From Clostridiaceae bacterium (GTDB taxonomy: Bacteria; Bacillota; Clostridia; UBA1212; DUPL01): 64,000 nt of DNA. How positions within the stretch are numbered: the stretch's first letter is position 1; each line of letters begins with the position of its first letter. The stretch covers positions 1 to 64,000 of the forward strand of contig DUPL01000118.1 in NCBI GenBank assembly GCA_012838385.1. The letters are read 5' to 3'. Made by a program: the position numbers and the translations under genes. A model generated the notes under the pieces. The model was not told where the DNA came from, did not search any database, and worked only from the letters and a program-made list of their open reading frames with translations. Positions 1 to 64,000 of this stretch are shown one piece after another.

Positions 1-226
1 ATGCTGCAATGTTTGCAGATGCGCTGGATAGATATTTCGATGCCAATTCAAAAGAAAGCCTGGTTCTTGTACTGTTTTCATAGAAAAGAGTAACTATGGA
101 TTTTCCATTCAAATGAGGTGCCTTCTTGATGTTCGAATCAAGAATTACCTGCATGCCTCTTGCCGTTTCCAAAATGTTTTCAATCTCTTCTTTGGATGTA
201 TCTTTCAAACCTAACAAATGCTTCAT
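1..226 (-). CDS. pyrB: Aspartate carbamoyltransferase catalytic chain, 5' part only
   Basis: This is the N-terminal 75 codons of PyrB, which condenses carbamoyl phosphate with aspartate in pyrimidine synthesis; the rest lies outside the window. The translation starts [15 protein letters not shown] and contains [15 protein letters not shown], the carbamoyl-phosphate-binding STRTR motif of the carbamoyltransferase family at about residues 50-56. The ATG lies 2 bases after the pyrR stop, with GAGGGTTAG upstream as ribosome site, so the two genes are one transcript. Control is expected from the PyrR attenuator ahead of pyrR. Identification is firm; completeness cannot be judged. Confidence 0.93.
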
Positions 227-228
227 AA

Positions 229-762
229 CTAACCCTCGTTTATCGTTACTTTGTCAATACTGTCAATTTCCACCACCTGCACTGAGACCACCTCCGACTT
301 GCTGGTAGGAATGTTCTTTCCAACATAATCAGGTCTGAAAGGAAGTTCCCTGTGACCTCTGTCTATCAAGACCGCAAGCTGTACCATCTGAGGTCTTCCC
401 AAATCGAACAGGCACTCAATTGCCGCCCGTACCGTCCTGCCTGTGTAGATTACATCATCCACCAGGACGATTTTCTTTCCTTCAATCTGAAACCCAATAT
501 CAGTTCCATTGATTACAGGATGTGCAGCCAACAAACTAAGATCATCCCTGTAGAATGTAATATCAAGAACGCCAAGCGGCACTTTTACATTCTCAATCTC
601 CTCAATCTTTTGAGCTATTCTTTTTGCCAAAGGAACGCCTCTTCTCTGTATTCCAATCAGAGCAACATCCTCAACGCCCTTGTTCTTCTCAACAATTTCA
701 TGGGCAATTCTGGTAAGAGCTCTGTTCATGGCGTCCTTGTCCATTATCAATGCCTTTTCCAT
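229..762 (-). CDS. pyrR: PyrR bifunctional attenuation regulator / uracil phosphoribosyltransferase
   Basis: PyrR binds the pyr mRNA leader when UMP/UTP is high and promotes termination; it also has uracil phosphoribosyltransferase activity. The 177-residue length is normal. The type I phosphoribosyltransferase PRPP loop is visible as [12 protein letters not shown] near residue 100, and the start [22 protein letters not shown] is typical. The ATG follows AAAGGATGACTT. It is first in the operon and precedes pyrB by 2 bases. A complete attenuator with a PyrR-binding loop lies just upstream, so the gene is autoregulated. No anomalies seen. Confidence 0.97.
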
Positions 763-786
763 AAGTCATCCTTTCCGCAAATTTGC

Positions 787-828
787 AAAAAAAATTGTTC
801 CGTACCTGGAGAGAGGGCACGAAACAAT
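787..828 (-). terminator. pyr operon attenuator terminator
   Basis: On the minus strand a 13-bp stem (ATTGTTTCGTGCC paired with GGTACGGAACAAT, two G-U pairs) with a 9-base loop is followed by an uninterrupted run of Us, about 25 bases before pyrR. The loop CTCTCTCCA can instead pair with the upstream CCAGAGAG segment, giving the mutually exclusive antiterminator expected for PyrR attenuation. Confidence 0.93.
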
Positions 829-860
829 CATAATAATCCCATAATTATGTCGTTACCTTA

Positions 861-877
861 CCCGTCTCTCTGGACCA
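861..877 (-). promoter_or_regulatory. PyrR-binding loop in the pyr leader RNA
   Basis: The minus-strand sequence GGTCCAGAGAGACGGG contains CCAGAGAG, which fits the PyrR anti-antiterminator loop consensus as I know it from Bacillus pyr leaders. It sits between the promoter and the terminator hairpin. UMP/UTP-bound PyrR would stabilise this structure, block the antiterminator and allow termination. Confidence 0.88.
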
Positions 878-895
878 GTTTAAAGGTACACCTAT

Positions 896-923
896 ATTAT
901 ATCCAATTCCTGATATTAATCAA
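896..923 (-). promoter_or_regulatory. pyr operon promoter
   Basis: TTGATT, 16 bases, then TATAAT on the minus strand, placing the transcript start just before the PyrR-binding segment. It faces away from the helicase gene, whose stop codon lies about 80 bases on the other side. Confidence 0.8.
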
Positions 924-1002
924 TATGTTTTTTCAAACACTACAACCTTAACTTCTTCATCCAACTTCCATACCCATTGTTGGAAGCAACACTTATCCTT
1001 CA

Positions 1003-3102
1003 TTAACATCGCAAGTCGTCAATATAATCTGTAATGAATTCCTTCCTCGTCAAGACATCGGGCAAATACTTTCTTAGCTTTCCACCCAAGTTATAAACAT
1101 TTACATGAAAGTCATACTTGTCTGGTTTATTTTTCACAATCTCCCTTATAACAGCTCTTACATCCTTTGCATAACTGTCTGGTATTGAAATATATATTGG
1201 TACAAAGCTTGCATAACAAATCTCATTTCGATACCCATGCATCTTTAAAGCATGGGAAAAATACATAATTTCTTTTGTACCAAGCTTCGGCACAAACAAA
1301 CACTTGTCTCCTGTTTGAACCACATCGTCTTTAATACTTATAGCTGCAAACATATTCCGTGATGAAACCAGTCTGTCCAAGGCCCTTTTGCCGAGATATC
1401 CATAAGTTTTATCCGATGATAATACCTCAAACACCTTTTCTACCAGCTTCGTTGGGACTATCAACCTAATGTATGATTTGTATTTGCTCTCCGCATGCTC
1501 ATCATAAGGTTTTACATAAATAACATGCGAATTCTTGTCAATTGAAACAACCTGCCAAGCTCTCCCTGCAAGGGAGAAGGTTTCTTCCTCTTCGTAAGGA
1601 ACCATAACCTGTCCAATTTCCCTGTTCTCATAAATAACGGAGTACTCTATGGCAGTTTCAAACACTGAAAAGAAATCAAAATTTGATATGATTGCTTCTC
1701 CAAGAGAACCTACATGCAGGAATCCCTCTTCCGTTCTTTCCAAAAGCCCGTCGTCGATCATTTTAAGCAGCATGATTCTGTAGTCTTCCTGGGATATGTT
1801 TCTGAAGGGACTCAGTGTCAGAATATATTCTGCAAGTTTTGCTACCCTTGTCTCATGTACGGAAGCAACATGGCTAAGCGTCTGATGAAGAAGGATTTCG
1901 TATGGATATTTTCCTGGGACTACAGCCTCTATCCACCTTTCGTTTAAATATAGCTCAATAATTGCTATGCATTTTACAAGCTCCCAATCTATCTTGTCTA
2001 TAGGCATGTTGCCATAGCCTGGTTTCTCCCTAAAAGTAAAATACATGACTCCTACACCGCTTTTTCGACCGCTTCTTCCAAGTCTTTGAACAAAGGAGGA
2101 TACACTTAGCGGTGCACCTGTTTGAACAATCATCTCCAAATCTCCCACGTCAATACCAAGTTCCAGAGTCAGAGTAGCTCCAACCACCGTCTTTACCTCT
2201 TCCATCTTCATGGCCGTCTCCGCTTCCTCCCTCATGGATTTTGATATGTTGCCATGGTGAACCTTGTATACATCCATTGTCCCCATCTCTTTGGCAATTC
2301 TCCTCAGACTAGCAATGTTTTCTTCCACTTCTGCCTTGCTGTTTGAGAATATTATGCATTGCCTGTTCAATGTCCTTTTGTACAAATCCATAAAGAACTC
2401 CTCTTCCTTTTGGAAATCCACAAAAAGCTTAAGCCTTCTTCCCTTTTCCTCAATCATGGGAACCTGACACGCTCTGTGTGTTCCAGCACATAAAAACTTT
2501 TTGGCGTATGTGTAATCTCCCAAAGTGGCTGACAATCCTATGCGTATGGGTATTCTGTTTATGCTTCTTTGAATTCTTTCAAGGATGCAAAGGAGCTGAA
2601 TCCCCCTGCCACTTCCCATGAAGGTATGAACCTCATCAATGATAATGTATCTTAAATCAGAAAACAGATACTTTATTTCATGCTGTCTCAATACAAGCAT
2701 TGCCTCTAGCGACTCGGGTGTTGTCTGCAGTATTCCTTCAGGTTCTCTTCTCAGTCTTTCTTTGCCACTTGACGAAGCATCTCCGTGCCACTTGGTAACA
2801 GGGATATTTGCCTCCTTCAGCAAATCAATCAGTCTTTCAAACTGATCATTAATCAGAGCCTTTAACGGACTTATATACAATACCGAAACGGAATCAATTT
2901 TTTCCTTGTATATCTTTGAAATAACGGGCAAAAAGGCAGCCTCCGTCTTTCCGGAGGCCGTGCCCGATGCCAATAGCAGATTGTCTTGTGTGTTGAAAAT
3001 ACATTCACAAGCAGCAATCTGTATGTCTCTCAGTTCCTTCCATTTGCTTTTGTATATATACTCCTGTATGAAAGGAGCAAGCTTTTTAAAGGCATTATTC
3101 AT
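1003..3102 (-). CDS. Lhr-like SF2 DEAD/DEAH-box helicase, last gene of the TerB-BrxD-helicase operon
   Basis: A 699-residue superfamily 2 helicase. Walker A GTASGKT is at residues 47-53, followed by motif Ia YISPLKALINDQ, the DEVH box in YIIIDEVHTFMG near residue 155, motif III GLSATLGD, GATLTLELGIDVG, and motif VI QRLGRSGR. This set resembles Lhr-type helicases. The C-terminal 250 residues are not recognised and carry no obvious nuclease motif. The ATG overlaps the ATPase gene stop as ATGA, so translation is coupled, with GGAG 8 bases upstream. Pairing of a DUF2791 ATPase with such a helicase is known from BREX (BrxD-BrxHI) and Ter-associated clusters. Duplex DNA remodelling is inferred; the substrate is unknown. 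Confidence 0.88.
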   Translation of the reverse strand: MNNAFKKLAPFIQEYIYKSKWKELRDIQIAACECIFNTQDNLLLASGTASGKTEAAFLPVISKIYKEKIDSVSVLYISPLKALINDQFERLIDLLKEANIPVTKWHGDASSSGKERLRREPEGILQTTPESLEAMLVLRQHEIKYLFSDLRYIIIDEVHTFMGSGRGIQLLCILERIQRSINRIPIRIGLSATLGDYTYAKKFLCAGTHRACQVPMIEEKGRRLKLFVDFQKEEEFFMDLYKRTLNRQCIIFSNSKAEVEENIASLRRIAKEMGTMDVYKVHHGNISKSMREEAETAMKMEEVKTVVGATLTLELGIDVGDLEMIVQTGAPLSVSSFVQRLGRSGRKSGVGVMYFTFREKPGYGNMPIDKIDWELVKCIAIIELYLNERWIEAVVPGKYPYEILLHQTLSHVASVHETRVAKLAEYILTLSPFRNISQEDYRIMLLKMIDDGLLERTEEGFLHVGSLGEAIISNFDFFSVFETAIEYSVIYENREIGQVMVPYEEEETFSLAGRAWQVVSIDKNSHVIYVKPYDEHAESKYKSYIRLIVPTKLVEKVFEVLSSDKTYGYLGKRALDRLVSSRNMFAAISIKDDVVQTGDKCLFVPKLGTKEIMYFSHALKMHGYRNEICYASFVPIYISIPDSYAKDVRAVIREIVKNKPDKYDFHVNVYNLGGKLRKYLPDVLTRKEFITDYIDDLRC

Positions 3103-4406
3103 AAAGTAAACTCCGCAAACTCATCTGAAACGTCATCATCTTCTGATATCGCAAACTCAAAGCCGCTAGAACCCAGGACCTCTTGCACCGTCTTGTCCGG
3201 GTTTTGATAGAGGATATTCAAAAGTTCAATAAAATCCCTTATTATCTCTCTGGGGGTTATAAAGGTTTGTGCGCCCACTCTTCCAAACTCAATCTTGAGG
3301 AAAGCCACAATATCCTCATCCGTTACCTTTGATTCATACCCATATAGGCCTGAATGGATGGAAACCAATTTTTCAAGAAGCACAAAGGTTTCCTCCTGAG
3401 TAAGCGGCGCAAGCTTTATAACCGGTGCCAGCATGTCGCCATTATTGTTTGTACTTATCCAGCCTGATTCGAGCCTTGATCTTAGGGCCTCATAACTGTA
3501 GACTCCCTTTCTTGGATCTTCCAGAGACTGGGGTGTAAGAGCCATGATGATTCCCATGTGACTTGCTTTCCCCTGCAATGTATCATTGTACATGGAAAGA
3601 ATTTTCTCATAATTGTACTGCCTTGTTATTGCGTGAGGCAGCTTGTATATGTTAACCAGCTCATCAATCAGCATCAACAAGCCTTTATAACCTGCTTTAA
3701 CAAGAAAGGACGCAAACACCTTTAAGTAGTCATACCAGTCGGAATCCGTAATTATCACATTCACACCCAAATCCCTTCTGGCTTCCGTCATGGTTGTATA
3801 CTCTCCTCTGAACCATCTCAGGACATTACTCTTCATTTCCTCATTTCCATCCCTGTACGCACGCCAGTAAAGACTCAACACCTTTGCAAAATCAAATCCA
3901 TGTACCAGTTCCTTCAATTCGCCAACCGTTTCAAATATTCTTAACTCAACTTCAGTAGATAGTTTTGCATCAAAAGCGGACAGTTCCTTTTCCCTCATTA
4001 CTTTCTGCTGTATTGCATATATCCATTTTTCAAGTATCAAGGACAAGGCTCCGCCATCGGGCTTGGTTTTTGTGGACATGTTCTTCATAAGTTCCCTGTA
4101 GGTTGCCAAGCCCTGCTTCTGTGAACCCATAAACCTTCTTTCGGGAGACAAGTCGGCATCCACTACCACAAACCCTTTATCCATGGCATATGTCCTAATG
4201 GTCTGTAAGAGAAAGCTCTTTCCACTTCCGTATCTGCCAACAATAAATCTAAATGAAGCGCCACCATTCTGCACAACATCAATATCACCAAGCAAGGCAT
4301 CTATTTCCTTCTCCCTGCCCACCGCAATATATCCAAGACCAACTCTTGGAACAACTCCACCTTTCAGTGAGTTCATTATTGCGGAAGCAATTCTTTTCGG
4401 AACCAT
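3099..4406 (-). CDS. BrxD-like P-loop ATPase (DUF2791 type)
   Basis: A 435-residue AAA/STAND-like ATPase. Walker A GRYGSGKS is at residues 57-64 and Walker B GLLMLIDEL at 242-250. The preceding RVGLGYIAVGRE and the segment after the P-loop, VVVDADLSPERRFMG, are typical of the DUF2791/BrxD family. The chosen ATG reads MVPKRIA and has GGGAGG 8 bases upstream; an in-frame earlier start would run into the TerB gene and lacks a better site. It lies 4 bases after the TerB gene and overlaps the helicase start by 4 bases. In BREX this family acts with the helicase; here pglX, pglZ, brxA/B and brxL are all absent, so it is not a BREX locus. Confidence 0.87.
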   Translation of the reverse strand: MVPKRIASAIMNSLKGGVVPRVGLGYIAVGREKEIDALLGDIDVVQNGGASFRFIVGRYGSGKSFLLQTIRTYAMDKGFVVVDADLSPERRFMGSQKQGLATYRELMKNMSTKTKPDGGALSLILEKWIYAIQQKVMREKELSAFDAKLSTEVELRIFETVGELKELVHGFDFAKVLSLYWRAYRDGNEEMKSNVLRWFRGEYTTMTEARRDLGVNVIITDSDWYDYLKVFASFLVKAGYKGLLMLIDELVNIYKLPHAITRQYNYEKILSMYNDTLQGKASHMGIIMALTPQSLEDPRKGVYSYEALRSRLESGWISTNNNGDMLAPVIKLAPLTQEETFVLLEKLVSIHSGLYGYESKVTDEDIVAFLKIEFGRVGAQTFITPREIIRDFIELLNILYQNPDKTVQEVLGSSGFEFAISEDDDVSDEFAEFTL

Positions 4407-4410
4407 ATAG

Positions 4411-7400
4411 TTAACCTCCCAAAACTTTTTTAATGTCATCTAAATAATCTTCAATTATCGTGCAATCCACATCCACTACGGTATCGCCTGTTGTTTCAAG
4501 AGCCACCTCATTTATGTCCTCGATAACAACTTCCAACATTACACCAAGTTTCCTGGCAACAGAATATGCATCCTCTTTGTTGGCTATTGCCTTTAACAAA
4601 TGCATCTGAATATCATTCAGCATTCTTACAAACGAATTATATGGATTCTCTCCTGAAACATCAATTATATCACAAATATCATTTGTTTTCTCTTCCGCTA
4701 CTGCAATTTCATCTTCAACTTCTTCCTCATCATTAATAACAAGCTTTTCAGTTAGCTTTTGGGATACCTCTCTAATATCATCCAGCTTGTCAAAATCAAT
4801 TTCCACCTTTTCAATTTTGGGAGTGGGTATCGCATCATCAACGAATACTCCTTTTTCTCCCAAAACTTCTGCAGCAGCTGCCATAACGCAGTCGCCAAGC
4901 TTCTCCGCCCCTATGGTCTCAATCAAATACCTTATCTCATCACTTGTTTTATCCGTAATATCCAGAGGAGACTTGAGAGTTCCTTTGAAGGACAACAGAT
5001 TTCTCAAGGCAATTTCTGCCAGTTTGACTATGATACCATATAGAACATAAGTCGATTCTTTTAAACCACAGTATCCACAACGGCTTATGCATATTTCGTC
5101 CTTCCATTCATATGCCAAATAATCATTTATAACTGCCGTCTTCTTTCCTTTTCTTAATCTGACGTATTGCAAATCATTAAAAATCCCGTCTTTACGTTCA
5201 AGCTTTTGTCTTTCGCCCAATATATATGCAGGCAAAGAAAGGTCGTATTTAGAAAAGAGTTCGTCCAGTTTTTCAAGCACCTTTGGCATGCAGAGATCTA
5301 TAAGATAACCATCACTTCCTTTTCCAAAGGCACTTTCCCTTGCCCTGTATGGACTTTTTTCAAGTATGTACTTGCTGGCACAATCATAGTCGCCTTCAAA
5401 AATCTTGTACAGCCCGTAGATGGTATAATATCTCTTTGGAAACTTTTTCACATAAAATGAATAGGTTTTTTCCAAATCATAGGCAATGTATGCATCCATG
5501 ATGACACTCTCGATCAAGTCATCGATGTTATCCGAAACCTGGCTGTATCCATGCCAGAATTTTATCAGCTTGTCCATCAATTCCTCTTCATTCTCAACTC
5601 CTATCAAATTGACAAGCTCGGACAAATACAAAAGAACCATGTTTTTGTTTGCAGGCTTGAATATTCCCCGCCTTACATCTGATCTCCAATTCAGGTAGTA
5701 ACGGTTTGCAAAATCATAATCATGAGAGACTCTCTGTTTCTCATATACATCAACATCTTCAAGAAGGCATGCCTGAGTATAAAAATCAATAGGATTATAG
5801 TAGTCATACCTATAAGTTTGCCTGCTGGAAATCCTTTGTTCTTTAGCTTCAGAACTTACCAATGAAAGCAGATGCTTGTTTTGTTGAACTACTTCAGGAT
5901 CATAATATCTCTTTTTTCCACCAAGAACAAAGCTTTCCAATCTTTGCTTTTCCTTTATCTTCACATCCTTGTAAATCTTTTTAACCTCATTGGTCAAAAT
6001 ATGCACAAATCTCATTGATTCAATGATTTCTGCATGTTTTGAGTATCTTTCCAGTCCTGAAAAGATAATATCAAAAGGAATATCTGAAAAATCTCCTTTT
6101 TTGTACCTTCTTGCTGCAGTGGCGATGATATTTACGACATACTCGCAAAACTTCTGTTCCCTCTTATCAAAATCACAGCCGTAATAGAACAAGGAACCAT
6201 TTTCAAAAGTATACTTAATCCCCTTGTTAATATATGTTTCCTCTTTAATCCTGCACTCCTTTTTATCAATAAGGTATCCTAGTTGCGAAAAGGACACTTC
6301 TTCTTTTATGACATTACCCAGCAATAGACTTCCAAGCGAAAATGCGCATTCCCTTTCAAGCAGATCTGACGCCTCCTTAAGAGCAACGGGAAGAACCCTT
6401 TTTAGAACACTCTGAACTTCCTTTGAAACACGTATTCTTATCCTTCTGTTAAAATACTCATATACATTTGTGTAATTGCCATGAGCAATCTCATCCATAA
6501 TCAAGGTATTGCCAATATACCCTTCAGGAAACCTTTCGCAAACCTCTGCAAAAGGCATGTCCAATCCTTTAAGGACATAGAACTCAATAATAGTGTCCTC
6601 CATTAGTTTATCAATATCAGTGACATTCCTCATACCTTTCCAGAAGTCTAAAAGTTTTGAAAGAGTATCCAGCTCATCATTACAATTTGCAAGAAGTATT
6701 GTTTCGTTCAGATACAGTTTAATATATCCGATATCCGCCTTTTCATAAATCCCTTTTCTGATCTTTGTTCTCCATGAGAAATAGCCAAGCAGTTGCTGGT
6801 TTGTCATATGGGTATATGTAGGATATACATTTAAAAAATCCACCAATACCACATCTTCATTGTACTCGACCTTTTCCATGAATTTAACTTGTTTTAGAAA
6901 TAACTCCGCACCATAAATCATTCCTTTGGGAGTTCTTGAAAGAGATCTCATCTTATCGAACTTGTCTTTAATCCGAATCTGCCTGTTGCGTTCAGCAACT
7001 TCTTCATGCATAACGATAGCTATTTGCTTATGGATTACCTTAACCAGTTCTCCTGTATCTATTATGCTGCGCATCTCTTCGTCCTGGTAAAGACTCGTAT
7101 CATATATTTTCAAGGGTTTTTCACCAAGAATTTCCCTTATACTTGATTCCATATGCTTAAGTATGAAAGATATGAGTCTTGCATGTTTCCTGACAGGGAA
7201 GAGCTTTTCCGCATACAGGATGTTGTCTTGTACAAAATATCTTTCCGTTTCTGATATAACGTACTCAGTGAATCCATAGTCCTTTTTCACAAATGGATTG
7301 TATTTGAAAGGCTCGTAAACATCCACTTTTCTTTCAAACAGCATTTCATTGAACGAAATACCCTTCTGGGAAAAGTATTCACTCACACCTTTCATAACAA

Positions 7401-8043
7401 CTTCAAAAACGCTGTCAATATATCTTCCTTTTTCACTTCTGTAAAAAGAGCTTCCAAGGATTTTGTGTTGGGCACTCATTTTGTCGAAATACGGCAGAGT
7501 ATTTTCATAATCACCGGAATATATTCTGTCTTCGTAAGATGCTATTTGAAACTTTTCATCAAAACTCTTGACTATGTCTTTGAAAGAACCTACGGAATGA
7601 AGGATGCAGTAGTCTTTGATATTGTCATAAAACTCAAGATCAGTAAGCTCGTCGCATTTGTTCCATAAATCAATCAGAAGGGCAAGTCCTTCCTCGCTTG
7701 TTACACCCACCAGATTGACAAGCTCGTTTATGTATACAAGAATGTATTCTCGTTTTGTTTGCTTGTAATTGTTCTCCAAAAACTGTGTGCGCCAGTACAC
7801 GTAGTGATAGAGATTGGATTCCGTCATGTCTTCGAAGGCTCTAATGCTTCCAAGACCATCCGGTCTGCCCTTGTACGAATTATAAAAGCGATAGTCCTTT
7901 AAAAAGTCTGCACATTTAAAAAAACGGACAAAAGGCTCCCCATTGTCCCTGGATAATTCACGTACCTTGCTGATTGCTTCGTGATCCAGTATCTTTTCTG
8001 ACAACAATGTGAAAGCCTTTTCCGTTAAATTCTTTTCCTTCAT
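4411..8043 (-). CDS. Giant protein with three TerB-N-like modules and a TerB-C-like tail
   Basis: This 1,210-residue protein has no signal peptide or membrane span. A signature around W-R-[TS] followed by an L-Y-L-x-E-L-V-N-like helix occurs three times: YVYWRTQFLE at 81-90 with VYINELVNLVGV, YFSWRTKIRKG at 421-431 with LYLNETILLA, and YYLNWRSDVRRG at 782-793 with LYLSELVNLIGV. This matches the TerB-N domain as I know it. Spacing of about 340-360 residues and shared downstream segments suggest whole-unit triplication. The end (IEDINEVALETTGDTVVD near 1,175) matches TerB-C. Genes of this type with a DUF2791 ATPase and a helicase were described in analyses of Ter-dependent stress systems. The start overlaps the amidase stop as ATGA. 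Function is unknown; a scaffold or sensor role for the ATPase and helicase is a guess. Confidence 0.83.
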   Translation of the reverse strand: MKEKNLTEKAFTLLSEKILDHEAISKVRELSRDNGEPFVRFFKCADFLKDYRFYNSYKGRPDGLGSIRAFEDMTESNLYHYVYWRTQFLENNYKQTKREYILVYINELVNLVGVTSEEGLALLIDLWNKCDELTDLEFYDNIKDYCILHSVGSFKDIVKSFDEKFQIASYEDRIYSGDYENTLPYFDKMSAQHKILGSSFYRSEKGRYIDSVFEVVMKGVSEYFSQKGISFNEMLFERKVDVYEPFKYNPFVKKDYGFTEYVISETERYFVQDNILYAEKLFPVRKHARLISFILKHMESSIREILGEKPLKIYDTSLYQDEEMRSIIDTGELVKVIHKQIAIVMHEEVAERNRQIRIKDKFDKMRSLSRTPKGMIYGAELFLKQVKFMEKVEYNEDVVLVDFLNVYPTYTHMTNQQLLGYFSWRTKIRKGIYEKADIGYIKLYLNETILLANCNDELDTLSKLLDFWKGMRNVTDIDKLMEDTIIEFYVLKGLDMPFAEVCERFPEGYIGNTLIMDEIAHGNYTNVYEYFNRRIRIRVSKEVQSVLKRVLPVALKEASDLLERECAFSLGSLLLGNVIKEEVSFSQLGYLIDKKECRIKEETYINKGIKYTFENGSLFYYGCDFDKREQKFCEYVVNIIATAARRYKKGDFSDIPFDIIFSGLERYSKHAEIIESMRFVHILTNEVKKIYKDVKIKEKQRLESFVLGGKKRYYDPEVVQQNKHLLSLVSSEAKEQRISSRQTYRYDYYNPIDFYTQACLLEDVDVYEKQRVSHDYDFANRYYLNWRSDVRRGIFKPANKNMVLLYLSELVNLIGVENEEELMDKLIKFWHGYSQVSDNIDDLIESVIMDAYIAYDLEKTYSFYVKKFPKRYYTIYGLYKIFEGDYDCASKYILEKSPYRARESAFGKGSDGYLIDLCMPKVLEKLDELFSKYDLSLPAYILGERQKLERKDGIFNDLQYVRLRKGKKTAVINDYLAYEWKDEICISRCGYCGLKESTYVLYGIIVKLAEIALRNLLSFKGTLKSPLDITDKTSDEIRYLIETIGAEKLGDCVMAAAAEVLGEKGVFVDDAIPTPKIEKVEIDFDKLDDIREVSQKLTEKLVINDEEEVEDEIAVAEEKTNDICDIIDVSGENPYNSFVRMLNDIQMHLLKAIANKEDAYSVARKLGVMLEVVIEDINEVALETTGDTVVDVDCTIIEDYLDDIKKVLGG

Positions 8044-8858
8044 CTTTTGGTTACATCATTCTCCTTGAGAAACTCTACAATTGCATTCACAATTGTATCC
8101 TGATATTCGTCACTTACAAGCTTCTTCTCTTCCTCTTCATTGGTCAAATATCCAAGCTCGAGTATCATACACGGACCTTCTGTCCAGTTGATACTTGTAT
8201 AATTGTCGCTTCTTCGGACATTTCTATTTGCGGCCCCTGTTGCATTTACAAGCTTCTCCATAAGCATGTTTGCAATTGCAAGCTCATAGTTGGCAAGTGC
8301 CTTGGTTTCCTCACTGCCGTCACCCTTGTCCCTAATATATATCTCCATGCCGTGTACATCCTTGTTGTCCACTCCATTCAAATGAATCCTGAGTGTAAGA
8401 TGGGAACCGAACTCATTTGACATAAGAGCTCTTTCCTTGTTTGATATGTCCACGTCATGAGTCTCTCTTGTCATAAGTACCTCTGCGCCTGCATTCATCA
8501 AAGCATCACGCAGCTTAAGACCAATCTTCAAAGTCAACATATACTCAGGTGTACCTGTAGTTGCACCCTTTGTACCTGCCGCAATCTTTCTCTTTTTTTC
8601 ACTGCTCCACGGAGCCATTTCTTCAAGTTCATTGTTCGCTTTGCCCTGATGACCAGGATCAATGCATATCTTGAGACCATGCAAAGGAAGAACTTCTGTT
8701 GGAGAAGGAGTTGGTCCCTCCCCTTCTCCCGGTGTTTTATCAATGTTATCAGTTAATGTCGGTTCCGTTGTTTCATCTGCTGGTACGTTGCTGTTTGCAC
8801 ATCCTGTAATAAGGAGTGCAATCAATACCAAAATTGCTGTTATCTTATGTGTTTTCAA
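8040..8858 (-). CDS. Lipoprotein N-acetylmuramoyl-L-alanine amidase (Amidase_3)
   Basis: A 272-residue membrane-anchored peptidoglycan amidase that would cut between MurNAc and L-Ala. The N-terminus is a lipoprotein signal with lipobox ITGC at residues 18-21, then a Thr/Pro/Glu linker to about residue 60. The Amidase_3 domain shows ICIDPGHQG (zinc His), LRIHLNG (zinc His) and the catalytic Glu in MILELGYLTNEE. The start is UUG, 9 bases after GAAGGAG. It begins 16 bases after the rhamnosidase stop with no terminator between, and its stop overlaps the TerB gene start as ATGA. An extracellular wall hydrolase translationally coupled to a cytoplasmic ATPase/helicase system is unusual. Confidence 0.92.
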   Translation of the reverse strand: MKTHKITAILVLIALLITGCANSNVPADETTEPTLTDNIDKTPGEGEGPTPSPTEVLPLHGLKICIDPGHQGKANNELEEMAPWSSEKKRKIAAGTKGATTGTPEYMLTLKIGLKLRDALMNAGAEVLMTRETHDVDISNKERALMSNEFGSHLTLRIHLNGVDNKDVHGMEIYIRDKGDGSEETKALANYELAIANMLMEKLVNATGAANRNVRRSDNYTSINWTEGPCMILELGYLTNEEEEKKLVSDEYQDTIVNAIVEFLKENDVTKR

Positions 8859-8874
8859 CTCGTACTACTCCTTC

Positions 8875-11340
8875 TTATACAATGGTATAGCTGCCCGGTT
8901 CGTCAAGGTTGATTCTTATACGATTGCCAGCCCTTTCAAACTCAGATACGAGAGCAACCTTGTCATTTATTCTTATCGTAGAATTTTCGTCCTTGTTTAT
9001 AAGGGGGAAGCACAATGAAGCCCTGGTTGGCACAGTGCAGTTATAAACAAAGGTTCCGTTTTCCATTCTCCAACTGCTCTTTACTAGACCGCTGGCAGAC
9101 TCATACTCCGCTTCAACATAGGTGATGTTCTCCTGACCTTCAGGCAACTCATCTTTTGTTCTGGTATCAGGCATTGGTCTTAAAACGACATGTTTGAAAC
9201 CAGGCTCGTTAAAGTCATTGTTAATACCCGCCATGTACTTGAACATCCACTCCAACACAGCACCGTATGCATAGTGGTTGAAGGAGTTCATTCCAGCATC
9301 TCCGAATCCCTTTTCAATTGTATATGAATTCCATCTCTCCCAAATTGTTGTTGCTCCCTGATATACGCTGTACAGCCAGGATGGATCTTCCGTCTGCAGA
9401 AGCAACGAATACGCTATATTGCTTTTTCCAAACTCACTCAATGTCTGGTTCAATATACCGGTTCCGATAAAACCTGTACTCAACCTGTATCCGTTGTCCT
9501 TTATCTTCTGCTCCAGACAGTCCGCTGCTTCCTGAACATAGGATTCTGGCAGCATGTATGTCTTTAGAGCCAGGAGATATGCAGTCTGGGATGTTTCCTT
9601 AAGCTTTCCATTCTCGTCAAGGAATTTCTCCTGGAAATGCTTCTTGATATCCTCATATAGTTTTGCATACTCTTCTTCTTTTTGCGAACCTATTGCCCTT
9701 GCCATATCCCTCATGTACATGGTGCTCAAGGCAAACATGCAGCATGAGACGTATTCCTTGTCGGTAGGCTCATAGCTTAGCCAGTCTCCATATACCGCAT
9801 TTCCTCCACCAAGGCCAAAGCTTCTCAAGTACTGAATGTATTTGTCCATGGCTTCGAAATTGTCCTCTATTATCTTTTTGTCTCCATACATGCGGTAGAT
9901 TACATATGGAACAATAACACCGGCATCCGCCCATGCAGCATTGCCCTCTCCCACCACTCTGACACGGGGAGCTACATCCGGGAAAGCTCCATTCTCACTT
10001 TGGCAGTCTCTCATATCCTGCATCCACTTGTGGAAAAACTCTCGAACGTCCGCATTGTAGCATGCCGCATTGACAAAAATCTGCGTATCGCCTGTCCAGC
10101 CAAGTCTTTCATCCCTTTGTGGACAGTCGGTGGGTATGCTTAAATAGTTTCCTCTCTGTCCCCATATCACATTACTGATTAGCTTGTTTACATCCTCATT
10201 AGATGTTCTTATTCTGCCTGTTTCCTTTGTATCAGAACCTACCACGCAAGCCTTGATATATATGAGGACAATGTCGTCATCCGCTGTAATTTCAATGTAC
10301 CTGAAACCAAAGAATGCATGGGTTGGATTGTATGTCTCTCCAAACTCGTCCCCTCTTAAGATATATTGTATCTTGGACTTTGCGCTCCTGTAATTTTCAG
10401 TATACAAACTGCCCTTCGGTCCGTCATTGCCTCTTGATTTATCTCCGCTGTCATTGAGCATTTCAGCAAATCTCACAAGAATGCTTGTGCCTCTTTTGCC
10501 TTTTACGGTGAATCTAGGCCATCCAACCAGGTTCTGACCAATGTCTATCAAAAGGGTTTGACCCTTCCTGATTTTAACTTCCTGGCCCAGTTCAAACTCA
10601 TTTACATAAACAACCTCACCATAATCAGTTCCGTTGTCCCTTATTCCCTCATACAACTTCATGCTGACAGGAAGCATGTTCAAAAATTCCCTCTCCCTTA
10701 TTGCAGGACCTATATGCTTTGTGACCTCGCCATTAAAGTTTGTATAGATTAACGCATGGTTCCAATCAGAGTCATCAAAGCCGGGATATTTAAAAGAATC
10801 ATTGTCTACTCTGGCATCGTAGAACTCTCCATCCCAGATGTCCGCACTTAATATGGCGCCACCTACTTTGCATTTCCAGTCCTCATCCGTACCAATATGG
10901 TTTGTGGTGCCGTCTTCATAAGTAAAATCAAGCCTTGCAAGAAATGCCACACTATCCTTTGGATAAGTATCAATATTGATTCTTCCCTGCCACCAACCAG
11001 GAGATACAATGCCTGTTATGCAGTTTACGCCGTCTGTAAGATACTCTTTAACATCGTATTCATAATACAGAACTCTCTTTCTGTATTCGGTCCATCCAGG
11101 CTTTAAAACATCCTTTCCTACCTTTATGCCATTAATAAAGAGCTCAAATATGCCCAAAGCAGTTGCTTTAACAACAGCTTCTTTTACCTCTTTCGAAACT
11201 TTGAATTCCCTTCTAAATATTGGCAGACCACCACCGTTTTTTAAAGGCGACTTCCTGTAATCAGCAGTGCTCTGATTCTCCCAAGGATTAACTCCTTTTT
11301 CCACTCTACTGTATTCAATACTTATCCATCTAGCATCCAT
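8875..11340 (-). CDS. Alpha-L-rhamnosidase (GH78)
   Basis: An 821-residue family 78 glycoside hydrolase that releases terminal alpha-L-rhamnose from plant glycans or flavonoid glycosides. The hallmark STDCPQRDERLGWTGD lies near residue 405, with the general acid and its neighbours in that region, and WERWNSYT near 670 is also typical. The N-terminal 350 residues form the usual beta-sandwich domains. There is no signal peptide, so it probably acts on imported oligosaccharides. The ATG follows AGGGGGATCGAAAT. The promoter lies in the 3' end of trmFO. It is first in the unit that continues into the amidase, TerB, ATPase and helicase genes. Confidence 0.95.
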   Translation of the reverse strand: MDARWISIEYSRVEKGVNPWENQSTADYRKSPLKNGGGLPIFRREFKVSKEVKEAVVKATALGIFELFINGIKVGKDVLKPGWTEYRKRVLYYEYDVKEYLTDGVNCITGIVSPGWWQGRINIDTYPKDSVAFLARLDFTYEDGTTNHIGTDEDWKCKVGGAILSADIWDGEFYDARVDNDSFKYPGFDDSDWNHALIYTNFNGEVTKHIGPAIREREFLNMLPVSMKLYEGIRDNGTDYGEVVYVNEFELGQEVKIRKGQTLLIDIGQNLVGWPRFTVKGKRGTSILVRFAEMLNDSGDKSRGNDGPKGSLYTENYRSAKSKIQYILRGDEFGETYNPTHAFFGFRYIEITADDDIVLIYIKACVVGSDTKETGRIRTSNEDVNKLISNVIWGQRGNYLSIPTDCPQRDERLGWTGDTQIFVNAACYNADVREFFHKWMQDMRDCQSENGAFPDVAPRVRVVGEGNAAWADAGVIVPYVIYRMYGDKKIIEDNFEAMDKYIQYLRSFGLGGGNAVYGDWLSYEPTDKEYVSCCMFALSTMYMRDMARAIGSQKEEEYAKLYEDIKKHFQEKFLDENGKLKETSQTAYLLALKTYMLPESYVQEAADCLEQKIKDNGYRLSTGFIGTGILNQTLSEFGKSNIAYSLLLQTEDPSWLYSVYQGATTIWERWNSYTIEKGFGDAGMNSFNHYAYGAVLEWMFKYMAGINNDFNEPGFKHVVLRPMPDTRTKDELPEGQENITYVEAEYESASGLVKSSWRMENGTFVYNCTVPTRASLCFPLINKDENSTIRINDKVALVSEFERAGNRIRINLDEPGSYTIV

Positions 11341-11389
11341 ATTTCGATCCCCCTGTATTCAATATCGTGTACTTGTCCCAATGCCCTGT

Positions 11390-11418
11390 ATTATATGTTT
11401 ACACATTCCTCTTGTCAA
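11390..11418 (-). promoter_or_regulatory. Promoter of the rhamnosidase-amidase-TerB-ATPase-helicase unit
   Basis: TTGACA, 17 bases, TATAAT on the minus strand: a perfect sigma-A consensus. The -35 box overlaps the trmFO stop codon. The leader to the rhamnosidase ATG is about 45 bases. It is the only strong promoter I found for the five genes down to position 1,003. Confidence 0.85.
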
Positions 11419-12704
11419 CCGTTCAAGCTTTTCTTGATATTTTCAATTTCCACAAGGGCATTTTCGGAAATCTTTCTTCTTCTTTCCACCTTGTTTTTTA
11501 TCCCAATGTCTCCACTGGCAATTATCCCAAAATTGATTCCCATGGGCTGGAAATCCTTGCCTGGGTAGCTTGCTGCATAATTTGCAAGAGCTCCAATAGC
11601 TGTCGATACAGGAAAGACAACTGGCGTCTTGCCCTGATAAAGTCTTGCGGCATTTATGCCTGCCACAAGTCCGGAGGACGTAGATTCCATATACCCTTCC
11701 ACTCCGGTAATCTGTCCGGCAAAGTACATGTTCTTTCCTATTACCCTATACGTTCTGTCCAAAAAGCCAGGAGACTTAAGGTATGTGTTTCTATGCATGA
11801 CGCCATATCTTGCATACTCGGCATTTCTAAGAGCCGGTATAAGTCCGAAGACTCTTTTCTGCTCTCCAAACTTGAGTCTTGTCTGAAAACCAACAATATT
11901 GTATATTGTGCCTTCCAGATTCTCCTGTCTGAGCTGCACAATTGCATAGTATTTCTTGTCGAAGCCAACGGGCTTCAAAGGACCGAACCTTAATGTGTCC
12001 ACTCCCCTTTTTGCCATTTCTTCAATTGGCATGCATCCTTCATAAAGTCTTATGTCATCAAAATCCTCAACAAAAGCAGTCTCAGCATTTATGAGGTTGT
12101 TATAAAATTCGAGATATTCCTCTCTGGAAAGGGGGCAGTTTATATAATCATCATCCCCTTTTCCGTATCTGGAACCCCTGAATGCATGGTTCATGTCAAT
12201 GGATTCAGCAAATACAATAGGGGCTGCCGCATCAAAAAATGACAAAGAGGGACAAAGCCCAGCAAATTCTTGTGACAAAGCGTCACTGGTCAAAGGCCCT
12301 GTTGCGTATATCGTTATTTCATCCTCTATTATCCTTGTTACTTCTTCCCTTGAAATTTCTATCAAAGGATGACTTCCAATTCTTTCAGTTACAAGTCTGG
12401 AAAAAAGCTCCCTGTCTACAGACAAAGAACCTCCTGCAGGAACCTCGGATTTTAACGCACAATCCATTATCAACGATCCTAAAGCTTTCATTTCTTCCTT
12501 CAACAGCCCGGAGGCGTTTTCAATATTGCGAGCCTTGAAGGAATTGCTGCAAACCAGTTCTGCTAAATCTTCGCTTTTATGTGCAGGAGAAAACTTTTGC
12601 GGTTTCATTTCGTAAAGCTTTACCGGGATCCCCCTTTCAGCAATCTGAAAGGCAGCCTCGCAACCAGCAAGACCCGCTCCGACAACATTAATTTTTTTGT
12701 CCAT
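11415..12704 (-). CDS. trmFO: tRNA (uracil-54-C5) methyltransferase, folate/FAD-dependent
   Basis: TrmFO makes ribothymidine at position 54 of tRNA, using methylenetetrahydrofolate and FAD. The N-terminal dinucleotide-binding motif reads INVVGAGLAGCEAA, followed by ERGIPVKLYEMKP and SPAHKSEDLAELVCSNSFK, all characteristic. The C-terminal FAD region has GQITGVEGYMES. I chose the ATG giving MDKKINVVG (429 residues), because the upstream UUG sits directly on the ribosome site. It follows topA by 5 bases in the usual topA-trmFO order. Confidence 0.96.
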   Translation of the reverse strand: MDKKINVVGAGLAGCEAAFQIAERGIPVKLYEMKPQKFSPAHKSEDLAELVCSNSFKARNIENASGLLKEEMKALGSLIMDCALKSEVPAGGSLSVDRELFSRLVTERIGSHPLIEISREEVTRIIEDEITIYATGPLTSDALSQEFAGLCPSLSFFDAAAPIVFAESIDMNHAFRGSRYGKGDDDYINCPLSREEYLEFYNNLINAETAFVEDFDDIRLYEGCMPIEEMAKRGVDTLRFGPLKPVGFDKKYYAIVQLRQENLEGTIYNIVGFQTRLKFGEQKRVFGLIPALRNAEYARYGVMHRNTYLKSPGFLDRTYRVIGKNMYFAGQITGVEGYMESTSSGLVAGINAARLYQGKTPVVFPVSTAIGALANYAASYPGKDFQPMGINFGIIASGDIGIKNKVERRRKISENALVEIENIKKSLNG

Positions 12705-12709
12705 ATGCC

Positions 12710-14830
12710 TCAACCCTTATCGTTATTCTCCACAACATCCATTTTGTAGGAACATTTCTTGTTGCTGCAGGCAATCTGCGTGCCGCTTCTCCTATTCACA
12801 TACTCAAGATGCTGACCGCACTCGGGACACTTTTCACCTGTGGGTACATTCCAAGAGTTGAATTCGCAATCGGGATAGTTCGAGCAACCCACATATTTAC
12901 GTCCTGTTTTTGTTTTCCTGTATATCAAAGGTTTGCCGCAGGAAGGACAGTCAACACCTACTTCTTCAACGATTGGTTTTGTGTTCCTGCACTCGGGAAA
13001 TCCGGGACATGCCAGGAATTTTCCATACCTGCCGGTTTTGTACACCATCATTCTTCCACACTTGTCGCAAGGTACATCGCTTACAGGATCCTCAATCTTT
13101 ACTTTTTCCAGTTCTTCCTCAGCCATTTGTACCTGTTTTTCAAAAGGAGTGTAAAAATCCCTGATGACAGAAACCCAGTTTTCCTCTCCCTCGGCAATCT
13201 TGTCAAACCTGTCTTCAATATTTGCCGTAAACTCCACGTTTACAATGTCATTAAAACTCTTTTTCAAAAGGTCATTAACTATCCTTCCGAGTTCCGTTGG
13301 AAACAGGACCTTCTTTTCCCTTCTGACATATCCTCTTGCCAGAATTGTCGAAATTGTAGGAGCATAAGTACTAGGTCTTCCAATGCCGTGCTCTTCCAGA
13401 GCCTTGACAAGGGATGCTTCCGTATACCTTGGTGGAGGCTGTGTGAAGTGCTGCTTTTTATCCAGCTTGTCAAGATTTAGAACCTCGCCAACCTCCAGTT
13501 TAGGCAGCTTCCTGTTGCCATCCTCTTCATTTTCGTCATTGTTATCGCTCTTGGAATCCATATATATTGCGGTGTATCCCTTGAACTTCAATGTACTACC
13601 TGAAGCCTTGAAAAGATAATCTCCTTTTGATGTGAGTATGTCTACACTAACCGTATCATAAACTGCTTCAGCCATCTGGGAAGCGATGAATCTCTCGTAT
13701 ATCAGTTTGTACAATTTGTACTGATCGTTTGTCAGTTTGTCCTTTATCTTGCCAGGGGCATGCTCAAGATAAGTTGGTCTTATTGCCTCGTGAGCATCCT
13801 GGGCCTGATTCTTGTTTTTGTAAACTCTTTTCTTTTTTGGAACATACTCGTCTCCAAAATTGCCTTTAATATATTCAAGAGCCTGGTTTTGAGCATTGTC
13901 CGAAATCCTTACGGAGTCCGTTCTAATATACGTAACAAGACCGGTAACACCCTGTTTTCCACCCAAATCAATTCCTTCATAAAGCATCTGCGCAACCATC
14001 ATCGTCTTTGAAGCAGGGAACCCAAACCTTCTGGATGCCTCCTGCTGTAGAGTGCTGGTTGTAAAAGGTGGCGCTGGACTTCTTCTTCTTTCAGATTTCT
14101 TTAAATCAACAACCTTGAACTCACTGTTTTCTATTTCATCGTAGATTGTTTTTGCCTGTTCCTCGTTTTCAACCTCTATTTTTCCACCTTGTTTTCCGTG
14201 GAATTTGGCCTCAAACCTATCCTTTTTGCCAAACTTTGACAACAGAGCGGTAATGGACCAGTATTCCTTTGGCTCGAAGGCTTCTATCTCGTCTTCCCTG
14301 TCGCATATAAGTCTTGTGGCAACAGACTGCACCCTTCCCGCACTAAGTCCTTTTTTAACCTTTTTCCACAGAACAGGACTTATCTTGTAGCCAACAATCC
14401 TGTCCAAAACACGTCGTGCCTGATAAGTGTCCACCAGCTTCATATCTATCGGTCTTGGATTCTTAAAACCTTCCAAAACAGCATTTTTTGTGATTTCATT
14501 GAATGTGACCCTGCAAGGCTCATTGGCATCAATATCCAGCAACTGTGTCAGATGCCACGAAATGGCCTCTCCTTCCCTGTCCGGGTCCGTTGCAAGATAT
14601 ACCTTTTTTGCCTTTCCGGCTTCCTTCTTAAGGGTTTTAATCAAGTCACCCTTTCCTCTTATGTTAATATATTGAGGTTCAAAATCATTCTCTATATCAA
14701 TTGCCAATTTGCTTTTTGGCAAATCCCTTACGTGCCCGGCCGACGCTTCGACCTTGTAGCTTCTGCCTAAAAACTTCTTTATTGTATTTGCTTTTGTGGG
14801 CGACTCCACAATAACAAGATAATCAGCCAT
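12710..14830 (-). CDS. topA: DNA topoisomerase I (type IA)
   Basis: A 706-residue type IA topoisomerase that relaxes negative supercoils. The TOPRIM domain begins at ADYLVIVESPTKANTI with DPDREGEAISWH near residue 85. The catalytic tyrosine is in GLVTYIRTDSVRIS near residue 305. The C-terminus holds three zinc fingers: CDKCG...CPGFPEC, CPSCG...CSNYPDC and CPECG...CSNKKC. It is 5 bases from trmFO and 75 bases from dprA, the order common in Firmicutes. No terminator separates it from dprA. Confidence 0.97.
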   Translation of the reverse strand: MADYLVIVESPTKANTIKKFLGRSYKVEASAGHVRDLPKSKLAIDIENDFEPQYINIRGKGDLIKTLKKEAGKAKKVYLATDPDREGEAISWHLTQLLDIDANEPCRVTFNEITKNAVLEGFKNPRPIDMKLVDTYQARRVLDRIVGYKISPVLWKKVKKGLSAGRVQSVATRLICDREDEIEAFEPKEYWSITALLSKFGKKDRFEAKFHGKQGGKIEVENEEQAKTIYDEIENSEFKVVDLKKSERRRSPAPPFTTSTLQQEASRRFGFPASKTMMVAQMLYEGIDLGGKQGVTGLVTYIRTDSVRISDNAQNQALEYIKGNFGDEYVPKKKRVYKNKNQAQDAHEAIRPTYLEHAPGKIKDKLTNDQYKLYKLIYERFIASQMAEAVYDTVSVDILTSKGDYLFKASGSTLKFKGYTAIYMDSKSDNNDENEEDGNRKLPKLEVGEVLNLDKLDKKQHFTQPPPRYTEASLVKALEEHGIGRPSTYAPTISTILARGYVRREKKVLFPTELGRIVNDLLKKSFNDIVNVEFTANIEDRFDKIAEGEENWVSVIRDFYTPFEKQVQMAEEELEKVKIEDPVSDVPCDKCGRMMVYKTGRYGKFLACPGFPECRNTKPIVEEVGVDCPSCGKPLIYRKTKTGRKYVGCSNYPDCEFNSWNVPTGEKCPECGQHLEYVNRRSGTQIACSNKKCSYKMDVVENNDKG

Positions 14831-14905
14831 TTTTACTTTCCTCCAAATATGTTTGCTTAATTTAAAACCAACTCATGATAGCACAATCCGCATTTTCCAT
14901 CAATA

Positions 14906-15997
14906 TTATATTACAACGTGCAGATTACCATGTCTATCCCTTCCCAATATACCCTTCACTTCCAAAATCGTCGTAATCGCAACGACTCTTGCGCTGTCCA
15001 ACCCGGTTTTGCTGCAAATATCCTCGATTTTAACACCTTTGTAAATCAAGTCTGCAACCATTGCCTCTTCCTTGTCCAAACCATTCAGCCAGCCGACAGT
15101 CCCGGCAATTTTCCTGCCTTCAATCAAATTCAAACCTTCCAACACATCGATAAAGCTGGTGGCGATACAGGCTCCAGCCTTTATCAGGCTGTTGCAGCCT
15201 TCGCTGTAACTCGAATCAATATTGCCAGGTACGGAAAATATATCTCTTCCCTCATTTATTGCAAAGTTCACAGTTATCATGGCGCCGCTTTTCTTTCCTG
15301 CCTCGCACACAAGAAGCCCTTTGCCAAGACCGGCGATGATTCTGTTTCTTGCTGGAAAATGATGCTTAAGCGGCATTGTGCCCGGCGGATACTCCGAAAG
15401 AACAAGTCCGTTCTCTTTTATCCTGTAGTATATAACCTCGTTCTCCAAAGGATAAATGTTGTCAGGTCCTCCTCCCAGTACCGCAATTGTGTATCCATTT
15501 GCATCAAGACATCCCACATGAGCTCTGGCATCTATGCCTTTTGCCATCCCGCTTACAATTCCAACACCGTGTTTTGCAATATTGAAACACATGTCATATG
15601 TGACTTTTCTTCCATATGCGGAACACTTTCTTGAACCCACAACCGACAAGAGAGTCGTGTTTTTATCCGGCAATTTACCATAATAGTACAAAACGAATGG
15701 TGGGTCAAATATATTTTTCAAATCCTCAGGATAATCCTCCCTGAAAACATGCGTTATTTTGACACCCTTTTCCAAAACCCTTTCGTAAATCCTTGCTGCC
15801 CTGTCCTTAATGGATTCATCCATTAGTCTCTGACATAATAACCGATTATTCCTGATTTCACAAGTCACATCAGTATAACTTTTAACCAAATAAGCTTCTC
15901 TCAAGCTCCCATAGTTTTCTACCAGCAGACTCGCAATTTTGTTTGCAGGTCTTCCAAGCAAAGTAATCCAAATATGTACAAGATTATCAGAATACAT
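14906..15997 (-). CDS. dprA: DNA-processing protein DprA/Smf
   Basis: DprA binds incoming single-stranded DNA and loads RecA during transformation; in Clostridia its everyday role is less clear. The 363-residue product has the Rossmann core with SVVGSRKCSAYG near residue 115, GMAKGIDARAHVGCL near 150, and TIAVLGGGPDNIYP near 175, plus a C-terminal winged-helix-like tail. It lies 18 bases downstream of the reduced yifB gene and upstream of topA. Confidence 0.95.
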   Translation of the reverse strand: MYSDNLVHIWITLLGRPANKIASLLVENYGSLREAYLVKSYTDVTCEIRNNRLLCQRLMDESIKDRAARIYERVLEKGVKITHVFREDYPEDLKNIFDPPFVLYYYGKLPDKNTTLLSVVGSRKCSAYGRKVTYDMCFNIAKHGVGIVSGMAKGIDARAHVGCLDANGYTIAVLGGGPDNIYPLENEVIYYRIKENGLVLSEYPPGTMPLKHHFPARNRIIAGLGKGLLVCEAGKKSGAMITVNFAINEGRDIFSVPGNIDSSYSEGCNSLIKAGACIATSFIDVLEGLNLIEGRKIAGTVGWLNGLDKEEAMVADLIYKGVKIEDICSKTGLDSARVVAITTILEVKGILGRDRHGNLHVVI

Positions 15998-16015
15998 TAA
16001 ACAATCCTCCTCGTA

Positions 16016-16585
16016 TTATATAGTAGTAGTTTTTAAATAAATATAACACGATACATAACCCAAAGCTTCAGCCACATCAAACTTGGATATCGTCTCTCGT
16101 AAATCAAGGTCCGCTATTGTTCTTGACACCCTGAACACCTTGTCCATGTCTACCATGCTGCATCTATAAATTTTTTGTGCCTCTTTTATAAACTCCTGTG
16201 CCTCCAAATCCATCCTGCAATACTTTTCAAAACCGTTTCTACTCAGGCTTCCGTTAAACTTGAACGAATTGCTTTCATACCGCTTTTCCTGTATCCTGTG
16301 AACAGTATTTATCCTTTCATGATCCACATCCTGTCTCAAATCATTAATCGGCACGTACATGTCCGATGAGTTTAATTGTCTGGATGGAATATTGGCAAAT
16401 GTGTACTGTATGTCCAGATCCGTGCATGTACAATCTCTCCTGAAAAGAAGACCACATTTGCAGGGTGAATAGCAAGAAACAAAAAACTCTTCACATGTGA
16501 TTGGCATTAAATCAACACTGCCAAAAAGCATGCAGTTGTGTTTTCCTGACAAAGCTATTTCCAAAATCCTCTTCAAACTATACAT
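16016..16585 (-). CDS. Internally deleted YifB/ComM (Mg-chelatase-like) derivative, 189 residues
   Basis: Full YifB/ComM is about 500 residues: LonC-like N-domain, AAA+ core and C-domain. This product keeps LKRILEIALSGKHNCMLFGS, which fits the segment just before Walker A (KRALEIAAAGGHNLLMIGP in family members), then jumps to the zinc-like SPCKCGLLFRRDCTCTD and the C-domain with VSRTIADLDLRETIS. Walker A, Walker B and the LDRID arginine region are missing, so ATP hydrolysis is unlikely. Yet the frame is open and the ATG has AAAGGATATGTC. It occupies the normal yifB place before dprA. It may be a decaying remnant or a repurposed non-ATPase protein; I could not decide. Confidence 0.72.
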   Translation of the reverse strand: MYSLKRILEIALSGKHNCMLFGSVDLMPITCEEFFVSCYSPCKCGLLFRRDCTCTDLDIQYTFANIPSRQLNSSDMYVPINDLRQDVDHERINTVHRIQEKRYESNSFKFNGSLSRNGFEKYCRMDLEAQEFIKEAQKIYRCSMVDMDKVFRVSRTIADLDLRETISKFDVAEALGYVSCYIYLKTTTI

Positions 16586-16605
16586 GACATATCCTTTCTG
16601 AAAAT

Positions 16606-16650
16606 AAAAAACCCTCCATCATTGCAGCATTCCTGCAATATTCTGGGGGG
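16606..16650 (-). terminator. nrdR terminator
   Basis: On the minus strand a GC-rich interrupted stem (CCCCCC...ATTGCAG paired with CTGCAAT...GGAGGG) is followed by TTTTTTATTTT. It lies about 30 bases after the nrdR stop and before the yifB derivative, so the yifB-dprA unit probably has its own promoter or depends on readthrough. Confidence 0.85.
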
Positions 16651-16680
16651 ATGAAAATCATATTCAGCTTTAGATCTTAT

Positions 16681-17148
16681 TTATTCAATTCTTGTGCTAT
16701 TCTGCATAATTCCTTTTAGTTCTTCCATGAAAGTATCTATATCCTTGAACTCCTTGTATACGGATGCAAACCTTACATAAGCCACCTGATCAAGATGCCT
16801 AAGCTTTTCCATTACAAATTCTCCAATTTCCTTGGAGGAAATTTCCTTCTTCAAAGAGTTCAAAAAATACTGTTCTGCTTCATCTGCAAGCGCTTCCACC
16901 TGCTTGAGCTTAATTGGTCTTTTCTCACAGGCTCTCATTACACCAGAGATAAGCTTGTACCTGTCAAAGGCCTGTCTAGTTCCGTCTTTTTTAATCACGA
17001 ACAACTGGGTGCTCTCAATCTTCTCATAAGTAGTATATCTGGATCCGCAAGCCAAACACTCTCTACGCCTGCGTATAACGGTGTGTTCATCCGTAGGCCT
17101 TGAGTCTATTACCTTGTCGTCCAAATGATTGCAGTAAGGACACTTCAC
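16681..17148 (-). CDS. nrdR: Transcriptional repressor NrdR
   Basis: NrdR senses ATP/dATP through an ATP-cone and represses ribonucleotide reductase genes. The product starts VKCPYCNHLDDKVIDSRP with the zinc ribbon (CPYC...CLACG) in the first 35 residues, followed by the ATP-cone with FVIKKDGTRQAFDRYKLI. The chosen GUG gives 155 residues, the normal length, with GGAG 6 bases upstream; a longer reading adds 15 residues not seen in the family. It is followed by a strong terminator. No ribonucleotide reductase gene is in the window. Confidence 0.95.
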   Translation of the reverse strand: MKCPYCNHLDDKVIDSRPTDEHTVIRRRRECLACGSRYTTYEKIESTQLFVIKKDGTRQAFDRYKLISGVMRACEKRPIKLKQVEALADEAEQYFLNSLKKEISSKEIGEFVMEKLRHLDQVAYVRFASVYKEFKDIDTFMEELKGIMQNSTRIE

Positions 17149-17181
17149 GTCAGCTCCACCCACTTTCAAAATATTTAGTAT

Positions 17182-17211
17182 ATTATACAACATTTTCCTA
17201 TATCAATGCAA
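17182..17211 (-). promoter_or_regulatory. nrdR promoter
   Basis: TTGCAT, 18 bases, TATAAT on the minus strand, about 35 bases before the nrdR GUG. It lies just downstream of an intrinsic terminator on the same strand, so nrdR is transcribed separately from whatever that terminator ends. Confidence 0.75.
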
Positions 17212-17215
17212 GGAA

Positions 17216-17248
17216 TAAAAAGTCTTCCAGTTAAGGAAACCGGAAGAC
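17216..17248 (-). terminator. Orphan minus-strand intrinsic terminator between nrdR and the mutS-like gene
   Basis: GTCTTCCGGTT, a TCCTT loop, AACTGGAAGAC and then TTTTTATT on the minus strand: an 11-bp stem with one weak position and a U-tract. No protein gene of normal size lies upstream on this strand, since the neighbour is divergent. It probably ends a small transcript. Confidence 0.8.
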
Positions 17249-17287
17249 ATCAAATCAAACCCTTTTCATTTATTCAATCAAGCGGGA

Positions 17288-17338
17288 TTATGAAGTTAAC
17301 AACAAAACAAAGAATACTGACGCTTTTTTAAATAACAC
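17288..17338 (-). CDS. Possible 16-residue hydrophobic peptide in a small transcript
   Basis: GUG, 9 bases after GGAG, opens a short frame reading MLFKKASVFFVLLLTS with GUG as Met: two lysines then a hydrophobic stretch, as in small membrane peptides. It lies between the candidate promoter and the orphan terminator on the same strand. Such short frames arise by chance, so the transcript could equally be a non-coding RNA. This is a weak call. Confidence 0.2.
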   Translation of the reverse strand: MLFKKASVFFVLLLTS

Positions 17339-17387
17339 AACAATACACTCCATTTCTGTATTTAATTTCGTTATTCCTTTTATCCTT

Positions 17388-17416
17388 ATCTTACTTAATG
17401 TTACAGTATCTGTAAA
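17388..17416 (-). promoter_or_regulatory. Candidate promoter with overlapping palindrome for the small minus-strand transcript
   Basis: TTTACA, 17 bases, TAAGAT on the minus strand. The -35 region is overlapped by TTACAGTATCTGTAA, a perfect 6-bp inverted repeat with a 3-base centre, which looks like a repressor operator. With the terminator at 17,216-17,248 this predicts a transcript of about 150-165 bases. Confidence 0.4.
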
Positions 17417-17479
17417 TTACAAAAATAAATTTCTTTTTTTGGTAACGGTTTATTAATCTTTTATGCACGGTCTGCTTCA

Positions 17480-17508
17480 TTGATTTTGAATATGTCACAT
17501 GATATAAT
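17480..17508 (+). promoter_or_regulatory. Promoter of the mutS-like gene
   Basis: TTGATT, 17 bases, TATAAT, about 40 bases before the mutS-like ATG. It probably also drives apgM, which follows by 15 bases. Confidence 0.8.
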
Positions 17509-17546
17509 GGTTTAAAGTAAAAAAGTCAAACAGGAGTGAGAAACGA

Positions 17547-19310
17547 ATGGATCAAAAGTTTATGTTCAGTCTCTTGTGGCCTGACTACTTCGAAGGTAAG
17601 AAAATGGAAGACAGGATAAGAAGTGGTGATGGCAAACTGTATAATCAGGATTTTCTAGAAAGAGACATGAACGTGGAAATGCTACTAGAAGGCATGGAAG
17701 TAAAAAATGAAAGCAGACCCTACGTTAAAGCCCGCTTGATGGACATGGTTCTCGACGAGAAAATTATCAAGTATCGACAAGATATCCTTCAGGATTTTCT
17801 TGACTATCCGGAAATCCAACAAGCCTTTGACCTGGAACTGATGCCGCTTGTTATCAATCTGAATAAAATGCAGAAAACCAACATATCCCATGACGACGAC
17901 ATCAGAAAAATTGCATGGCGACTCGAAATTCTCAGGGTGTACACCCAGTGTGTCACGATACTGCATCGTGTCTTTTGCAGCAAAGATAGAGATTTCACAT
18001 CTGAAGGACTGCAGAGACTTCAATCAATTATTTCCAGCATTGTAGAAAACGAAGGATATAAGGAACTGGTAAGACTTTTGCCTGATTTGCATGAAAAGCT
18101 GCAGACAATGTCCGGTGTAACTCTTGGTGTCAATCTGGACCATGAATTAAGACCAACCGAGGCTGTTTTGTTGTCCATTGAACCAAAACCTTTTAGAAAC
18201 AAGGCTCTCTTAACGTCAATTTTTGGAACTAGACGAAATGATGAAATGTATCATGGAATTGGAACGTTTTATTCAATTCTTAAAGATACTACAGCCAATG
18301 CTCTTGACCAAGCGATAATGAGGGACCTGGCTTATGTCATGGAAGATACTTTCAGACACATGGCCATGGTACTCAACCGCTTTGCCTGGGTTGAAACCGC
18401 ATTCATTTTTGATTTGGTTCCAGAAGTCTACTACTACATCGGCGGCAGTAACCTGGCACGCAACCTCTTGGAAGGCGGAATGCCTGTATGCTTCCCTACT
18501 CCAATGCCAGCGGAAGACAGAGTATTTATAGTAAAGGATCTTTACGATGCAAGCTTTGCTATACGAATTCTCTCCGATACTGGAATAAAGGCACTTCACA
18601 ACATTATCGTCACCAACAATGCAAGAATGTGCGACGACCCGGGAAGACTGCTCATACTTACTGGTGCGAACCAGGGCGGAAAGACCACCTTTACAAGAGC
18701 AGTTGGCATTGCGCAGATTCTGTTCCAGGCTGGTCTTCCAATACCAGGCACCGAAGGAAAAATCAGTCCTGTGGATAATATATACACTCACTTCCCTGAG
18801 CTTGAGAAGAACTCCATCAGCGAAGGCCGTTTGGGTGAAGAGTGCGTAAGGCTTGAAGGCATTCTGCCAAGACTTACAAAGTACAGCATGATACTCATGA
18901 ACGAATCACTGTCAAGTACCAGCCACCAGGAAAGCCTGACTATTGCTGAGGAAATCATGAAATACCTCAGAACCATCGGTGCAAGAGGCGTATTTGCAAC
19001 CCATATGCATGAACTTGCAGAAGATTTGAATGAGATTAACAAACAGTCTGCCCTCAGCAACCTAGTAAGCCTTGTGGCAGGTGTTGATGAAGAACAGCAA
19101 ATGGAGGTAATGACGGAAGAAGGCATTAAGACATTCAGAGGCTCCAAGAGAACGTACAAGATTGTCGAATCTCCACCACAAGGAAGAAGCTTTGCTCTTG
19201 ACATTGCAAGAACGTACGGAATTACCTTTGAACAATTGCTTGATTCACATAAAAACAGACATGAACTGGGTGTGGAGGAAGAAACTCCTCTCCCAAGAAG
19301 GATAGTATAG
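17547..19310 (+). CDS. MutS-family ATPase with altered Walker B
   Basis: A 587-residue protein with a MutS-type C-terminal ATPase and no mismatch-recognition domain I, so not classical MutS1. Walker A is TGANQGGKTTFTRA near residue 375 (MutS1 has GPNMGGKST). Walker B reads MILMNESLSSTS: the catalytic Glu is kept but the preceding Asp is Asn. The H-loop is FATHMHELAE. The N-terminal half is helical and resembles the core/lever region. The ATG follows CAGGAGTGAGAAACGA. Small MutS homologues of this kind are of unknown function; roles in recombination or structure processing are inferred. Probably cotranscribed with apgM. Confidence 0.85.
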   Translation: MDQKFMFSLLWPDYFEGKKMEDRIRSGDGKLYNQDFLERDMNVEMLLEGMEVKNESRPYVKARLMDMVLDEKIIKYRQDILQDFLDYPEIQQAFDLELMPLVINLNKMQKTNISHDDDIRKIAWRLEILRVYTQCVTILHRVFCSKDRDFTSEGLQRLQSIISSIVENEGYKELVRLLPDLHEKLQTMSGVTLGVNLDHELRPTEAVLLSIEPKPFRNKALLTSIFGTRRNDEMYHGIGTFYSILKDTTANALDQAIMRDLAYVMEDTFRHMAMVLNRFAWVETAFIFDLVPEVYYYIGGSNLARNLLEGGMPVCFPTPMPAEDRVFIVKDLYDASFAIRILSDTGIKALHNIIVTNNARMCDDPGRLLILTGANQGGKTTFTRAVGIAQILFQAGLPIPGTEGKISPVDNIYTHFPELEKNSISEGRLGEECVRLEGILPRLTKYSMILMNESLSSTSHQESLTIAEEIMKYLRTIGARGVFATHMHELAEDLNEINKQSALSNLVSLVAGVDEEQQMEVMTEEGIKTFRGSKRTYKIVESPPQGRSFALDIARTYGITFEQLLDSHKNRHELGVEEETPLPRRIV

Positions 19311-19325
19311 GGTGAAATTTAATAT

Positions 19326-20537
19326 ATGAAATATGTTGTAGTATTAGGTGACGGAATGGCTGATTACCCAGTGAAAGAGCTGGGCTATAAGACACCATTG
19401 CAATATGCCAACAAGCCAAACATGGACAAGCTTGCTTCATCAGGTGAATTGGGACTTGTGAATACCGTGCCCTTGAACATGAAGATACCTGGCAGCGATA
19501 TAGCCAACATGTCGGTTTTGGGATACGATCCTGAAAAATACTATACAGGACGCTCCCCTCTTGAAGCTGTAAGTATGAATATCGATTTAGGAGAAGATGA
19601 TCTGGCTGTACGATGCAATCTGGTAACACTCAGCGCTGAAGAGAACTATGAGGACAAAACCATGGTTGACTACAGCAGTGACGAGATTACATCGGAAGAG
19701 GCAGCCGAACTTATTAAACTGGTTGACGAAAAGCTTGGCAGCAATACCATCAGATTCCATGCCGGAGTCAGCTACAGGCACTGCATGGTTTGGAAATTGA
19801 AAGAAGATTCAAACCTTGACCTGACACCTCCCCATGACATATCAACAAAAAAGATTGCCAATTACCTGCCCAAAACAGAACAAGGAAAAATCCTTCTTGA
19901 ACTTATGAAGGAAAGCGAAAAGCTTCTTAAGGATCACCCCATAAACAAAGACAGAATAAAGAGGGGTTTGAATCCTGCAAACTCCATCTGGCTTTGGGGC
20001 GAAGGGAGAAAGCCTTATCTTGACAGCTTTTATAACAAGTACAAGTTAAAGGGAGCGGTTGTATCAGCAGTTGACTTAATCAAGGGTATAGGTTTGTGTG
20101 CAGGCCTTAAGCCACTTTATGTAAAAGGTGCAACGGGCAACATCAACACGGACTTTTCCGCAAAAGCTCAAATTGCAATTGACTACCTTCTCAATGAAGG
20201 AGACTTTGTTTACATACATGTGGAAGCCCCGGATGAATGTGGGCACAGGCATGAAATCGAGAACAAGGTAAGAGCAATTGAGCTTATTGACGAGAAAGTG
20301 GTTGGTCCGATACTTGAGCAAATGGAAAAACAGGGCGACTTCAAGATTATGATACTGCCCGACCATGCAACTCCATTGTCACTAAGAACCCACACCCACG
20401 ATCCGGTGCCTTACATTATATATGACAGCACCAATATAAATAAATCGTCAAATCTCAATTATGACGAGGAAAGCGCAAAGAAAACGAACTTGATAATAGA
20501 AAAAGGTCACAAATTAATGGACCGTTTTCTAAAATAA
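19326..20537 (+). CDS. apgM: Cofactor-independent phosphoglycerate mutase (ApgM type)
   Basis: A 403-residue alkaline-phosphatase superfamily enzyme that interconverts 3- and 2-phosphoglycerate without 2,3-bisphosphoglycerate. It starts KYVVVLGDGMADYPV with a metal-binding Asp, has PGSDIANMSVLGYDP (nucleophile Ser region) near residue 60, and HVEAPDECGHRHEIE and LPDHATPLSLRTHTHDPVP toward the C-terminus. The length fits the archaeal-type ApgM/ThrH-like family rather than the 510-residue GpmI. It follows the mutS-like gene by 15 bases. Confidence 0.94.
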   Translation: MKYVVVLGDGMADYPVKELGYKTPLQYANKPNMDKLASSGELGLVNTVPLNMKIPGSDIANMSVLGYDPEKYYTGRSPLEAVSMNIDLGEDDLAVRCNLVTLSAEENYEDKTMVDYSSDEITSEEAAELIKLVDEKLGSNTIRFHAGVSYRHCMVWKLKEDSNLDLTPPHDISTKKIANYLPKTEQGKILLELMKESEKLLKDHPINKDRIKRGLNPANSIWLWGEGRKPYLDSFYNKYKLKGAVVSAVDLIKGIGLCAGLKPLYVKGATGNINTDFSAKAQIAIDYLLNEGDFVYIHVEAPDECGHRHEIENKVRAIELIDEKVVGPILEQMEKQGDFKIMILPDHATPLSLRTHTHDPVPYIIYDSTNINKSSNLNYDEESAKKTNLIIEKGHKLMDRFLK

Positions 20538-20541
20538 CACC

Positions 20542-20573
20542 AAAAAAGATAGGATTAATATCCTATCTTTTTT
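20542..20573. terminator. Bidirectional terminator between apgM and the thymidylate-kinase-like gene
   Basis: AAAAAAGATAGGA and TCCTATCTTTTTT form a perfect 13-bp inverted repeat with a 6-base loop, giving a U-tract on both strands. The stop codon of the minus-strand gene lies inside the stem. Confidence 0.93.
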
Positions 20574-21243
20574 GATTTATCAAACTCTCAATTCTTCTTT
20601 CAATTTCCTCAGCGATCTCCTCTATCGGTCTCATCCTGCCATCAACAGTACAATCGAGCAGCCATACATTGTCAAAATGCTTTGCAGCTTCAATATACCC
20701 TTGTCTTACCTTGTCAAGAAGTTCCCTGTTCTTCTCATAGACATCGGCACTATCGCCTACATAGTCCCTGTGCCCTTTTAAGGAAACATTCCTTCTTGAA
20801 TTGTCAGTAGTTACATCAAACACAATAAACAAGTCAGGTTTTGGTATCTCAAGAATCCCATACTCAAGCTCATGAATCCAAGCTATCAAATCCCTCTTCT
20901 TTTCATCACAAGTTCTGTTGCTTTGATACACCGCATTGGACAAAGTGGATCTGTTAAGAAGAACAATGTCATATACGGACAAATCCGTATTTTTGAAAGC
21001 AAGCCATCTATCCATGGCGTACCAAAGGGACATGGATTTAACATCCATGTTACTGGCAGTAGTTTCCTCTTTTCCAGAAAGAAAAATGCCTATTTCCTTT
21101 CCAAAAAAGGAGTCATAAACAGGGAAATCCAAAACCCCTACCCTATAGCCTTTTCTTGAAAGCCTCTCACTAGCTTCCTTTAGCTGCACTCCTTTTCCAC
21201 TGCCATCAATGCCTTCAAAAGCAATGATTAAGGTTTTTTTCAT
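20563..21243 (-). CDS. Thymidylate kinase-like P-loop kinase
   Basis: A 226-residue nucleoside monophosphate kinase related to Tmk. Walker A is FEGIDGSGKG at residues 8-17. The usual DR[YF]xxSxxAYQ motif is changed to LNRSTLSNAVYQS, with Asn in place of Asp, and the LID region carries SRRNVSLKGHRDYVGD. The chosen ATG (MKKTLIIAFEG) has AAGGAG 7 bases upstream; an earlier in-frame start overlaps that site. It follows the polysaccharide deacetylase gene by 19 bases, so they share a transcript. It could be a second, divergent Tmk or act on another nucleotide. Confidence 0.82.
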   Translation of the reverse strand: MKKTLIIAFEGIDGSGKGVQLKEASERLSRKGYRVGVLDFPVYDSFFGKEIGIFLSGKEETTASNMDVKSMSLWYAMDRWLAFKNTDLSVYDIVLLNRSTLSNAVYQSNRTCDEKKRDLIAWIHELEYGILEIPKPDLFIVFDVTTDNSRRNVSLKGHRDYVGDSADVYEKNRELLDKVRQGYIEAAKHFDNVWLLDCTVDGRMRPIEEIAEEIERRIESLINQKR

Positions 21244-21262
21244 TTCACTACTCCTTGCCAAA

Positions 21263-22129
21263 TTAAAATCCATTGTTCAAATAATAGTATATCTCACTGT
21301 TGGTGACAAATATCAGGTCTTCCGCTTCAGACAGTTTTTTGAGTATGCTTTCAAACTCATCCCAACTGTCATATAAATCAAACTCCCAGGAATGACCCCA
21401 TACATAAAGAAGCATATCCTCCTTTGCTTCCTGTGATATGAACTTGTCAACAAGATTCTTCACTTCAGACTGGTGACAAGTAGGTCTCCATATCATAAAA
21501 TTGTTGGGCATGGTAAAACGATAGGTTGAAGATGTTTCTCTTGCATACTTTATTTCCGTATTATTCTGTATTACATCAATAACCCTGCGGTTGTAAAACG
21601 GTCCTCCAGGATAGGCCATGCCTATCACCTTTTGTCCCATAACTTCCTGAATTGTATTGAAATCATCATTCACTTCCTTAATTATATCCTCATCTTCCAA
21701 GGTTCTTAAATCAGGATGATTTACTGTATGCACGGCAACTTCATGTCCTTCATACACACTTTTGATTTCCTCGGCTGATAGCTTGGTGAAGTCCACATTA
21801 CCGTCCTGCAAATTTAAAGTACCTTCCACCCCTAGTGAACCGGTATTTATGTTGAATGTGCACTTAATACCATATTTGTTGAACAACTCAGCCAGCCTTT
21901 TGTCCTGAACTGTTCCGTCATCAAAACTAAAAGTCACAAACTTATGCGGCTTGCTCTTGTCCAAACTCTTGATAAAATCAGACACGGGTTCTCTCAAGGT
22001 TTCCGTCACAGGTGGCTCTTCCGTAGGCTCGATAATATCTTCTTTTTTTTCTTCGTTGGCTTTCGTACATGAACCAAGCACAAAACACATAGTTAATGCA
22101 ATAAAAACTTTGAAAAACTTTGTAACCAT
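21263..22129 (-). CDS. Lipoprotein polysaccharide deacetylase (NodB domain)
   Basis: A 288-residue membrane-anchored carbohydrate esterase 4 family protein. A lipobox VLGSC is at residues 17-21, then an acidic linker. The NodB domain shows FVTFSFDDGT (catalytic Asp-Asp) and the metal-binding AVHTVNHPDL near residue 130. Near the end WGHSWEFDLYDSW is typical of clostridial members. Likely substrates are peptidoglycan or surface glycans. The ATG follows GGAGGATAT. It heads a short operon with the thymidylate-kinase-like gene. Confidence 0.92.
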   Translation of the reverse strand: MVTKFFKVFIALTMCFVLGSCTKANEEKKEDIIEPTEEPPVTETLREPVSDFIKSLDKSKPHKFVTFSFDDGTVQDKRLAELFNKYGIKCTFNINTGSLGVEGTLNLQDGNVDFTKLSAEEIKSVYEGHEVAVHTVNHPDLRTLEDEDIIKEVNDDFNTIQEVMGQKVIGMAYPGGPFYNRRVIDVIQNNTEIKYARETSSTYRFTMPNNFMIWRPTCHQSEVKNLVDKFISQEAKEDMLLYVWGHSWEFDLYDSWDEFESILKKLSEAEDLIFVTNSEIYYYLNNGF

Positions 22130-22207
22130 ATATCCTCCAAAAAAAAGTAATCATCCTCTAGTTTAGCACCAGAAAAAACATAAAACAAGAGGCACATGCC
22201 CCTTTTA

Positions 22208-23650
22208 TCACAAATTATACCAGATACAAACCTCACTTTCAGAGACAGTTATCTTCTCAACCACAATCTTTACTATCTTCCTCTTTACTTCCCCGCTTAA
22301 ATCCTTATATGATTTTAATGTTTTAAGAAGCAAATTAAGAGATTCTGTTTTATTCTCCACAGCCCGTTCCAGTCTATCAATTTCATCCTTGTACCTTTCT
22401 ATTGCAGACTTAAGCTCAAGGTTCATACTGTCGTACATATCCGCAGTAATACGTCCATCAAGTCTGTCATAGTACAATATTTTCTGTTTTCTCAAAGAGG
22501 ATTCAATAAGATTTCTTAATATATTTATTTCCTCATCCCTCTCTTCATTTATCTGTGCCAGCTCTTCAATACAGTTAGGATTACTCTTTACATAATCACT
22601 CAGCACCATATAAATATCGGAAAAAACAATATTGGATAAATAACTCTCACTTACAAAATGTCTTGAACAAGCAGCCCTGCCTTGTTTTTCATAAGTCTGA
22701 CATGTATATCCATCCGCTCCTTTTGTCTGTTTTCTGGAATACATCCTTTTATTGCAGTCAGCACAAAATACAAGACCTTTGAAAATACTTAATCCACCCT
22801 TGTGATTTCCACTACCTTTTTGTCTTTTAATTCTTTCCTTTTGAACCTTGTCAAATGTTTCTTCGTCGATAATTGGTTCATGGGTGTTTTTTGTAATCAC
22901 CCACTCGGACTTGGGCAACCTTCTTGTTTTCTTGCTTTTATAGCTGACTCTTTCACTTACTCCCTGCACGGTATCTCCCACATAGACGCGGCTTGTCAGG
23001 ATTCTTTTTATTTGCGTTACGTTCCATTTCTTCTTGCCAATACCTTTTTCCTCAAGTATTTCGGAAATCTTCTTGTATCCATAACCTTCAAGATACAACT
23101 TATATATCTCCCTAACCACAAAAGCTTCCTCTTCACAAACTTCCAGCTTGTTTCTAACGTCCTTTGATTTTACATAACCATAAGGAGGATTCCCAATATA
23201 TTCTCCCCTTTCAATCTTATGTCTCAAATTCGCCCTAATTTTTCTTGATATGTCAATTACATATCTTTCATTAAACCAGCTGTCTATACCTACAGTCTCA
23301 GCATCCCTCAAAGAATCATATCTTCCGTCATAAGTTAGAACCCTTACTCCATACTCTTCCACACTTTCAAGAAAAAGAAGCGTTCTGGCATTGCTTCTCC
23401 CAAGCCTTGACAAGTCTTTAGCAACAAGAATGTCAAACTTTCCAAAGGATGCATCTTCAATTAGTTTCTTAATGCCAGGACGCTCAAAGTTGATACCCGA
23501 GTAATTGTCATCCTCATATACTTTATATACAGCGCCTAAATTTTTTTCTTCAACAAATTTCTCTAAAAGACTTTTCTGTGTTTCGATGGTTTCATAAGAC
23601 AATCCAAGGTCATCCCTGCTCTCCCTTACATAAATGGCTACCTTTTTCAT
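22208..23650 (-). CDS. Large serine recombinase
   Basis: A 480-residue serine recombinase. The catalytic Ser is residue 11 in IYVRESRDD; AKDLSRLGRS near residue 80 supplies the arginines. The recombinase domain covers about 155-265 (RGEYIGNPPYGYVKS onward). A zinc ribbon follows (CADC...CQTYEKQGRAAC, about 300-340), then a coiled coil. This is the layout of phage and conjugative-element integrases and of SpoIVCA-type enzymes, though at the short end. Flanking genes are chromosomal and no excisionase, cargo or duplicated attachment site was found. It may be a relic of an element or act at a distant site. Confidence 0.93.
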   Translation of the reverse strand: MKKVAIYVRESRDDLGLSYETIETQKSLLEKFVEEKNLGAVYKVYEDDNYSGINFERPGIKKLIEDASFGKFDILVAKDLSRLGRSNARTLLFLESVEEYGVRVLTYDGRYDSLRDAETVGIDSWFNERYVIDISRKIRANLRHKIERGEYIGNPPYGYVKSKDVRNKLEVCEEEAFVVREIYKLYLEGYGYKKISEILEEKGIGKKKWNVTQIKRILTSRVYVGDTVQGVSERVSYKSKKTRRLPKSEWVITKNTHEPIIDEETFDKVQKERIKRQKGSGNHKGGLSIFKGLVFCADCNKRMYSRKQTKGADGYTCQTYEKQGRAACSRHFVSESYLSNIVFSDIYMVLSDYVKSNPNCIEELAQINEERDEEINILRNLIESSLRKQKILYYDRLDGRITADMYDSMNLELKSAIERYKDEIDRLERAVENKTESLNLLLKTLKSYKDLSGEVKRKIVKIVVEKITVSESEVCIWYNL

Positions 23651-23735
23651 TAAACAATCACCTAAATGTCAATATCCACAATCAAAGACAAAAGGGCGAG
23701 CAGGGATTCCTTCACACAACCTTTATAGACTCTCT

Positions 23736-23797
23736 TTATCTCATATTTCATCAAGAATCATCCTTGACAATTCGTTTAATTAATATATATGAGATAA
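23736..23797. repeat. Nested inverted repeats upstream of the serine recombinase gene
   Basis: TTATCTCATAT (23,736-23,746) and ATATGAGATAA (23,787-23,797) form an 11-bp perfect inverted repeat. Inside it TCAAGAATCATCCTTGA is a second, imperfect one. It lies between the recombinase start and the stop of the upstream gene. It could be a recombinase or repressor binding site, or a poor terminator for the upstream gene; there is no U-tract. Confidence 0.5.
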
Positions 23798-23805
23798 TAA
23801 GAAAG

Positions 23806-25254
23806 CTATTCTTGTTCAAACATCATGGACATGACATAAAAATCACTAAAATACTTGCTGTTGGCAAGCTCAATGTAGTCTACAGCCTTGCTTATATCAA
23901 TTGCAGCATTCAAAAGACTTTCTTCAAGTAATATTTGACTGGCTCCCTTTCCTGAAGAATTTCCACATGAACTTATCTTCCCTCTAAACTCATATGGAAG
24001 AAGAGTTGCATCAATTGCACTATTTATGTCAATATAGCTGCCGAAACCTCCCGCTAACAGAACTTCATCTATCTCCTCAAGAGAAATGCCTGCATGTTTT
24101 GCAATAACACGTATACCGGCACCTATGGCAGCCTTTGCATTCTGAAACTCCCTTACATCCCTTGTGGTAAGGTATATGCCAGGACTTACTTCAAAGTCTT
24201 CCTCCATGAAACCAGTTTCATCTATCAGTTCCATGTTTACAAGACAAGCAATCAAATCAATCAGACCACTTCCGCAAATTCCTCTAGCCTTTTCATTGCC
24301 CAGTGTATATACGTTCAAAGCCCCATCCTCTTTCATCTCAACCTTGCAGATGGCTCCTGTAACACCACCCATCCCGTACTTTATATTCGCTCCTTCAAAC
24401 GCCGGACCACAGGCGGTTGATGCTCCAATTAATTTACCCCTGTTGTTCAAAACCATTTCACCATTCGTACCCATGTCTATAAGTAAAATATTTTTGTCGC
24501 TCTTGTACATGCCAGTAGACAGAACACCTGCCGTAATATCTCCACCTATAAATGCGGATATGGAGGGTGTCAAAATCACCTTTTCCACTCCCAAACCAAG
24601 TTCATCATTGGTGAATATCTTTGCATCGGTAAACACAGGCACATAGGGTGCAATAGCAATGGTTTTTGTCTCTTCTCCTACCAGAAAATGCAGCATGGTG
24701 GTGTTTCCTGCAATAACACAAATTGAAATGTTGTCAAACCTGGAAAGCAGTTTCTTAAGACAGGATATAATCAAAGCCTGCATTACCTTTGTTCCGTTAT
24801 TGTTATTGATGGTGTAATCTATTCTCGAAATAACGTCAGCACCATGTTTTGCCTGCGGATTCAGGCAGGAATCTACATGGATTAATTCCTTTGTTTCAAG
24901 GTCGTAAAAATAGGCAGCGATGGTGGTAGTGCCAATATCTATGGCAGCACCAACCTTTTCACTGAAAGGATTATCACCCAATGTCATGTCATCGGATAGT
25001 GTAAGTACATACGCCTCAGCCTTTTCAGTTGCGTATTCAGGTAGGGTTACCTTATGACTGGAATTTACCTTGAACATGCAGGACAAAACATCTTCACCAT
25101 CCACGTTGACCTTGCACTTGTTGCAGGTTCCCTTGCCGCCGCAAGTTGCATTTATCCTGTATCCTGCCTCTGTTAATATGTCAAACAAGAGTCTTCCGTT
25201 TTCCGCTTCGATTTCCTTTAGCAAGTTTCCTTTTGTATCATAAATGGTCAGCAT
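23806..25254 (-). CDS. Ferredoxin-ASKHA ATPase (reductive activator of corrinoid enzymes, DUF4445 type)
   Basis: A 482-residue protein with an N-terminal plant-type [2Fe-2S] domain (TCGGKGTCNKCKVNV with a later Cys in DVLSCMF) and a C-terminal ASKHA ATPase domain (AAIDIGTTTIAAYF near residue 90, LLIDMGTNGEM near 255, VLLAGGFGSYIDI near 395). Proteins of this type reduce inactivated cob(II)alamin in corrinoid methyltransferases, using ATP. The ATG giving MLTIYD follows AAGGTG by 7 bases. No corrinoid protein or methyltransferase partner is adjacent, so its target is unknown. Confidence 0.9.
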   Translation of the reverse strand: MLTIYDTKGNLLKEIEAENGRLLFDILTEAGYRINATCGGKGTCNKCKVNVDGEDVLSCMFKVNSSHKVTLPEYATEKAEAYVLTLSDDMTLGDNPFSEKVGAAIDIGTTTIAAYFYDLETKELIHVDSCLNPQAKHGADVISRIDYTINNNNGTKVMQALIISCLKKLLSRFDNISICVIAGNTTMLHFLVGEETKTIAIAPYVPVFTDAKIFTNDELGLGVEKVILTPSISAFIGGDITAGVLSTGMYKSDKNILLIDMGTNGEMVLNNRGKLIGASTACGPAFEGANIKYGMGGVTGAICKVEMKEDGALNVYTLGNEKARGICGSGLIDLIACLVNMELIDETGFMEEDFEVSPGIYLTTRDVREFQNAKAAIGAGIRVIAKHAGISLEEIDEVLLAGGFGSYIDINSAIDATLLPYEFRGKISSCGNSSGKGASQILLEESLLNAAIDISKAVDYIELANSKYFSDFYVMSMMFEQE

Positions 25255-25339
25255 TATAATCACCTTTTTCTTGTTTTTACATTTCGGATAGTATACACTA
25301 AGAATGAAATAAAATAAAGGGAGATACCAGGAGTTTTAT

Positions 25340-26542
25340 ATGACAAACTGTGCAATTATATGTGAATACAATCCTTTTCACAACGGACATGCGCACCATA
25401 TTGAAGAAACCAGAAGAAAAACAAACTGCAACTATATAATCTCCATTATGAGCGGAAACTACGTTCAAAGAGGAGAGCCTGCCATTATGGACAAGTGGGA
25501 AAGAACAAGAGCAGCTCTAAAATGCGGTTCCGATCTTGTAATTGAACTTCCCTTTATCTACGCCTGCTCAAGTGCGGAATATTTTGCAAATGCGGCGGTT
25601 GATATCATTAACAAAACCAATGTGGTTGATTATCTGTCTTTTGGCAGTGATTCAGGCGATCTTGATTATCTAAAAAACATTGCAGCAAAAAGAATCAACA
25701 AAAAATTAGACCTTACAGGTGAAATTGCCAAGGCATACAAGGAAGGCATCTCATACCCCAAGGCAATGCAGCTGATATATGACGAGCCAGAGTTGAAATC
25801 AAACGACATCTTGGGTATTAGGTATCTTATGGCACTAGAAAAGTCAAAAAGTTCAGTGGAGCCTGTAACCATTAAAAGAAAAGGTTCTGAATACAAGGAC
25901 AAGGCAATAACCAGCGAAACTCCCAGTGCTACTGCCATAAGGAAACATATCACAGATTCTAAAGATTATAACCTTTTGTCAAAAGTAATGCCCAAGGAAT
26001 CCATGCACATTCTTATGGAGGAAATTGAAAAAGGAAGGGCCCCTGTTACCCTCAAGTCCTTTGAGAAACAGATACTATCGACTCTAAGAACACTAAAACC
26101 GAAGGGAATCGCTGACAAACCCCATATAACCCCCGGGCTTGAGTACAGACTCTACCAAAACGCCATGGAATGCTCAAACATTGATGAGGTAATAGACGCC
26201 ACAGTAAGTAAAGTCTTTACAAGAACCAGAATCCAAAGACTTTTGATTCATGCGCTCCATGGGGTAACAAAAGAAATGCATGCAAATTTCATGGACGTCC
26301 CTTATGTGCGAGTACTGGGTTTCAAGAAAAGAGCTGAACCTCTCTTGAAAAAAATTAACAGAAGCTGCAATGTCCCGGTAATATACAGGGCAAAAAAGGA
26401 TTATGAAAACCTGACAGACAGAGGAAAAGCTCTTTTTGAGCTTGAAGCATTATCTACCGACATATATGTACTTGGATATCCAAATAATATGCACTCTAAT
26501 GGAGGCCAGGAATTTTCGCGAAAAATTATTATAGTTGAGTGA
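25340..26542 (+). CDS. tmcAL: tRNA(Met) cytidine acetate ligase
   Basis: TmcAL acetylates the wobble cytidine of elongator tRNA-Met using acetate and ATP; older names are YlbM or nucleotidyltransferase. The 400-residue product starts TNCAIICEYNPFHNGHAHH with the HxGH-type nucleotidyltransferase motif, followed by IISIMSGNYVQRGEPA and IELPFIYACSSAEYFA, all typical. The ATG follows CAGGAGTTTTAT. It diverges from the ASKHA gene across 85 bases. A weak TTTACA-17-TAAGAA promoter is possible upstream. Confidence 0.95.
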   Translation: MTNCAIICEYNPFHNGHAHHIEETRRKTNCNYIISIMSGNYVQRGEPAIMDKWERTRAALKCGSDLVIELPFIYACSSAEYFANAAVDIINKTNVVDYLSFGSDSGDLDYLKNIAAKRINKKLDLTGEIAKAYKEGISYPKAMQLIYDEPELKSNDILGIRYLMALEKSKSSVEPVTIKRKGSEYKDKAITSETPSATAIRKHITDSKDYNLLSKVMPKESMHILMEEIEKGRAPVTLKSFEKQILSTLRTLKPKGIADKPHITPGLEYRLYQNAMECSNIDEVIDATVSKVFTRTRIQRLLIHALHGVTKEMHANFMDVPYVRVLGFKKRAEPLLKKINRSCNVPVIYRAKKDYENLTDRGKALFELEALSTDIYVLGYPNNMHSNGGQEFSRKIIIVE

Positions 26543-26601
26543 TGCACAATGAGTATCTATTCATCATAGGATAAACTAGAGCCTATGAAAGGAGTAGTTT
26601 A

Positions 26602-27027
26602 ATGCCTCATCACGAAAAACAGGATATGGGACCTGAACCTTACATCCTAAACATCAAGCAGAAAGCAAAACAGAACACAAACTACCGCACAACCATTTGG
26701 ACAGGAGAATATTTGCAATTAACACTCATGAGCATTGTCACAGGTGGAGATATAGGGCTTGAGATGCATCCGGACCTTGATCAGTTCATACGTGTGGAAG
26801 AAGGCCAGGGCCTCGTCCAAATGGGAGAAAAAGAGGACAATCTAAGTATCCAAAAAAGAATTTACAGCGGCTATGCCTTCATAATCCCTGCAGGCACATG
26901 GCACAATCTGATAAACACCGGCATGAAACCCTTGAAACTCTATTCGATATACGCACCTCCCCAACACCCTCCTGGAACAATACACCGAACAAAAGAAATA
27001 GCAATGCAGGAAGAACACCATGATTAG
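26602..27027 (+). CDS. Cupin-domain protein
   Basis: A 141-residue single-cupin protein. The metal-site motifs are EMHPDLDQFIRVEEGQG near residue 53 and IIPAGTWHNLINTG near residue 95, fitting the two cupin motifs with a His-rich centre. Related small cupins in Firmicutes often lack an assigned substrate. The ATG follows AAAGGAGTAGTTTA. It begins 59 bases after tmcAL and ends at a bidirectional terminator facing the restriction locus. Confidence 0.88.
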   Translation: MPHHEKQDMGPEPYILNIKQKAKQNTNYRTTIWTGEYLQLTLMSIVTGGDIGLEMHPDLDQFIRVEEGQGLVQMGEKEDNLSIQKRIYSGYAFIIPAGTWHNLINTGMKPLKLYSIYAPPQHPPGTIHRTKEIAMQEEHHD

Positions 27028-27063
27028 AAAAAGGCTATTGGCATATAAAGCCATAGCCTTTTT
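27028..27063. terminator. Bidirectional terminator between the cupin gene and the restriction locus
   Basis: AAAAAGGCTATTGGC and GCCATAGCCTTTTT form a long stem with a short loop and T/A tracts on both sides. It serves the cupin gene on the plus strand and the DpnII-type endonuclease remnant on the minus strand. Confidence 0.92.
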
Positions 27064-27900
27064 CAATTGCCAGTCAAGAGTGATGTCAACAATCCTTTTT
27101 CTAGATCATTAATGTTGTACACCGTTTCCATGACATTAAAAGTTTCTCTCAAATTATCTTTTGCAGAAGTCCATCCAATTCCATCTGTAATCCAGACCAG
27201 CTTAAAACCGTCTATCCTTTGAGCTTCCTGATACAGCATTTTGTAGCTTCTGGCAGTCTCATTAAGCTTGGAACCATGACCAGTATAAAAATTTGTTTCA
27301 ATACCATAAATCATTTTGTCTGCTCTTACAACAAAATCAAACTTTTTTTCAGCCCTCTCTTCATCTCCAAACACGGACAAATCAAGACCAAACCTGTTTT
27401 TGATTTCTGTCAGCTTCATTTCCTTGAAATAGTTGATGTTCTTAACAAAACCTGCTGCAATTATGTACTTCTCCACCAAATCCTCCATGGAATCTCTGCC
27501 CCTGTTCTTTCTGCACCGAAAGCATAATCCACCAAATTGCTGACTATATGATTCTGGAGCATTTCAAATAGTCCCGTTTCCCGCATGAAATGTTTGTACT
27601 GCTCTATGCTGTACATCATCCTGCTAAAATTGTAAACCAGGACTCCTTGCAAATCATTTATGTAGATCTTGCTTTTTCTAACCGCCATCAAAATGGTATG
27701 CATTTCAGTGTCTCAGGATACCTGGTCACAATATCTTCAAAATCCTGCTCTATGTTCTTTGACCCGACCAGAGCATTAAGTATATTCAACTCTATTTTGT
27801 ACTGCTCCACATTCCTCACAACTTTGTTAAAATCCGTGTAGTACTTGTAGCTTGCAATACTTTTCTTCAATGTTGCAAACCACTCATCAAAGTTCCTCAT
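27063..27900 (-). pseudogene. DpnII-type (GATC) restriction endonuclease, broken by two frame disruptions
   Basis: Three frames together give a DpnII/MboI-like endonuclease. The first encodes MRNFDEWFATLKKS and ALVGSKNIEQDF, the second YSIEQYKHFMRETGLFEMLQ and NHIVSNLVDYAFG, the third NRGRDSMEDLVEKYI to FYTGHGSKLNETARSYK. The first break is at AAAA, 27,690-27,693: adding one base would restore the frame. The second is near 27,500-27,516, where about 8-9 residues expected from DpnII are also missing. The PD-(D/E)XK-like core (KKFDFVVR...GIETNFYTG) lies in the third frame, so no active enzyme is expected. Sequencing error could explain the first break but hardly the second. It overlaps the end of dpnA by 14 bases. 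Confidence 0.85.
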
Positions 27901-28692
27901 TTTTCACCTTCTCCAATCTCCTTTTGGTTATCTCCATATACTCCTCACAATTGTCAATACCAACAAATTTTCGCCCAAGTCTGACAGCTTCCACTCCAGT
28001 AGTTCCCGAACCACAGAATGGATCAAGAACCAAGTCTCCTTCCTGGGTTGAAGCTAGAACTATTTTTTCAAAAGATATCTTGGTTTTTGTGTTGGATGTC
28101 TACCTTCGGTCTTTTCCGATGGCTTTGTAAGACTGCCCGTCCATACATCCTTCATTTGCTTCCCATTGTTTAATTCTTTCATCTTTTCGTAGTTGAAATA
28201 GTGCTTTGCCTTTTCATCCTTTTTTGCCCACAGGATGGTTTCAGTAGAATGTGTAAAACACTTGCATGCAAGATTTGGAGGTGGATTTGTTTTCTGCCAT
28301 GTAATATTATTCAATATCTTGTACCCTTCCTGCTCCAATGCCATGCCAATGGAATATATGTTGTGTAAAGTGCCAGAAATCCAAATGGTACCATTAGGTT
28401 TCAGAACTCTTCTACACATCCTTATCCATCTGCGGTTGAATTCATGTTTTTCTTCTATAGTTGTAGCATTTTCGTTAAGCTTGTCCCATGAACCTTTATT
28501 AACAGACACCATTTTTCCTCCCTGGCATGTGATACCGTTGTTGCTTAAAAAATATGGTGGATCTGCAAAAATCATATCAAAACATTCTGATTTCATTTTT
28601 CTCAGTATTTCAAAAGAATCTCCCAGTACAAGAATTGAATCGTCTGTTTCATAATAACTTGGTATGTTGTTTTCAAATACACTTTCCCTCAT
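27887..28692 (-). pseudogene. dpnA: DpnA-like adenine-specific DNA methyltransferase, frameshifted
   Basis: This is the second methylase of DpnII-type systems, which in pneumococcus methylates GATC on single-stranded DNA. The first 210 codons include DMIFADPPYFLS (motif IV) and GRHPTQKPRYLLKK, then hit a stop. With one more base in the A6 run at 28,063-28,068 the frame continues as IVLASTQEGDLVLDPFCGSGTTG to the natural end. The lost tail contains the SAM-binding FxGxG motif, because this class has motif IV before motif I, so the truncated form should be inactive. The ATG is 1 base after the dpnM stop. A real mutation, slippage or an assembly error are all possible. Confidence 0.85.
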
Positions 28693-28693
28693 T

Positions 28694-29536
28694 TTATCTC
28701 CCTTGGTAATTGCAAATAATTATTTCCTCTCCTACACGATTGTTCGCATCTGAATTTATCATGCGCTTAACACTTACTACATCCATCCTGTACCCCTTAT
28801 TGCCATATAACTCGTTAATGAACTCAGTGTTGTGGTTTGTCAGCATGCAGAAACATCCTCTTTCTGTAAGTTCATCAAAAAGTCTTGCAAGTCTAATATG
28901 GCTTTCAACATCAAAACCTTCTTTTGTATAGGATTCAAAGGAGGTGGGATTAAGAGGGGCATACGGACTGTCAAGAAACACAAAATCCCCTTCCTTAGCT
29001 AAGTGGCAGGCATCTTCAAAATCCCCTTCAAGGATTGTTACATTCTTAAGGTATTTCGATACTTCAAGGATTGATTCAGCATCTACAGATCCCCTTCTTG
29101 AGTTGTTATACGGTACATTGAACAACCCTTGTGCGTTCACTCTGTATAGCCCGTTATAGCAGTGCTTGTTTATAAACACTAACATCGCGGCAAGTTCTAC
29201 ATCATACTCCTGCCTCATTAGCTTGTCGTTGTATTTTTCGCGTATGTGATAGTAGTATTTTTTTCCATCATCCCACATCTCATCATCAAGCTTGTTAACA
29301 ACATCTAAAAATTCATCAGGTGATGTGCCTATCTGTCTGTAGGCATTTATCAATGCCTTATTTATGTCGTTTATAACTGCGTTATCAGGAAGCAAATCAA
29401 ATAAAACCGCACCACCACCTACAAAGGGCTCGTAATATGTATTAAACTTTTCAGGCATTCTCTCTCTTATATGTGTTAGAAGCTGGCGTTTCCCACCAGC
29501 CCATTTGACAAAAGGAGCTATTTTAGTCTTCTGCAT
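28694..29536 (-). CDS. dpnM: DpnM/Dam-type DNA adenine methyltransferase (GATC)
   Basis: A 280-residue D12-class N6-adenine methyltransferase. Motif I is FVKWAGGKRQLL near residue 9, followed by YYEPFVGGGAVLFDL and NGLYRVNAQGLFNVPY, matching DpnM/Dam. Motif IV, usually DPPY, reads DSPY in FVFLDSPYAPL, an unusual change. The ATG giving MQKTKIAPF has GGGG 8 bases upstream. The frame is intact while the two genes after it are broken, so the chromosome may still be GATC-methylated. Order dpnM-dpnA-endonuclease equals the pneumococcal DpnII locus. Confidence 0.92.
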   Translation of the reverse strand: MQKTKIAPFVKWAGGKRQLLTHIRERMPEKFNTYYEPFVGGGAVLFDLLPDNAVINDINKALINAYRQIGTSPDEFLDVVNKLDDEMWDDGKKYYYHIREKYNDKLMRQEYDVELAAMLVFINKHCYNGLYRVNAQGLFNVPYNNSRRGSVDAESILEVSKYLKNVTILEGDFEDACHLAKEGDFVFLDSPYAPLNPTSFESYTKEGFDVESHIRLARLFDELTERGCFCMLTNHNTEFINELYGNKGYRMDVVSVKRMINSDANNRVGEEIIICNYQGR

Positions 29537-29614
29537 CAATATTTCCCCATCTCTACAATAACTTATCGTACATCCCCTATTATAACTACAATTCTGCAAA
29601 ATAACAAACGCGTA

Positions 29615-30358
29615 TTACTTCACAAACACAAATATATACTCGTGTGCAATCATTAAGAAATTCTTCTTTACATTCCTCCAATATGCCGTTGATGTGCAAT
29701 TATGCTGCTCCTTGATAATAATTTCCTTCAATGCAAACCCTGCCTGTATAAAACACTCCATTACACGAAAACCCAAAGGAACTATCTTTCCCTGCCTTCT
29801 TGTGTCGCCCATCATTACCGTGCACATTTTTTCCCGTTTCAATACTCTGAAGGATTCCCTTGCCACCACTTTCATTTTTTCAACAAACTCATTAACTTCC
29901 AATAGTGATATGTCTTCTGCTATTCCATTTGAATATTTGATTATGTTTGCATACGGTGGATGTGTACATACAAAGTCCATTCTGCCATCTTCGATAAATT
30001 CAAGATTCATTGCACTGCCATTTACAACATGAATTATGGATTTTGTACTGCATGTAAAGTTGAGATTGCTTTTCGTCAGTTGAACAGATTGCGGATTTAT
30101 ATCAACACCTATTGCATTTCGTCCCAATAATTTTGCTTCGACCAATGTAGTACCGCTGCCAACAAACTGGTCCAGAATCCAATCACCGGGCTTAGTGTAC
30201 AAAAGTATTAGATTCCTTGGTATGTATGGTGACCAGTTCCCCCTGTATCTACCTGAATGAGTCGCCCAACTACCTCGGTCGGGGAAAGACCATACTGTAG
30301 TTGTTTCAAGCATGAAATTTTCAGGACTTAAACGAATAAAGCATACCTCCTTTGTCAT
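29615..30358 (-). CDS. DNA methyltransferase of N4/N6 type with an HPPY motif
   Basis: A 247-residue methyltransferase. The SAM motif is ILDQFVGSGTTLVEAKLLG near residue 62, followed by GVDINPQS, and the catalytic tetrapeptide is THPPY near residue 138, an atypical first residue in place of D/S/N. N-terminal SWATHSGRYRGNWSPYIPRN is typical of stand-alone methylases of this order. It is additional to the two methylases of DpnII systems. The first codons contain a strong ribosome site, AAAGGAGG, within ATGACAAAGGAGG, so the true start may be further in, for example ATT at codon 8; I kept the ATG. Specificity is unknown. Confidence 0.8.
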   Translation of the reverse strand: MTKEVCFIRLSPENFMLETTTVWSFPDRGSWATHSGRYRGNWSPYIPRNLILLYTKPGDWILDQFVGSGTTLVEAKLLGRNAIGVDINPQSVQLTKSNLNFTCSTKSIIHVVNGSAMNLEFIEDGRMDFVCTHPPYANIIKYSNGIAEDISLLEVNEFVEKMKVVARESFRVLKREKMCTVMMGDTRRQGKIVPLGFRVMECFIQAGFALKEIIIKEQHNCTSTAYWRNVKKNFLMIAHEYIFVFVK

Positions 30359-30447
30359 GTTTCATTTATTCTAATACATATTCAGAAAAAAATCCACTTG
30401 GTAATATGAAGTTACAGTTTTTTTAATATTTACTTTACAAAAAACTA

Positions 30448-30476
30448 TTGCATTCAATGATGTTTTATGGTATCAT
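30448..30476 (+). promoter_or_regulatory. tRNA-Gln promoter
   Basis: TTGCAT, 17 bases, TATCAT, about 33 bases before the tRNA. Confidence 0.75.
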
Positions 30477-30509
30477 TGAGAATGTTGAAGTGCTAATTGA
30501 CTTACTCGA

Positions 30510-30583
30510 TGCGGAATGGTGTAACGGTAGCACGAATGACTCTGACTCATTTTGTCTGGGTTCGAATCCTAGTTCCGCAGCCA
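30510..30583 (+). tRNA. tRNA-Gln (anticodon CUG), CCA encoded
   Basis: The acceptor stem TGCGGAA pairs perfectly with TTCCGCA, followed by discriminator G and encoded CCA. The anticodon arm AATGA-CTCTGAC-TCATT has anticodon CTG, reading CAG. The T-arm has GGTTCGAATCC and the D-loop TAACGGTAG. The length of 74 with CCA is normal for Gln. It lies between the methyltransferase gene and RNase J with its own promoter and terminator. Confidence 0.96.
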
Positions 30584-30587
30584 AACG

Positions 30588-30620
30588 GGAGTTCAGACCT
30601 TTGTCTGAACTCCTTCTTGT
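30588..30620 (+). terminator. tRNA-Gln terminator
   Basis: GGAGTTCAGAC, CTTT loop and GTCTGAACTCC make an 11-bp perfect stem 4 bases after the CCA, followed by TTCTTGTT. Confidence 0.9.
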
Positions 30621-30649
30621 TAACTTTTCCACTTTGACAGAATTTAATG

Positions 30650-30677
30650 TTTACAACTGACTATTTAGTGGTATAAT
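30650..30677 (+). promoter_or_regulatory. RNase J promoter
   Basis: TTTACA, 16 bases, TATAAT with TGG directly before the -10 (extended -10). It lies about 40 bases before the rnj ATG. Confidence 0.75.
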
Positions 30678-30717
30678 AATTGAACAAGATTCGATCGATA
30701 AAATTTTGGAGGTATAT

Positions 30718-32412
30718 ATGAACGAAATTAGTAGAAACTTACGAGTTATACCGTTGGGTGGACTTGAGGAGATCGGAAAAAACCTGACAGTATTTGAAAC
30801 AGAAACAGACATAATCGTAGTGGACTGCGGTATAGCTTTCCCAGATGACGATATGTTGGGCGTAGATTCGGTAATCCCGGACATAACATATTTAATTAAG
30901 AAGAAAAACAAGATAAGAGGTATCTTCATAACACACGGACACGAAGATCATATTGGAGGACTGCCCTACTTTCTAAAAGAAATTAATGTACCAATTTACG
31001 GAACAAAGCTGTCACTCGCCCTTATCGAAAGAAAGCTCGAAGAATTCAAGTTAAATGACTCAGTCGATTTGCATGTAGTTCAACCAGGTTCAACAATCAA
31101 ACTGGGCTTGACATTCACAGTAGAATTCATACACACAAATCACAGTATCGCAGACAGCTGCGCTCTTGCAATCAACACACCAGCGGGCATTGTTATTCAC
31201 ACAGGAGACTTCAAGGTCGACTACACTCCAATTGATGGACATCCCATAGACTTGAGAAGATTTTCAGAATACGGAGAAAAAGGCGTTCTCTTGTTAATGG
31301 CTGACAGCACTAACGCTGAAAGAAAAGGATTTACAATGTCCGAAAAAACCGTTGGAGCGGCATTTGATGAGATTTTTTCAACTACCGAAGGCAGAATAAT
31401 TGTTGCAACCTTCTCATCAAACATACACCGTGTACAACAGATTGTAAACGCTTCAAAGAAGTTTGGAAGAAAATGCGTGATTTGCGGTCGCAGTATGGTG
31501 AATGTTGTTGACGTTACAAAGCAAATTGGGTATATGGACAATATAGATGATGTGCTTATTGACATTGATGAAATTGGCGACTACAGCCCTGAAGAACTAT
31601 GCATCATAACCACGGGCAGCCAGGGAGAACCAATGAGCGCTCTTGCACGTATGGCTATTGCAACCCACAGGCAGATAGACATAGTTCCTGGAGATACTGT
31701 AATCATTTCAGCAAACCCAATCCCAGGCAACGAAAAGCCAATTGCCAAAATGATAGACGAGCTCTTCAAACGCGGTGCAAACGTAATCTACAAAGCATTG
31801 GCTGATGTTCACGTATCTGGACACGCCTGCGAAGAAGAATTAAAACTTATACAGGCACTAGTAAAGCCAAAGTATTTTGTACCTGTGCATGGTGAATACA
31901 AGCACATGATACACCACAAGAACATTGCAGTAGGTATGGGAATTCCTGAAGATAACATATTCATTCTGGAAAACGGAAGAGTTCTTGAGTTTGACAACGG
32001 TGCGGTTGTGAACACAGAAGAAACTGTACCAGCAGGCAACATTCTTGTTGACGGTCTTGGCGTAGGCGATGTTGGTAATATTGTCTTGAGAGACAGGCGC
32101 CATCTTTCTGCCGACGGCTTGATAATCGTTGTAATGACCATAGAAGCAAGTTCAGGAAAACTCCTTTCAGGTCCGGACATTATCTCAAGAGGTTTTGTCT
32201 ACATGAGGGAATCTGAAGACATGATTGCGAAAATCAGGGAAGTTACAAAAGAAGCGCTCGCCCGATCCGATGACTCAAGGAAACGCGACTGGACTCTTAA
32301 GAAGACAAATATCAGGGATGCAATACATGAATATGTATACGAACAGACAAGGCGCAACCCAATGATACTTCCCATAATCATGGAAGTCGACTTGGCAAAA
32401 CTGGATTATTAA
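30718..32412 (+). CDS. rnj: Ribonuclease J
   Basis: A 564-residue metallo-beta-lactamase/beta-CASP ribonuclease with 5'-3' exonuclease and endonuclease activity in mRNA decay and rRNA maturation. The metal motif is FITHGHEDHIGGLPYF near residue 72, and VIHTGDFKVDYTP and VPVHGEYKHMIHHK supply further ligands. The C-terminal domain runs to the end at normal length. The chosen ATG (MNEISRNLRVIPLGG) follows GGAGG by 5 bases; an upstream in-frame UUG overlaps that site. Transcribed alone from its own promoter. Confidence 0.96.
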   Translation: MNEISRNLRVIPLGGLEEIGKNLTVFETETDIIVVDCGIAFPDDDMLGVDSVIPDITYLIKKKNKIRGIFITHGHEDHIGGLPYFLKEINVPIYGTKLSLALIERKLEEFKLNDSVDLHVVQPGSTIKLGLTFTVEFIHTNHSIADSCALAINTPAGIVIHTGDFKVDYTPIDGHPIDLRRFSEYGEKGVLLLMADSTNAERKGFTMSEKTVGAAFDEIFSTTEGRIIVATFSSNIHRVQQIVNASKKFGRKCVICGRSMVNVVDVTKQIGYMDNIDDVLIDIDEIGDYSPEELCIITTGSQGEPMSALARMAIATHRQIDIVPGDTVIISANPIPGNEKPIAKMIDELFKRGANVIYKALADVHVSGHACEEELKLIQALVKPKYFVPVHGEYKHMIHHKNIAVGMGIPEDNIFILENGRVLEFDNGAVVNTEETVPAGNILVDGLGVGDVGNIVLRDRRHLSADGLIIVVMTIEASSGKLLSGPDIISRGFVYMRESEDMIAKIREVTKEALARSDDSRKRDWTLKKTNIRDAIHEYVYEQTRRNPMILPIIMEVDLAKLDY

Positions 32413-32439
32413 TAAATATAGGATAAGAGACCATAGTAC

Positions 32440-32465
32440 CGGATTGTGAAAACAGTCCGGTCTTT
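32440..32465 (+). terminator. Probable rnj terminator
   Basis: ACCGGATT and AGTCCGGT form an 8-bp stem (one G-U) with a GTGAAAAC loop, followed by CTTTATAATTT. The U-tract is short, so partial readthrough into the carboxypeptidase gene is likely. Confidence 0.6.
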
Positions 32466-32482
32466 ATAATTTGAGGTGTTTT

Positions 32483-33694
32483 ATGGAAACAAAAACTAAA
32501 AAACTAAACATACTTGCAATATATTTAACCCTTGTACTTATACTCTCCTCCTGCTCACTGTTGAAAAAAGATATATCCCCCACTCCAACAATTGCTCCTA
32601 CCCAAGGTCTGGAAACAATGGAGCCAACTCCAACCTACACCATTACTCCAACACCCACGCCAACTCCATACTATACTCCAGACATCCCAAATCCGACATT
32701 ATTCCCAACCTATGTCCCAGAGGGACAAAAGATTGTCAATCCTTTCAGGATATACAACTCTCAAACCTATGAGTTTGATGTTCTGAATCTTGCTCACAGG
32801 TATTCAGAGATTTTAAAAGTTGAGGTATTTGGAAAATCATACATGGGCAAGAACCTTTATGTAGTAAAGCTGGGAAAAGGAAGCACAAAGGTATTGGTAA
32901 CCGGAACAACACATGCAAGGGAAAACATAACCACAAACTATATCATGCGTACCATAGAAGAGTATGCAATCAGCTATCTCAACAAGGAAACTTATGACGG
33001 TTACAATGTCTATGAAATACTCAACAAGGTAACCATATACTATGTGCCTCTCGTCAATCCGGACGGACTTGACATCGTGAATCTTCTTAAAGACCCTTTA
33101 GACGATCCCAACAATCCGGTCTTTGGAAAACTTGACGAATACTCAAAAGTAACCTGGAAAGCAAATGCAAGAGGAGTTGACTTAAACAAAAACTATCCCT
33201 TCATTTTCGAAGAAGTGGAAGCAATAAATCCCACACAGAGATTTGCATCCCAGGACTACCACGGCCCCTACCCTGCCTCGGAGCCAGAAACACATGCGAT
33301 GATAAACCTATGTGAAACGAATGATTTTCAATTCTGTATTAATCTGCATTCAAAAGGCAAAGTCATGTTCTGGAGAGATGAAGGAAACGGAGTAATTGAG
33401 GGTGATGAAAAACTGGCAAGGCTCATAAACAAGAAGACTGGATATACTATGTACACACCAACCACAAATCCACTAAGCTATGGAGCGGCTCATGAAAACT
33501 GGTTCAGATACAGGTTTAAAAAACCTGCGATATGCCTTGAGCTTACCGCAGGTAATGATGGTCCTATCCCATACAATCTCATAAACAGAGAGAAATTTGG
33601 AGGTACATTGTATGATTACTACGGAACAAGAGTCCTTGACTGGGAAAAAACCAAATCCCTAATGCTAATGTTGGCCAAAGAATACTTCGGCTAG
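32483..33694 (+). CDS. Lipoprotein M14 zinc carboxypeptidase
   Basis: A 403-residue secreted, lipid-anchored metallocarboxypeptidase. The signal ends in the lipobox-like LSSC near residue 24, followed by a Thr/Pro linker with TPTPTPTP to about residue 70. The M14 domain has the zinc motif THARENIT (HxxE) near residue 150, NLHSKGKVMF supplying the third His, and the catalytic Glu in CLELTAGND. Likely role: trimming peptidoglycan peptides or scavenged peptides outside the membrane. The chosen ATG (METKTKK) follows GAGGTG by 4-5 bases. Its 3' end overlaps the convergent LiaF-like gene by 4 bases with no terminator between. Confidence 0.92.
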   Translation: METKTKKLNILAIYLTLVLILSSCSLLKKDISPTPTIAPTQGLETMEPTPTYTITPTPTPTPYYTPDIPNPTLFPTYVPEGQKIVNPFRIYNSQTYEFDVLNLAHRYSEILKVEVFGKSYMGKNLYVVKLGKGSTKVLVTGTTHARENITTNYIMRTIEEYAISYLNKETYDGYNVYEILNKVTIYYVPLVNPDGLDIVNLLKDPLDDPNNPVFGKLDEYSKVTWKANARGVDLNKNYPFIFEEVEAINPTQRFASQDYHGPYPASEPETHAMINLCETNDFQFCINLHSKGKVMFWRDEGNGVIEGDEKLARLINKKTGYTMYTPTTNPLSYGAAHENWFRYRFKKPAICLELTAGNDGPIPYNLINREKFGGTLYDYYGTRVLDWEKTKSLMLMLAKEYFG

Positions 33695-34386
33695 ACGTAA
33701 ATAATGTTAACTCCTCCAAAGGCGCCGGAAACTTCCACAGTAAGGGTACCGTTATGTATCCCTTCGCGATTTGAAGTTTTGGTGCCTTTTTTGTTCCGGT
33801 CATGGGATACTCCGCCAAAGAATATGAAACCCTTTGAAATTACATTCGTTCCATCCGGAACGAATATTTCAATACCGCCAAAACTGACTTGTACAGACAA
33901 ATATGCACCATTAGGATTAATCTGGGTGTTGGTCAAATCAAAGCTGGTTCCACCAAACACTGCAGATACTTCCCCTTTTGTGAAAACATCATCGTTGTAT
34001 TCAATTTCCCCCGATGAAAACACATTACTGTATGAATTCTTACTGTTTGTCCTTCTTGCTTCTCTTTGCTTTTTGAAGGCAGAGAAAAGTATCGACAAAG
34101 CAATCAGCAAAAGCACTATTGCACCAACAAGTTCCATTGTCATTTTAGGAGCTTCATAACCAAGGGCGTCATACATCCAGTATCCGCCAAAGAATATGAA
34201 CAAAAGGGATATCACTCTGGAACCTGAACTGAACAGTGATGTCAAACCTATTCCAATTAGCACAACAGGCCAAAAGGTCCACAGATTAACCTTTTCATTT
34301 GGAAAAGATACAACTCCGGTAATATTTAGTATTAGAGCCAATGATACGGCTAGTAACAATAAAGCCCAAATAATCTTGCTTCTCAT
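33691..34386 (-). CDS. LiaF-like membrane protein (DUF5668/DUF2154-type)
   Basis: A 231-residue protein with about four membrane segments in the first 105 residues (IIWALLLLAVSLALILNI, LWTFWPVVLIGIGLTSLF, VISLLFIFFGGYWMY, LVGAIVLLLIALSILF) and a C-terminal beta-rich domain with repeated F-G-G turns (SAVFGGTSFDL, VSFGGIEIFVP, GAFGGVNIIYV). This matches LiaF/YvqF proteins, which restrain LiaRS-type envelope-stress kinases in Bacillus. No two-component genes are adjacent, so a sensory role is inferred. It follows the metallophosphoesterase gene by 19 bases and is probably cotranscribed. Confidence 0.87.
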   Translation of the reverse strand: MRSKIIWALLLLAVSLALILNITGVVSFPNEKVNLWTFWPVVLIGIGLTSLFSSGSRVISLLFIFFGGYWMYDALGYEAPKMTMELVGAIVLLLIALSILFSAFKKQREARRTNSKNSYSNVFSSGEIEYNDDVFTKGEVSAVFGGTSFDLTNTQINPNGAYLSVQVSFGGIEIFVPDGTNVISKGFIFFGGVSHDRNKKGTKTSNREGIHNGTLTVEVSGAFGGVNIIYV

Positions 34387-34405
34387 GGCAAGCCTCCTTT
34401 TATTA

Positions 34406-35464
34406 TTAGTCTGCTGTTTTATGTTTTAATGTAATAATTGCTACTTCGGGTGTGTTGAACGCCCTAAGTCTGAAAGAAGAAGGAATCCCCAAACCTGAAC
34501 TTATAAATTTCAGCCTGCCATGATTATCTACTGACAAACCATATGCATACTTTTCCTCAGGCAGAAGACCCTTGTCGTCAGTATAAAAAGCTCCGAGAAG
34601 CGGAAGCCTTGCATGCCCGCCAATGGTGTGCCCTGAAATACTGGCATCAAAATCAACCTCAACAAGATACCTTTGATTCACATCATCAAGCCTTCTCTGC
34701 ACATTGTAGTTTATCGGCTTGTGGGTTACACATATGCTGAAGTGTTTGTCGGAATCAAATCCAAGTTCGTCAAACTTCTTCTCATAATATTTGGTACCCG
34801 TAAGGTAAATGTATTCTCCACCCTTTTCAATTCGTTGTATTGGATAAACAAAAGAACATCCTCTTTCCTCCAGTTTTTCCATCAGCGGAGTCTTTTTACT
34901 CGGTATAATGCACATATTCCAGTTATCATCCAGATCTTCTCTATCAGGCCTGTAATCCGTTTCACCAAGAATATAGTATATAGGAACCTCCTTCTCAATG
35001 GAATCTATAAGGTCAATTATTACATAATAATCTTCATCATCAGGACTTCGTAAGTAGTCTCCGGTCATAAGTATCATGTCAAACTCAAGACTGTTGATGT
35101 GTGATGCAAGCCTTTTCTGCATGGTGCCAAAAGTCTTGCCATGTAGATCTGTTATCTGCAGAATCCTGTAACCATCAAAAGCCTCGGGTATCTGTTCATG
35201 CTCAAATTCTGCATAGTGTACTGTAAGCTGCTGATTGTCCCTTGTAACATAAATCACCAGTGCCGCAATCAAGACAATAATTAAAAGGATCCAAACCCAG
35301 GCATAGCTCTTCTTCTCAGGTGGCAGGAACAGATAGCCCATTCCTTTCTTTTTTTCCTTCTTCCGGGCTTTTGCCTCCATCTTTGCTTTCTTCATTTCCT
35401 GCTTTCTAAGTTTTCTTTCCTGCTTCCTTTTTTCCTTCTGATCAAACAGCTTCAGCTCTGCCAT
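34406..35464 (-). CDS. Membrane-anchored metallophosphoesterase
   Basis: A 352-residue protein: a very lysine-rich cytoplasmic start (KKEKKKGM and similar) to about residue 45, one membrane segment (YAWVWILLIIVLIAALVIYV), then an extracellular calcineurin-like phosphoesterase domain. Metal motifs are ITDLHGKTFG, LMTGDYLRSP, YILGETDY (usually GNHD or GNHE), CVTHKP and SGHTIGGHARLP. It resembles YkuE-type phosphoesterases. Substrate unknown; wall or lipid-linked phosphoesters are plausible. The chosen ATG (MAELKLF) follows AGAGGATTTGT. It has its own promoter and leads into the LiaF-like gene. Confidence 0.9.
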   Translation of the reverse strand: MAELKLFDQKEKRKQERKLRKQEMKKAKMEAKARKKEKKKGMGYLFLPPEKKSYAWVWILLIIVLIAALVIYVTRDNQQLTVHYAEFEHEQIPEAFDGYRILQITDLHGKTFGTMQKRLASHINSLEFDMILMTGDYLRSPDDEDYYVIIDLIDSIEKEVPIYYILGETDYRPDREDLDDNWNMCIIPSKKTPLMEKLEERGCSFVYPIQRIEKGGEYIYLTGTKYYEKKFDELGFDSDKHFSICVTHKPINYNVQRRLDDVNQRYLVEVDFDASISGHTIGGHARLPLLGAFYTDDKGLLPEEKYAYGLSVDNHGRLKFISSGLGIPSSFRLRAFNTPEVAIITLKHKTAD

Positions 35465-35498
35465 ACAAATCCTCTTTACATTAAATTTATGCAGAATA

Positions 35499-35528
35499 AT
35501 GTTAGCACACAGCAACCCTTTTAGTCAA
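35499..35528 (-). promoter_or_regulatory. Promoter of the metallophosphoesterase-LiaF pair
   Basis: TTGACT, 18 bases, TAACAT on the minus strand, about 35 bases before the ATG. Confidence 0.6.
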
Positions 35529-35553
35529 ATCAAACATTGTTTAAAAAATGTAC

Positions 35554-35582
35554 TTGTAATGTTCATAAAAATCATCTATATT
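35554..35582 (+). promoter_or_regulatory. coaX promoter
   Basis: TTGTAA, 17 bases, TATATT, about 48 bases before the coaX UUG start. Divergent from the metallophosphoesterase promoter. Confidence 0.6.
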
Positions 35583-35630
35583 TATTTTTGCACTGTATCC
35601 TTTTGGGAACAGTAGCAAGGAGGGATAAAA

Positions 35631-36416
35631 TTGATATTAGCAATCGACATAGGTAACACAAATCTGGTCTTAGGCGCATTTGAGGAAGATAAACTCAAGT
35701 TTGTAGCGCGCATATCTTCAGATACAAACAGAACTGAAGACGAAATGGCCGTAATTATCAAGTCTGTACTTGAAAACCACGGCGCATACAGCTCTGACAT
35801 CTCAGGCACAATCATATCTTCCGTGGTTCCATCTCTTACTCAAACCAGTTCAAAAGCAATAAAGCTGCTGACGGGAGAATACCCTTTTGTGGTTGAACCA
35901 GGAATTAGAACAGGTATCAATATCCTTATTGACAACCCTGCACAACTGGGCAGCGACCTGCTTGTGGATTCCGTAGCAGCAGCCAATCTGTACCCAAAGC
36001 CTGTTATTATTGTGGATATGGGCACTGCTACAACCTTCAGTGTGGTTGATGAGGATAACTGTATGATTGGTGGAGCAATTATGCCTGGCGTAAGAATTTC
36101 AGTTAATGCATTGTCAGAAAGAACCGCACAACTGCCCCATATAAACATTGAGGCACCCAAAAAGGCAATTGGTACAAACACAATTGACTGCATGAGGTCG
36201 GGAGTTGTTTTTGGTGCAGCTGCCATGATTGACGGCATGATTGACAGGTTTGAGGAAGAGCTTGGTAAAGAGTGTTTCGTTGTCGCCACCGGCGGTTTGG
36301 CAGAAGAAGTCTGCAAACATACGAAACGCAAAATTGAGTACAACAAAAACCTGATTCTTGAGGGTCTGTTCATCCTCTATCACAAGAATTTAAAGAATTT
36401 TAAAAGCAAAAAGTAA
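35631..36416 (+). CDS. coaX: Type III pantothenate kinase
   Basis: CoaX phosphorylates pantothenate, the first step of coenzyme A synthesis. The 261-residue ASKHA-fold protein starts LAIDIGNTNLVLGAF (phosphate-binding motif), with NPAQLGSDLLVDSVAA near residue 103 and IVDMGTATTFSVV near 125, both diagnostic. It starts with UUG, 7 bases after AAGGAGG, with no ATG alternative. It is followed by an ECF transporter S component gene, 84 bases on, likely importing pantothenate or a precursor. Confidence 0.95.
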   Translation: MILAIDIGNTNLVLGAFEEDKLKFVARISSDTNRTEDEMAVIIKSVLENHGAYSSDISGTIISSVVPSLTQTSSKAIKLLTGEYPFVVEPGIRTGINILIDNPAQLGSDLLVDSVAAANLYPKPVIIVDMGTATTFSVVDEDNCMIGGAIMPGVRISVNALSERTAQLPHINIEAPKKAIGTNTIDCMRSGVVFGAAAMIDGMIDRFEEELGKECFVVATGGLAEEVCKHTKRKIEYNKNLILEGLFILYHKNLKNFKSKK

Positions 36417-36425
36417 TAACAATAC

Positions 36426-36467
36426 GCTGTATAAAATACAGCTCCCATATTAACATATACGCTGTAT
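36426..36467 (+). promoter_or_regulatory. Inverted repeat and repeated half-site between coaX and the ECF transporter gene
   Basis: GCTGTAT-AAA-ATACAGC is a perfect 7-bp inverted repeat at 36,426-36,442. The half-site TACGCTGTAT occurs again at 36,458-36,467. No U-tract follows the repeat, so an operator is more likely than a terminator. Confidence 0.45.
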
Positions 36468-36500
36468 TTACATAATAAAACAGCAGTTAGGAGGAAAACT

Positions 36501-37256
36501 ATGAAATTATCAATGATGGAAAGACAAAAGCGCACACTTTTTTTGGTGCTATTTGCTGTAATATTGGCAATTGAAGCGATTGTATGCTTCACGCCACTAG
36601 GATCTTTACCCGCTTTAGGTCCCATCGTGGCTACTCTTGCAATGATTCCTGTCACTATTGCCGGTATACTTATGGGCCCTATTGCAGGTGCATTAATGGG
36701 ATTTTTCGCAGGAACATTCAGTTTTATTGTCTGGACATTCATGCCCCCACCATTAAGCATTGCATTTGCTTTTGTGTTTACACCTTTCAACCTCGTAGGT
36801 GAAAATGCAGGAAGCATATGGAGTCTTGTTATTTGCTTTGTACCCAGAATTATGACTGGTTTGATGGCAGGTTTTCTATACACGATATTCAGGAAACGCA
36901 AACTCTTTACAAAAAGTCCATTCCTGCTCAACTTCCTTAGCGGTTTTTTTGCAAGTCTGGTCAATACCTTTGGAGTTCTCTCGGGAATATTCCTGTTCTT
37001 CAGACAGCCATATGCATCCGTACTTGAAAAAACTTATGCACTATTATTAATCACTCTGTTAACTACAGTCCTCACGAGCGGTATTCCCGAAGCGGTTCTT
37101 GCAGGTCTTGCATCCCATGCGGTATGCCATCCTACCAAGAAACACATTTTCAAGGGTGATGTAAGCGTTTTCTCTGCAAATACGGAATACACGGTTTCGG
37201 TTGTAGCAATAACCTTGACAATTGTTCTTTATGTAGTTGGAGCGATATTAAACTAA
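36501..37256 (+). CDS. ECF transporter substrate-binding (S) component
   Basis: A 251-residue membrane protein with about six membrane segments, for example LFLVLFAVILAIEAIVCFT at the start and VSVVAITLTIVLYVVGAIL at the end. The loop LPALGPIVATLAMIPVTIAG and the glycine-rich GPIAGALMGFFAGTF are typical of ECF S components, which borrow the shared EcfA/A'/T energy module. Adjacency to coaX suggests pantothenate or a CoA precursor as substrate (PanT-like); this is inference. The ATG follows AGGAGGAAAACT. A clear terminator follows. Confidence 0.85.
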   Translation: MKLSMMERQKRTLFLVLFAVILAIEAIVCFTPLGSLPALGPIVATLAMIPVTIAGILMGPIAGALMGFFAGTFSFIVWTFMPPPLSIAFAFVFTPFNLVGENAGSIWSLVICFVPRIMTGLMAGFLYTIFRKRKLFTKSPFLLNFLSGFFASLVNTFGVLSGIFLFFRQPYASVLEKTYALLLITLLTTVLTSGIPEAVLAGLASHAVCHPTKKHIFKGDVSVFSANTEYTVSVVAITLTIVLYVVGAILN

Positions 37257-37284
37257 AGGAAAGTAGTCCCTCCTTAATATATGA

Positions 37285-37311
37285 AAAAAGAAGGCCATGC
37301 CTTCTTTTTTT
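37285..37311 (+). terminator. Terminator of the ECF S-component gene
   Basis: AAAAAAGAAGGC, loop CAT, GCCTTCTTTTTTT: a short strong hairpin with a U-tract about 30 bases after the stop. It may work on both strands and also end the VanX-like gene unit. Confidence 0.9.
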
Positions 37312-37375
37312 ATGTTTCTGCCATTCTTCTTTTTATTGCCTACTTCTTTGAAACACTTTTAGAAAACCATCATGT

Positions 37376-38194
37376 CTACTCCACATCAAAGTCAAAGTAT
37401 GTGTCAGGATATGGTTCATTATCCAACCTAAAGTGCCACCATTCGCCATTTGAAGGAATAAATCCACATTCCACCATTACCTCTCTTAAAAGTTTTCTGT
37501 TTTCTCTTTGGATATCGGTTATCTTTGAGTTTTCATAATATGAGAGACTGTCAAACAAATCAAAATATCCTCCCATATCTACCTCTTTACCTTCTAGATC
37601 AAGAAGAGACATATCAACAGTACTTCCTCTGGAGTGACCTGATTTTGATGATATAAAGTTGCCAATAAGGTAGGATTTATGCAAATTAGGATAATATATT
37701 TCTTTCATCCTTGTGTCGCTTTCGTCTTCAGACCACCTGACAAAATGCTCAACAGCCTTTTGAGGTCTGTATGCATCATATATAGTTACAATATATCCTT
37801 TTTGATAGAAAATCTCGCAGGCCTTTTTCAATGCTTCTGCCGCTTCTACTGTAAGAATTGCAACAGGAGCATTGTAGCCATCAATCCTGCTTCCTATAAA
37901 ATTCTTATCAGTGTAATACCTAACATCCAGATGTATATAAGGAATTACATCCTTTACATACACAAAACCTTCAGGCAGCCTGGGTTCTGGAGTTGCTTCT
38001 GGAGTTGGAGTCGGACTTAATGTAGGTTCCAATGTCGGTTCAGGTGTTTCTGTAGAGGTGGCGTACGGACTTGAAGTATGAATCGTCTGTGTAGGGGCAG
38101 ATTGATGTTCCCTGTCCTCTTCAAGTTTCATAATCAGGATAATACATAGTATTAAGAATAATATGACTAATAAAATACCAAGCTTTTTATTCAT
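37376..38194 (-). CDS. Membrane-anchored D-Ala-D-Ala dipeptidase-like protein (VanX/M15)
   Basis: A 272-residue protein with an N-terminal membrane anchor (LGILLVILFLILCIILIM), a Thr/Pro/Glu linker (TPEPTLEPTLSPTPTPEATP) to about residue 75, and an M15 peptidase domain. Zinc motifs are SGHSRGSTVDMSL (SxHxxGxxxD) near residue 192 and EWWHFRL near 255. DVRYYTDKNFIG and IYDAYRPQKAV are typical of VanX-like D-Ala-D-Ala dipeptidases. Because it faces outside, it likely trims wall peptides rather than giving vancomycin resistance; no vanHA genes are near. The chosen ATG is 10 bases after the sulfatase stop. Last gene of the alaS operon. Confidence 0.9.
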   Translation of the reverse strand: MNKKLGILLVILFLILCIILIMKLEEDREHQSAPTQTIHTSSPYATSTETPEPTLEPTLSPTPTPEATPEPRLPEGFVYVKDVIPYIHLDVRYYTDKNFIGSRIDGYNAPVAILTVEAAEALKKACEIFYQKGYIVTIYDAYRPQKAVEHFVRWSEDESDTRMKEIYYPNLHKSYLIGNFISSKSGHSRGSTVDMSLLDLEGKEVDMGGYFDLFDSLSYYENSKITDIQRENRKLLREVMVECGFIPSNGEWWHFRLDNEPYPDTYFDFDVE

Positions 38195-38204
38195 ACCTTG
38201 TCCT

Positions 38205-39587
38205 TCATCTTGCATGCTTTTTGTTATGCAAAAGCTGCGGAGCCACCCAGCTATGATTATTCCTCATAACCAGCCAGTCTTCATCCTTTGCAAGCGTTTC
38301 ATAAAGTCTCTTTCTAAGATCTGACAATATGTCAATTTCCACTTCGTTTACGAGATTCCTCGTTTCACCTGGATCATTCTCAAGATCATACACTTCATCA
38401 ATATCCGTTGGATTCCACACATATTTCCACCTGTCTGTCTTGATTGACCTTTGGCAAAACAGACCGAACTGTTGCCCGTTATACGAGCTTACAGCTTCCT
38501 GCCTCCAGTCTTTTGGAATCCCTTCATCCATTATTATTGGACGAAGGCTTCTTCCATGTAGTGTGGCATCTTCAGGTTTTCCTATACTGCATACATCAAG
38601 AATTGTTGGAACAAGGTCAAGAAAATGCACGGTATACGCATCAGTCTTTATACCACCAGGTATTCTTCCCGGCCACCTCATTACAAACGGTACATGTGTT
38701 ACATCCTCATACATGACATAGTGCTTATCAAACATGCCGTGAGAGCCGCACATATCTCCATGATCTGACGTGTACACTACTAGAGTATCCTCATAATTTC
38801 CCGTCTCCGCAAGCTTGTCAAGAATCATGCCCACCACACTGTCAACCTGACTTACAAAGGCATGGTACTTTGCAACTATCGGAGCCCAGTAATCCCAACC
38901 TTTGTTTTCATTACCCCAGTTTAGAATCTGCTGGGTCTGTATATAGGGTTTGTTTTTCAAGTCATCGTAAAAACCGTCCCAGGGTTTCATATCTTCCGGG
39001 CGATACATTTCTGCAAATTCATTTACAGGCGCATAATATGGATGAGGTTCTGAAAAATTAACAGACATGTGCCAAGGCTTGTTTGCCTTGCTCAGTCTTT
39101 CTATCTCTTCACAAACTTTTTCACCTAGTTTGTAAGTATCGCTTTCATTAAATGGCTTGTCTATTACTTCCCCTTCCTGACTCCTTGCACTGTAAGTTCT
39201 GATACTGGGAATATAGTTATCAAAACCGAAACTTGCAGGTCCTGCATGCTGGCAAATGTCCCATACTCCTACAAAGGTATTGTTGTATCCATTTTCTTTT
39301 AGAAGTCTTGCATAAGAAAAATCCTCCGGTTCAAGACATCCAACGGGAAGAGTAATATTGTAATTCCACAAGGCACCAAAAGTCTCCGGCCTTCGTCCTG
39401 CAATTAGACTCTGTCTTGCAGGACAGCAAACCGGAGATGTGGTGTATGCATTATTAAACCATATTCCCTCTTCGCACAATTTATCAATATTGGGCGTTTT
39501 AATGCCATTTTTGTTTCTGTTACTGTATCCAACACAGTCATACCTGTGCTGGTCTGCAATGAGGAATAGAATATTTGGTCTCTTCAT
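38205..39587 (-). CDS. Sulfatase (type I, formylglycine-dependent)
   Basis: A 460-residue alkaline-phosphatase superfamily sulfatase. Metal-binding Asp residues are in LFLIADQHRYD. The FGly motif CxPxR is present as C54-C-P-A-R58 in SPVCCPARQSLIAGRR, so an anaerobic sulfatase-maturating enzyme should be encoded elsewhere. VVYTSDHGDMCGSHGMFDKH near residue 265 supplies further ligands. There is no signal peptide. The substrate is unknown; sulfated sugars from host or plant glycans are plausible. The ATG overlaps the stop of the homocysteine methyltransferase gene as ATGA. Confidence 0.92.
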   Translation of the reverse strand: MKRPNILFLIADQHRYDCVGYSNRNKNGIKTPNIDKLCEEGIWFNNAYTTSPVCCPARQSLIAGRRPETFGALWNYNITLPVGCLEPEDFSYARLLKENGYNNTFVGVWDICQHAGPASFGFDNYIPSIRTYSARSQEGEVIDKPFNESDTYKLGEKVCEEIERLSKANKPWHMSVNFSEPHPYYAPVNEFAEMYRPEDMKPWDGFYDDLKNKPYIQTQQILNWGNENKGWDYWAPIVAKYHAFVSQVDSVVGMILDKLAETGNYEDTLVVYTSDHGDMCGSHGMFDKHYVMYEDVTHVPFVMRWPGRIPGGIKTDAYTVHFLDLVPTILDVCSIGKPEDATLHGRSLRPIIMDEGIPKDWRQEAVSSYNGQQFGLFCQRSIKTDRWKYVWNPTDIDEVYDLENDPGETRNLVNEVEIDILSDLRKRLYETLAKDEDWLVMRNNHSWVAPQLLHNKKHAR

Positions 39588-40843
39588 AGCTCACCTTCTA
39601 TAATCTTTACGCCATATTTCTCAGCTATTTTGATTATCTTGTCCATTTCACTCTTGTCAAAATCTGTTGTTAGATAAATATTAGGCAGATTTGGTGCTCT
39701 TCTAATCGCTTCCTCATAACCCTCTGCATTGTTGCACGCAATAATTACTTCCTTCTTCAAAATCCGCTGCAAGACAGCTACTGCATTGGCCATGTTCTTC
39801 CCATCATTTCCATAGATGCAGACCAAGTCATTTTCATCATCATCTGAAATGTCATAAGCCAAATCATAAAGGGAATCCTCATCCCATTCCTTGTGGTAGC
39901 ATACCATTGGGTTCTTGTATACCACTTTCTCCTCCACATATTCAGCTCTCTTTATTGGAAGAATACCCTTTTCCTGCTCTTCTGAAAGCACTCTTATCAT
40001 CTCCTGGATATGTAAGGGCGTGGTTCCGCAGCATCCTCCAATAATCTGTGCCCCGGCCTTTGCAAGTGCGAGACACTCATTGGCAAACTCTTCAGGACTT
40101 TGCTCAAACACTATCTGTCCATCCACATTCTTTGGAAGCCCGCAGTTGGGCTTTGCCAGTATTGGAAGATTGGTGCTCCTTGCCATTCTCTCAATTATTG
40201 GCATCATTTTTTCAGCACCAAAACTGCAGTTTGCACCTAATGCGTTAACACCGAGTTTGCTTAACAGCTTGGCACATTCTTCAGGTGTGTTGCCCATTAA
40301 GGTCCTTCCGTTTTCCTCAAACGCCACGGTTGCATATATTGTAAGCTTTGTTTCCCTCTGCTCACTTAAGTCTTTCAAAGCCAAAACCGCAACCTTCATC
40401 TCATAAAGGTCCGTAAAGGTTTCAAGATGAAAAATTCTTGCACCAGCGGAAAAAGCGTAATCAGCCATTGTGTAAAAAAGGCTGTATGCCTCATCAAAAT
40501 CCATGTCTCCCGCAGGTTTCATCAGTTTGCCTATTGACCCTATCGAAAAGACCACATTGCAGCCTTCCCTTTCGGAGGCTGCCTTGGATGCCAACTCAAA
40601 CGCTTTGGTTATGATTTCCTTCTGCCTGTTTGCAAGATTGTTAAGCGTGAGGGTGTGGCCATTGGCTCCAAAAGTGTTTGTTTGAATAAAATCACAACCT
40701 ACATCCACATACGATTTTGCAAGCTCATAGACCACATCCGGATAAGTAAGTACCAGAGCCTCTGGAAAGTCTTTAAAACCAGATTGAATAAACATGGTTC
40801 CTTTGGAACCATCGTAGAAGTATATTCTGTCATCTAAAAGCAC
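39584..40843 (-). CDS. Homocysteine S-methyltransferase family protein
   Basis: A protein of about 419 residues with the zinc-dependent homocysteine-binding TIM barrel found at the MetH N-terminus. Zinc ligands are the Cys in ALGANCSFGAE and the Cys pair in IIGGCCGTTPLH; FIQTNTFGANGHTL is also typical. The C-terminal 110 residues form an extra domain I do not recognise, with no folate or B12 domain. I prefer the GUG giving LLDDRIYFYDG, 5 bases after GAGGTGG; another GUG lies three codons earlier. It sits between HIT and sulfatase genes. Partner methyl donor unknown. Confidence 0.85.
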   Translation of the reverse strand: MLLDDRIYFYDGSKGTMFIQSGFKDFPEALVLTYPDVVYELAKSYVDVGCDFIQTNTFGANGHTLTLNNLANRQKEIITKAFELASKAASEREGCNVVFSIGSIGKLMKPAGDMDFDEAYSLFYTMADYAFSAGARIFHLETFTDLYEMKVAVLALKDLSEQRETKLTIYATVAFEENGRTLMGNTPEECAKLLSKLGVNALGANCSFGAEKMMPIIERMARSTNLPILAKPNCGLPKNVDGQIVFEQSPEEFANECLALAKAGAQIIGGCCGTTPLHIQEMIRVLSEEQEKGILPIKRAEYVEEKVVYKNPMVCYHKEWDEDSLYDLAYDISDDDENDLVCIYGNDGKNMANAVAVLQRILKKEVIIACNNAEGYEEAIRRAPNLPNIYLTTDFDKSEMDKIIKIAEKYGVKIIEGEL

Positions 40844-40862
40844 AACAGCCACCTCTCTTGAA

Positions 40863-41207
40863 CTATACTATTTTGGCTCCCATCTTTCCACCAGCCAGTA
40901 TATGGTAGTGAAGATGGGGAACTGTCTGCAGTGCATCCTTGCCGCAGTTGTTTATTACACGGAAGCCGTTTTCAGTTATGCCCAGCTCCCTTGCAATATT
41001 GGCAATTGCCAGTTGTATACCTCCCACAAACTCCTTGTCCTCTTCCTTAAACTCCAAAATGCTGGCAACATGCCTTTTAGCCGCCACAACTATGTGTACT
41101 GGCATTTGAGGACTGATGTCGTGGAATGCAACACAATATTCATCTTCGTACACCTTTTTTGCAGGTGCCTCTCCATTAATTATCTTGCAAAAGATACAAT
41201 CTGCCAT
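40863..41207 (-). CDS. HIT-family nucleotide hydrolase (HinT-like)
   Basis: A 114-residue histidine-triad protein that hydrolyses nucleoside phosphoramidates and adenylated amino acids. The triad is TVPHLHYHILAGGKMG near the end. CIFCKIINGEAPAKKVYED at the N-terminus is typical. It lies 15 bases after alaS; HinT enzymes can remove aminoacyl-AMP made by tRNA synthetases, which gives the pairing some sense. Confidence 0.94.
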   Translation of the reverse strand: MADCIFCKIINGEAPAKKVYEDEYCVAFHDISPQMPVHIVVAAKRHVASILEFKEEDKEFVGGIQLAIANIARELGITENGFRVINNCGKDALQTVPHLHYHILAGGKMGAKIV

Positions 41208-41222
41208 AACAATCCCTCCTGA

Positions 41223-43871
41223 TTAATTAAGCTGTTTCCTGAATATATCTTCAACACTGGCAAGCATTTTATCAATAGCGCTTGCATCCTTGCCGCCAGC
41301 CTGAGCCATATCCTTGCGTCCTCCGCCTCCACCCTTGCACATGGAAGCTGCTTCTTTTACTATTCTACCACAATCTACACCTTTTTGTACTGCTGATTTG
41401 GTAGCTGCACAAACAATGCTAACCTTGTCATCAAGGCCGGAGGCAAGCAGAACAAAGCCCGCATCCATTTTGTCTCTCAAATTGTCAGCAAGCTCCCTCA
41501 AGGAGTTTGCATCAAGCATGTCAAATCTACCGGTCGCAACGGTTATACCGTTTATATCCTTTGCATTCTTAAGAACATCATCGCTGGAACCAAGAGCTAT
41601 TTTCTTCTTGAGTTCACTAATTTCCCTGGACAAAACCTTATTTTCCTCAACAAGGCTTTCCACCTTTGCATAAGTGTCATGTACCGCAGTCTTCAAAGTA
41701 CCCGAAATATTCTCAAGGATATTCAAATTATTTACAAGATACTCTCTAGCACCGCTTCCAGTATATACTTCAATTCTTCTTATACCTGCTGCAACAGCGC
41801 CTTCATGAACAATTTTAGCAAGACCTATGCTTGAAGTGTACTTTACATGGGTTCCTCCACAAAGCTCTTTTGAAAAATCACCCATGCTTACAACCCTTAC
41901 ACTATCGCCGTACTTTTCATCGAACAAGGCTTCAGCACCGGACTTCATTGCCTCGTCCATGGACATTATATCGGTTTTAACCTCCATGCCTTTATCGATA
42001 TGGCTGTTAACTATATCTTCTATCATCTGAAGTTCTTCTTTGGTAAGAGCCTTCATATGGTTGAAGTCAAACCTGAGTCTCTTGGCATTGACACTGGAAC
42101 CTGCCTGATGCACATGTTCTCCCAATACCATCTTTAACGCCTTGTGAAGAAGATGCGTGCAGCTGTGATTCCTTTCAGTAGCCCTTCTGTTTGTCACATC
42201 CACCTTGAGCTGGCTTCCCTGACCCTTTGTAACAACGCCATCCTCAACAACACCGATATGCCTCCATCTGTCGTCGGTCTTGACAGTATCCAGAACTTTC
42301 ACCAATCCTGTTTCTGTGGATATGACACCAATATCTCCTTCCTGTCCACCGCTTTCAGCATAAAATGGAGTCTTCTCAGTCAAGATTATAACGCTCATGC
42401 CGCTGTCTGCCTGCTCAACTTCTTCCATGCCTTCATCAGACTTTGCAAAAATGGCGAGTATGTTGGATGTGCATTCATCCACGTCATATCCTACAAACTC
42501 TGTCTTTGGGTATTTGCTTAAAGCTTTAGCGTCTCCCATCTGCCAAGAGCTTTCTCTGTTCATTATAGCGGCTCTTGCCTTCTCCTTTTGAGCCTCCATT
42601 TCCTTTCTAAAACCGTCCACGTCTACATCAAAACCATGTTCTGACATAATATCCTGTGTGAGAGACAAAGGAAATCCATAAGTGTCATGCAGCTTGAAGG
42701 CGGTTTCTCCACTTAAAGGAGACTTGTCATTTTGCTCATTCTTCTCATTTATTATTTCTTCAAGCATGGAAAGGCCCTGATTGATGGTGCTTGCAAATCT
42801 ATCTTCCTCTGCCTGAATTATCTGCTTGATATATTTTCTATTGGTCTCAAGTTCTGGATAGGCTTCCTTGGACTCGTCCACAACTGTATCAGCCAAATTG
42901 CATAGGAAGATGCCTTCTATACCCAGCATGCGTCCATGACGGGCAGCACCTCTTAAAAGCCTTCTAAGCACATATCCTCTGCCTTCGTTTGAAGGAATAA
43001 CACCATCGGACACCATCATTACAGTGCTTCTAATGTGATCGGTGATAACTCTTATGGAAACATCGGTCTTGTAGTCCTTTCCATACTCCTTGCCTGCCAT
43101 TTTACAGACCGTATCCAGTATTCTTCTTACTGTATCAACTTCAAACAGGTTGTCTACACCCTGCATTACGCATGCAAGCCTTTCAAGTCCCATTCCCGTG
43201 TCAATATTGGGATTTGGAAGCTTTTCATACGTTCCGTCAACCTGCTTGTCAAACTGGGTGAATACAAGATTCCAAATTTCAATATATCTATCACAGTCAC
43301 ATCCTACCGTGCAGTCCACTTTACCACATCCATACTTTTCTCCACGGTCAAAATGTATTTCAGAGCATGGACCGCATGGACCTGTTCCCAACTCCCAGAA
43401 GTTTGAGTCTTTATCAAGACGGACAACCTTCTCTTCAGGAAGTCCTATTTCCTTTGTCCAAATGTCGTAAGCTTCGTCATCCTCAAGATAAACGGACGCA
43501 TAAAGTTTCTCTTTGGGAATTTCCAATACTTCAGTTAGAAACTCCCATGCCCAGTTTATTGCTTCTTTTTTGAAATAGTCGCCAAAAGAGAAGTTGCCAA
43601 GCATCTCAAAGAAAGTTCCATGTCTAGCAGTTTTTCCCACATTGTCTATATCAGGAGTTCTTATGCACTTCTGACATGTGGTTATTCTTTTTGATGGTGG
43701 AGTTTCTATCCCCATAAAGTAGTTTTTGAGCGGTGCCATTCCCGCATTTATTAATAAAAGGCTTGGGTCATTCTTTGGTATAAGTGAAAAGCTAGGTAAT
43801 CTTAAATGCTCCTTGCTTTCAAAAAATGATAAATATTTTTCTCTCAACTCGTTTAATCCATAATTCTTCAT
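41223..43871 (-). CDS. alaS: Alanyl-tRNA synthetase
   Basis: An 882-residue class II synthetase that charges tRNA-Ala. The N-terminal catalytic domain has SFSLIPKNDPSLLLINAGMAP and GMGLERLACVMQG. The editing domain zinc site is NHSCTHLLHKAL and LCGGTHVKYTSSIG. The C-terminal C-Ala domain ends GGGGGRKDMAQAGGKD. Full length. The promoter is a perfect consensus about 45 bases upstream, leaving no room for a T-box, so alaS is not T-box controlled here. It heads a minus-strand operon of five genes. Confidence 0.97.
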   Translation of the reverse strand: MKNYGLNELREKYLSFFESKEHLRLPSFSLIPKNDPSLLLINAGMAPLKNYFMGIETPPSKRITTCQKCIRTPDIDNVGKTARHGTFFEMLGNFSFGDYFKKEAINWAWEFLTEVLEIPKEKLYASVYLEDDEAYDIWTKEIGLPEEKVVRLDKDSNFWELGTGPCGPCSEIHFDRGEKYGCGKVDCTVGCDCDRYIEIWNLVFTQFDKQVDGTYEKLPNPNIDTGMGLERLACVMQGVDNLFEVDTVRRILDTVCKMAGKEYGKDYKTDVSIRVITDHIRSTVMMVSDGVIPSNEGRGYVLRRLLRGAARHGRMLGIEGIFLCNLADTVVDESKEAYPELETNRKYIKQIIQAEEDRFASTINQGLSMLEEIINEKNEQNDKSPLSGETAFKLHDTYGFPLSLTQDIMSEHGFDVDVDGFRKEMEAQKEKARAAIMNRESSWQMGDAKALSKYPKTEFVGYDVDECTSNILAIFAKSDEGMEEVEQADSGMSVIILTEKTPFYAESGGQEGDIGVISTETGLVKVLDTVKTDDRWRHIGVVEDGVVTKGQGSQLKVDVTNRRATERNHSCTHLLHKALKMVLGEHVHQAGSSVNAKRLRFDFNHMKALTKEELQMIEDIVNSHIDKGMEVKTDIMSMDEAMKSGAEALFDEKYGDSVRVVSMGDFSKELCGGTHVKYTSSIGLAKIVHEGAVAAGIRRIEVYTGSGAREYLVNNLNILENISGTLKTAVHDTYAKVESLVEENKVLSREISELKKKIALGSSDDVLKNAKDINGITVATGRFDMLDANSLRELADNLRDKMDAGFVLLASGLDDKVSIVCAATKSAVQKGVDCGRIVKEAASMCKGGGGGRKDMAQAGGKDASAIDKMLASVEDIFRKQLN

Positions 43872-43915
43872 GCTATCTGTATCTCCTTTATCTTAAGCTT
43901 TCAAGCTATTGAATA

Positions 43916-43944
43916 ATTATATTACCACAACTTGTTTATGTCAA
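43916..43944 (-). promoter_or_regulatory. alaS operon promoter
   Basis: TTGACA, 17 bases, TATAAT on the minus strand: a perfect sigma-A promoter. Confidence 0.87.
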
Positions 43945-44019
43945 TTATTGCAACGATTTTGGCAATTTCCATGGATAATATTTGAACAATTACAAATACT
44001 ATTGCAGGAGGTGTTTAAA

Positions 44020-44472
44020 TTGACAATAACTTTAACTCAAAAAGAACGAATGCTGCTTGAAGATTTGAAGAGCAGTGAGGAAATCTGTGTAGTAAAGTAT
44101 GCAAATTATGCAAGCCTTGCACAGGACAAGCAATTAAAAACACTGTTTGAAAACCATGCAAAACTTGAACAGCAGCATTTAAATACGGTCAACAGCCTTT
44201 TGAGTGGACAGATTCCGCCAATGAGTCAACAGAACAACGTACAGCAGCCGCAAGGAGACGAAAATGCGTCTCTATCAATTTCTGACAAGGAGCTCTGTAC
44301 GGACATGTTGATGACGGAAAAACATGTCTCCAGCACTTACAATACCGCCATTTTTGAATTCGCCGATAAAAGGGTGAGAGATATTCTCAACCATATCCAA
44401 AAGGAAGAGCAGCAGCACGGTGAAGCCATTTTCAAGTATATGGAGACAAAAGGCTTGTACCAGCCACAGTAA
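44020..44472 (+). CDS. CotF-like spore coat protein
   Basis: A 150-residue, helical, ferritin-like protein of the spore coat CotF family. It starts LTITLTQKERMLLEDLKSSEE (UUG as Met), 8 bases after GGAGG; upstream in-frame starts lack a ribosome site. The two helical pairs KYANYASLAQDKQLK and DKELCTDMLMTEKHVSSTY are separated by a Gln-rich linker. CotF-type proteins lie in the spore coat or on vegetative cells of Clostridia. Sporulation control is expected, but I found no clear sigma-E or sigma-K box. Confidence 0.82.
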   Translation: MTITLTQKERMLLEDLKSSEEICVVKYANYASLAQDKQLKTLFENHAKLEQQHLNTVNSLLSGQIPPMSQQNNVQQPQGDENASLSISDKELCTDMLMTEKHVSSTYNTAIFEFADKRVRDILNHIQKEEQQHGEAIFKYMETKGLYQPQ

Positions 44473-44474
44473 AT

Positions 44475-44498
44475 ATGGGAAGGTTCTACCCTTCCCAT
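44475..44498 (+). terminator. Hairpin after the coat protein gene
   Basis: TGGGAAGG, loop TTCTA, CCCTTCCCA two bases after the stop codon. It is a stable stem but lacks a U-tract, so termination is uncertain. Confidence 0.45.
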
Positions 44499-44572
44499 TA
44501 CATAAACTTATTGACAACCAGCAAATAAGTGTCATATTATACAATCATAAGAAATTTCAGGCAGGTGTATAT

Positions 44573-44908
44573 ATGAAACTGGTTGTTGTCGTTCTCAGTG
44601 AAGATTCAAGGCTACAGGCTCTGCTTCAAGGCTTAGTTGAAAACGGTATCAAGGGAGCCACAATTATAAGTTCCCAGGGATTGGCAAGGGCTTTGGAGGA
44701 TGCCGAAGATTATTCTTTTCTTGGCTCTATTAAAGCTTTTCTTGATCCGCAGCAGTATGGCAGCACTGTCTTTTCCGTTATACAAGATAATCAGGTTGAA
44801 CTGGTCTCAAAAGCCATAAAACAGACTGTTGGCGACCTGAGTCAACCTGATATGGGTATAATGTTCACTATTCCTGTTGATTATGTGGAAGGCATTAGAT
44901 TCGACTAG
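44573..44908 (+). CDS. Small PII-like protein
   Basis: A 111-residue protein starting MKLVVVVLSEDSRLQALLQG, followed by GIKGATIISSQGLARALE, DYSFLGSIKAFL and VFSVIQDNQVELV. The alternating beta-alpha-beta pattern with an early V-V-V strand and G-A-T-I-I-x-S-x-G resembles PII-like or cyclic-di-AMP receptor-like trimers. The canonical PII T-loop Tyr is not evident. The ATG follows GGCAGGTGTATAT. No transporter or enzyme partner is adjacent. Its stop overlaps the convergent purD stop by 4 bases. Confidence 0.65.
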   Translation: MKLVVVVLSEDSRLQALLQGLVENGIKGATIISSQGLARALEDAEDYSFLGSIKAFLDPQQYGSTVFSVIQDNQVELVSKAIKQTVGDLSQPDMGIMFTIPVDYVEGIRFD

Positions 44909-46167
44909 ACAAACTTCCTTCCAATATCCTTTCTGTAGTACATATCCTTGAAAGATATGTGCGCAGATGCCTTGTATGCCCTTAAAATGGCTTCTTCCAA
45001 GGTTTTACCGAGAGCCGTTACTCCGAGGACCCGGCCACCTGCTGTCACGCACTTGTCAATGCCGCCGGTGCCGGCATGGAACACATAGGCTCCCACTCTT
45101 TCGGCCTGTTCAACTCCGAAGATTTCATATCCTGTTTCATACTTCCCGGGATACCCTCCGGATGCAAGAACCACACAACAGGCCTTTTCCTTCTTCCACT
45201 TTATTTCCATGCCATCGAGTCTTCTCTCGACAATGGCATCAAATATCTCATACAGATCGCTGTCAAGTCTGGCAAGAACGCATTGAGCTTCTGGATCTCC
45301 AAATCTTGCATTGTATTCAATAACCTTTGGACCATCCTTGGTTATCATCAGGCCAAAATATATTACGCCTTTGTATACAATGCCCTCTTTATTCAACGCC
45401 TCCAATGTTGGCATGAAGATGTCTCTCATGCAGATTTCTGCAACTTCCTCCGAATATACAGGGCTTGGAGAGAACGCTCCCATTCCACCGGTATTTGGGC
45501 CCTCGTCATTGTCATAAGCTCTCTTATGATCCTGTGAGGATACCATGGGAACCAATGTTTTTCCATCGGTAAAAGCAAGCACGGTCACTTCAGGTCCAGT
45601 CAGATACTCTTCAATAACTATCTTTGTACCTGATGCGCCAAACTTCTTGTTCTCCATCATTGAGACAATTGCATATTCTGCGCTTTCAAAATCGTGCGCA
45701 ATAATGACACCTTTACCCAGGGCAAGACCGTCTGCTTTTACAACCACGGGGTATGTATCCATTTCCTTAACAAAGGAAACAGCACTCTCACTGTCTTCAA
45801 AAGTCTCATATCTGGCCGTTGGAATGTTGTACTTTTTCATAAGATTCTTTGCAAAAATCTTGCTGGATTCAATCCTTGCAGCATCCTTGCAAGGACCAAA
45901 GGCCCTTATTCCTCCTTTTTCAAGGTAATCCACCATTCCGTCAGCCAGAGGGTCGTCCGGAGAAACAACAACCATATCTATATTATTCTTTAGTGAAAAA
46001 TCAAGTATTCCTTCCTTGTCCATCACTTTGAGCGGAACAGATTCGGCAAGCTTTCGGGTGCCGAAGTTGCCTGGTGCGCAATACAATTTTGTAACCTTCT
46101 CACTTTGAGAAAGCTTGTACAAAATGGCGTGTTCTCTTCCGCCACCGCCTACAACCAATACTTTCAT
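44905..46167 (-). CDS. purD: Phosphoribosylamine-glycine ligase
   Basis: PurD (GARS) joins glycine to phosphoribosylamine with ATP, step 2 of purine synthesis. The 420-residue ATP-grasp enzyme starts KVLVVGGGGREHAILYKLS, with PNTGGMGAFSPSP near residue 210 and EYNARFGDPEAQCVLARL near 285. It ends the purE-M-N-H-D cluster, 24 bases after purH, and converges with the PII-like gene. Confidence 0.97.
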   Translation of the reverse strand: MKVLVVGGGGREHAILYKLSQSEKVTKLYCAPGNFGTRKLAESVPLKVMDKEGILDFSLKNNIDMVVVSPDDPLADGMVDYLEKGGIRAFGPCKDAARIESSKIFAKNLMKKYNIPTARYETFEDSESAVSFVKEMDTYPVVVKADGLALGKGVIIAHDFESAEYAIVSMMENKKFGASGTKIVIEEYLTGPEVTVLAFTDGKTLVPMVSSQDHKRAYDNDEGPNTGGMGAFSPSPVYSEEVAEICMRDIFMPTLEALNKEGIVYKGVIYFGLMITKDGPKVIEYNARFGDPEAQCVLARLDSDLYEIFDAIVERRLDGMEIKWKKEKACCVVLASGGYPGKYETGYEIFGVEQAERVGAYVFHAGTGGIDKCVTAGGRVLGVTALGKTLEEAILRAYKASAHISFKDMYYRKDIGRKFV

Positions 46168-46191
46168 CTTACTACTCCTTAGTGCTACGTA

Positions 46192-47733
46192 TTAGTGGCA
46201 AAAATGTCTTATTCCCGTAAATACCATTGCAATACCATATTTATTGCATGCATCTATTGAAAGCTGATCGTTCTTGGATCCGCCCGGCTGCATGATTGCT
46301 TTTATCCCAGCCTCGTGGCATGCTTCAACACAGTCAGGGAATGGGAAGAATCCATCCGATGCCACAACGGCACCTTCTGTTCTGTCTCCTGCATAACCAA
46401 GAGCGATATTGAGAGCTCCAATTCTATTGGTTTGACCGGGGCCAATTCCAATAGTGGAACCATTCTTTGCAATGACTATTGCATTGGACTTAACATGCTT
46501 TACAACCTTCATTGCAAAGAGCATGTCATGCATTTGCTTTTCGGTAGGCTGAACTTCCGTTACAACTTGCAGCTTATCCATATCAACAACAATATTGTCA
46601 GCTTCCTGAATCAAAAGCCCTCCATGAACCTTCTTCAAGTCATAGTTGTATACGGGCATGTCTATATCAGGCAATGTGAGAATTCTGATATTCTTTTTCT
46701 CTTCAATAATGAACAGGGCTTCAGGTGTAAAGGACGGAGCAATAACGATTTCAAGGAAAATCTTGCTCATCTCCCTTGCCGTTTCCTCATCCACTTCCCT
46801 ATTGGTAGCAACTATTCCACCAAAAATTGAAACTGGATCGGATTCGTATGCATTATTAAATGCCTCCAGAACAGTCTCTCCTGTACCAACACCACAGGGA
46901 TTTGCGTGTTTTACAGCAACCACGGCACACTCGCCATTGAATTCCTTTAAAATGCTTATTGCAGCATTTGCGTCATTAATATTGTTGTATGATAAAGGAA
47001 TTCCGTGCAGTTGTTTTGCATGGGCAATAGTTCCAGTTTGCAAAATTGGAGTTCTGTAGAATGCAGCTTTCTGATGAGGATTCTCACCATACCTCATTTC
47101 CTGCGCCAGGTCATAAGGCAGGGTCAAAATACTCTTTATGGAGTTGTCCTTTCTCTGGACATTCATAAAGTTTGCAATCAGCGAATCATAATAGCTGGTG
47201 TGCTCAAAGGCCTTTGTACAAAGTTCAAACCTTGTATCATAAGTAACATCACCATGTTCATCCATCTCTTCAATTACCCTGTCGTAATCGTTAGGGTCAA
47301 TAAGCACTACAACTCCTTCAAAGTTCTTAGCGCTTGAACGAAGAATCGATGGCCCTCCAATATCAATATTCTCGATTGCTTCTGCCAGAGTTACATTCTT
47401 TTGCTCGATTGTGTCTTTGAAAGGATAAAGATTGACGACAACCAAGTCAATCGGTTCAATTCCCAACTCTTCCAACTGTTTGAGATGATCAGGATTCTTT
47501 CTGTCCGCCAACAACGCCGCATGAATGTTTGGGTGCAGTGTTTTCACCCTGCCGTCCAGACATTCGGGGAAATTTGTAACTTCCGATATGCCCATTACAC
47601 TTATCCCAGCTTCTGCGAGTACCTTGTGTGTACCTCCTGTAGAAATAATGCTTACACCTCTGTCTTCCAGCTGCTTTGCAAAATCTACAATCCCTGTTTT
47701 GTCTGATACACTGATTAATGCTCTTCGTATCAT
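46192..47733 (-). CDS. purH: Bifunctional AICAR transformylase / IMP cyclohydrolase
   Basis: PurH does the last two steps to IMP. The 513-residue product has the N-terminal MGS-like cyclohydrolase domain ([45 protein letters not shown]) and the C-terminal transformylase domain with [17 protein letters not shown] and [19 protein letters not shown]. The ATG giving MIRRALIS follows AAGGGAG by 7 bases; a GUG six codons earlier overlaps that site. It lies 35 bases after purN. Confidence 0.97.
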
Positions 47734-47768
47734 CACACTCTCCCTTTCCACATCACTAAAAGTTTTGT

Positions 47769-48392
47769 TTAATCTATATACACTTTCCTGTCTGCAATTT
47801 TAACCCTGTTCTCGGATATAAGTTTTATCGCTTTGGGAAGAATCTCCCACTCAGCCTCCTCCATTACTCTCTTCTGTAAAGTTTCCGGTGTATCATCCTG
47901 GTTAACATACACCGGCTTTTGTAGAATTATGGGACCTGTGTCGGTTCCTTTGTCCACAAAGTGGACGGTTGCTCCTGTTACCTTGACCCCGTATTCCAGT
48001 GCGGCTATATGGGGCTTCAACCCGTAATATCCTTTTCCGCAGAAGGAAGGTATCAGGGACGGATGTATATTGATTATTTTGTTCTCAAATGCCGTAATAA
48101 ATTCTTCTCCCAAAATGCTCATAAATCCTGCAAGTACAACCAAGTCAACATCATATGATTTTAAGTGGTTTGTCAATGCCTTGTCATAGTCTATAACGGA
48201 ATCATAATCCTTTCTTGGAATGCAAATTGCAGGTATGTTGTGCTTTCTAGCACGTTTCAGCGCATAAGCTTTCTCGTTACTTGATACTACTGTGACTATT
48301 CTGCAATTGGAAAGGTATCCGGATTCAATTTTATCAAAAATTGCCTGGAGATTTGTACCTCCTCCGGATACCAAAACACCTACTCTCAACAT
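47769..48392 (-). CDS. purN: Phosphoribosylglycinamide formyltransferase
   Basis: PurN (GART) transfers a formyl group from 10-formyltetrahydrofolate to GAR. The 207-residue enzyme starts [20 protein letters not shown], with [13 protein letters not shown] and [15 protein letters not shown] (catalytic Asn/His region) and [16 protein letters not shown]. The start overlaps the purM 3' end by 7 bases, indicating coupling. Confidence 0.96.
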
Positions 48393-49486
48393 ATCAGCAC
48401 ACCATTTTTATATAGGACTTCATATTCCATCTTTTCTTCATCTGAGGATTCATCAAGACCATACTCTTCTTCAAGTTTTGCCTTGTCCATGTTTTTTACC
48501 TCGCCTATTACAAAAGCCCTTTCCCCGATTTCCTCAAGGTAGGCCATTACTTTATCCACATCCTTGGCATCAACAGCCATGCAAAGACCAATACCCATGT
48601 TGAAGGTATTAAACATCTCAGGCTCGGTTACATGACCAAGTCTTTGAATCATTCCAAATATTGGAAGAACGTCCCATGAACCCTTGTTAATGTGGTAAAC
48701 CACGTCATTTGCACTCATTCTTGGAATATTCTCAAAGAATCCTCCACCTGTAATATGGGAGATGCCTTTGACATTGAACTTTTCAATCATATCCAGGACA
48801 GTCTTTACATAAATCCTGGTAGGTCTTAAAAGTTCTTCCGCCAATGTGCAGTTTAACGCTGTGACAAACTCATTCATTCTCTCAAAGCTTGGATTAAACA
48901 CTTTCCTTACAAGAGAATATCCGTTGCTGTGAAGACCGGACGATGCCAAGCCTATCAGTTTGTCCCCCGCCTTTATATCTTTTCCATTAATGATTTTAGA
49001 CTTGGAGACAACTCCGACAGCAAAACCAGCTATTTCAAACTCCCTGTTGTTGTAGAATCCGGGCATTTCAGCAGTTTCTCCGCCTATCAGCGCACAACCT
49101 GCCTGAACACATCCATCGGCTACGCCTTTGACAATATCCGCAATAACCGCAGGCTGATTCTTGCCCACTGCGATATAGTCGAGGAAATACAGAGGCTCTG
49201 CGCCGCTGCACACTATGTCGTTGACGCACATGGCAACGCAGTCGATTCCTATAGTATCTACCTTGTTCATTATAAAGGCGATTCTGAGCTTGGTACCAAC
49301 GCCATCAGTGCCGGAAACCAGTACGGGTTCCTCGTACTTGCTTAAATCCAGCTGAAACAGTGCACCAAAACCGCCTATATCGGAAATGACCTCAGGCCTG
49401 TAGGTGCGCTTTACATGATCTTTCATCAATCTAACAGCCTCATAACCCGCCTCAATATCAACGCCTGCATCTCTGTAACTACTCAT
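48386..49486 (-). CDS. purM: Phosphoribosylformylglycinamidine cyclo-ligase
   Basis: PurM (AIRS) closes the imidazole ring with ATP. The 366-residue product starts [17 protein letters not shown], with [28 protein letters not shown] and [16 protein letters not shown], all typical. It follows purE by 9 bases. In many clostridial clusters purC and purF sit between purE and purM; here they are absent. Confidence 0.97.
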
Positions 49487-49495
49487 GTTTCCTCC

Positions 49496-49999
49496 TTAAA
49501 GATCAGCTATCTTTTGTTGTAGAGCATTGTTTTTCTCTTCAACCTTCTTTTTCATTTCATTCTTGTATTCCAAAAGAACCTTCTTAAGATTATCATATTT
49601 CAGCGACAATATTTCACATGCAAGAATTCCCGCATTCAATGCGCCGTTTATTGCAACACTGGCTACTGGAATACCTGGCGGCATTTGAACTATGGACAAC
49701 AAAGCGTCCATTCCATCCAATTCTCCACTAACGATGGGAACACCTATAACAGGAAGAGTTGTATACGCCGCTATCACACCAGGCAAATGCGCTGCCTTGC
49801 CTGCTGCGGCAATAATTGCGTCAAAACCGTTTTCAATTGCGTTTTTGGCGAGATTTGCAGCTTCATCAGGTGTTCTGTGGGCTGAACACACCATGCATTC
49901 AAAGCCGATTTCGAATTTTCTTAGAATTTTGAGACAACTTTTCATAATTTCATAATCAGAATCACTGCCCATTACAACCAGCACTTTTGGTTCAGCCAT
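49496..49999 (-). CDS. purE: N5-carboxyaminoimidazole ribonucleotide mutase
   Basis: A class I PurE of 167 residues. VLVVMGSDSDYEIMKSCL, VCSAHRTPDEAANLAK and IIAAAGKAAHLPGVIAAYT are diagnostic. It is the first gene of the purine cluster, with GGAGGATAACAA before the ATG. A strong promoter and an unusual palindrome lie just upstream. The C-terminus is a lysine/glutamate-rich helix. Confidence 0.96.
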   Translation of the reverse strand: MAEPKVLVVMGSDSDYEIMKSCLKILRKFEIGFECMVCSAHRTPDEAANLAKNAIENGFDAIIAAAGKAAHLPGVIAAYTTLPVIGVPIVSGELDGMDALLSIVQMPPGIPVASVAINGALNAGILACEILSLKYDNLKKVLLEYKNEMKKKVEEKNNALQQKIADL

Positions 50000-50028
50000 T
50001 TGTTATCCTCCGATTTGGTATGAAATAA

Positions 50029-50053
50029 CGGATACGGAATAATTCCGAATCCG
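50029..50053 (-). promoter_or_regulatory. Palindrome at the start of the purE leader
   Basis: CGGATACGGAAT-A-ATTCCGAATCCG (plus-strand reading) is a 12-bp inverted repeat with one mismatch, 5-6 bases after the -10 box on the minus strand. It would form a 5'-end hairpin of the mRNA or bind a regulator at +1. It has no U-tract. It does not clearly match the Bacillus PurBox as I remember it. Confidence 0.5.
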
Positions 50054-50058
50054 CTGTC

Positions 50059-50087
50059 ATTATAGCATAGCATTTTTTTGTTTGCAA
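50059..50087 (-). promoter_or_regulatory. purE operon promoter
   Basis: TTGCAA, 17 bases, TATAAT on the minus strand. The leader to the purE ATG is about 50 bases. No purine riboswitch fits in it. Confidence 0.82.
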
Positions 50088-50155
50088 GAATGTTATAGAC
50101 CTAAGCTATGTATAAAATGCAACTAAAAAATTTTGAAACTCAATATTTCTTTAAT

Positions 50156-52585
50156 TCAACTGTTTTTATCATACCTTTTTCTGAAATAATCAGCCGTTCT
50201 GTAATCAATGATATCCTTCATGTGTTTCGCAAAAGCTTGCAACGTTGTCAGTTCCTCCAATTGACTGTTTAGTGAAATCAAATACCCTTCCTTCTCTGCA
50301 AAAAATCCATTTCCGGATTTAATGAGATAAAATATTGGATTTCTAAGCGCTTCCTTTATGTATCTATCCTTGTTCCAAGCAGTAAAATCCCTTGTTCTCT
50401 TGTCCCTGGCAAGATCCACCCATCTTGTGCCTTTTTCATAAAAACTTTTGTAACTTTTGTACACATCATCCTCAGTCAAATCCATTTTAGTGTTCCCGTC
50501 ATTGTAAAAGGCAAGCAGAATTGGCATCTTGTACGACTTTGTCATGCTTGTTGTTTCCAGTGTATTAAGAAACTCCTTTCCAATACCACTGACAAGCATC
50601 TTCTCCTCTTCGCCAAGCTCACCCATTTTGTCCAAAAAAGCAAGAAAGTCCCTGAACGGATTCACTTTTGAATTATTCATACATAGAGTGTATACATCTC
50701 CATCCATGTTTGTGAAAAACTCCATCCTGGACAACTTGTCCCGACCTGTTAATCCTTTGACTCTCTCGTATTCGAGAATAATCCTGTCTTCAATACCAAT
50801 TTCCCGCCTTGACATTTCCCTAAACAAATCAATAATTTTAAGATCAAAATTGACAAAGCAGCCTTGCGGATACTCAAGCTTATGTTCCACAAGGCCTGTT
50901 AGTGCAATTTCCTTATCATATTTCTGTCCGCTCAGCAAAAAAGGCACTTTCCCACAAAGAGCATAATTGCCAATAAAATCAAGGACGGTTAAATACTCTT
51001 TTCCCTCACTCTTTCTAAGCCCCCTGCCAAGCTGCTGCAAAAAAACGACAGGAGACTCCGTCGGCCTCAAAAACATGACCATGTCTATTGAGCAAATATC
51101 AACACCCTCATTAAACATGTCTACGGAAAAGACAACGCTTATCTCACCCTTTTCAAGCTTTTCCATTGCTGCATACCTGTCCTCAGAGTACTCACCATTG
51201 CCATTACTGTATACAGCAACAGACGCAGTCCCCCTTTTGTTGAATTGCTTTGCCATTTCCTCGGCATGTTTTCTTGTACTGCAAAAACCCATAGCCCTTA
51301 TGGAATTATGCTTCTTGTAGTGCCCATATATCAAATCATACCGTCTTTCAACCAAAAGCTTGTCTTCCAGTTCTTCCGCCACGTATCTGCCATTTGCAAT
51401 CCTGATGGTGGAATAATCAACCGTATCATCATAAATCCCATAATATCGAAAAGGCACGAGATATCCTTTGTTTATGGCATCCTTCAAACCAATTTCATAT
51501 GGCACATTGTAATCACACAAGGCATATATGCTTCTTCCATCCATTCTTTCAGGAGTAGCTGTCAAACCCAAAAGAAACTTAGGTTTGAAGTATTCAAGAA
51601 TATTCATGTACAAATTTGCTACAGCATGATGAAACTCGTCGATAATAATATAGTCAAAATAGGTGGGTGAATAGAATTTTTCATTCAAATAATTTTTCCT
51701 TCCCAAACTGTAAACCGAAGCAAAAACAACATTTCGATCGCAATCCTTGATTTTTGAGTTGAAAAAGCCAAAATCCTCCTCATTCCTTACATTCCTAAAA
51801 CTCTCATATGCCTGTCTTAATATCTCTTCCCTATGGGCAACAAACAACACCCTTTTGAAGCTGAGCGAATCAAAGGCCGCAAGATATGTTTTTCCAACAC
51901 CTGTAGCTGCATGAATTAAAGCCTTGTCCGCCCCCTCTTCTCTTGTTGCTTTTAGGGCATACAAGGCTTCAATCTGTGCTCCTCTCGGCACATACTCTCT
52001 GGTTTTCTTTTCGTTCTTTTCCAATTCCCCAATTATCAATGGCCTTTTCCAATTCCTTGAGTACTCTCTAAGTACTTCATCATCAACAATTATTGAGTGA
52101 TTGTAAAATAGATTTTCGAATTCCTTTACAAACTCGTCAAAACTCTCTTTATCCACACTTTCAGAAAGCCTGTAATTCCACTCTACACCATCGGTTAATG
52201 CACTGATACTAAGATTGGAAGAACCAATATACAGCTCACTGTCTTTTCTTTTGTGAAATATGTATGTTTTGGGATGAAATGAACGCCTTTTGTCATTGTA
52301 CATCCGCAAATCAAGATTACCCCCAAGCTCTCCCTTCAACAAATACAACGCCCCAGGCTCTGTAATCCCCAGGTAGTCTCCAGTAAGAATACGTACCTTT
52401 ACACCTTTTTGAACAATACTCTTCAAATCTGTCAAAAGAAGCCTGACCCCGGATTCCATGACAAAAGAGACGATTATGTCAACCCTGTCAGCTGAATCAA
52501 GGCTTTTTACGAGATGCTTTTCCATGGTGTTTTCAGTGTTTGTAACAACCTTTACTTCCTCTTTTTCAAAATACAATTCAGCCAT
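50156..52585 (-). CDS. PLD-nuclease/SF2 helicase fusion
   Basis: An 809-residue protein. The N-terminus (about 25-185) is a phospholipase D-like domain with the HxK motif in FHPKTYIFHK and GSSNLSISAL. It is followed by a superfamily 2 helicase: HAATGVGKTYLAA, IIIDEFHHAVA, LGLTATPERMDG, FCSTRKHAEEMAKQF, FLQQLGRGLRKSEG. The 300-residue C-terminus is not recognised. Similar PLD-helicase (DUF3427-like) proteins occur in repair and defence islands; function unproven. The start lies 34 bases inside the methyltransferase gene in another frame, so they are coupled. A DNA-end processing or nuclease role is inferred. Confidence 0.88.
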   Translation of the reverse strand: MAELYFEKEEVKVVTNTENTMEKHLVKSLDSADRVDIIVSFVMESGVRLLLTDLKSIVQKGVKVRILTGDYLGITEPGALYLLKGELGGNLDLRMYNDKRRSFHPKTYIFHKRKDSELYIGSSNLSISALTDGVEWNYRLSESVDKESFDEFVKEFENLFYNHSIIVDDEVLREYSRNWKRPLIIGELEKNEKKTREYVPRGAQIEALYALKATREEGADKALIHAATGVGKTYLAAFDSLSFKRVLFVAHREEILRQAYESFRNVRNEEDFGFFNSKIKDCDRNVVFASVYSLGRKNYLNEKFYSPTYFDYIIIDEFHHAVANLYMNILEYFKPKFLLGLTATPERMDGRSIYALCDYNVPYEIGLKDAINKGYLVPFRYYGIYDDTVDYSTIRIANGRYVAEELEDKLLVERRYDLIYGHYKKHNSIRAMGFCSTRKHAEEMAKQFNKRGTASVAVYSNGNGEYSEDRYAAMEKLEKGEISVVFSVDMFNEGVDICSIDMVMFLRPTESPVVFLQQLGRGLRKSEGKEYLTVLDFIGNYALCGKVPFLLSGQKYDKEIALTGLVEHKLEYPQGCFVNFDLKIIDLFREMSRREIGIEDRIILEYERVKGLTGRDKLSRMEFFTNMDGDVYTLCMNNSKVNPFRDFLAFLDKMGELGEEEKMLVSGIGKEFLNTLETTSMTKSYKMPILLAFYNDGNTKMDLTEDDVYKSYKSFYEKGTRWVDLARDKRTRDFTAWNKDRYIKEALRNPIFYLIKSGNGFFAEKEGYLISLNSQLEELTTLQAFAKHMKDIIDYRTADYFRKRYDKNS

Positions 52586-53157
52586 TTTTCATCTTTCCTG
52601 TCCGGCCGTACATCCTGGGTAGTCCACATTTCCATAACAACAAATAAAGGGACATCACAAAGCAGCCTGTTTATTCTATCCTCATTCATATTGGTAAACC
52701 ATCTTCCATTACGCATTCCTTCGAAATCCCCATATTTAAAGGACAAGTACAATACACCGTCATCTTTCAATGCTTCATACAACTTTTGCAATATGGCAAC
52801 CATGCTTTCATACGGAACATGCAGTATGGACGCACATGCCCATATGCCATCATACTTGTCTTTTTCCTCAAGCTCATGGAAATACATGTGTCTTACCTCA
52901 ATACCGGTCAATCTGGATGCAATCCTGCACATCTCAGCCGAACCGTCAACAGCATCCAATAAATAACCTTTTTCCAAAAAGTATTTTGTATCCCTTCCCG
53001 AGCCACAGCCAAAGTCAAGTATGTATGCATTTTCTTCGAGGTATGAAAGAAACCTGTCAAGAAGAGTGCTCATATCCCCGGATACGGTATCAGTATAAAA
53101 ATCTTTGGCATTTTGGTTGTAATATTGAATTGTTGCATCAATGTTTGACATATTCAT
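52552..53157 (-). CDS. Class I SAM-dependent methyltransferase upstream of the PLD-helicase
   Basis: About 201 residues with a Rossmann methyltransferase fold: ILDFGCGSGRDTKYFLEKG is motif I, followed by LDAVDGSAEMCRIAS and DGIWACASILHVP. It resembles TehB/UbiE-like small-molecule methylases and lacks an NPPY-type DNA-methylase motif, so the substrate is unknown. The chosen ATG (MNMSNIDATI) follows GAGG by 7 bases; an earlier ATG five codons upstream is also possible. Its end overlaps the helicase gene by 34 bases. Confidence 0.82.
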   Translation of the reverse strand: MNMSNIDATIQYYNQNAKDFYTDTVSGDMSTLLDRFLSYLEENAYILDFGCGSGRDTKYFLEKGYLLDAVDGSAEMCRIASRLTGIEVRHMYFHELEEKDKYDGIWACASILHVPYESMVAILQKLYEALKDDGVLYLSFKYGDFEGMRNGRWFTNMNEDRINRLLCDVPLFVVMEMWTTQDVRPDRKDEKWLNCILKKRK

Positions 53158-53218
53158 ATTCGAACCTCGCATCCATATTCCTGGAAATTATATCACACAA
53201 ACAGAGCAAATAAAAGCT

Positions 53219-53247
53219 TTGACATTTCTTTATTAATTCAATAATAT
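53219..53247 (+). promoter_or_regulatory. Promoter of the GH38 gene
   Basis: TTGACA, 17 bases, TAATAT, about 28 bases before the ATG. Confidence 0.78.
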
Positions 53248-53275
53248 TAGTTCAAAGAATAAGGAGGAAGATGGC

Positions 53276-56095
53276 ATGAACATATTTGATAAAATTACGT
53301 ATTTGCAGGAAAAATCCCATGGTTATCACGCAATCAGGGCGACAACTCAGCTAAGATATGCATATCGCATTTCTGAAGTCAATGATTTTAAATACAACGA
53401 CATAGTCTTAAAAGCCGCTGACGTACTTTTGGGAGATTTAAACATAAATGGTTCAATTACGAAAAATGCTGCAAAAGAATGTGAAGACATTCTTTCGGTT
53501 TTATCAGAAGAAGCTAAAAAATACACAATGATTTGCATTGCCCATGCCCACATAGACATGAACTGGATGTGGAGCTATAACGAGACAGTGGCCATTACTT
53601 TGGATACTTTCCGTACAATGCTGAAAATGCTTAGAGAATATCCCCAGTTCACTTTCTCCCAGTCCCAGGCTTCCACATACAAGATTGTGGAAAAACATGA
53701 CCCTGAGATGTTTGAGGAAATAAAGGAAATGGTAAAGATGGGAAGATGGGAAGTCACCGCATCCACCTGGGTTGAAGGCGACAAGAATATGACCAGCGGT
53801 GAAAGCCAGGCAAGACATATCCTTTACACAAAGAAATACTTCAAAGAGAAATTTGGAATTCCGTTTGATTCAATTCTTCTTGATTATGAACCCGACACCT
53901 TCGGACACAACGCCCAGGTTCCTGAAATACTTGAAAAAGGCGGAATCAAATACTACTACCACTGCAGAGGCAGCGAATCCCACTGCATCTACAACTGGAA
54001 GAGTCCATCAGGCGCAAGCGTGCTTGTCTTCAGGGAACCCGACTGGTACAACACCATAATAACTTATGATTATGCAGACTACCTGCCCTCCTTCTGCAAA
54101 AAGCACGGCATTGACAGATTGATAAGGGTTTACGGTGTTGGAGACCATGGCGGTGGTCCTACAAGAAGAGACATAGAGCGCTTGATAGACATGAGTACAT
54201 GGCCATGCTATGCAAAAATAGAGTTTGGCTCCTACCGCACCTTCTTTGAATATCTGGAAACAAAAAGAGAAAACTTCCCGACTGTGGAAGGTGAACTCAA
54301 CTTCGTATTCACAGGATGCTACAGTTCCGAATCCAGAATCAAAATGGCCAACAGAATGGCGGAAGACAGTCTGAATACAGCAGAAACCTTGACTGCACTT
54401 GCCAATGCGTTTGCCAACGGAAAACCCTACACAAAAGGTTACACAAAAGCATGGATAAAAACTCTCTTCAATCATTTCCATGACATTCTGCCCGGTTCTG
54501 GCATAAGGGAAACAAGGGAGCATGCACTGGCATACCTGCAGGAAGTATTGGGCTACACTTATGCAGGCAGGTCAAAATCACTGATTGCCTTTGCCGAAAG
54601 CATTGACACATCATCCATAAAAACAGAGGACGACAAGGAATCTTTTGCAGATGGTGCCGGCATGGGATTCAAGGGTGTTGCCCAGCAAAACTCCGCACTA
54701 GTCAGAGGCCTTGAAACCCAAATTGTCAACACTGGCTGCGGAAAAACAAGAATATTCCACATATTCAACACTACCGCCTATGACAGGTCCGAAGCCTTGG
54801 AATTCCCGATTTGGGATTACCCAGGAAAGCTAGAGAAACTTGAGATAAAGGATGCGGACGGCAATGACGTTCCATTTTACATAAGCAAAGGTGGCGGCGG
54901 ATTCTGGGCACACACATGCGTTAATATAACTGCTTTTGTAACAGTGCCAGCCTTTGGCTATATTACACTTATAGCAAGGGAAGGAGAAAGCAAACATCTG
55001 CCATATATCATGTACTTCTGGAATCCGAGAGTTGAATACTATCAGGATTTCGTTCTTGAGAATGATAGAATTGTTGCAAGATTTGACAGAAGCATGCAGC
55101 TTGTATCCTTGGTTGACAAAAAGACAAACAAGGAAATGATAAACGAAAAAAGCGGATTCTTCAGCCTTTGCTGGCAAAACCACAAATTGCCTACTGTGAC
55201 AACCGGCAATGCCTGGGTGGAAGGATATGTACTTAAAGAGCAAAACATAAATGAGAATTACCCCGTTTTTGTCACGGAGATGAACAACGGCAATGACATA
55301 AGAAAGTATATATGCTATGAGATGGATTTTGGAAAATCCAAAATCAGCGTAACTGTAAGTCTGGACAGAACCAGCTCTGTACTCAAGTACAAGGTGGATG
55401 CAGACTGGCATGAAATCTTCACCAATGAGGAAGGAATCCCCGCTCTTAAATTCCTCCTGCCTTTTGGTTTTGAGGTGGATGAGTATGAGTATGAGATAGC
55501 TTTTGGTACAGTTAAAAGAAGTGCACACAATCACGATGTGCCCTCCATAGGTTTTGGTGCTGTGCATGACAAGGAGTCAAACAGAAGCCTTATACTCATG
55601 ACAGACAGCATCTATGCATACAGGGGCGAAAACAACTCCTTCAGCCTTACTCTGCTTCGTGCATCCCAGTCCCCCGACATGTATCCGGAATATGGAATGC
55701 ACTCATACAACATAGGGATTGGAATATGCGACAAGGACGAATACTTCAGGTATTCAGACACATTCAACTACCCGCTTTACTTCATAACCAACACTTCCCA
55801 CAAAGGAAGCCTGCCTCTTAAAAACAGCTTTATATCCACAAGCAAGAACATTGCAGTGTCTACACTGAAAACGTCAGAAGATGAAAATGGATTTATCGTA
55901 AGAGTGTTCGACATATCCAAAAACGGCGGCATGGCTTTTATTCAGATTAATGCAGATTTTGAAGTAACGGCGGTAGATAATCTGGAAAGACCTATAGACA
56001 AGGAAGTATCAAGAGATGGCAGCAGGGTTTTGGTAAACCTAAGCCCCTGCGAGACAATTGCTCTGAAAGTAACTTTAAACAAAGGAGTTGTTTAG
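53276..56095 (+). CDS. Alpha-mannosidase (GH38)
   Basis: A 939-residue family 38 glycoside hydrolase. The metal-binding HAHIDMNW is at residues 90-97 and the nucleophile region DYEPDTFGHNAQVPEIL near 203-219 (Asp 207 by family comparison). YHCRGSESH and FNHFHDILPGSGI are further conserved parts, and the C-terminal 450 residues are the usual beta-domains. No signal peptide, so it acts on imported manno-oligosaccharides or glycan fragments. The ATG follows AAGGAGGAAGATGGC. The next gene starts 1 base after its stop. Confidence 0.94.
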   Translation: MNIFDKITYLQEKSHGYHAIRATTQLRYAYRISEVNDFKYNDIVLKAADVLLGDLNINGSITKNAAKECEDILSVLSEEAKKYTMICIAHAHIDMNWMWSYNETVAITLDTFRTMLKMLREYPQFTFSQSQASTYKIVEKHDPEMFEEIKEMVKMGRWEVTASTWVEGDKNMTSGESQARHILYTKKYFKEKFGIPFDSILLDYEPDTFGHNAQVPEILEKGGIKYYYHCRGSESHCIYNWKSPSGASVLVFREPDWYNTIITYDYADYLPSFCKKHGIDRLIRVYGVGDHGGGPTRRDIERLIDMSTWPCYAKIEFGSYRTFFEYLETKRENFPTVEGELNFVFTGCYSSESRIKMANRMAEDSLNTAETLTALANAFANGKPYTKGYTKAWIKTLFNHFHDILPGSGIRETREHALAYLQEVLGYTYAGRSKSLIAFAESIDTSSIKTEDDKESFADGAGMGFKGVAQQNSALVRGLETQIVNTGCGKTRIFHIFNTTAYDRSEALEFPIWDYPGKLEKLEIKDADGNDVPFYISKGGGGFWAHTCVNITAFVTVPAFGYITLIAREGESKHLPYIMYFWNPRVEYYQDFVLENDRIVARFDRSMQLVSLVDKKTNKEMINEKSGFFSLCWQNHKLPTVTTGNAWVEGYVLKEQNINENYPVFVTEMNNGNDIRKYICYEMDFGKSKISVTVSLDRTSSVLKYKVDADWHEIFTNEEGIPALKFLLPFGFEVDEYEYEIAFGTVKRSAHNHDVPSIGFGAVHDKESNRSLILMTDSIYAYRGENNSFSLTLLRASQSPDMYPEYGMHSYNIGIGICDKDEYFRYSDTFNYPLYFITNTSHKGSLPLKNSFISTSKNIAVSTLKTSEDENGFIVRVFDISKNGGMAFIQINADFEVTAVDNLERPIDKEVSRDGSRVLVNLSPCETIALKVTLNKGVV

Positions 56096-56096
56096 C

Positions 56097-56291
56097 ATGT
56101 CTTTTTTAGGTGTTGTTTTTGTATTGGTGATTTCGATTATGGTGCTGGCTATAAATTTTCTTCCATCATTTATAGCTTTCATAAGAAAACACCCTAACCG
56201 AATCCCAATACTTGTAGTAAACGCACTGATTCCAATACTTGGTTTTTTGATTGCATTTTTATGGACGTTTGCTGATGTACAAACGGAATAA
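56097..56291 (+). CDS. Superinfection immunity-type membrane peptide, copy 1
   Basis: A 64-residue protein with two membrane segments: FLGVVFVLVISIMVLAIN and IPILVVNALIPILGFLIAFL. Between them, LPSFIAFIRKHPNRI fits the P-S-x-I-A-F-x-R-x-H pattern of the Imm_superinfect family, named after the T4 Imm protein that blocks DNA entry of related phages; most bacterial members are uncharacterised. The ATG follows AAAGGAG by 9 bases and sits just after the mannosidase stop, so it is cotranscribed with it. A related copy follows. Confidence 0.75.
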   Translation: MSFLGVVFVLVISIMVLAINFLPSFIAFIRKHPNRIPILVVNALIPILGFLIAFLWTFADVQTE

Positions 56292-56310
56292 TAATTAAGG
56301 AGATGATGAT

Positions 56311-56526
56311 TTGATACTTACCAACATTGATCAAGTACTGTTCAGTTTGCTTGGCACATTAGTTGTCATATTGACTGCAGTTATAAATTTCATACCCAGC
56401 ATCATTGCCTTTAAGAAAAACCATCCTGACAAGGTAATGATACTCATAATCAATGCGTTGATACCTGTTGCAGGCTTCATAATTGCATTGATACTGGTTT
56501 TTGTAAGAAAGGAAGACAGGAAATAA
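56311..56526 (+). CDS. Superinfection immunity-type membrane peptide, copy 2
   Basis: A 71-residue paralogue of the preceding gene, starting with UUG 9 bases after AAGGAG. Its segments (LFSLLGTLVVILTAVINF, IPSIIAFKKNHPDKV, ILIINALIPVAGFIIALIL) align closely with the first copy, with a charged C-terminus RKEDRK. Tandem duplication is evident from the shared PS-x-IAF-x(2-3)-HP core. Function is inferred from the family name only. It ends 1 base before the convergent lipA stop. Confidence 0.73.
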   Translation: MILTNIDQVLFSLLGTLVVILTAVINFIPSIIAFKKNHPDKVMILIINALIPVAGFIIALILVFVRKEDRK

Positions 56527-56527
56527 A

Positions 56528-57400
56528 TCAGCTATCCTTTATTTCCTTGTACGCTTCCTCCGCCATGTATGAACTTCGTACCAAGGGTCCTGAGGCTACA
56601 TACCTAAACCCAAGCTCCAGGGCTCTTTTTTTATACTCCTCAAACAAATCAGGATGAACATACTCATAAACCGGAAGATGCTCCTTTGACGGCGACAGAT
56701 ACTGACCTATGGTTAAAATGTCACAGTCAACCTCTCTCAAATTCTTAAAAACATCTACAACTTCTTCAAAAGTCTCCCCAAGGCCCACCATGATACCTGA
56801 CTTGGTCACAATACCCTCGGAATGCTCTTTTACTCTTCCAACAAGCTCCAACGAACGCTGGTAATCAGCCATGGGTCTTACCATGGGATACAGCCTGGGT
56901 ACCGTCTCCACATTGTGATTTATAATATCGGGGCGGGCATCAATTACAGTCTTTAATGACTCCAGTTGGCCGCCAAAATCCGGAATCAGCACTTCAACAA
57001 TTACGCTATCACCCACCTTTTCCCTTATGGCATGAATGACTTTGGCAAAATGACCGCTGCCGCCATCCACAAGGTCATCCCTTGAAACCGAAGTAACAAC
57101 CACATGTTTAAGACCCAGATTTTTCACAGCCATTGCTATGTTAACAGGCTCATTCTCATCAACCTCGCAAGGTAATGCCTTTGTAACATTGCAAAACCTG
57201 CAGTTTCTTGTACACTTGTTTCCAAGAATCATGAATGTGGCTGTTTTCCTCCCAAAACACTCACCACAATTGGGACAGCCTGCTTCTTCACATACGGTAT
57301 GAAGATTAAGATCCCGCAGCATGTTCATGACTCTTTGGTTTTCCTCTCCCGTATTAGACTTTACTTTCAGCCATGACGGCTTTCTTACAAACTCTTTCAT
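56528..57400 (-). CDS. lipA: Lipoyl synthase
   Basis: LipA inserts two sulfurs into octanoyl-protein by radical SAM chemistry. The 290-residue enzyme has the auxiliary-cluster motif [13 protein letters not shown] (CxxxxCxxxxxC type) and the radical SAM motif [10 protein letters not shown], with [12 protein letters not shown] between. [13 protein letters not shown] and [14 protein letters not shown] are typical. It overlaps lipB as ATGA. Targets such as the glycine cleavage H protein or dehydrogenase E2 are not in the window. Confidence 0.97.
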
Positions 57401-58074
57401 ATTAGCTCCTCAACTTTCTTCTCAACAAAATCACAATCAAACTCTTTTGAAAAATAATCCCTTACGTATTCAAACATTCTATTCATATCCTGACTGACAC
57501 CTGTAAGACATTTTAGTGAAACAACACCTTTGTTTAGCCCGCAAGGGTTTATCCATGCAAAATGAGACAAATCCGTATTCACATTAAAAGCAAATCCATG
57601 CATTGTTACCCATCTCTTGACAGCTATGCCAACTGCCATGATTTTTTTGTCTCCTACCCACACTCCAGTAAACCTGCCCTCATCCCTATACGCATCTATT
57701 TCAAACTCTTCTTTTAGCAGCTCAATAATGAACTTTTCAAGCCTGTATACAAACCATCTTATGTCCTTGCCAAAACCATTCAAACCAAAAATAGGATACC
57801 CTACAATCTGTCCAGGACCGTGATATGTAACATCCCCTCCCCTGTTAACCTTGACCACCTTTATACCTAGAAGCTTCAGCTCTTCTTCTGAAAGATATAT
57901 ATTGTCGGATTTGCCCCTTGTCCCTAAGGTTATAACCGGGGGATGTTCAAGAAGCAATAAAGTATCATCCATCTCATTGTTCATTCTCCTTTCCTGCAGC
58001 GTATACTGCAGCTCCAAAGCCTTTTCATAATCCATTCTGCCCGGCATGCATAGATTTACCTTCAATTCTGCCAT
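57397..58074 (-). CDS. lipB: Octanoyltransferase
   Basis: LipB moves octanoate from acyl carrier protein to the lipoyl domain. The 225-residue product has [19 protein letters not shown] near residue 75, [19 protein letters not shown], and the catalytic Cys/Lys pair in [19 protein letters not shown]. The ATG lies very close to AAAGGTG, so a downstream UUG four codons in is an alternative start. Translationally coupled to lipA. Confidence 0.95.
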
Positions 58075-58097
58075 CACCTTTGTTTTTTTTAGAAAAA

Positions 58098-58127
58098 ACT
58101 ATATCATGACACAAAACCAAAAGTCAA
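58098..58127 (-). promoter_or_regulatory. lipBA promoter
   Basis: TTGACT, 18 bases, TATAGT on the minus strand, about 23 bases before the lipB start. The divergent araC-type gene has an extended -10 (TGGTATAAT) about 20 bases before its ATG. Confidence 0.65.
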
Positions 58128-58212
58128 ATCTAATACGACAAAACTTGTTTTAAAATGTCGAGTATTACACCCTGCACTCTGGTATAATCACTAATGAGAG
58201 GAGTGAAAATTA

Positions 58213-59061
58213 ATGGACCTCAACAAAGTTATTGATTATATTGAAAAAAACCTTACAAACGACATAACATTAGCCGATATATGCAAAGTTGCAAGCTGCT
58301 CAGACTATGCTTTGCGCAATGTCTTTTATTACCTTACCGGTTTGACTCTGAGTGAGTATATAAAATACAGAAAACTCTCAGAAGCAAACAAGGATCTGTT
58401 AAACAACGAAAAAGTTACAGATGTGGCATATAAATACGGTTATGAGTCAGTGGATGGGTTTAGCCGGGCTTTCAAAGCCTGGAGTGGATTGCTTCCATCA
58501 GAAGCTGCAAAACTAAACATATGCAAAACCTTGCCAAAACTGACTTTTAATATAGATGTAAAAGGAGGAAATAGTATGGATTATCGAATAGTTGAAATGC
58601 CCGGATTTTTCATAGCCGGCGTTAGCAAAAGAGTTCCCATGAAATTTGAGGGTGTGAACAACGCAATAATGGAACTTGCACAAAGCATAACCCAGGAACA
58701 AAGAGAGGAAATGCATACCCTTAAGAATATTGAGCCTTTTGAAGTTGTAAACGCATCATATGAGCATGATTACGACTTCCAAAAGGATGCAGGCGAACTC
58801 ACCCACATGATTGGAGTTTTGACAACAAAGGAAAACATAAGCAGCAACCTTGACAAAATCAGAATCCCTGCCTGCACCTGGGCTGTCTTTCCCAACAAGG
58901 GACCTTTCCCGGAAACCTTGCAGAACACATATGCAAGAATCTACTCGGAATGGCTGCCTGTATCAGGTTATGAACTGGAAAAGGCGCCTATGTTCTCTTT
59001 TTCCAAAATGGACAATGAACAGGCATATAGCGAGATTTGGGTTGCAGTGAAAAAGGCATAA
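58213..59061 (+). CDS. AraC-family regulator with GyrI-like effector domain
   Basis: A 282-residue protein: two AraC helix-turn-helix motifs in the first 100 residues (LADICKVASCSDYALRNVF and VTDVAYKYGYESVDGFSRAF), then a GyrI/Rob-like ligand-binding domain (YRIVEMPGFFIAGVSKR onward, ending SYSEIWVAVKK-like). This architecture (Rob, BmrR-like effector) often senses amphipathic drugs. No efflux gene is adjacent; its target may be itself or the MATE gene about 4 kb away, which is only a guess. The ATG follows GAGAGGAGTGAAAATTA. Confidence 0.9.
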   Translation: MDLNKVIDYIEKNLTNDITLADICKVASCSDYALRNVFYYLTGLTLSEYIKYRKLSEANKDLLNNEKVTDVAYKYGYESVDGFSRAFKAWSGLLPSEAAKLNICKTLPKLTFNIDVKGGNSMDYRIVEMPGFFIAGVSKRVPMKFEGVNNAIMELAQSITQEQREEMHTLKNIEPFEVVNASYEHDYDFQKDAGELTHMIGVLTTKENISSNLDKIRIPACTWAVFPNKGPFPETLQNTYARIYSEWLPVSGYELEKAPMFSFSKMDNEQAYSEIWVAVKKA

Positions 59062-59083
59062 GTGCATAAAGCTTATGCCTTTT
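59051..59083. terminator. Bidirectional terminator between the araC-type gene and the 98-residue gene
   Basis: AAAAGGCATAAG and CTTATGCCTTTT form a 12-bp perfect stem with a 9-base loop. It contains the araC-type stop codon and ends beside the stop of the minus-strand gene. Confidence 0.9.
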
Positions 59084-59379
59084 CAACAACTAACAACAAT
59101 CCATTTGTTAACCGGCATCAGCCCAACTTCCTCATCATGCTCAAAATCCATCAAATGCATGATTAAAAATCTTCTGGGTTCGAATTTAAGAAGCATTCCT
59201 TTTTCTGAAAACAGCATTACATTTCTTCTCTTGCCTTTAAGCCTTACAAATGATTTTTGATATATTCTCTTTGCCCTTTCATTTATACCCGGATTGTCAA
59301 TTTCAAAGTGATACACGTCATATTCATCCCATAACTCCTGCATTTCCTTTTCAGCCTTTTCAAAATCATATTTGTCCAT
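59083..59379 (-). CDS. Unrecognised 98-residue protein downstream of a T-box leader
   Basis: I do not recognise this protein. It is rich in charged residues, starts MDKYDFEKAEKEMQELWDEY, and has no signal peptide, membrane span or cysteine cluster (one Cys at the end). A central basic segment (RAKRIYQKSFVRLKGKRRN) is followed by beta-like VMLFSEKGMLLKF. The ATG has GGAGG 7 bases upstream and sits 22 bases after the T-box terminator, so it appears to be the T-box target. A terminator follows immediately. If real, expression should rise when a particular tRNA is uncharged. Confidence 0.7.
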   Translation of the reverse strand: MDKYDFEKAEKEMQELWDEYDVYHFEIDNPGINERAKRIYQKSFVRLKGKRRNVMLFSEKGMLLKFEPRRFLIMHLMDFEHDEEVGLMPVNKWIVVSC

Positions 59380-59403
59380 TTCAACACCTCCAGAATAATA
59401 TAT

Positions 59404-59690
59404 AAAAAAAGTCCGCCTTATGCATTATGCTTAGGGCGAACCAATAATCTGCGGTACCACCTAAATTCAAGTATAAACACATCTGCACTCTGCCAATACG
59501 GGATAACTAAAGTCATCCGATATTGCTTCCCTTTTAACGGTGGGAATTTCCGTTGGAGCCTACTAAGACCAAAGTCCGTTCAGTCCACAGCTCAAAGGCT
59601 ATTTCAACACTTCCCTCTCGAAGATTTGCACCACCCATCTTCTCTCTACGCTTCAAGACAGTATCTACTTCTCCTTATCAACGCCATTTT
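59404..59690 (-). promoter_or_regulatory. T-box riboswitch leader with terminator
   Basis: Read on the minus strand: GATAAGGAGAAGTAGA (Stem I base with AGTA loop E), AGAGAGAAGATGGGTGGTG (distal loop elements), TTGAAATAGCCTTTGAGC (GAA before a possible specifier), then TTTAGGTGGTACCGCAG, the conserved T-box sequence at 59,449-59,461. A hairpin GTTCGCCCTAAGCAT/ATGCATAAGGCGGAC and TTTTTTT follow as terminator (59,404-59,441). Directly after GAA the codon would be ATA (Ile); AAT (Asn) is the alternative. The TGGT bulge implies a tRNA with A73, which fits Ile better. Amino acid assignment is tentative. Confidence 0.9.
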
Positions 59691-59719
59691 GTAATTTAAA
59701 TTTAAAACATCTCTAAACC

Positions 59720-60797
59720 CTATTTGAAAATCCCATTTTCATGAACAATTATTATATTGCACCCCTTTTCATTCAACTCCATTGCTTTCATTACTTTTGA
59801 GAAATACGTACCATAGCTCCAGGCTTTACTGCCAAGTCCACCTACGATCACGATATCAGTACTTTTTATTAACACTGTTCTTACATGTAGCACCCATACT
59901 TGTAAGTAACTCCTCAACTTGTTCTTTCGAGCCCAATTCAAAGTTTCCAGTCAGACACACAGTTTTATTCTCTAAATCTATATCTCCAGAAATTCCAGAA
60001 TTATGAACAGGACACACAAATCTTTTCAACTCGTATAACATTTCATCATCATTTACCATATAATTAAGCAGTCCACATATTTTGTCATACAAATAATTGC
60101 CTGCAAGTTTACTATTGAGCAGATAATCTCTTGAAGCTTTCGAAGTCCAAGGGTTTCAACGCTCAAATTTATTTCGCCATCTTGGTCCTTTTTTAGAGTT
60201 GCTATCAGTAAAATAATTCTTGAGTTCCATATGTTTCATTTTTTCATAACATTCATAACATTTATATGTCGTTATGCAATCATCCAATGCGCGATGTTTG
60301 AACTTGACTTGTACTCGCAGGTAATCTGCAATGGAAGACAATGTATAACTTTCCTGTCCATGGATGCAACATCTTGCCAGATACATTGTGTCTACAAAAT
60401 CGTTGGATAAAACATGTCCATATAGATTTAACGAAGCGTTATTAAGAATATTCAGATCAAAGATATTTATATTGTGCCCAACAAGAACTGAATCTCCAAG
60501 AAAATCAAGATAATCACACAATACAGAATCAAGCTTGGGAGCGTCTTTAACCATTTCATTAGTTATGTCGTTGATATATGTAACCTCCAACGGTATTGGG
60601 TTGTCTGGCTTAACAAGTGATTGAAAAGTATCAACAACTTCCCCATTAACAACTTTTAAAGCCGCAAGTTCAATTATTTCTGATGTATAAATATTAACAC
60701 CTGTTGTTTCTGTGTCTATGACAACGTAATCATTTTGCGGGCATACTAATCTGTTCCCTTTTTGTCCCTTCACGCCAATCATCCTATTCAATTTCAC
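59720..60797 (-). pseudogene. DnaQ-type exonuclease-BRCT protein, broken by a stop and a frameshift
   Basis: The first 213 codons encode a DEDD exonuclease like DNA polymerase III epsilon: YVVIDTETTGVN (ExoI), LVGHNINIFDLNIL (ExoII) and KFKHRALDDCITT (ExoIII). At 60,156 an in-frame TGA follows NKFER. The same frame continues as NPWTSKASRDY and on into a BRCT domain (LENKTVCLTGNFELG). A second break at the A-run in AATAAAAAGTAC (near 59,870) shifts frame; the other frame finishes the BRCT as STDIVIVGGLGSKAW to GIFK. Two lesions make a pseudogene likely, though the exonuclease part could still be made. The start is GUG or an ATG 5 codons on. It lies upstream of the T-box. Confidence 0.78.
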
Positions 60798-60947
60798 GTT
60801 ATGTTACTATTCCCTATATATTACATTCAACTTACATTTATGTCAACTTTTGCATGTATTGACTCTGCTTTACCAAGCAATAACAGAAGTAGTTAATGCA
60901 GTTATTAGCCATAAGCTGTGTCTATGCCATATATAAAAATTATTAAC

Positions 60948-60976
60948 TTTACTTATAAGTCAAAAACACATATAAT
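60948..60976 (+). promoter_or_regulatory. Promoter of the CofE-like gene
   Basis: TTTACT, 17 bases, TATAAT, about 50 bases before the ATG. The rest of the 230-base gap back to the exonuclease remnant shows no recognisable feature. Confidence 0.65.
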
Positions 60977-61029
60977 AACTATGGTGTGCCAAAGTGCAAA
61001 CACCACATATTTTTTTCATGGAGGCTACA

Positions 61030-62220
61030 ATGAAACGAACAGTAGGTACAGTAGTAAGAGGTGTGAGAACACCGGTAATTAGTGAAGGCGATAACCTTGT
61101 TGAAATCGTTGTAAACAGTTTGCTTGAATGCAGCAATGAGCAAAAGTTCGATTTCCATGACAGGGACGTAGTAGCCGTAACAGAAGCAGTCGTTGCAAGA
61201 GCACAAGGAAACTATGCAACAATTGATAATATAGCAAAGGACGTAAGAGCCAAATTTGGCACTGATGAACTTGGTCTTGTTTTCCCTATTTTAAGCAGGA
61301 ACAGATTCGCAGTATGTCTTAAAGGCATTGCAAAAGCAGTAAAGAAGATTTACTTGCAATTAAGCTATCCTGCAGATGAAGTGGGTAACCACCTTTTCTG
61401 TGCAGAAAAGCTCTTTGAAACCGGACTTAATCCATATGCAGATGTACTAGACATCACCAGGTACAGAGAACTATTCGGATATGAATTGCATCCATTTACA
61501 GGTATCGATTATATCGAATACTACACTCAAATAGTCAAGGAACAAGGTTGCGAAATTGAAATAATATTCTCAAACAACCCAATATCAATACTTGATTACA
61601 CAAAAAATGTTCTCACCTGCGACATACATTCAAGACACATGACCAAAAAGATGCTGCAGAAAAATGGTGTTGAAAAGATATATAACCTTAGCGAGATCCT
61701 TACTTCATCCATAGATGGTAGTGGCTATAATGAGCAGTACGGTTTGTTAGGTTCCAACAAAGCCACAGAAGAAAAGGTAAAGCTCTTCCCGAGAGACTGC
61801 CACAACTTTGTATTTGAACTGCAAAAACGCCTGCTTGAAAAGACCAATAAACATATAGAGGTATTGGTATATGGCGACGGAGCCTTTAAAGATCCTGTAG
61901 GAAAGATTTGGGAGCTTGCGGATCCTGTTGTATCCCCTGCATACACTCCAGGTCTTGAGGGTACTCCAAACGAGTTCAAGCTGAAGTTCCTTGCAGACAA
62001 CGATTTTGCCAATTTGAAAGGCGAAGCTTTGGAAAAAGCCATTAGAGAATATATTGCAAACAAAAAAGAGGACTCGATAGATTCAGACGCATCCCAGGGA
62101 ACCACTCCAAGACAATTGTCTGACTTGCTTGGTTCTTTAGCGGACCTTACATCCGGCAGCGGAGACAAAGGAACTCCGGTTGTATTGATTCAAGGATACT
62201 TCGACAACTTTTCGTCATAA
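61030..62220 (+). CDS. CofE-like coenzyme F420-0:gamma-glutamyl ligase family protein
   Basis: A 396-residue protein related to the ligase that adds glutamate to F420-0. Family features are the N-terminal RGVRTPVISEGDNLVEIVV, DRDVVAVTEAVVARAQGNY, and VLVYGDGAFKDPVGKIWELADP. It is longer than archaeal CofE (about 250) and ends in a low-complexity tail. Stand-alone homologues occur in Clostridia without F420 synthesis, so another acid-amino acid ligation is likely. The ATG (MKRTVGT) follows GGAGG by 5 bases. A strong terminator follows. Confidence 0.83.
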   Translation: MKRTVGTVVRGVRTPVISEGDNLVEIVVNSLLECSNEQKFDFHDRDVVAVTEAVVARAQGNYATIDNIAKDVRAKFGTDELGLVFPILSRNRFAVCLKGIAKAVKKIYLQLSYPADEVGNHLFCAEKLFETGLNPYADVLDITRYRELFGYELHPFTGIDYIEYYTQIVKEQGCEIEIIFSNNPISILDYTKNVLTCDIHSRHMTKKMLQKNGVEKIYNLSEILTSSIDGSGYNEQYGLLGSNKATEEKVKLFPRDCHNFVFELQKRLLEKTNKHIEVLVYGDGAFKDPVGKIWELADPVVSPAYTPGLEGTPNEFKLKFLADNDFANLKGEALEKAIREYIANKKEDSIDSDASQGTTPRQLSDLLGSLADLTSGSGDKGTPVVLIQGYFDNFSS

Positions 62221-62247
62221 GAAAGCAGACCATCTGCTTTCTTTTTT
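62221..62247 (+). terminator. Terminator of the CofE-like gene
   Basis: GAAAGCAGA, CCA loop, TCTGCTTTC, TTTTTT directly after the stop codon. Confidence 0.93.
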
Positions 62248-62251
62248 ATAT

Positions 62252-63607
62252 TTATACTGTCAGATGGTCTACTCTTTTTCTTATCAGGATAATATACCAG
62301 GCTGTTAATACTGTACCTTTTAATATGCTTGATATGCTTATTGCCCACCATATTCCATTAAGTCCAAGACTTGTTGCTGACAACCCAATTGCCATTGGAA
62401 TTCTAAGAGCATTAAAAGATATTCCTACAATTGGGGGTGGAAAAGGTTTTCCAAGACCATAAAATGCTCCAGCTGTTGTTATCTCTATACACATAAACAA
62501 CTGTGAAGCAGCAAGAATTCTCAGGTAGTCAATACCCAGAGTAATTGTTTCACTTTCTTCAACAAAAACAGCAAACAAAGGCTCTGCAAAGAAAAACAAC
62601 AAAACTGTTGCAAAAACCCCTATAACAGAAACTATCGCAAGGCCTACAAAATAGCCTGTTTTTACCCTGTCCAGTTTTCTGGCGCCAAGATTCTGCCCAA
62701 TAAATGCGCTCATGGCAGATTGAAATCCGCCTGCGGTTAGCCAGGATATTGACTCAATCTGGGAGCCCACTTTTTGAACCGCTATGGCAGTTGTCCCCCA
62801 GCCAGCAATTATGCGCGCTATAATCATTGCAATTATTGCAAACAAGCCACTCTGCAAAGCAGAAGGAATGCCAATTTTCGATATCCTGAGTACATATTCA
62901 GCCTTTGGTCTTCTGAAGAAATGTATATCTGAGAAGACATCGGGCAGTTTTCTCGCCTTTAAGAGGAAGATACTCGAAGCTATTACCTGAGCTATTACTG
63001 TAGCTATGGCAGCTCCTTTTACTTCAAGTCTTGGAAAAGGACCAATTCCGAATATTAGAAGTGGGTCAAGTAAAACATTAATAACAAGACCTATTGAATT
63101 GATTAAGAATGGAGTCCTGCTGTCTCCGTGTCCGTTAAATATTGCGGTAAATACAGGGTTAATAAAGAAACAGACAAAACCCAAGGATACAATAACTAGA
63201 TAATCCACCGCATCCTTGATAACATTCTCGTCCCCCAAATTAAAAAAAGCAATCAGCTGGTTTCTGAATACAATCATGACCATTCCATATAACAATGCGA
63301 GGAAAACACCTATCTGAAGGCTCTGCCTTACATACTCTTTTACTCTTTCATGGTCTTTCATACCAACTGCCTGGGCAACATTTACCTCCGCCCCTATTTT
63401 CGGAACTAAAACAAATGCGCTTGCAAGCCAGGTGAAAAATCCTACCGTACCAACAGACGCCACCGCATCAGAACCAATCTTGCCAACCCAAATCATATCT
63501 ATAAAGCTGTAAGCCATTTGAACAAAGCTTGTCCCCATAATCGGCAGTGCCAGCTTGAAAAGTGTTTTTGCAATATGTCCTTCCGTCAAGTTTGCAGTTC
63601 TTTTCAT
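62252..63607 (-). CDS. MATE-family efflux transporter
   Basis: A 451-residue transporter with about twelve membrane segments in two six-helix halves, exporting drugs or metabolites with Na+ or H+ antiport. The start LTEGHIAKTLFKLALPIMGTSF and MIWVGKIGSDAVASVG are typical of the NorM/DinF-like family, and the second half repeats the pattern (GIPSALQSGLFAIIAMI, AFIGQNLGARKLDRV). The ATG lies about 17 bases after AAGGAG, rather far, and GAAGAAAAG is nearer. Its leader holds a palindrome with a U-tract at the transcription start, suggesting control. Confidence 0.92.
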   Translation of the reverse strand: MKRTANLTEGHIAKTLFKLALPIMGTSFVQMAYSFIDMIWVGKIGSDAVASVGTVGFFTWLASAFVLVPKIGAEVNVAQAVGMKDHERVKEYVRQSLQIGVFLALLYGMVMIVFRNQLIAFFNLGDENVIKDAVDYLVIVSLGFVCFFINPVFTAIFNGHGDSRTPFLINSIGLVINVLLDPLLIFGIGPFPRLEVKGAAIATVIAQVIASSIFLLKARKLPDVFSDIHFFRRPKAEYVLRISKIGIPSALQSGLFAIIAMIIARIIAGWGTTAIAVQKVGSQIESISWLTAGGFQSAMSAFIGQNLGARKLDRVKTGYFVGLAIVSVIGVFATVLLFFFAEPLFAVFVEESETITLGIDYLRILAASQLFMCIEITTAGAFYGLGKPFPPPIVGISFNALRIPMAIGLSATSLGLNGIWWAISISSILKGTVLTAWYIILIRKRVDHLTV

Positions 63608-63644
63608 TCGTATCTTTTCTTCTCCTTATAGTGCATTTGTGTGC

Positions 63645-63686
63645 AAAAAAAATTAGACTTATGTAAGCTGCATAAGTCGTATTATA
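63645..63686 (-). promoter_or_regulatory. MATE promoter -10 with adjoining palindrome/terminator
   Basis: On the minus strand TATAAT (63,681-63,686) is followed 2 bases later by GACTTATG-CAGCTTA-CATAAGTC (63,656-63,678) and then TAATTTTTTTT. The -35 is poor. The 8-bp inverted repeat could be a repressor operator at +1, or a leader terminator acting as attenuator. Confidence 0.55.
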
Positions 63687-63737
63687 TCATTTCTTTTGTA
63701 AAACAGGGAGAATAATGTGTTAATTTGATTCAAAAAG

Positions 63738-63773
63738 AAAGTGCCTAAAGTTTCTAAACCTCAGGCACTTTTT
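63738..63773. terminator. Terminator of the partial gene at the right edge
   Basis: AAAGTGCCTAAAGTTT and AAACCTCAGGCACTTT form a 16-bp stem with few mismatches and a tiny loop, with T-rich tracts on both strands. It lies 4 bases after the stop of the minus-strand gene. Confidence 0.88.
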
Positions 63774-63777
63774 ATAA

Positions 63778-64000
63778 TTATTTCTCACCAACGTACAGGT
63801 AGTTAAGTCTTCCATAGGGTGCTGCATTGCCATCAGTATAGAATGTGAAAATATCACCGTCTCCACTGAAGTTGTCAGCCCATTTGAAGCTGATGGAAAA
63901 CTCCTTGTCGGAAACACCTAAAGTTTTGCGAGGAATGGAAAGCATCAACATGTTCTCTGACAGCTTGTATTCCGCTTTTCCAACCTCTTCCCATTCGTAA
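63778..64000 (-). CDS. C-terminal end of a probable extracellular or carbohydrate-active protein
   Basis: Only the last 74 codons are in the window. They read, in part, YEWEEVGKAEYKLSENMLML, FSISFKWADNFSGDGDIFTF and GNAAPYGRLNYLYVGEK, then stop. The FKWADN...GDI..FYTDG..AP.GR.NY pattern recalls a C-terminal beta-domain I associate with secreted clostridial glycan-related proteins, but I cannot name the family. A strong terminator follows. Confidence 0.7.
   Translation of the reverse strand, partial: YEWEEVGKAEYKLSENMLMLSIPRKTLGVSDKEFSISFKWADNFSGDGDIFTFYTDGNAAPYGRLNYLYVGEK

What the first reader, a model, noticed from the sequence alone, without database searches (positions are those of the whole stretch)
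4411..8043. Triplicated TerB-N-like unit in one 1,210-residue protein
Three W-R-[TS] plus LY-x-[NS]-E-L-V-N-type signatures recur at residues about 84, 424 and 786, with similar downstream blocks (G-x-Y repeats, FPEGYIG versus FPKRYYT). Family proteins I know have one TerB-N. A triple unit could be a scaffold with three binding sites, or an evolved decoy surface.
Basis: partly seen in the sequence, partly recalled or inferred. Interest (0 to 1): 0.6.

Follow-up and report, generated by a model that had tools for sequence, protein, structure and literature searches.

The report
Shango defence protein with tripled body
The gene is the first of three genes of a known but mechanistically unsolved bacterial anti-phage system (Shango), and in this one genus its sensor-like protein carries its main domain three times in a row instead of once, a natural variant that could show what that protein does.

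Summary
The 1,210-aa protein at 4411-8043(-) has three TerB_N matches, each over Pfam's cut-off, and one C-terminal TerB_C. The repeated unit is larger than TerB-N. A profile of 77 single-unit homologues matches three times, at residues 23-358, 319-646 and 686-1209, so the whole SngA body (TerB_N plus an alpha/beta middle) is tandemly repeated and only the last copy keeps TerB_C. Units 1 and 2 are predicted confidently with the same order of helices and strands.

The next two genes are SngB and SngC, so this is a complete Shango anti-phage operon.

The triple unit is rare. It occurs in the window's genome and its one congener held. About 100 other TerB_N-bearing genomes have one match per ORF, and no other SngA of 95 matched has three. 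The units are 19-22% identical, score equally and keep the family's invariant residues. They share a G-[DN]-Y-x5-Y motif found in no other SngA examined, which points to an old intragenic triplication.

Mechanism (scaffold, pseudo-oligomer, diversified sensors) is untested. New variant of a known kind.

The parts
4411..8043 (-). sngA: 1,210-aa protein, three SngA-body units plus one TerB_C
   Evidence: PADLOC SngA E=1.2e-68, 3 stretches; Pfam TerB_N x3, TerB_C x1
7024..8043 (-). unit 1 (residues about 1-340): TerB_N plus alpha/beta middle, no TerB_C
   Evidence: profile of 77 single-unit SngA, residues 23-358, i-E 1.9e-34; AlphaFold2 model pLDDT 89.6, pTM 0.83
5974..7023 (-). unit 2 (residues about 341-690): TerB_N plus alpha/beta middle, no TerB_C
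   Evidence: same profile, residues 319-646, i-E 5.5e-39; AlphaFold2 model pLDDT 88.8, pTM 0.85
4822..5973 (-). unit 3 (residues about 691-1074): TerB_N plus alpha/beta middle
   Evidence: same profile, residues 686-1209 including TerB_C, i-E 5.8e-63; body alone 105.9 bits
4411..4821 (-). TerB_C domain, single copy (residues about 1075-1210, plus stop)
   Evidence: Pfam TerB_C E=1e-13, residues 1076-1204
7549..7842 (-). TerB_N match of unit 1
   Evidence: 41.3 bits, over cut-off 25
6508..6984 (-). TerB_N match of unit 2
   Evidence: 55.4 bits, over cut-off 25
5446..5703 (-). TerB_N match of unit 3
   Evidence: 40.2 bits, over cut-off 25
3099..4406 (-). sngB: AAA+ ATPase of the BrxC/BrxD family, 435 aa; GGGAGG before ATG at 4406 (the longest ORF runs from 4439)
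   Evidence: PADLOC SngB E=1.6e-187; Pfam BrxC_BrxD 550 bits; start site
1003..3102 (-). sngC: SF2 helicase of the BrxHI/Lhr-like group, 699 aa
   Evidence: PADLOC SngC E=1.2e-203; Pfam DEAD, Helicase_C
8040..8858 (-). lipoprotein N-acetylmuramoyl-L-alanine amidase directly upstream; its stop overlaps the sngA start by 4 bases (ATGA); operon neighbour, not a known Shango part
   Evidence: Pfam Amidase_3 E=2.2e-39; same 4-base overlap in G001; absent beside other Shango loci examined
4818..5526 (-). 709-base tract identical to the congener's sngA within about 90%-identical flanks (recombination tract, or MAG chimera)

Best explanation
The gene is sngA of a complete, probably working Shango operon (sngA-sngB-sngC). 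In an ancestor of this genus the SngA body (TerB_N plus middle domain) was tandemly triplicated inside the gene, leaving one TerB_C at the end. All three units have been kept and have diverged. Most likely mechanism (inferred): SngA is the recognition or scaffold subunit, and TerB_C with the last unit docks to the ORC-like AAA+ ATPase SngB, which loads or triggers the helicase SngC on invading DNA. Three bodies on one chain give a covalently linked, multivalent SngA, in effect a pseudo-oligomer, in place of several separate single-body subunits. Shown here: the operon, the three units, their shared predicted secondary structure, signs of shared ancestry, and purifying selection. Inferred: the binding roles, the docking and the link to oligomer state.
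For: Complete SngA/B/C by PADLOC profiles, genes abutting or overlapping by 4 bases. Three full-body matches. No unit is degraded: body-only scores 105.8, 119.8 and 105.9 bits; F88, Y126, W129, R130, Y149, E152 and R353 of the family model are present in all three. Units 1 and 2 modelled at pLDDT 89 with 86.5% secondary-structure agreement over aligned core residues, against 42% by chance. Shared motif G-[DN]-Y-x5-Y in the three units and in no other of 97 SngA apart from the congener's. W326, 99% conserved in single-unit proteins, is replaced in all three. Tree: the three units group with two single-unit SngA (ultrafast bootstrap 95 / SH-aLRT 94) and a single clade is not rejected (p-AU 0.28). 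SngC's nearest relative outside the genus is also L107. Purifying selection, omega 0.25, 0.20, 0.15. The BrxD-loads-BrxHI idea is from PMC12839542; SngC groups with BrxHI, DruE and DpdJ (PMC12278908).
Against: No experiment found links any Shango protein to a mechanism, and the oligomer state of SngA is unknown. The units are as different from each other (19-22%) as from other species' proteins (18-20% on average), so branch order is unresolved and acquisition of separate close relatives followed by fusion is not strictly excluded. Both genomes are fragmented assemblies (143 and about 420 contigs), so the system has not been seen in a cultured strain.
Confidence: 0.5

Rival explanations
1. Division of labour: the three units are no longer equivalent. 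Each has diverged to recognise a different ligand or phage trigger, or one became regulatory, so the protein is a multi-specific sensor.
For: Units only 19-22% identical yet all under purifying selection. Patchy divergence between two species, with blocks at 79-89% and blocks at 99-100% nucleotide identity, as expected of allele shuffling in defence genes. Other SngA proteins also vary at the N-terminus (TM2 in L038, PG_binding_1 in L156).
Against: The same invariant residues are kept in all units and the body scores are near equal. No ligand known. Only two genomes, so rates per unit are confounded by recombination.
Confidence: 0.3
2. Neutral or decoy elaboration: the extra units are passengers, or a surface that soaks up phage inhibitors, with the last unit plus TerB_C doing the work.
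For: Only the last unit carries TerB_C, and PADLOC SngA aligns best over residues 719-1208.
Against: Units 1 and 2 are no more degraded than unit 3 in profile score, keep the invariant residues, have confident folds and show omega 0.20-0.25. They have persisted long enough to reach 20% identity.
Confidence: 0.15
3. Fusion of two or three separately acquired sngA genes rather than triplication of one.
For: Deep divergence; in the best tree the three units do not form one clade.
Against: Single clade not rejected (p-AU 0.28). Shared G-[DN]-Y-x5-Y and loss of W326 in all three units. All three fall in the same small subgroup with L107 and L136.
Confidence: 0.15
4. Not Shango but another TerB system: type 2 BREX, or the Ter stress-response operon.
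For: SngB and SngC are homologous to BrxD and BrxHI; TerB domains are known from Ter systems.
Against: SngB and SngC profiles score far above BrxD and BrxHI (622 against 167 bits; 677 against 412). No PglZ and no TerD anywhere in the assembly, which is 92.5% complete.
Confidence: 0.03

Closest known systems
Shango anti-phage system (SngA TerB protein, SngB ATPase, SngC helicase; Millman et al. 2022, and Johnson et al. 2023, PMC10250203)
   Same: All three proteins, gene order and tight coupling; SngA has TerB_N and TerB_C; SngB and SngC match strongly.
   Different: SngA body tripled (one unit in every other SngA examined outside the genus). No central TerB (PF05099) domain, which the four plasmid SngA proteins of Pseudomonadota and haloarchaea examined carry. 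Operon shared with a lipoprotein amidase and an alpha-L-rhamnosidase, beside topA/trmFO rather than in a recognisable defence island.
BrxD-BrxHI pair of type 2 BREX (Pgl)
   Same: SngB and SngC are homologues of BrxD and BrxHI.
   Different: No PglZ in the genome; no methyltransferase, PglW or BrxC gene in the operon; SngA has no BREX counterpart known to me.
TerB-N/TerB/TerB-C proteins of Ter stress-response systems
   Same: Share TerB_N and TerB_C.
   Different: No central TerB match; no TerD in the genome.

Membership tests
Shango | SngA: TerB-domain protein matching the SngA profile | tested here: met
   PADLOC SngA E=1.2e-68; TerB_N x3, TerB_C x1. Central PF05099 not found, as in the other clostridial SngA scanned with Pfam.
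Shango | SngB: BrxC/D-type AAA+ ATPase with intact Walker motifs | tested here: met
   PADLOC SngB E=1.6e-187; GRYGSGKS and LLMLIDELVN in the sequence, in columns conserved across 13 SngB.
Shango | SngC: SF2 DEAD/DEAH helicase | tested here: met
   PADLOC SngC E=1.2e-203; Pfam DEAD and Helicase_C.
Shango | Three genes adjacent, in the order A-B-C | tested here: met
   4411-8043, 3099-4406, 1003-3102, all on the minus strand.
Shango | Confers phage resistance | not testable with these tools
   Shown for Pseudomonas aeruginosa PA14 Shango (PMC10250203), not for this operon.
Single-unit SngA (usual form) | One TerB_N body per protein | tested here: not met
   Three here and in G001; one in each other TerB_N ORF listed.
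Type 2 BREX | PglZ and PglX accompany BrxD/BrxHI | tested here: not met
   No PglZ in the 92.5%-complete assembly; PglX was not searched.
Ter stress-response operon | TerD/TerZ-family proteins present | tested here: not met
   No PF02342 match in the assembly.

The most novel reading that the evidence does not exclude
The triple-unit SngA is a naturally fused form of an SngA assembly that elsewhere forms from separate subunits (or a three-specificity sensor). This single chain would then fix the number and order of SngA units in the Shango complex and open a mechanism that has not been solved, built on a body fold with no counterpart found among solved structures.
Probability: 0.3. Interest if true: 0.6.

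Novelty: new variant of a known kind. Interest (0 to 1): 0.42.

Why it matters
Shango protects against phages in the laboratory, but no mechanism was found in the papers searched. A natural protein with three linked, equally kept SngA bodies and one TerB_C predicts how many bodies act together and which part docks to the ATPase, and it offers clean unit-deletion tests. The body itself has no solved relative: no sequence hit and no fold hit in the PDB.

Tried and rejected
Self-blastp: no off-diagonal hit, because the units are too diverged. Are long SngA elsewhere also multi-unit? No: L071, L037, L038, L129, L120, L147, L151 and L156 have one TerB_N with other N-terminal extensions; L037 has a second TerB_C match. 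Mobile origin: the window SngA has no relative by tblastn in plasmids or phages and no confirmed relative in viral contigs, although Shango itself is common on plasmids (681 records by SngB). Fold searches of units 1 and 2 against PDB, and of unit 2 against predicted viral proteins: nothing at E<=0.001. Amidase or rhamnosidase as a Shango accessory: beside sngABC only in this genus. First dN/dS script failed on a region with dS=0; that region proved to be the identical tract.

Full report
Observation. Pfam finds TerB_N three times and TerB_C once. Searched as separate stretches, all three TerB_N matches exceed the curated cut-off. The repeats are too diverged for blastp to see.

Anatomy. I collected SngA from loci that carry the neighbouring ATPase and built a profile of 77 single-unit proteins (529 positions). 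It matches the window protein three times: residues 23-358 (model 66-396, i-E 1.9e-34), 319-646 (model 28-354, 5.5e-39) and 686-1209 (model 23-522, 5.8e-63). Shuffled copies of the protein gave no hit. The repeat is therefore the whole SngA body, TerB_N plus an alpha/beta middle, and TerB_C occurs once at the end. Body-only scores are near equal (105.8, 119.8, 105.9 bits).

Residues. Of the columns most conserved in single-unit SngA, F88, Y126, W129, R130, Y149, E152 and R353 (model numbering) are present in all three units. The tryptophan at 326 (99% conserved) is missing from all three, and Y151 is N, N and S. In an alignment of 70 bodies only two residues are invariant, the arginine of the W-R motif and a second arginine at residue 303 of unit 1; both are in all three units.

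Structure. Units 1 and 2 were predicted with that alignment: pLDDT 89.6 and 88.8, pTM 0.83 and 0.85. Their helices and strands run in the same order, with 86.5% agreement over 244 aligned residues against a shift-null mean of 42%. Both jobs used the same pool of sequences, so this is support rather than independent proof. Neither model has a PDB counterpart at E<=0.001, and the sequence has none either.

Context. The next two genes match the PADLOC profiles SngB (E=1.6e-187) and SngC (E=1.2e-203), and the window protein matches SngA (E=1.2e-68). This is a complete Shango operon. Shango from P. aeruginosa PA14 blocks several phages (PMC10250203); I found no mechanism in the papers searched. SngC groups with BrxHI, DruE and DpdJ (PMC12278908), and BrxD has been proposed to load BrxHI on DNA (PMC12839542). 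The genome holds no PglZ and no TerD, so it is neither BREX nor a Ter operon. The only SngB relative in the genome is this one.

Operon. sngA starts inside the stop of a lipoprotein amidase gene (ATGA overlap), itself 16 bases after an alpha-L-rhamnosidase gene. A perfect sigma-70 consensus lies upstream of the latter at 11418-11390(-) (a pattern match, not proof of function). The whole arrangement from topA to sngC is kept in the congener G001, but the amidase and rhamnosidase are not beside other Shango loci. The names topA, trmFO, dprA and nrdR are my reading of the sequences, not family searches.

How rare. TerB_N was searched in samples of the class (391 genomes), the order (31), the phylum (399), a second class (400) and two further orders (51, 11). 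By my count about 100 genomes other than the two of this genus have TerB_N; each listed ORF has one match. Among 97 SngB-linked SngA candidates, 95 matched the profile and only G001's has three units. Other long SngA have one TerB_N and other N-terminal parts. These are samples; a triple form elsewhere is not excluded.

Origin. The units are 19-22% identical to one another and 18-20% on average to single-unit SngA. In a 43-row tree they group with L107 and L136 (ultrafast bootstrap 95, SH-aLRT 94); their order is unresolved, and a single clade is not rejected (p-AU 0.28). G-[DN]-Y-x5-Y is found in the three units (residues 177, 522, 884), also in G001's, and in no other of 97 SngA; a looser form is in L107 and L136. 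SngC's nearest relative outside the genus is also L107 (long branches meet there, so this is weak). An old intragenic triplication is the simplest account.

Selection and recombination. Between window and G001, omega is 0.25, 0.20 and 0.15 for units 1-3 and 0.44 for TerB_C. sngA is a mosaic: a 709-base identical run (4818-5526) and a block of about 99% (6750-7340) lie beside blocks of 79-89%, in a region that is otherwise near 90%; sngA dS is 0.165 against 0.30-0.64 for the other genes compared. This suggests recombination between species, as often seen in defence genes. Both genomes are fragmented assemblies, so a chimeric assembly is not excluded, and the omega values are affected by it.

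Mechanism. Shown: operon, three retained units, signs of shared ancestry, predicted secondary structure. Inferred: SngA recognises or scaffolds, TerB_C and the last unit dock to SngB, SngB loads SngC, and the triple chain is a covalent multivalent form. Whether the units are equivalent (pseudo-oligomer) or specialised (several specificities) cannot be decided here. A pure decoy is disfavoured by constraint on all three units.

Verdict.

Noticed in passing
window 4818-5526 and 6750-7340 versus G001 (L036): sngA is a mosaic between two species: a 709-base run of complete identity and a block of about 99% inside a region otherwise near 90% identical. Recombination, or chimeric assembly.
   Followed up: partly
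window 8040-11340(-): A lipoprotein N-acetylmuramoyl-L-alanine amidase and an alpha-L-rhamnosidase are co-directional and tightly coupled with sngABC, behind a 12/12 sigma-70 consensus at 11418-11390(-). Seen with Shango only in this genus.
   Followed up: partly
window 27063-30358(-): DpnII-type restriction-modification cluster (DpnII nuclease, D12 adenine methylase, DNA methylases). In the window the nuclease ORF is 141 aa against 287 in G001, and one methylase ORF 210 against 272, so the nuclease looks truncated or frameshifted here.
   Followed up: partly
window 22208-23650(-): Large serine recombinase (Resolvase, Recombinase, zinc ribbon domains), also present in G001 at the same place.
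   Followed up: no
L037:6134-9739 (G162): A 1,201-aa SngA with one TerB_N but two TerB_C matches.
   Followed up: no
L038:5867-9004 (G156) and L156:2534-5980 (Methylobacterium nodulans plasmid): SngA proteins with extra N-terminal domains, TM2 and PG_binding_1, suggesting that some Shango systems are tied to the envelope.
   Followed up: no
L155 (Halocatena salina plasmid), H25 and H26: Shango-like operon on a haloarchaeal plasmid, and SngB-helicase pairs on two more.
   Followed up: no
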